Positions 1-15,596 of a stretch of DNA of 15,596 nt are shown in pieces; positions within the stretch are counted from its first letter, which is position 1, and every line of letters starts with the position of its first letter. Source of the DNA: Myxococcota bacterium (GTDB lineage: Bacteria > Myxococcota_C > UBA6777); NCBI GenBank assembly GCA_023150835.1, contig JAKLKB010000148.1:1-15596 (forward strand). The letters run 5' to 3'. Below the pieces are notes generated by a model. It saw only the letters and a list, made by a program, of their open reading frames with translations, searched no databases and was not told the DNA's origin. The position numbers and the translations under genes were made by a program.

Positions 1-91
1 CGGGGGGAAGTTGGAACGGGTAGCGTCTGCGTCTCGTGCATACAGCGTGCGTCACGAAAAAACAACATCCCCGCTGCTTCCGACTTTCGCT

Positions 92-115
92 CCCTCCCCT
101 GTTCACGGGGGAGGG
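92..115. repeat. GC-rich hairpin, perfect 8-bp stem
   Basis: CCCTCCCC (92-99) is complementary to GGGGAGGG (108-115) across an 8-base loop. There is no T-tract after it, so an intrinsic terminator for a gene to the left is possible but not shown. It lies directly before the dispersed repeat at 117-158 and may be part of the same intergenic element. Confidence 0.5.
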
Positions 116-116
116 C

Positions 117-168
117 GGGGTGGGGGGCTTTCCTCCGCTTCACCTAACGCCTATGGGGCAGAGCCCCA
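117..168 (+). repeat. Dispersed intergenic repeat, left copy, ending in a GGGGC/GCCCC hairpin
   Basis: Positions 117-158 match the reverse complement of 15470-15511 at 38 of 42 bases by hand alignment. The copy ends in a hairpin: TGGGGC (154-159) pairs with GCCCCA (163-168) around AGA. The same kind of G4/C4 hairpin follows eno (5611-5629) and the giant gene (15461-15473), so this looks like a family of short intergenic elements. Similar hairpin-bearing boilerplate is seen between genes in many bacteria, but I cannot assign a named family. Confidence 0.6.
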
Positions 169-410
169 CAAAACAACAAGCACAACCAACCCCGCTGTCC
201 CCTCCAGACAAACACAACCAACCCCTCCAAACAAACCGATACACCCTGAATCTACCTTCAAAAAATCGCTCCGCAGAAAGGCTTGCAGAAAACCAGCGCA
301 GCGAGTATCTTGCGCACAACTTCTCACCCAAGGCCGCCCCCCCAAGGCGGACCACCACCTCGACTCGAACAGCGAGGGTTCGGTTATCGCGGAGACAACA
401 GAGGAATTCG

Positions 411-3400
411 ATGGATCGTCAAGAAAAGTTTGCACAGACCCTCAAAGAACGCATCATGATCCTAGACGGCGCGATGGGAACCATGATCCAACACTACGCC
501 AAAACCATCCAACCCCTCTCCGAAGCCGATTTTCGGGGAGAACGCTTCAAAGATCACACCCGCTCTCTCCAAGGCTGCAACGACCTGCTTTCCATCACAC
601 GCCCTGATATCATCGCCGATATCCACCAACAATTCCTCGATGCAGGGGCCGATATCCTCGAAACCAACACCTTTAGCGCCACTTCGATCGCGATGGCGGA
701 TTATGGCCTTGAGCCTTGGGTCTACGAGATGAATCTCGCTTCTGCCCAGCTCGCCCGCCGCATCGCCGATCAACACACCCAACGCGATCCTGCTCGGCCC
801 CGCTTTGTCGCAGGCTCACTCGGCCCCACCAACCAAACCGCCTCCATGTCCCCCAAAGTCGAAGACCCCGGATACCGCGCTGTCACCTTCGACCAACTTG
901 TCACCGCCTTTTCCGAACAGATCAACGGACTCCTTGACGGCGGCGTCGACCTCCTCCTGCTCGAAACCAACATCGACACCCTCAACCTCAAAGCCGAACT
1001 CTTCGCCGTCGAACAAGTCTTTGAACAACGCGGACATCGCGTCCCTGTGATCGCCACCGTCACCATCCCCGACAACTCGGGACGCACTCTCTCCGGCCAA
1101 AATCTCGAAGCCTTTTGGACCTCCGTCTCTCACGCTCCCCTCGCTGCCGTCGGGATCAACTGCGCACTCGGCGTCAACGAGATGCGGCCCTACGTCGAAG
1201 AACTCTCCCAACTCGCCCACATCCCCACCATCTGCTATCCCAACGCTGGACTCCCCAACGAATTCGGCGAATATGACGATACGCCCGAACACATGGCCGA
1301 GATGATGGGAACCTTCGCCTCCGAAGGCTGGCTCAACCTCGCCGGCGGATGCTGCGGAACCACCCCCGCCCACATCGCCGCCATCGCCAAAGCCGTCTCC
1401 TCTTTTCCTCCCCGCGTACCTCCCCTCCCTCACCACCAAAGCTGCTACAGCGGACTTGAAGCCCTTCGCGTCCGAGAAAACACCAACTTCTTGATGATCG
1501 GCGAACGCACCAACATCACGGGCTCCAAACGCTTCGAAAACCTGATCAAAGCGGGCGATTACGAAACCGCCCTCTCCGTCGCTCGCCAACAAGTCGACGG
1601 CGGGGCCAACATCATCGACGTCAACATGGACGAAGGCTTGATCGACTCCGTCGCCGCCATGACGCGCTTTCTCAACCTTATGTCCGCCGAACCCGATATC
1701 GCCCGTATCCCCGTTATGATCGATAGCTCCAAGTTTGAAGTCCTTGAGGCCGGACTCAAAGTCCTCCAAGGAAAGTCCATCGTCAACTCTATCAGCCTCA
1801 AAGAAGGCGAAGAAGTCTTCAAAGCACAAGCCCGTAAAGTCCGACGCTATGGAGCCGCTGTCGTGGTTATGGCCTTTGATGAAGATGGCCAAGCCACCGA
1901 CACCCAACGCCGCATCGAGATCCTCAGCCGCGCTCACAACATCCTCACCCAAGAAGTCGGCTTCCCCGAAGAAGATATCATCTTTGACCCCAACATCCTC
2001 ACCGTCGCCACCGGTATCGAAGAGCACAACACCTACGCCATCTCCTTTGTCGAGGCCACCCGCGAACTCAAACGCCGCTTCCCCCGCGCCAAAGTCAGCG
2101 GCGGCGTCAGCAATATCTCCTTCTCTTTTCGTGGAAACCCCGCTGTCCGCGAAGCCATGCACGCTGCCTTCCTCTATCACGCCATCCAAGCCGGCCTTGA
2201 TATGGGCATCGTCAACGCTGGACAACTCGAAGTCTACGAACAGATCCCACCCGCCCTCCTTGAGCGCGTCGAAGACGTCCTCTTCAACCGACGCGAAGAC
2301 GCCACCGATCGCTTGATCGCTTACGCGGATGAAAACAAGTCCAACGCCAAAGAACGCGCTCTCGACGATGCTTGGCGACAAGCCCCCCTCGCCCAACGAC
2401 TCGCTCACGCCCTTCTCAAGGGCATCACCGATTATCTCGAAGAAGATCTCGCCGAAGCCCTACGCACCTACGAACAACCGCTCCAGATCATCGAAGGCCC
2501 GCTGCTCGACGGCATGAATATCGTTGGCGACCTCTTTGGCGAAGGCAAGATGTTCTTGCCCCAAGTCGTCAAAAGCGCTCGCGCCATGAAAAAAGCCGTC
2601 GCCTTTCTCTTGCCCCATATGCACGCTGGCGTCGAAGGCGAACGACAGCCCCGCGCCCGCATCCTCATGGCCACCGTCAAAGGCGATGTCCACGATATCG
2701 GCAAAAATATCGTCGGCGTCGTACTCGGCTGCAACGGCTACCAGATCATCGATCTCGGCGTCATGGTTCCCGCCGACAAGATCCTCAAAGCCGCTCGCGA
2801 ACACAACGCCGATATGATCGGACTCAGCGGCTTGATCACACCCTCCCTCGACGAGATGATGCACGTCGCCCGTGAAATGCAGCGCGAAGGCTTTACCCTC
2901 CCCCTCCTGATCGGCGGCGCAACCACCAGTAAAAAACACACCGCCGTCAAGATCGCCCCCCAATACGAACACATCGTTGTCCATGTCCGTGACGCCTCTC
3001 GCTCCGTCGGTGTCGTCGGTGAACTCCTGACCCCCGAAAGCCGCGAACGCTTCGCCATCCAAAACCGCGAAGAGCAACAACAAGCCCGCCTCTCCTTCGC
3101 AAAAAAACAAAGCCTCCCCCTCGAACCCTACCACAAAGCCGTCGAACGCCGCTTCTCCTGTGACTGGCCGCAGATCGATATCCCACAACCCGCCTCCCTT
3201 GGCATCCACATCCTCAAAAACTTCTCTCTCGAACAACTCGTCCCCTTTATCGACTGGTCCCCGTTCTTCCGCGCATGGGAACTTCACGGCTCTTATCCTT
3301 CCATCCTCCAAGACCCCGATATCGGACAAACTGCACAAGAACTCTTTGACCACGCACAAAGTATGTTGCGCGAGATCATCGCCCACAATAAGCTCCAAGC

Positions 3401-4106
3401 ACACGGCATCTACGGCTTCTTCCCCGCAAACAGCGATGGCGACGATATCCTCGTCTACACCGACAATACACGCTCCACCCTCCTTACCCGCTTCCATACC
3501 CTCCGCCAACAACGCGGGCGCGCTGACTCACCCCTCTACGCTCTCGCCGACTTTGTCGCACCCACCCACTCCCAACGCCCCGACTACATCGGCGCATTTT
3601 GCGTCTGCGCTGGCTTTGGCACCGATGAGATGGTCGCTCTCTACGAAGCCGATCACGACGACTACAACGCCATCACCGCAAAAGCCCTCGCCGACCGACT
3701 CGCCGAAGCCTTCGCCGAATACCTCCACAAACGCGTCCGCGACGAATGGGGCTACGGCAAACAAGAAGACCTCAACAACGACGATCTAATCCACGAACGC
3801 TATCGCGGTATTCGACCCGCCCCGGGTTATCCCGCCTGCCCCGACCACACCGAAAAACGCACCCTCTTCGATCTCCTCCATGTCGAAGACTCCATCGGCG
3901 TCCATCTCACCGAAAGCTTCGCCATGTTCCCCACCGCCGCCGTCTCGGGACTTTACTTCGCACACCCCGATTCCCGCTACTTCGCTGTCGGCTCCATCAA
4001 CAAAGATCAAGTCGCCGATTACGCCCAACGCAAGGGCATGTCCATCTCCCAAGTCGAACAATGGCTCGCACCAAACCTCGGCTATGATCCCAACGACAAA
4101 GACTGA
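411..4106 (+). CDS. metH: Cobalamin-dependent methionine synthase MetH
   Basis: Cytosolic enzyme that moves a methyl group from 5-methyltetrahydrofolate through cobalamin to homocysteine, making methionine and tetrahydrofolate. All four modules are present in 1231 residues (E. coli MetH is about 1227). The homocysteine module (about 10-335) has the zinc cysteines C251, C314 and C315 (GINCALG, GGCCGTT). The pterin module (about 355-620) begins at [10 protein letters not shown] near residue 364. A cobalamin cap (about 655-740) precedes the B12 domain, whose DVHDIG motif gives the cobalt-ligand histidine H761, followed by GLSGLITPS and GGATTS. The C-terminal reactivation domain binds S-adenosylmethionine at [12 protein letters not shown] (from residue 1132). 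The ATG at 411 is chosen because GAGGA (401-405) lies 5 bases upstream and [23 protein letters not shown] is the normal family start; the frame is open further upstream but unlike MetH. No residue known to be essential is missing. It stands alone, with no metF or other folate gene beside it in view. Confidence 0.98.
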
Positions 4107-4140
4107 GCGGGTGTTTGCGAAAAAGGTTTGTTTTGGAAAG

Positions 4141-4169
4141 CAGCGACCGGGTTGGATTTTAGGTCGCTG
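4141..4169 (+). terminator. 8-bp stem hairpin downstream of metH
   Basis: CAGCGACC (4141-4148) is perfectly complementary to GGTCGCTG (4162-4169) around a 13-base loop, 35 bases after the metH stop codon. Its position suggests termination of metH transcription, but no run of T follows (the next bases are GATTGG), so a structured leader for eno or a factor-dependent terminator is equally possible. Confidence 0.4.
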
Positions 4170-4173
4170 GATT

Positions 4174-5579
<1,406 letters not shown>

Positions 5580-5610
5580 TACGATCTCCTTCTTTCTCTT
5601 TTCTGGTGTT

Positions 5611-5655
5611 TGTGGGGTTCCACCCCACACCCCGCAAGGGACCGATGGCCCCTTG
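5611..5655 (+). terminator. Double hairpin after eno
   Basis: TGTGGGGT (5611-5618) pairs perfectly with ACCCCACA (5622-5629) around TCC. A second stem follows, CAAGGG (5635-5640) with CCCTTG (5650-5655). The first stem lies about 31 bases after the eno stop and follows a pyrimidine-rich tract. There is no classical U-tract. GGGGTTCCACCCCA recurs at 15461-15474 after the giant gene, so this is also a member of a dispersed intergenic hairpin family that may serve as a terminator. Confidence 0.5.
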
Positions 5656-5748
5656 ACCCCGTATCGGCGAAACAATCATCGTTTTTCAAACCAACGGCTC
5701 TCTCGCTTGAACGTGTCGCGAACACGGGGTGTTGTCTCGTGTCTATCC
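5656..5748. other. Spacer without recognised features
   Basis: Between the eno hairpins and the 43-bp repeat array I see only a weak stem, AACAC and GTGTT, within AACACGGGGTGTT. There is no gene, RNA gene or convincing promoter. Confidence 0.4.
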
Positions 5749-6047
5749 GGTGGGGGATAGCATACCAAACGCCATCTCATACGAGATCCGCAGGGAGCGT
5801 GATCGTAAAACGTAGGGGCAGCCCCCTGTGGCTGCCCAAGGATAGGGCGTCCTCGCGCTATCCTTCGATCATAGATCACTCGGATATCGTATCAGATCGC
5901 TTTTTCGATGGGGGGTAGCATACAAAACGCGATCTCAGATCGCTTTTTCGATGGGGGGTGGCATACAAAACGCTATCTCAGATCGCTTTTTCGATGGGGG
6001 GTGGCATACAAAACGCTATCTCAGATCGCTTTTCGATGGGGGGTGGC
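5749..6047 (+). repeat. 43-bp tandem repeat array, five copies, one interrupted
   Basis: Units of exactly 43 bases begin at CAGATCGC at 5893, 5936, 5979 and 6022. They contain the segments CTTTTTCGATGGGG and GGCATACAAAACG. The fourth copy lost one T and stops after GGGGGGTGGC (6047). A further, more diverged copy lies at 5749-5779 and is separated from the rest by the 112-bp element at 5780-5891. The unit junction forms an inverted repeat, perfect in one place: GCGATCTCAGATCGC at 5929-5943. There are no unique spacers, so this is not a CRISPR. It ends about 70 bases before the start of the 264-residue gene and could carry operator-like sites for it. Confidence 0.85.
5780..5891 (-). mobile_element. 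112-bp miniature inverted-repeat element with TCA target duplication
   Basis: The ends are imperfect inverted repeats: TACGAGATCCG (5780-5790) and CGGATATCGTA (5881-5891), matching at 10 of 11 positions. TCA lies directly on both sides (5777-5779 and 5892-5894). Removing the element and one TCA restores the 43-bp unit (GCCATC-TCA-GATCGC), which is strong internal evidence for insertion. The core is a perfect 8-bp stem, GGGCAGCC (5816-5823) with GGCTGCCC (5830-5837), and outer parts also pair (GTGATC with GATCAC). It is too short to encode protein, so it would depend on a transposase elsewhere. The family recurs as four copies at 6927-7292. Confidence 0.75.
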
Positions 6048-6116
6048 TTGTATTCTTTGGATGAGATGGGTAGTCTGAGGCCAGACCCAGAGAGACAAAC
6101 AAGGAGAGTGCAAAAA
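6048..6116 (+). promoter_or_regulatory. Leader of the 264-residue gene with a weak promoter candidate
   Basis: TTGTAT (6048-6053) and TAGTCT (6071-6076) are spaced by 17 bases, but each matches the sigma-70 consensus at only three of six positions, so this is a weak guess. AGGAG (6102-6106) is a good ribosome binding site 10 bases before GTG at 6117 and is the reason for choosing that start. Confidence 0.3.
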
Positions 6117-6911
6117 GTGAAGAGACAAAACAACCTGTTGAACAATTATGACCGTGTAAGCGCCGAGCAAGCGTATGTCTCGTGCAAAGCGACTGCCGAG
6201 GCTCTTGCAAAAGAGCGGATGGAAGGCCGGTATGTCTTGCAGGACGTGGTGGTGGTGTTGGATCTGGTGTGGTCGTTGATCAAGCAAGCCAAAGCGGACG
6301 AGCGCGAATTGGTGACGATGCCTGCCATCACGGCGCAAAGCATCGAAGAGATCGCGCAGTTGCGTTTAGCCTACTGGCACGCTTCGCTGGAAGCGGAGAT
6401 GTCGCAAAGCGAATCCAAGCGACAACGCACCCAAGAACTGATGCGAAAGCTGCGCACGATCCGACGTCGGTTGTTTGGAGCGATCGACGTGATCTGGCCC
6501 GATGACGAAGCGATGCAAGACCGCCTCACCGCCTTAAAGAAAGGGCAAGGACACGCGGATCTTGCGAGCGATATCGTCGCGCTGGTGGCCTTGTACCGCC
6601 CTCGCCTCAAGGAGACCGCTGCATGGCTCCACACCGCACCTTTGGAAGCGTTGCTCGACGAAGGAAGCCGCCTTGCGCCTGAGATGCTCGAAGCACGCAA
6701 AGAAGAAGGCCAAACCACCGAAGCCGAAAAGAAGATCGAGATGCAACGGCGTTTGTTTATCCTATTGGAAGACGCCTACAACGAACTCACGACAACAGGC
6801 GCTTACGTCTTTCGCCGCGATCCTCAACGCGCCGAGAACTACGCACACACCTTGCGCTCTGCTTACGCTCGCGCCCACCAGCCCACTCCCACCCCCGCTC
6901 CCAACAAATAA
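6117..6911 (+). CDS. Unrecognised helix-rich protein, 264 aa
   Basis: I do not recognise the family. The start is taken as GTG 6117 because AGGAG lies 10 bases upstream. The frame opens earlier (ATG 5958 and 6066), but those sites lack a ribosome binding site, and 5958 lies inside the 43-bp repeats. The protein appears almost wholly alpha-helical and highly charged, with basic stretches (KRQRTQELMRKLRTIRRRLF, about 101-120), an acidic and basic helix around 190-220 (EARKEEGQTTEAEKKIEMQR), and a short Pro/Thr tail (PTPTPAP) at the C-terminus. One hydrophobic stretch (YVLQDVVVVLDLVW, 39-52) contains acidic residues and is more likely a buried helix than a membrane segment. I see no signal peptide and no catalytic motif; the only cysteine is C23. 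It shares the codon-context habit of metH and eno, so it does not look recently acquired. It sits between two unrelated repeat arrays, and its stop codon touches the downstream one. Confidence 0.75.
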   Translation: MKRQNNLLNNYDRVSAEQAYVSCKATAEALAKERMEGRYVLQDVVVVLDLVWSLIKQAKADERELVTMPAITAQSIEEIAQLRLAYWHASLEAEMSQSESKRQRTQELMRKLRTIRRRLFGAIDVIWPDDEAMQDRLTALKKGQGHADLASDIVALVALYRPRLKETAAWLHTAPLEALLDEGSRLAPEMLEARKEEGQTTEAEKKIEMQRRLFILLEDAYNELTTTGAYVFRRDPQRAENYAHTLRSAYARAHQPTPTPAPNK

Positions 6912-6926
6912 CCCACCCTCTCGTCA

Positions 6927-7004
6927 TACGATATCTCGGAGATGCGGCAGTCCTATCCTTGGGCAGCCACGGGGGGCTGCCCCTACATCTTGGCGGATTT
7001 CGTA
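6927..7004 (+). mobile_element. 78-bp miniature element, tandem copy 1
   Basis: It starts TACGATATCTCGG and ends CGGATTTCGTA, imperfect terminal inverted repeats of the same type as in the 112-bp element. TCA lies on each side (6924-6926, 7005-7007). The core stem is GGGCAGCC (6961-6968) with GGCTGCCC (6975-6982), and AGATG with CATCT extend the fold. It is the opposite orientation to the copy at 5780-5891. Confidence 0.7.
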
Positions 7005-7022
7005 TCACCCACCCTCTCGTCA

Positions 7023-7100
7023 TACGATATCTCGGAGATGCGGCAGTCCTATCCTCGGGCAGCCACGGGGGGCTGCCCCTACATCTTGGCGGATTTCGTA
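7023..7100 (+). mobile_element. 78-bp miniature element, tandem copy 2
   Basis: Same structure as copy 1, with CCTCGGGCAG where the other copies have CCTTGGGCAG. It is flanked by TCA at 7020-7022 and 7101-7103. Confidence 0.7.
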
Positions 7101-7118
7101 TCACCCACCCTCTCGTCA

Positions 7119-7196
7119 TGCGATATCTCGGAGATGCGGCAGTCCTATCCTTGGGCAGCCACGGGGGGCTGCCCCTACATCTTGGCGGATTTCGTA
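7119..7196 (+). mobile_element. 78-bp miniature element, tandem copy 3
   Basis: Same structure as copy 1, except that its left end reads TGCGATATC in place of TACGATATC. Confidence 0.7.
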
Positions 7197-7214
7197 TCAC
7201 CCACCCTCTCGTCA

Positions 7215-7292
7215 CACGATATCTCGGAGATGCGGCAGTCCTATCCTTGGGCAGCCACGGGGGGCTGCCCCTACATCTTGGCGGATTTCGTA
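7215..7292 (+). mobile_element. 78-bp miniature element, tandem copy 4
   Basis: Same structure as copy 1. The left flank reads CA-CACGATATC and the right flank CCA instead of TCA, so both terminal junctions carry one transition. Confidence 0.65.
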
Positions 7293-7301
7293 CCACCCAC
7301 C

Positions 7302-7502
7302 CCACCCATCCACGCAAGCCCTGTCTCTGACATTTTTTTTACATCACATTTGCTTTTTGTTGACCCGTTGGGGGCGCGATACGGTTAGGATGGGAGCGTC
7401 TTTGTCACGACGAGCTTTGTTGTTTTGGTTTTGGATAGAGATCGCTTGCGATGGTGGTGCGTTCACAAGCCCGTTTCCTCACCGCTCAAAAAGGAGTCGA
7501 GA
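7302..7502 (+). promoter_or_regulatory. Leader of the giant gene: T-tract, promoter candidate, ribosome binding site
   Basis: A run of eight T (7333-7340) lies in an AT-rich patch ahead of a possible promoter: TTGTTG (7357-7362), a 17-base gap, then TACGGT (7380-7385). TTGACC (7360-7365) with TAGGAT (7386-7391) is an alternative but has a 20-base gap. AAGGAG (7491-7496) lies 6 bases before ATG 7503 and fixes the start. I see no other gene or RNA here. Confidence 0.4.
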
Positions 7503-10500
7503 ATGCAAGAAAGGCCCACGCTCAACGTCCCTTATGAGGGATATCCGCCCTGTTCGATGGCGCAACGAAGTTTGCGCCTGTTGTTGTCTGGATGGTTTGC
7601 CTCCACGCTTTGGATCGGCGCTGCGCTGGCCGCTCCTCCGCCCACCCCCGCCCCCCCCAAAGACGCCAAAGCCCCGAAAGCCCCAAGTGCTGCGAAGATC
7701 GAACATCCCTCGATCCAAGATCCCCGCGATCGTGCGCTGACAGAGCTTTTGGCGGATCGCAAAGCTGATCAAGCGATCAAGCAGATCGAAGGGTTGTTGA
7801 AGGACAAAGCGGGACGCACGCCGCTTCGGGTGTTTTTGCTTGGACGCGCCCTGCTGCAAAAGAAACGATACGCCCAAGCCGCTGCAGCCTTTCTTGAAGT
7901 TGCGCAAAACAAAGACAAGAACAACTTTTTTGCCGAAAAAGCCGCGATGCTGGTGGCCGAAGCCCACGCCCAAGATCGGGACTTTGCCAAGGCCCAAAAG
8001 ATTTATGGGGATGCGGTGCGCCGCTTTTTGTCGCCCGCTCACCGCACGCAACTTGCGGGGATGTATCTGCGTTATGCCCAAAAATACCTCGGGCAAGCCA
8101 AAGAACAACCCAACCAACAACACACCCTCAAGCGAAAAGCCGCGACTTTTTTCAGCCGCGCCCTTGAACTCGAGCTGCCCCAAGATCAGGCCCAATCGAT
8201 CCGCCTTGCGCTCGGCCAAGTCTACCTCGACTTAAGCGACTACCAAGCGCGCAGCACCTTTGAAGAAGCCCGAAAGATCGAGAAAAAAGGCAAACTGGCA
8301 GACGCCTTCACTTTCTTTTTTGCCAAAGCCCTCGAACAGCAAAGCAATCCAACCCGAGCGCGCATCCTCTGGCAAGACTTTTTGCGCGACTTTCCGCGCT
8401 CCGAACGCGCCCCCGAAGCTCACCTCGCTCTCGCTGAAAACTACTTGCGCCTTGCCTACAGCCGCAAGCTGTTTTTGGACCTCGGGGTCGATGCCCTTCA
8501 TCGCCTCGCCAAACAGTTCCCCTCCCACAAACTGGCTCGCACCGCCCTTTATCGCGTCGGCGAAGTCTTCTTCCAACACCGCCGCTACAAAGAAGCCCAA
8601 GCCGCATTCCAGACCTTTGTCAACCAATTCGCCCGCGCAGCCGCTCCCGAAGGCGACCGCCTCATGGCCCAAGCACGCTACCACATCGCCATGTCCGCCT
8701 ATCACCAAGGCCACGAAGAAGAAAGCATCCGCAGCTTTAGCACCTTCCTCCAAGAACACCCCACCGACTCGCTTTGGCCCCAAGCCCAGCGCTTGATCAT
8801 CACGGCTCGTTATCAGATCGCTGAAAAAGCCTACAAAAAGAAGCTCTACGCCAAGGCCCGCGCCCATTACGAAGACTTCTTCAAGCAATATCCGCTCGAT
8901 GGCCGCGCTGCGATGGTGATGTGGCAACTCGCACAGATCGAAGTGGCCCAAAAACACTGGCAGCCCGCGATCGATGCTTACGCTCGCCTTCATAGCAAAT
9001 ACCCTTACGATCATTACGGCTATCGCTCGGGCTTGGAGATCGGCAAGCTCTACGAGGTCCAGATCAAAGACTACGAAAAAGCGATCAAAGCCTATGAAAA
9101 GGTCCAAGGCTGGCCCTTCCGAAGCCAAGCCCAAGCCGCCATCCAACGCCTCAAGCGCAAAGAACTCACCCTCCACACCCCCCGCATCTTCAACACCCAC
9201 GAAGAAGGCCATCTATTCGCCGAAGTACGCAACCTCAAAAAACTCAGCGTCAAGATGTACAAAGTCGACGCCGAAACCTACTTCCGAAAGATGCACCGCT
9301 TCGGTGGGATGGATGCCTTGGACATCGAACTGATCCGCCCCGACAAAGAATGGGAGATCACCCTCAAAGGCCGCCGCTACGAACAAGTCAAGCAAAAGAT
9401 CACACTTCCCGAAAAAGCTCCGATGATCGCTCTGCTGCACGTCTCAGGAGGCGGTCTCCAAGCCACCAGCATCGCCATCCGCAGCGACCTCCAGATCGTC
9501 TCGAAGATGAACCGCGAAACCATCTTTGTGTTTGCCATCGATCAACGCTTGCGCAAGCCACTCGCAGGCGTACAGCTTTTGATCAGCAGCGGCAGCAAGA
9601 TCCTTTACGAAGCCAAAACAGGCCCCGATGGTTCGTATCGTCTGCGCGATCGCAAACTCCGCAAACACACCAACCTCCACGTCCTCGCCCTTCATCAAGG
9701 CTCCGTCGCTGCAAGCCACAGCCTCTTGACGAGCCTCCCCTTTCATCCCGGCCTGACTTATGCGGGCTTGATCTACACCGATCGATCGGTGTATCTGCCG
9801 GGTGAGCGCGTCCAACTCAAAGCGATCTTGCGCGAAGTCAAACACAACCAATACAGCGTCCCCACCCGACCTTACACCCTCACCATCGCCAACCCCGACC
9901 GCCAAGAGATCTTCCGCCAGATCCTCCGCCCCAACGCGCTCGGAACCCTCCACACCCACTTCCAAAGCGACGCCAACGCTCCGCTAGGAAATTACACCGT
10001 CACGCTGCACCGCAAACGTGGCCCCACCTTTACAGGCTCCTTCGATATCCGCCATTACACACTCCCACGCTACCTGCTCTCGATCGACGCCAAACGCAAG
10101 GTCTATGTGCGCGGAGAAACGATCCAAGGCCATATCGCAGCCCGTTATGGCTTTGGTGCGCCCGCCGCCAACCAACACATCTTCTACACCTTCGCCGATC
10201 GCACTTACAAGGGAAAGACCGACGCCAAAGGCCAACTGGCTTTTACACTCCCCACCCGCGAACTCGATATCGATCGCAGCTTTTCGATGCGCGCCGAGAT
10301 CCAAGGCGAACAAGCCCATGCCAGCACGAACTTTTGGCTCCAAGGCACGCTGTTTTCGCTCTCTCTCAAGACCCTGCGCAAGATCTACGCAGCAGGCGAA
10401 CGCTTCCATCTCTCCATTACAGCGAAAGATCGGGCCGATCAGCCCTACGCTGCAAACATCCGCCTGTCTTGGGTTCGTCTCGCCCCTGAAGGTGAAAAGC

Positions 10501-13500
10501 CACTCGGACAAGCCGTTGTATCGGTCGGAAAAGATGGCAAAGGCAGCCATTCGCTGACGGTCTCACAGGGAGGCCAGATCCTTGTACGCGCCCAAACCAA
10601 CGATGCCCAAGGCCATCCGATCAGCGTCGAACATCGGCTCTACATCAGCGGCCAAGAAGACAAACAAGTCTTACGCTTGTTGAGTGATCGCGACCGCTAC
10701 TTTGTGGGCGAGACGATCCAAGTCCGTCTGCTCAGTCGCCGCACAGGTCCCGCCTTGTTGACATGGGAATCCAACGGTATCTTCAAGCACGAATTCCTGC
10801 CTGTGCTCCAAAAGGGCGAAAGACTGTTCAAATTTGAAGCTGAAGATGCGCTTGGAGCGAACTTTGCGTTCCATGTGACGCAGCTTGAGGGGATCAAGAT
10901 GCACACCGCGCACACGGTGTTTGCCCTCCAACGCTTCCTCAAAGTCCACATCACTCCCCGTCAAAAAGAGTATGCCCCCGGCCAGATCGCCGAAGTCGAG
11001 ATCCGCACCACCGATCAATCAGGAAAGCCCGTTGCTGCAGAGCTTTCGGTTGCGGCCATCGACGAGTTGTTGTTGTCGTTTTCTCCCGACACGACGCCTC
11101 GACTTGAGGATATCTTTTACAAGGCCCAACACCGCCTTGGGATGATCACCCAAGCCTCTTCGACCTTTACGTTCCGCGCTCTGAGCAAGCTGATCCCACA
11201 GACCTTGTTGTTGATGCAGCCCAACCTCGATCCTACCGCAGGCGATGGTTCGCGCCCCGAAGGCTCCGCCGCTGCCACAAGCAACGGCTACTACCAGCGG
11301 CGGGGTTCCTATGGGCAAAACGCATACGGTGGATTGCGCAGCCGTCGCTACCGTCGTTATCGCCGCTACCCAAGCTACCAACAGCGCTTCATGCCTCGCC
11401 AAAGCGCCTACAACAAACAGATCCTCAACAACGAGATCCAACGCCCCCAAGCCTTTGAACTGAACAGCATCAACGTCCAAGGCCGCGTCAGCCGCCCTGA
11501 TACGTCCGTCCTCACAGGCAAAGATGGACAGATGCAGACCGATCAGATGCGCCAACGCTTTGCATCGACCGCGTATTGGCAAGCAGCGCTACACACCGAT
11601 CAAACGGGCCGGCTGGTGATCAAGATGCCGCTGCCCGAAAACACGACGACTTGGCGGATCATCGCACGAGGCATCGCAAAGCCCCTGTTGGTGGGCCAAG
11701 GCGAAGGCCGCTTGACCGTCCGAAAAGAGGTCTTTGGTGAACTCAAGCTGCCGCTCACCCTGACCGAAGGCGACCGCTTCCAACCCCGCGCCGTCCTGCA
11801 CAACCAAAGCCAACAAGATGTACACGTCCGCGCCACGCTCGCCCTACAAGCCCTCGGACAGATCCGCACCGTCACACTCAAGATGCCCGCAGGAACCAGC
11901 AAAGAAGTGTTCTTTGGTGAAGTCTCCACCGACGGCGCAGGCGACAAAGAGCTTCAAGCCACGCTCACCGTGATCGGTGTCCTCGGCGATCAACCCTTTG
12001 AACTGCCCAAGGCTGTCACCCCGCACAAGCGTTGGAGAGATGCTTCGGCCCAAATGCTGCGCATCATCCCTCAAGGTGTCGAAGTGACGACAGGTGCGGC
12101 GGGGATCTTGAGCGAACGCACCACACACGCACTCCAACTCCCCGCCGATGGGGATCTGCGTCATATCCGTTTCCAGATCCGCTTTGGAACACATACCCCC
12201 GCTTGGTTGTTGCACATCGCAGAAAAGCAGCCTTCCGCTGCGGGTGTGCCGGGTCTGTTGCTGCTGCGCGCTGTCAGCCTCGCCGCTGCGCTGCGTTATC
12301 TGGACGCCCAACAACAAGGCAACACTCCGCAAAGCCTCCGCCTTCGCGCACAACTCGAACAGCTTTTCCGCGCCTTGCTGCCTCGCCAATACAGCAACGG
12401 TGGATGGGGCTTTACAGACAACACCGCCTCTTCCTTTTACAGCGCCCTTGCCTACATCACCCTCCAAGAAGCCGCGCAGAAGAAGTGGGTGCAGTTCGAT
12501 CTGTCCGATCCGCTGCGCAAAGTCTTGCAGTATCTCCAAAATGACGCCTTACCCAGTACCAACGACGACTTCAACAAACTGGTGATCCTCTACGCGATGG
12601 CCCACGCAAACACCGACGCAAGCACGCTGTTCACTTACATCAACCAGTTCTTGCGCCGCCGCAGCCGTCTGTCCTTGCGCAACTTGGCCTCGTTGAGCCT
12701 GTTGCTCGCTAAGCTCGAACGCTTCGATCTTTGTGCGCAACTGATCGCCCCGATCGCAGCGAAGATGCGTGCTGCACAAAAGCCCCTTGCGCCTCGGCAC
12801 TCGTCGCTCTATCCGATCCGCCCGATTTACGGGGTCGCGCTGTATGACGTGGGGCTTGCGATCGAAGCGCTTTCGCTGATCGCTCCAACTCACGCAGCGC
12901 TCGAAGAAGGCGTGCGTTGGTTGCTCGGCCAGCGGCGCGGTCGCGGGTGGGCCTCGATGTATGCCACCACCCAAGCCATACGCGCTTTGTTCGCGTATTA
13001 CCAACACTTCCCTGCCCAGACCAAGCCAACCCGCGTGGCGATCCACCTCAACGGTAAGCTCTGGAAAGAAGTCACCCTCTCTCAAGATGTCCCCGCCCAA
13101 ACCCTCAAAGCCTTCCACCTCCCCAACCAAGGCCGAGTCCACGTCTCCTTGGTTCCCGAAGGCAACGCCAAGCTGCATTATGCCGCGCAGCTTTCGGGCT
13201 TTACCACCAAGCCTGACGCCTCGCTTTACAAGGGTGCCTACCGGATCAACCGCTATGTCACCGCCGCTCCCTTGCAGATCGATGGCCGCACCATCACCAG
13301 CGGATTTGGGGTCTTGGCCTACGGGACCTTCAAGCCTTGGCGACAGGCCGTCCAAGAACTGCCTTGGGCCGAGACCGCCAACGTCCAGATCGATATCTAT
13401 CGACGTTCGGGAGAAAACGAAGAGATCATCCTCGAAGAAGCCTTGCCGGGTGGGGCGTATGTGTCTCCTGCTTCGATCAAGTTGAGCGACGGGCATTACA

Positions 13501-15431
13501 GCATCGAACGCGGTAAGATCCGTTTCTTCCTCTACCCAAGCAGCGGCAGACATCACGCGATCCACTACCAACTCAGCGGCATCCATCCCGGGCAATTCCA
13601 CCAAGGACACACCAGCGTCCGCAGCTTCGCCATCCCCCAACGCCTCAGCCTTGGCCGACCATCGAAACTCACGATCCTTTCACAAGGACAGCAACCCAGC
13701 ACCCAACGGCGTCTGACGCCCGATGAAGATTACACTATCGGAATGCTGCACTTTTCCGCTGGACGCCTCGAAGCTGCCGAAAAGCACTTGCGCCCGTTAC
13801 TGGAACGCTACACGCTCAACGCTTATCCGCTCAAACACACCGCACGCGCTTTGCTTTCGATCGCCCTCAAGCGTGGGCCCAACCACGCCTTGATCAAAAG
13901 CTTCGAGATCCTCAAAGACCGCTTCCCCGATACCGAACTGTCCTTCGCAGAGATCCTCCAAGTCGGCCACACCTACGCCGAACAAGGCGAATACGAGCGC
14001 GCTTTCATGGTCTTCCAAGCCACCCTCGCCGCCCTCTTCCTCCAAGAGATCAAAGTCGCCAAGACCCTCGAAGAAGAAGGCGAGTTTGCGGCAGCTTCGA
14101 GCTTTATCGAGTCGCTGTGGCGGCGTTATCCCGATCTGCGCGTGGTCCAAGAAACCTTTTATGCACTCGCCCAATCGGTCTATCAGTTCGCCGAAAAGTG
14201 CAAGTCCAAACCGCTCCCCGTCCAACGGCATTGGCTGCAACAAGCCGAACAACTGTTCGCACGATTTGTCTGGATGTATCCGACCCATCCCTCGGCAGAT
14301 ATCGCAGCTTATTCACGCGCAAACATCCTGATGGAACAAGAACAGCGCCCCGCCGCCATCCGCTACCTCAAGCACATCACCCAGCGCTATCCCCAAAGCA
14401 CACGCCTCGCAGGGATGCACTACCTCCAAGCCTACGCGCATTATCTCGAACTCCAGTACACCCCCGCTCTCCAACTCCTCCAGCGCGTCAGCCAAGAACA
14501 CTACCCCGACGGCAAAGGCAGCACCCAAAAAAGCGTGGACCGTTTCCTCGCTCGCTACTTGATCGCCCAGATCTACCACGCGCAACAACAATACAAACAA
14601 GCCCTTGTCTGGTATCGAAAGATCCAAACCCAATTCCCCGACGCCGACGCCCAATCCCGCTATCTCTCCCAGATCCAACTCCGCTTGCCCGAAGTGACGA
14701 CCCTCACCCCCAACAAACCGCCCCGCCTCCAGATCAAACACCAAAATGTCCAACAAGCCACGCTGCTTGCCTATTATGTGGATCTGATGAAGCTCTACTT
14801 GCTCAAAAAAGACCTCAGCACCGTGACACGCATCAACCTCGCAGGCATCCGACCCACGTTCCAAAAGCAGATCCAACTCGGCACCAACGAAGAATTCGCC
14901 CTGCGCACCACGTCCATCGATCTCCCCCTAACTCGCCTCGGCGCTTATCTGCTCGTCCTCAAATCCAAAGACCGCGAAGTCTCCGGCATCGTCCTTCGTA
15001 GCTCCCTGCATCTCGATGTCCAACAAGACCCCAGCGACGGGCGTGTGACACTCCACCTCCAAAAAGACACCTCCCTCGCTCCCGTCCCCAAAGCCCTGAC
15101 TCGCGTCGTGGGAAGCACAGACGGGCAGATCCGCAGCGGTCGCACCGATCTACGCGGTATCTACACCGTCGAAGGTGTGCGCGGACTCGCCACCATCATC
15201 GCGCAATATGGCGATGAATACGCCTTCTTCCGTGGAAAACAATTCCTAGGACAACCCACCTCCTCCCAAACCACCTCCCCCTACGCCCCCACACCAACCG
15301 CCGCTCCTCGCAGCAAGTTCGATGCGCTCGAAAACGTCCGTAGTGGCAACTGGATGCTTCAGAAAAAAGGACGCATCCAACTCGATCGGCTCTATCAACA
15401 AGAACAACGCGGCGTTCAACTCAAGTTCTAA
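7503..15431 (+). CDS. Giant secreted alpha-2-macroglobulin-like protein with TPR repeats at both ends
   Basis: A 2642-residue exported protein. ATG 7503 follows AAGGAG by 6 bases. The signal peptide is unusual in having 18 residues before MAQRSLRLLLSGWFASTLW, with likely cleavage after ALA at residue 43. A Pro/Ala/Lys linker is followed by TPR-like helical repeats (about 60-550), MG-type beta domains (about 555-750), and an MG2-like start YTDRSVYLPGERV (758-770). The bait-region-domain motif EYAPGQIAEVEI (from 1156) leads to LSVAAIDELL. An Arg/Tyr-rich insert (about 1263-1306) precedes the A2M-domain motif AYWQAAL...TTWRI (W1384). A helical TED-like domain (about 1568-1850) has GGWGF (1633-1637) and W1816 but no CxEQ thioester; the mature protein has only two cysteines. 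An MG10-like domain, a second TPR block (about 2070-2400) and a second MG pair (about 2407-2575) complete it. Known bacterial relatives are thought to trap proteases or guard the envelope; here the role is inferred. No pbpC partner is adjacent in view, and no lipobox or C-terminal anchor is visible. Confidence 0.9.
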   Translation: MQERPTLNVPYEGYPPCSMAQRSLRLLLSGWFASTLWIGAALAAPPPTPAPPKDAKAPKAPSAAKIEHPSIQDPRDRALTELLADRKADQAIKQIEGLLKDKAGRTPLRVFLLGRALLQKKRYAQAAAAFLEVAQNKDKNNFFAEKAAMLVAEAHAQDRDFAKAQKIYGDAVRRFLSPAHRTQLAGMYLRYAQKYLGQAKEQPNQQHTLKRKAATFFSRALELELPQDQAQSIRLALGQVYLDLSDYQARSTFEEARKIEKKGKLADAFTFFFAKALEQQSNPTRARILWQDFLRDFPRSERAPEAHLALAENYLRLAYSRKLFLDLGVDALHRLAKQFPSHKLARTALYRVGEVFFQHRRYKEAQAAFQTFVNQFARAAAPEGDRLMAQARYHIAMSAYHQGHEEESIRSFSTFLQEHPTDSLWPQAQRLIITARYQIAEKAYKKKLYAKARAHYEDFFKQYPLDGRAAMVMWQLAQIEVAQKHWQPAIDAYARLHSKYPYDHYGYRSGLEIGKLYEVQIKDYEKAIKAYEKVQGWPFRSQAQAAIQRLKRKELTLHTPRIFNTHEEGHLFAEVRNLKKLSVKMYKVDAETYFRKMHRFGGMDALDIELIRPDKEWEITLKGRRYEQVKQKITLPEKAPMIALLHVSGGGLQATSIAIRSDLQIVSKMNRETIFVFAIDQRLRKPLAGVQLLISSGSKILYEAKTGPDGSYRLRDRKLRKHTNLHVLALHQGSVAASHSLLTSLPFHPGLTYAGLIYTDRSVYLPGERVQLKAILREVKHNQYSVPTRPYTLTIANPDRQEIFRQILRPNALGTLHTHFQSDANAPLGNYTVTLHRKRGPTFTGSFDIRHYTLPRYLLSIDAKRKVYVRGETIQGHIAARYGFGAPAANQHIFYTFADRTYKGKTDAKGQLAFTLPTRELDIDRSFSMRAEIQGEQAHASTNFWLQGTLFSLSLKTLRKIYAAGERFHLSITAKDRADQPYAANIRLSWVRLAPEGEKPLGQAVVSVGKDGKGSHSLTVSQGGQILVRAQTNDAQGHPISVEHRLYISGQEDKQVLRLLSDRDRYFVGETIQVRLLSRRTGPALLTWESNGIFKHEFLPVLQKGERLFKFEAEDALGANFAFHVTQLEGIKMHTAHTVFALQRFLKVHITPRQKEYAPGQIAEVEIRTTDQSGKPVAAELSVAAIDELLLSFSPDTTPRLEDIFYKAQHRLGMITQASSTFTFRALSKLIPQTLLLMQPNLDPTAGDGSRPEGSAAATSNGYYQRRGSYGQNAYGGLRSRRYRRYRRYPSYQQRFMPRQSAYNKQILNNEIQRPQAFELNSINVQGRVSRPDTSVLTGKDGQMQTDQMRQRFASTAYWQAALHTDQTGRLVIKMPLPENTTTWRIIARGIAKPLLVGQGEGRLTVRKEVFGELKLPLTLTEGDRFQPRAVLHNQSQQDVHVRATLALQALGQIRTVTLKMPAGTSKEVFFGEVSTDGAGDKELQATLTVIGVLGDQPFELPKAVTPHKRWRDASAQMLRIIPQGVEVTTGAAGILSERTTHALQLPADGDLRHIRFQIRFGTHTPAWLLHIAEKQPSAAGVPGLLLLRAVSLAAALRYLDAQQQGNTPQSLRLRAQLEQLFRALLPRQYSNGGWGFTDNTASSFYSALAYITLQEAAQKKWVQFDLSDPLRKVLQYLQNDALPSTNDDFNKLVILYAMAHANTDASTLFTYINQFLRRRSRLSLRNLASLSLLLAKLERFDLCAQLIAPIAAKMRAAQKPLAPRHSSLYPIRPIYGVALYDVGLAIEALSLIAPTHAALEEGVRWLLGQRRGRGWASMYATTQAIRALFAYYQHFPAQTKPTRVAIHLNGKLWKEVTLSQDVPAQTLKAFHLPNQGRVHVSLVPEGNAKLHYAAQLSGFTTKPDASLYKGAYRINRYVTAAPLQIDGRTITSGFGVLAYGTFKPWRQAVQELPWAETANVQIDIYRRSGENEEIILEEALPGGAYVSPASIKLSDGHYSIERGKIRFFLYPSSGRHHAIHYQLSGIHPGQFHQGHTSVRSFAIPQRLSLGRPSKLTILSQGQQPSTQRRLTPDEDYTIGMLHFSAGRLEAAEKHLRPLLERYTLNAYPLKHTARALLSIALKRGPNHALIKSFEILKDRFPDTELSFAEILQVGHTYAEQGEYERAFMVFQATLAALFLQEIKVAKTLEEEGEFAAASSFIESLWRRYPDLRVVQETFYALAQSVYQFAEKCKSKPLPVQRHWLQQAEQLFARFVWMYPTHPSADIAAYSRANILMEQEQRPAAIRYLKHITQRYPQSTRLAGMHYLQAYAHYLELQYTPALQLLQRVSQEHYPDGKGSTQKSVDRFLARYLIAQIYHAQQQYKQALVWYRKIQTQFPDADAQSRYLSQIQLRLPEVTTLTPNKPPRLQIKHQNVQQATLLAYYVDLMKLYLLKKDLSTVTRINLAGIRPTFQKQIQLGTNEEFALRTTSIDLPLTRLGAYLLVLKSKDREVSGIVLRSSLHLDVQQDPSDGRVTLHLQKDTSLAPVPKALTRVVGSTDGQIRSGRTDLRGIYTVEGVRGLATIIAQYGDEYAFFRGKQFLGQPTSSQTTSPYAPTPTAAPRSKFDALENVRSGNWMLQKKGRIQLDRLYQQEQRGVQLKF

Positions 15432-15460
15432 TCCGTAGCCGCTCGGCTGGGGGAAGTTGC

Positions 15461-15473
15461 GGGGTTCCACCCC
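15461..15473 (+). terminator. GGGGT/ACCCC hairpin after the giant gene
   Basis: GGGGT (15461-15465) pairs with ACCCC (15469-15473) around TCC, 30 bases after the stop codon. It shares GGGGTTCCACCCCA with the hairpin after eno. No T-run follows, so termination is plausible rather than shown. Confidence 0.4.
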
Positions 15474-15511
15474 ATACGCGCTAGGTGAAGCCAAGGAAAG
15501 CCCCCCACCCC
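15470..15511 (-). repeat. Dispersed intergenic repeat, right copy, inverted
   Basis: The reverse complement matches 117-158 at 38 of 42 bases, including GGGGTGGGGGGCTTTCCT and GCTTCACCTA. An 11-base string, GGGGGAAGTTG, beside it (15449-15459) also occurs in direct orientation at 3-13. The two ends of the window therefore carry related intergenic elements. Confidence 0.6.
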
Positions 15512-15531
15512 AGCCCCACTTGGACCAACTC

Positions 15532-15596
15532 ATGCCATTCGTTTGCGATCATCCTTCCTACAATATCCGTCAAAAGCGTATCCATAAGCGTCGATG
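15532..15596 (+). CDS. Possible start of a further gene, cut by the window edge
   Basis: ATG 15532 opens a frame that continues to the window end (MPFVCDHPSYNIRQKRIHKR...). There is no Shine-Dalgarno sequence before it and too little sequence to recognise a family. Another ATG occupies the last three bases. This may be non-coding. Confidence 0.15.
   Translation, partial: MPFVCDHPSYNIRQKRIHKRR

Follow-up and report, generated by a model that had tools for sequence, protein, structure and literature searches.

An inserted element within a 43-bp repeat array

The window, by which we mean the whole stretch of 15,596 nucleotides analysed here, is contig C91 of an assembly of 7.56 Mb in 239 contigs that is 93% complete. 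It contains an array of a 43-bp repeat with a 112-bp element inside the first unit, and another member of the same family further along. The features, all on the forward strand, are:

5751..6047, forward: array of the 43-bp repeat, the target, with its first unit split by the element (direct reading; the array of the sister species G001 is without the element)
5777..5779, forward: left target-site duplication TCA, of the TNA class (direct reading; genome-wide TNA rule)
5780..5790, forward: left terminal inverted repeat TACGAGATCCG (direct reading; genome-wide end counts)
5780..5891, forward: 112-bp non-autonomous element (MITE) (direct reading; genome copies)
5812..5837, forward: GTAG-headed REP-type hairpin core GTAGGGGCAGCCCCCTGTGGCTGCCC (GTAG REP definition from PMC2817692, PMC3733652)
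5840..5863, forward: second internal imperfect hairpin GGATAG...CTATCC, a predicted single-strand fold (minimum-energy fold, focal copy only)
5881..5891, forward: right terminal inverted repeat CGGATATCGTA (direct reading; genome-wide end counts)
5892..5894, forward: right target-site duplication TCA (direct reading)
6927..7004, forward: second family member, 78 bp, with TCA on both sides (direct reading)

The two ends of the element, TACGAGATCCG...CGGATATCGTA, are 11-base terminal inverted repeats with one mismatch, and there is no room between them for a transposase gene. An earlier note on this DNA had described a 112-bp element with such ends and TCA on either side, and we read it from the window exactly as claimed (TCA 5777-5779, element 5780-5891, TCA 5892-5894). 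Units of the 43-bp repeat start at 5892, 5935 and 5978. With the element removed and one TCA kept, the flanks read ...GCATACCAAACGCCATC-TCA-GATCGCTTTTTCGATGGGG, and these 117 nt match the neighbouring 43-bp units at 92-93%.

The second family member lies in a 96-bp tandem array at ~6912-7294, where each unit consists of the 78-bp member with TCA on both sides and 18 bp of flank. There the insertion preceded the array, which is the opposite order to that at the focal site. This 96-bp array is missing at the G001 locus, where ~1 kb of other sequence is found instead. Upstream of the 43-bp array, positions 5604-5729 belong to a different dispersed repeat (GGGGTTCCACCCCACACCCCGCAAGGGA...GACCCCGTATCGGCG), which is very abundant and present in both sister genomes.

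Copies across the genome

A search of the genome for the exact end TACGADATCCG gives 407 hits on the forward and 406 on the reverse strand, compared with 0 and 2 for the reversed control pattern, so the frequency of the end is far above chance. A BLAST-like search with the segment (773 candidates) gave at least 51 matches, nearly all of them within the element's own query positions. The nearest copy among the matches listed, C18:36963-37073, is 99% identical to the focal element, and a copy this similar argues for recent activity.

For statistics we used a sample of 1,545,787 bases (1.55 Mb, ~20% of the genome), which is non-random as it comes from the larger contigs. It holds 170 exact ends, and the genome-to-sample ratio of ends (4.78) is in agreement with the ratio of lengths (4.89). 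The earlier note had proposed a search for inverted TACGADATCCG pairs 60-150 bp apart, and the sample yielded 94 of these, with a length of 112 or 113 bp in 65. A profile built from the 94 copies found 201 unique matches, or 1.21% of the sampled bases, and zero matches when the same profile was run on reversed sequence. Of these matches 120 are near full length and 74 are end-to-end copies. Projected from the 20% sample, the genome would have ~980 copies or fragments, ~1.2% of its DNA; the projection includes fragments. The family consensus is 113 nt long, and the terminal repeats are conserved across copies, as in a MITE. Seventy of the 94 copies lie outside ORFs and 9 inside, in a sample of which 86% consists of ORFs of at least 150 aa.

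Position 6 of the terminal repeat is unusual. The left and right ends are unlike at this position in 70 of the 74 end-to-end copies, and adjacent positions are seldom unlike. We considered active avoidance of pairing and rejected it, since the pattern is mostly explained by descent from an asymmetric ancestor with one T end and one A/G end. The asymmetry probably goes back to a single ancestor of this kind, but A/G combinations also outnumber A/A plus G/G.

Longer versions of the element also occur. At L052:16195-16563 and L088:11036-11401 the element is 366-369 bp and its core is broken by another dispersed repeat (CACCCCAGCCCTCCCCCGTGAACAGGGG...). We rejected these composites as candidates for an autonomous element, as their cargo is that repeat and no transposase.

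Target-site duplication

T-N-A stands on both immediate flanks of 56 of the 94 pairs, and in 40 of the 56 the two trinucleotides are identical (binomial P ~1.5e-12). By type, the 40 are TGA 11, TAA 11, TCA 10 and TTA 8. When we shuffled flanks among the copies 2000 times, the number of identical trinucleotides averaged 14.1 and reached at most 26, compared with the 41 observed. No flank pair (zero of 94) has 4 or more identical bases, and there is little consensus in the bases beyond the three flanking ones. The target rule is thus TNA, with N about evenly A, C, G or T, and the TCA in the window is one instance of it.

The earlier note had suggested testing each copy for TCA on both sides. A 3-bp duplication does hold genome-wide, but it is one of TNA and not of TCA, which accounts for 10 of the 40, so a TCA-only test misses most copies. 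The note had also said that flanks without a 3-bp duplication would count against mobility. This is not what the identical TNA pairs show, though a perfect duplication is absent in 53 of the 94 paired copies, which may reflect decay, tandem copies, chimeras or mispairing.

Empty sites and the order of events

In the sister species G001, from the same genus, the orthologous locus lies downstream of eno on C202, at 91-97% identity. The 43-bp array is there too, shorter by one unit; its sequence is GCATACCAAAAGCCATC-TGA-GATCGCTTTTCCGATGGGG, with the element absent. The joined flanks of the window align with this empty site along their full 117 nt, gap-free and at 89.7% identity. The claim that deleting the element and one TCA rebuilds the 43-bp unit is therefore borne out twice, by the neighbouring units and by the sister species. 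Since the array is present in G001 and the element is absent, the array came first and the element later, as the earlier note had it; nor is the segment always found inside the 43-bp unit in relatives, which the note had named as an outcome that would speak against it. Elsewhere in the sister species the target repeat also forms a longer array, of about seven units (L203:3225-3523, on C294 of G001).

A second comparison comes from the genome of the window itself. At C139:28523-28635 a copy interrupts another dispersed repeat, unrelated to the 43-bp one, with an exact 3-bp TTA duplication. That repeat is uninterrupted at dozens of other sites, and the joined flanks of the copy continue through the junction. 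Further loci differ between the two species. A cluster of several copies at ~C201:75,250-77,050 is missing in G001, in which the corresponding flanks are 7 bp apart, and the element is also absent there at the loci corresponding to C349 and C471, though these do not give clean empty sites. The mobility of the palindromic repeat, which was the main claim of the earlier note, is supported by the G001 empty site, the genome-wide TNA duplication and the filled and empty pair at C139.

The REP core

The core of the element, GTAGGGGCAGCCCCCTGTGGCTGCCC, has a GTAG head followed by a GC-rich palindrome, which are the defining features of a REP (PMC2817692, PMC3733652), and like REPs it is an imperfect palindrome of 20-40 nt present in many copies. 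Close relatives of the hairpin without the MITE ends are present in genomes of other lineages. The minimum-energy fold predicted for the whole element is stable. Covariation of the tested base pairs was not clearly above controls, with pairs formed in 94% of cells, so we make no claim at the level of RNA.

There is a RAYT-like gene at C113:53266-54030 (L211:13266-14030). It matches Pfam Y1_Tnp (PF01797) at E=1.4e-6 and NCBIfam REP_Tyr_transpos at E=9e-16, the latter under the family cut-off. Its coding sequence includes an in-frame tandem run of REPs (GQAQIGQAQI...), and the REP in it, GTAGGGGCAGGCCCCTGTGCCTGCCC, is one compensatory pair swap away from the MITE core, so it is related and not identical. 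A 45-bp array adjoins the gene and has the look of a MITE copy that has decayed and expanded internally.

Proposed mechanism and alternatives

We are confident that the element belongs to a high-copy MITE family moved in trans by a DDE-type transposase, most likely of the IS1031 group (IS5 family) or one with the same TNA rule. The transposase would cut at the TACGADATCCG ends and paste the element into the pre-existing 43-bp repeat at a TNA trinucleotide, in this case TCA, and gap repair of the 3-base stagger would leave TCA on either side. The REP was probably captured by the element, or the element formed around the REP, and the two would then have been amplified together. We infer that the chemistry is cut-and-paste, that the element is mobilised in trans and to which group the transposase belongs; for the group, the evidence is the target duplication. 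For the IS1031 group the rule given is an exclusive 3-bp repeat of the form TNA (PMC12016507), and the duplication we see is of this kind. The group differs in having a transposase, a length of ~860 bp and, in ISLrh, a 17-bp end GAACCTGTCTAGTATCT, compared with no transposase, 112 bp and TACGADATCCG in our element.

The segment sits inside a tandem array, tandem arrays rearrange, and the sister array differs by one unit, all of which could fit an immobile structured spacer or a product of rearrangement of the 43-bp array. We give this next to no credence, because ~980 related copies stand in unrelated contexts with exact TNA duplications and empty sites; the orthologous empty site and the dispersed copies refute it. 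Since the two terminal repeats each end in TA, one could also read TA...TA as the duplication of an IS630/Tc1-like element that targets TA, with TA wrongly counted in the terminal repeat. Under such a rule both flanking trinucleotides should survive in the empty site, but the empty sites hold one TNA and no TATNA, so we regard this reading too as refuted and its chances as slight in the extreme.

A REP/RAYT system could instead have moved the element through its GTAG core by HUH single-strand transposition, with the terminal repeats only extending the fold. The core is indeed a GTAG REP-type hairpin, and the C113 gene with its in-frame REPs is a RAYT-like gene in the same genome. However, the 3-bp TNA duplication directly abuts the terminal repeats rather than the boundaries of the REP, which strongly disfavours this explanation, as IS200/IS605-type HUH transposition is not known to make a target duplication. 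In addition, G001 has the family and no Y1 transposase was detected there. We consider this route very unlikely.

Search for the transposase

The earlier note had proposed looking for a transposase gene with the same terminal repeats, and here the outcome was negative both in the family searches and in the 20% sample. Searches with PF01609, PF13586, PF13340, PF13359 and PF01797 found no gene bearing the element's ends. PF01609 has five loci in the genome, including an IS982-type and an IS4-type, and none has an intact TACGA end pair around the gene; in G001 it has no match. DUF4096 and DDE_Tnp_4 have no match in either genome. We looked for an insertion sequence with these ends by scanning for terminal repeats separated by 400-4000 bp and flanked by matching TNA, and found none in the 1.55 Mb (~20% of the genome) and other loci, as the pairs at this distance were only spans between separate elements or across other genes. 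Neither a pattern scan of viral contigs nor a distant blastn search of plasmids and phages gave a hit.

The only IS5-like remnant found is a decayed element at C238:23143-23562 (L201:3143-3562) that has GAGGGTGTTTGCGAAAAAGTG ends with TTA on both sides and adjoins a head-to-tail pair of the MITE. Its GAG..-type end is unlike the element's terminal repeat. The transposase partner may be missing from our data or the family may be an orphan, and we find these equally possible. A missing partner is possible because both assemblies are incomplete drafts (93% and 86%) and repeats break assemblies.

Distribution and comparison with known elements

G001 has 101 and 106 exact ends. Three genomes from the same taxonomic family but other genera contain 9-15 each, and the element itself has no match in them. 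As far as tested, the MITE family is confined to the genus.

The element is a MITE: it is under ~500 bp, has no transposase gene, has conserved terminal inverted repeats and a fixed 3-bp duplication, and its insertion is visible from empty sites. MITEs usually, though not necessarily, share their terminal repeats with an autonomous element; no such partner was found in the family searches or the 20% sample. Its notable feature is copy number. Like the prokaryotic MITEs Correia/NEMIS, Nezha, Chunjie, QMITE2 and ERIC, it is short, non-coding, bounded by terminal inverted repeats with a target duplication, and mostly intergenic with many truncated copies (PMC10969869); it differs from them in its ends and target rule and in that no parental insertion sequence was found. 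ERIC has 711 copies in Photorhabdus luminescens and Chunjie 38 copies with conserved ends (PMC10969869). Our projected ~980 is higher than the 711, although the counts were made by different methods and ours includes fragments.

With GTAG REPs and RAYT systems the element has the GTAG head and a GC-rich palindrome in common, but its mobile unit is set by the outer terminal repeats and the 3-bp duplication, while REPs alone are 20-40 bp. A MITE with an internal REP has precedent, as QMITE2 of Coxiella burnetii has a GTAG repetitive extragenic palindrome inside (PMC10969869). QMITE2 differs from our element in having 7-9 bp direct repeats, 23-29 bp terminal repeats and 78 copies.

This is a clear example of a MITE in bacteria for which filled and empty sites can be compared inside one genome as well as between two sister species. 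Its projected copy number is above the figures in a recent review (PMC10969869), and no recognisable mover was found. It should be useful for studying non-autonomous amplification, perhaps outliving the transposase, and the embedding of REP hairpins in transposons. The basic picture of MITE biology is unchanged. A more ambitious reading, which we think doubtful, is a two-layer element, a TIR/TNA MITE with a RAYT-type REP as cargo, whose core would be spread by both a DDE (double-strand) and an HUH (single-strand) system and which would be among the largest MITE families described from bacteria. If this were true, the GTAG hairpin of a second TIR family would make REP capture recurrent.

This second MITE-like family has TAGGACTTACGCAGTT ends and is represented by L052:5229-5344, which is missing at the G001 locus, and 16 other copies in the sample. 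Its members are 116 or ~170 bp, often with 5-6 bp direct repeats (TAGGACTTACGC ends), and the 116-bp form also has a GTAG hairpin core.
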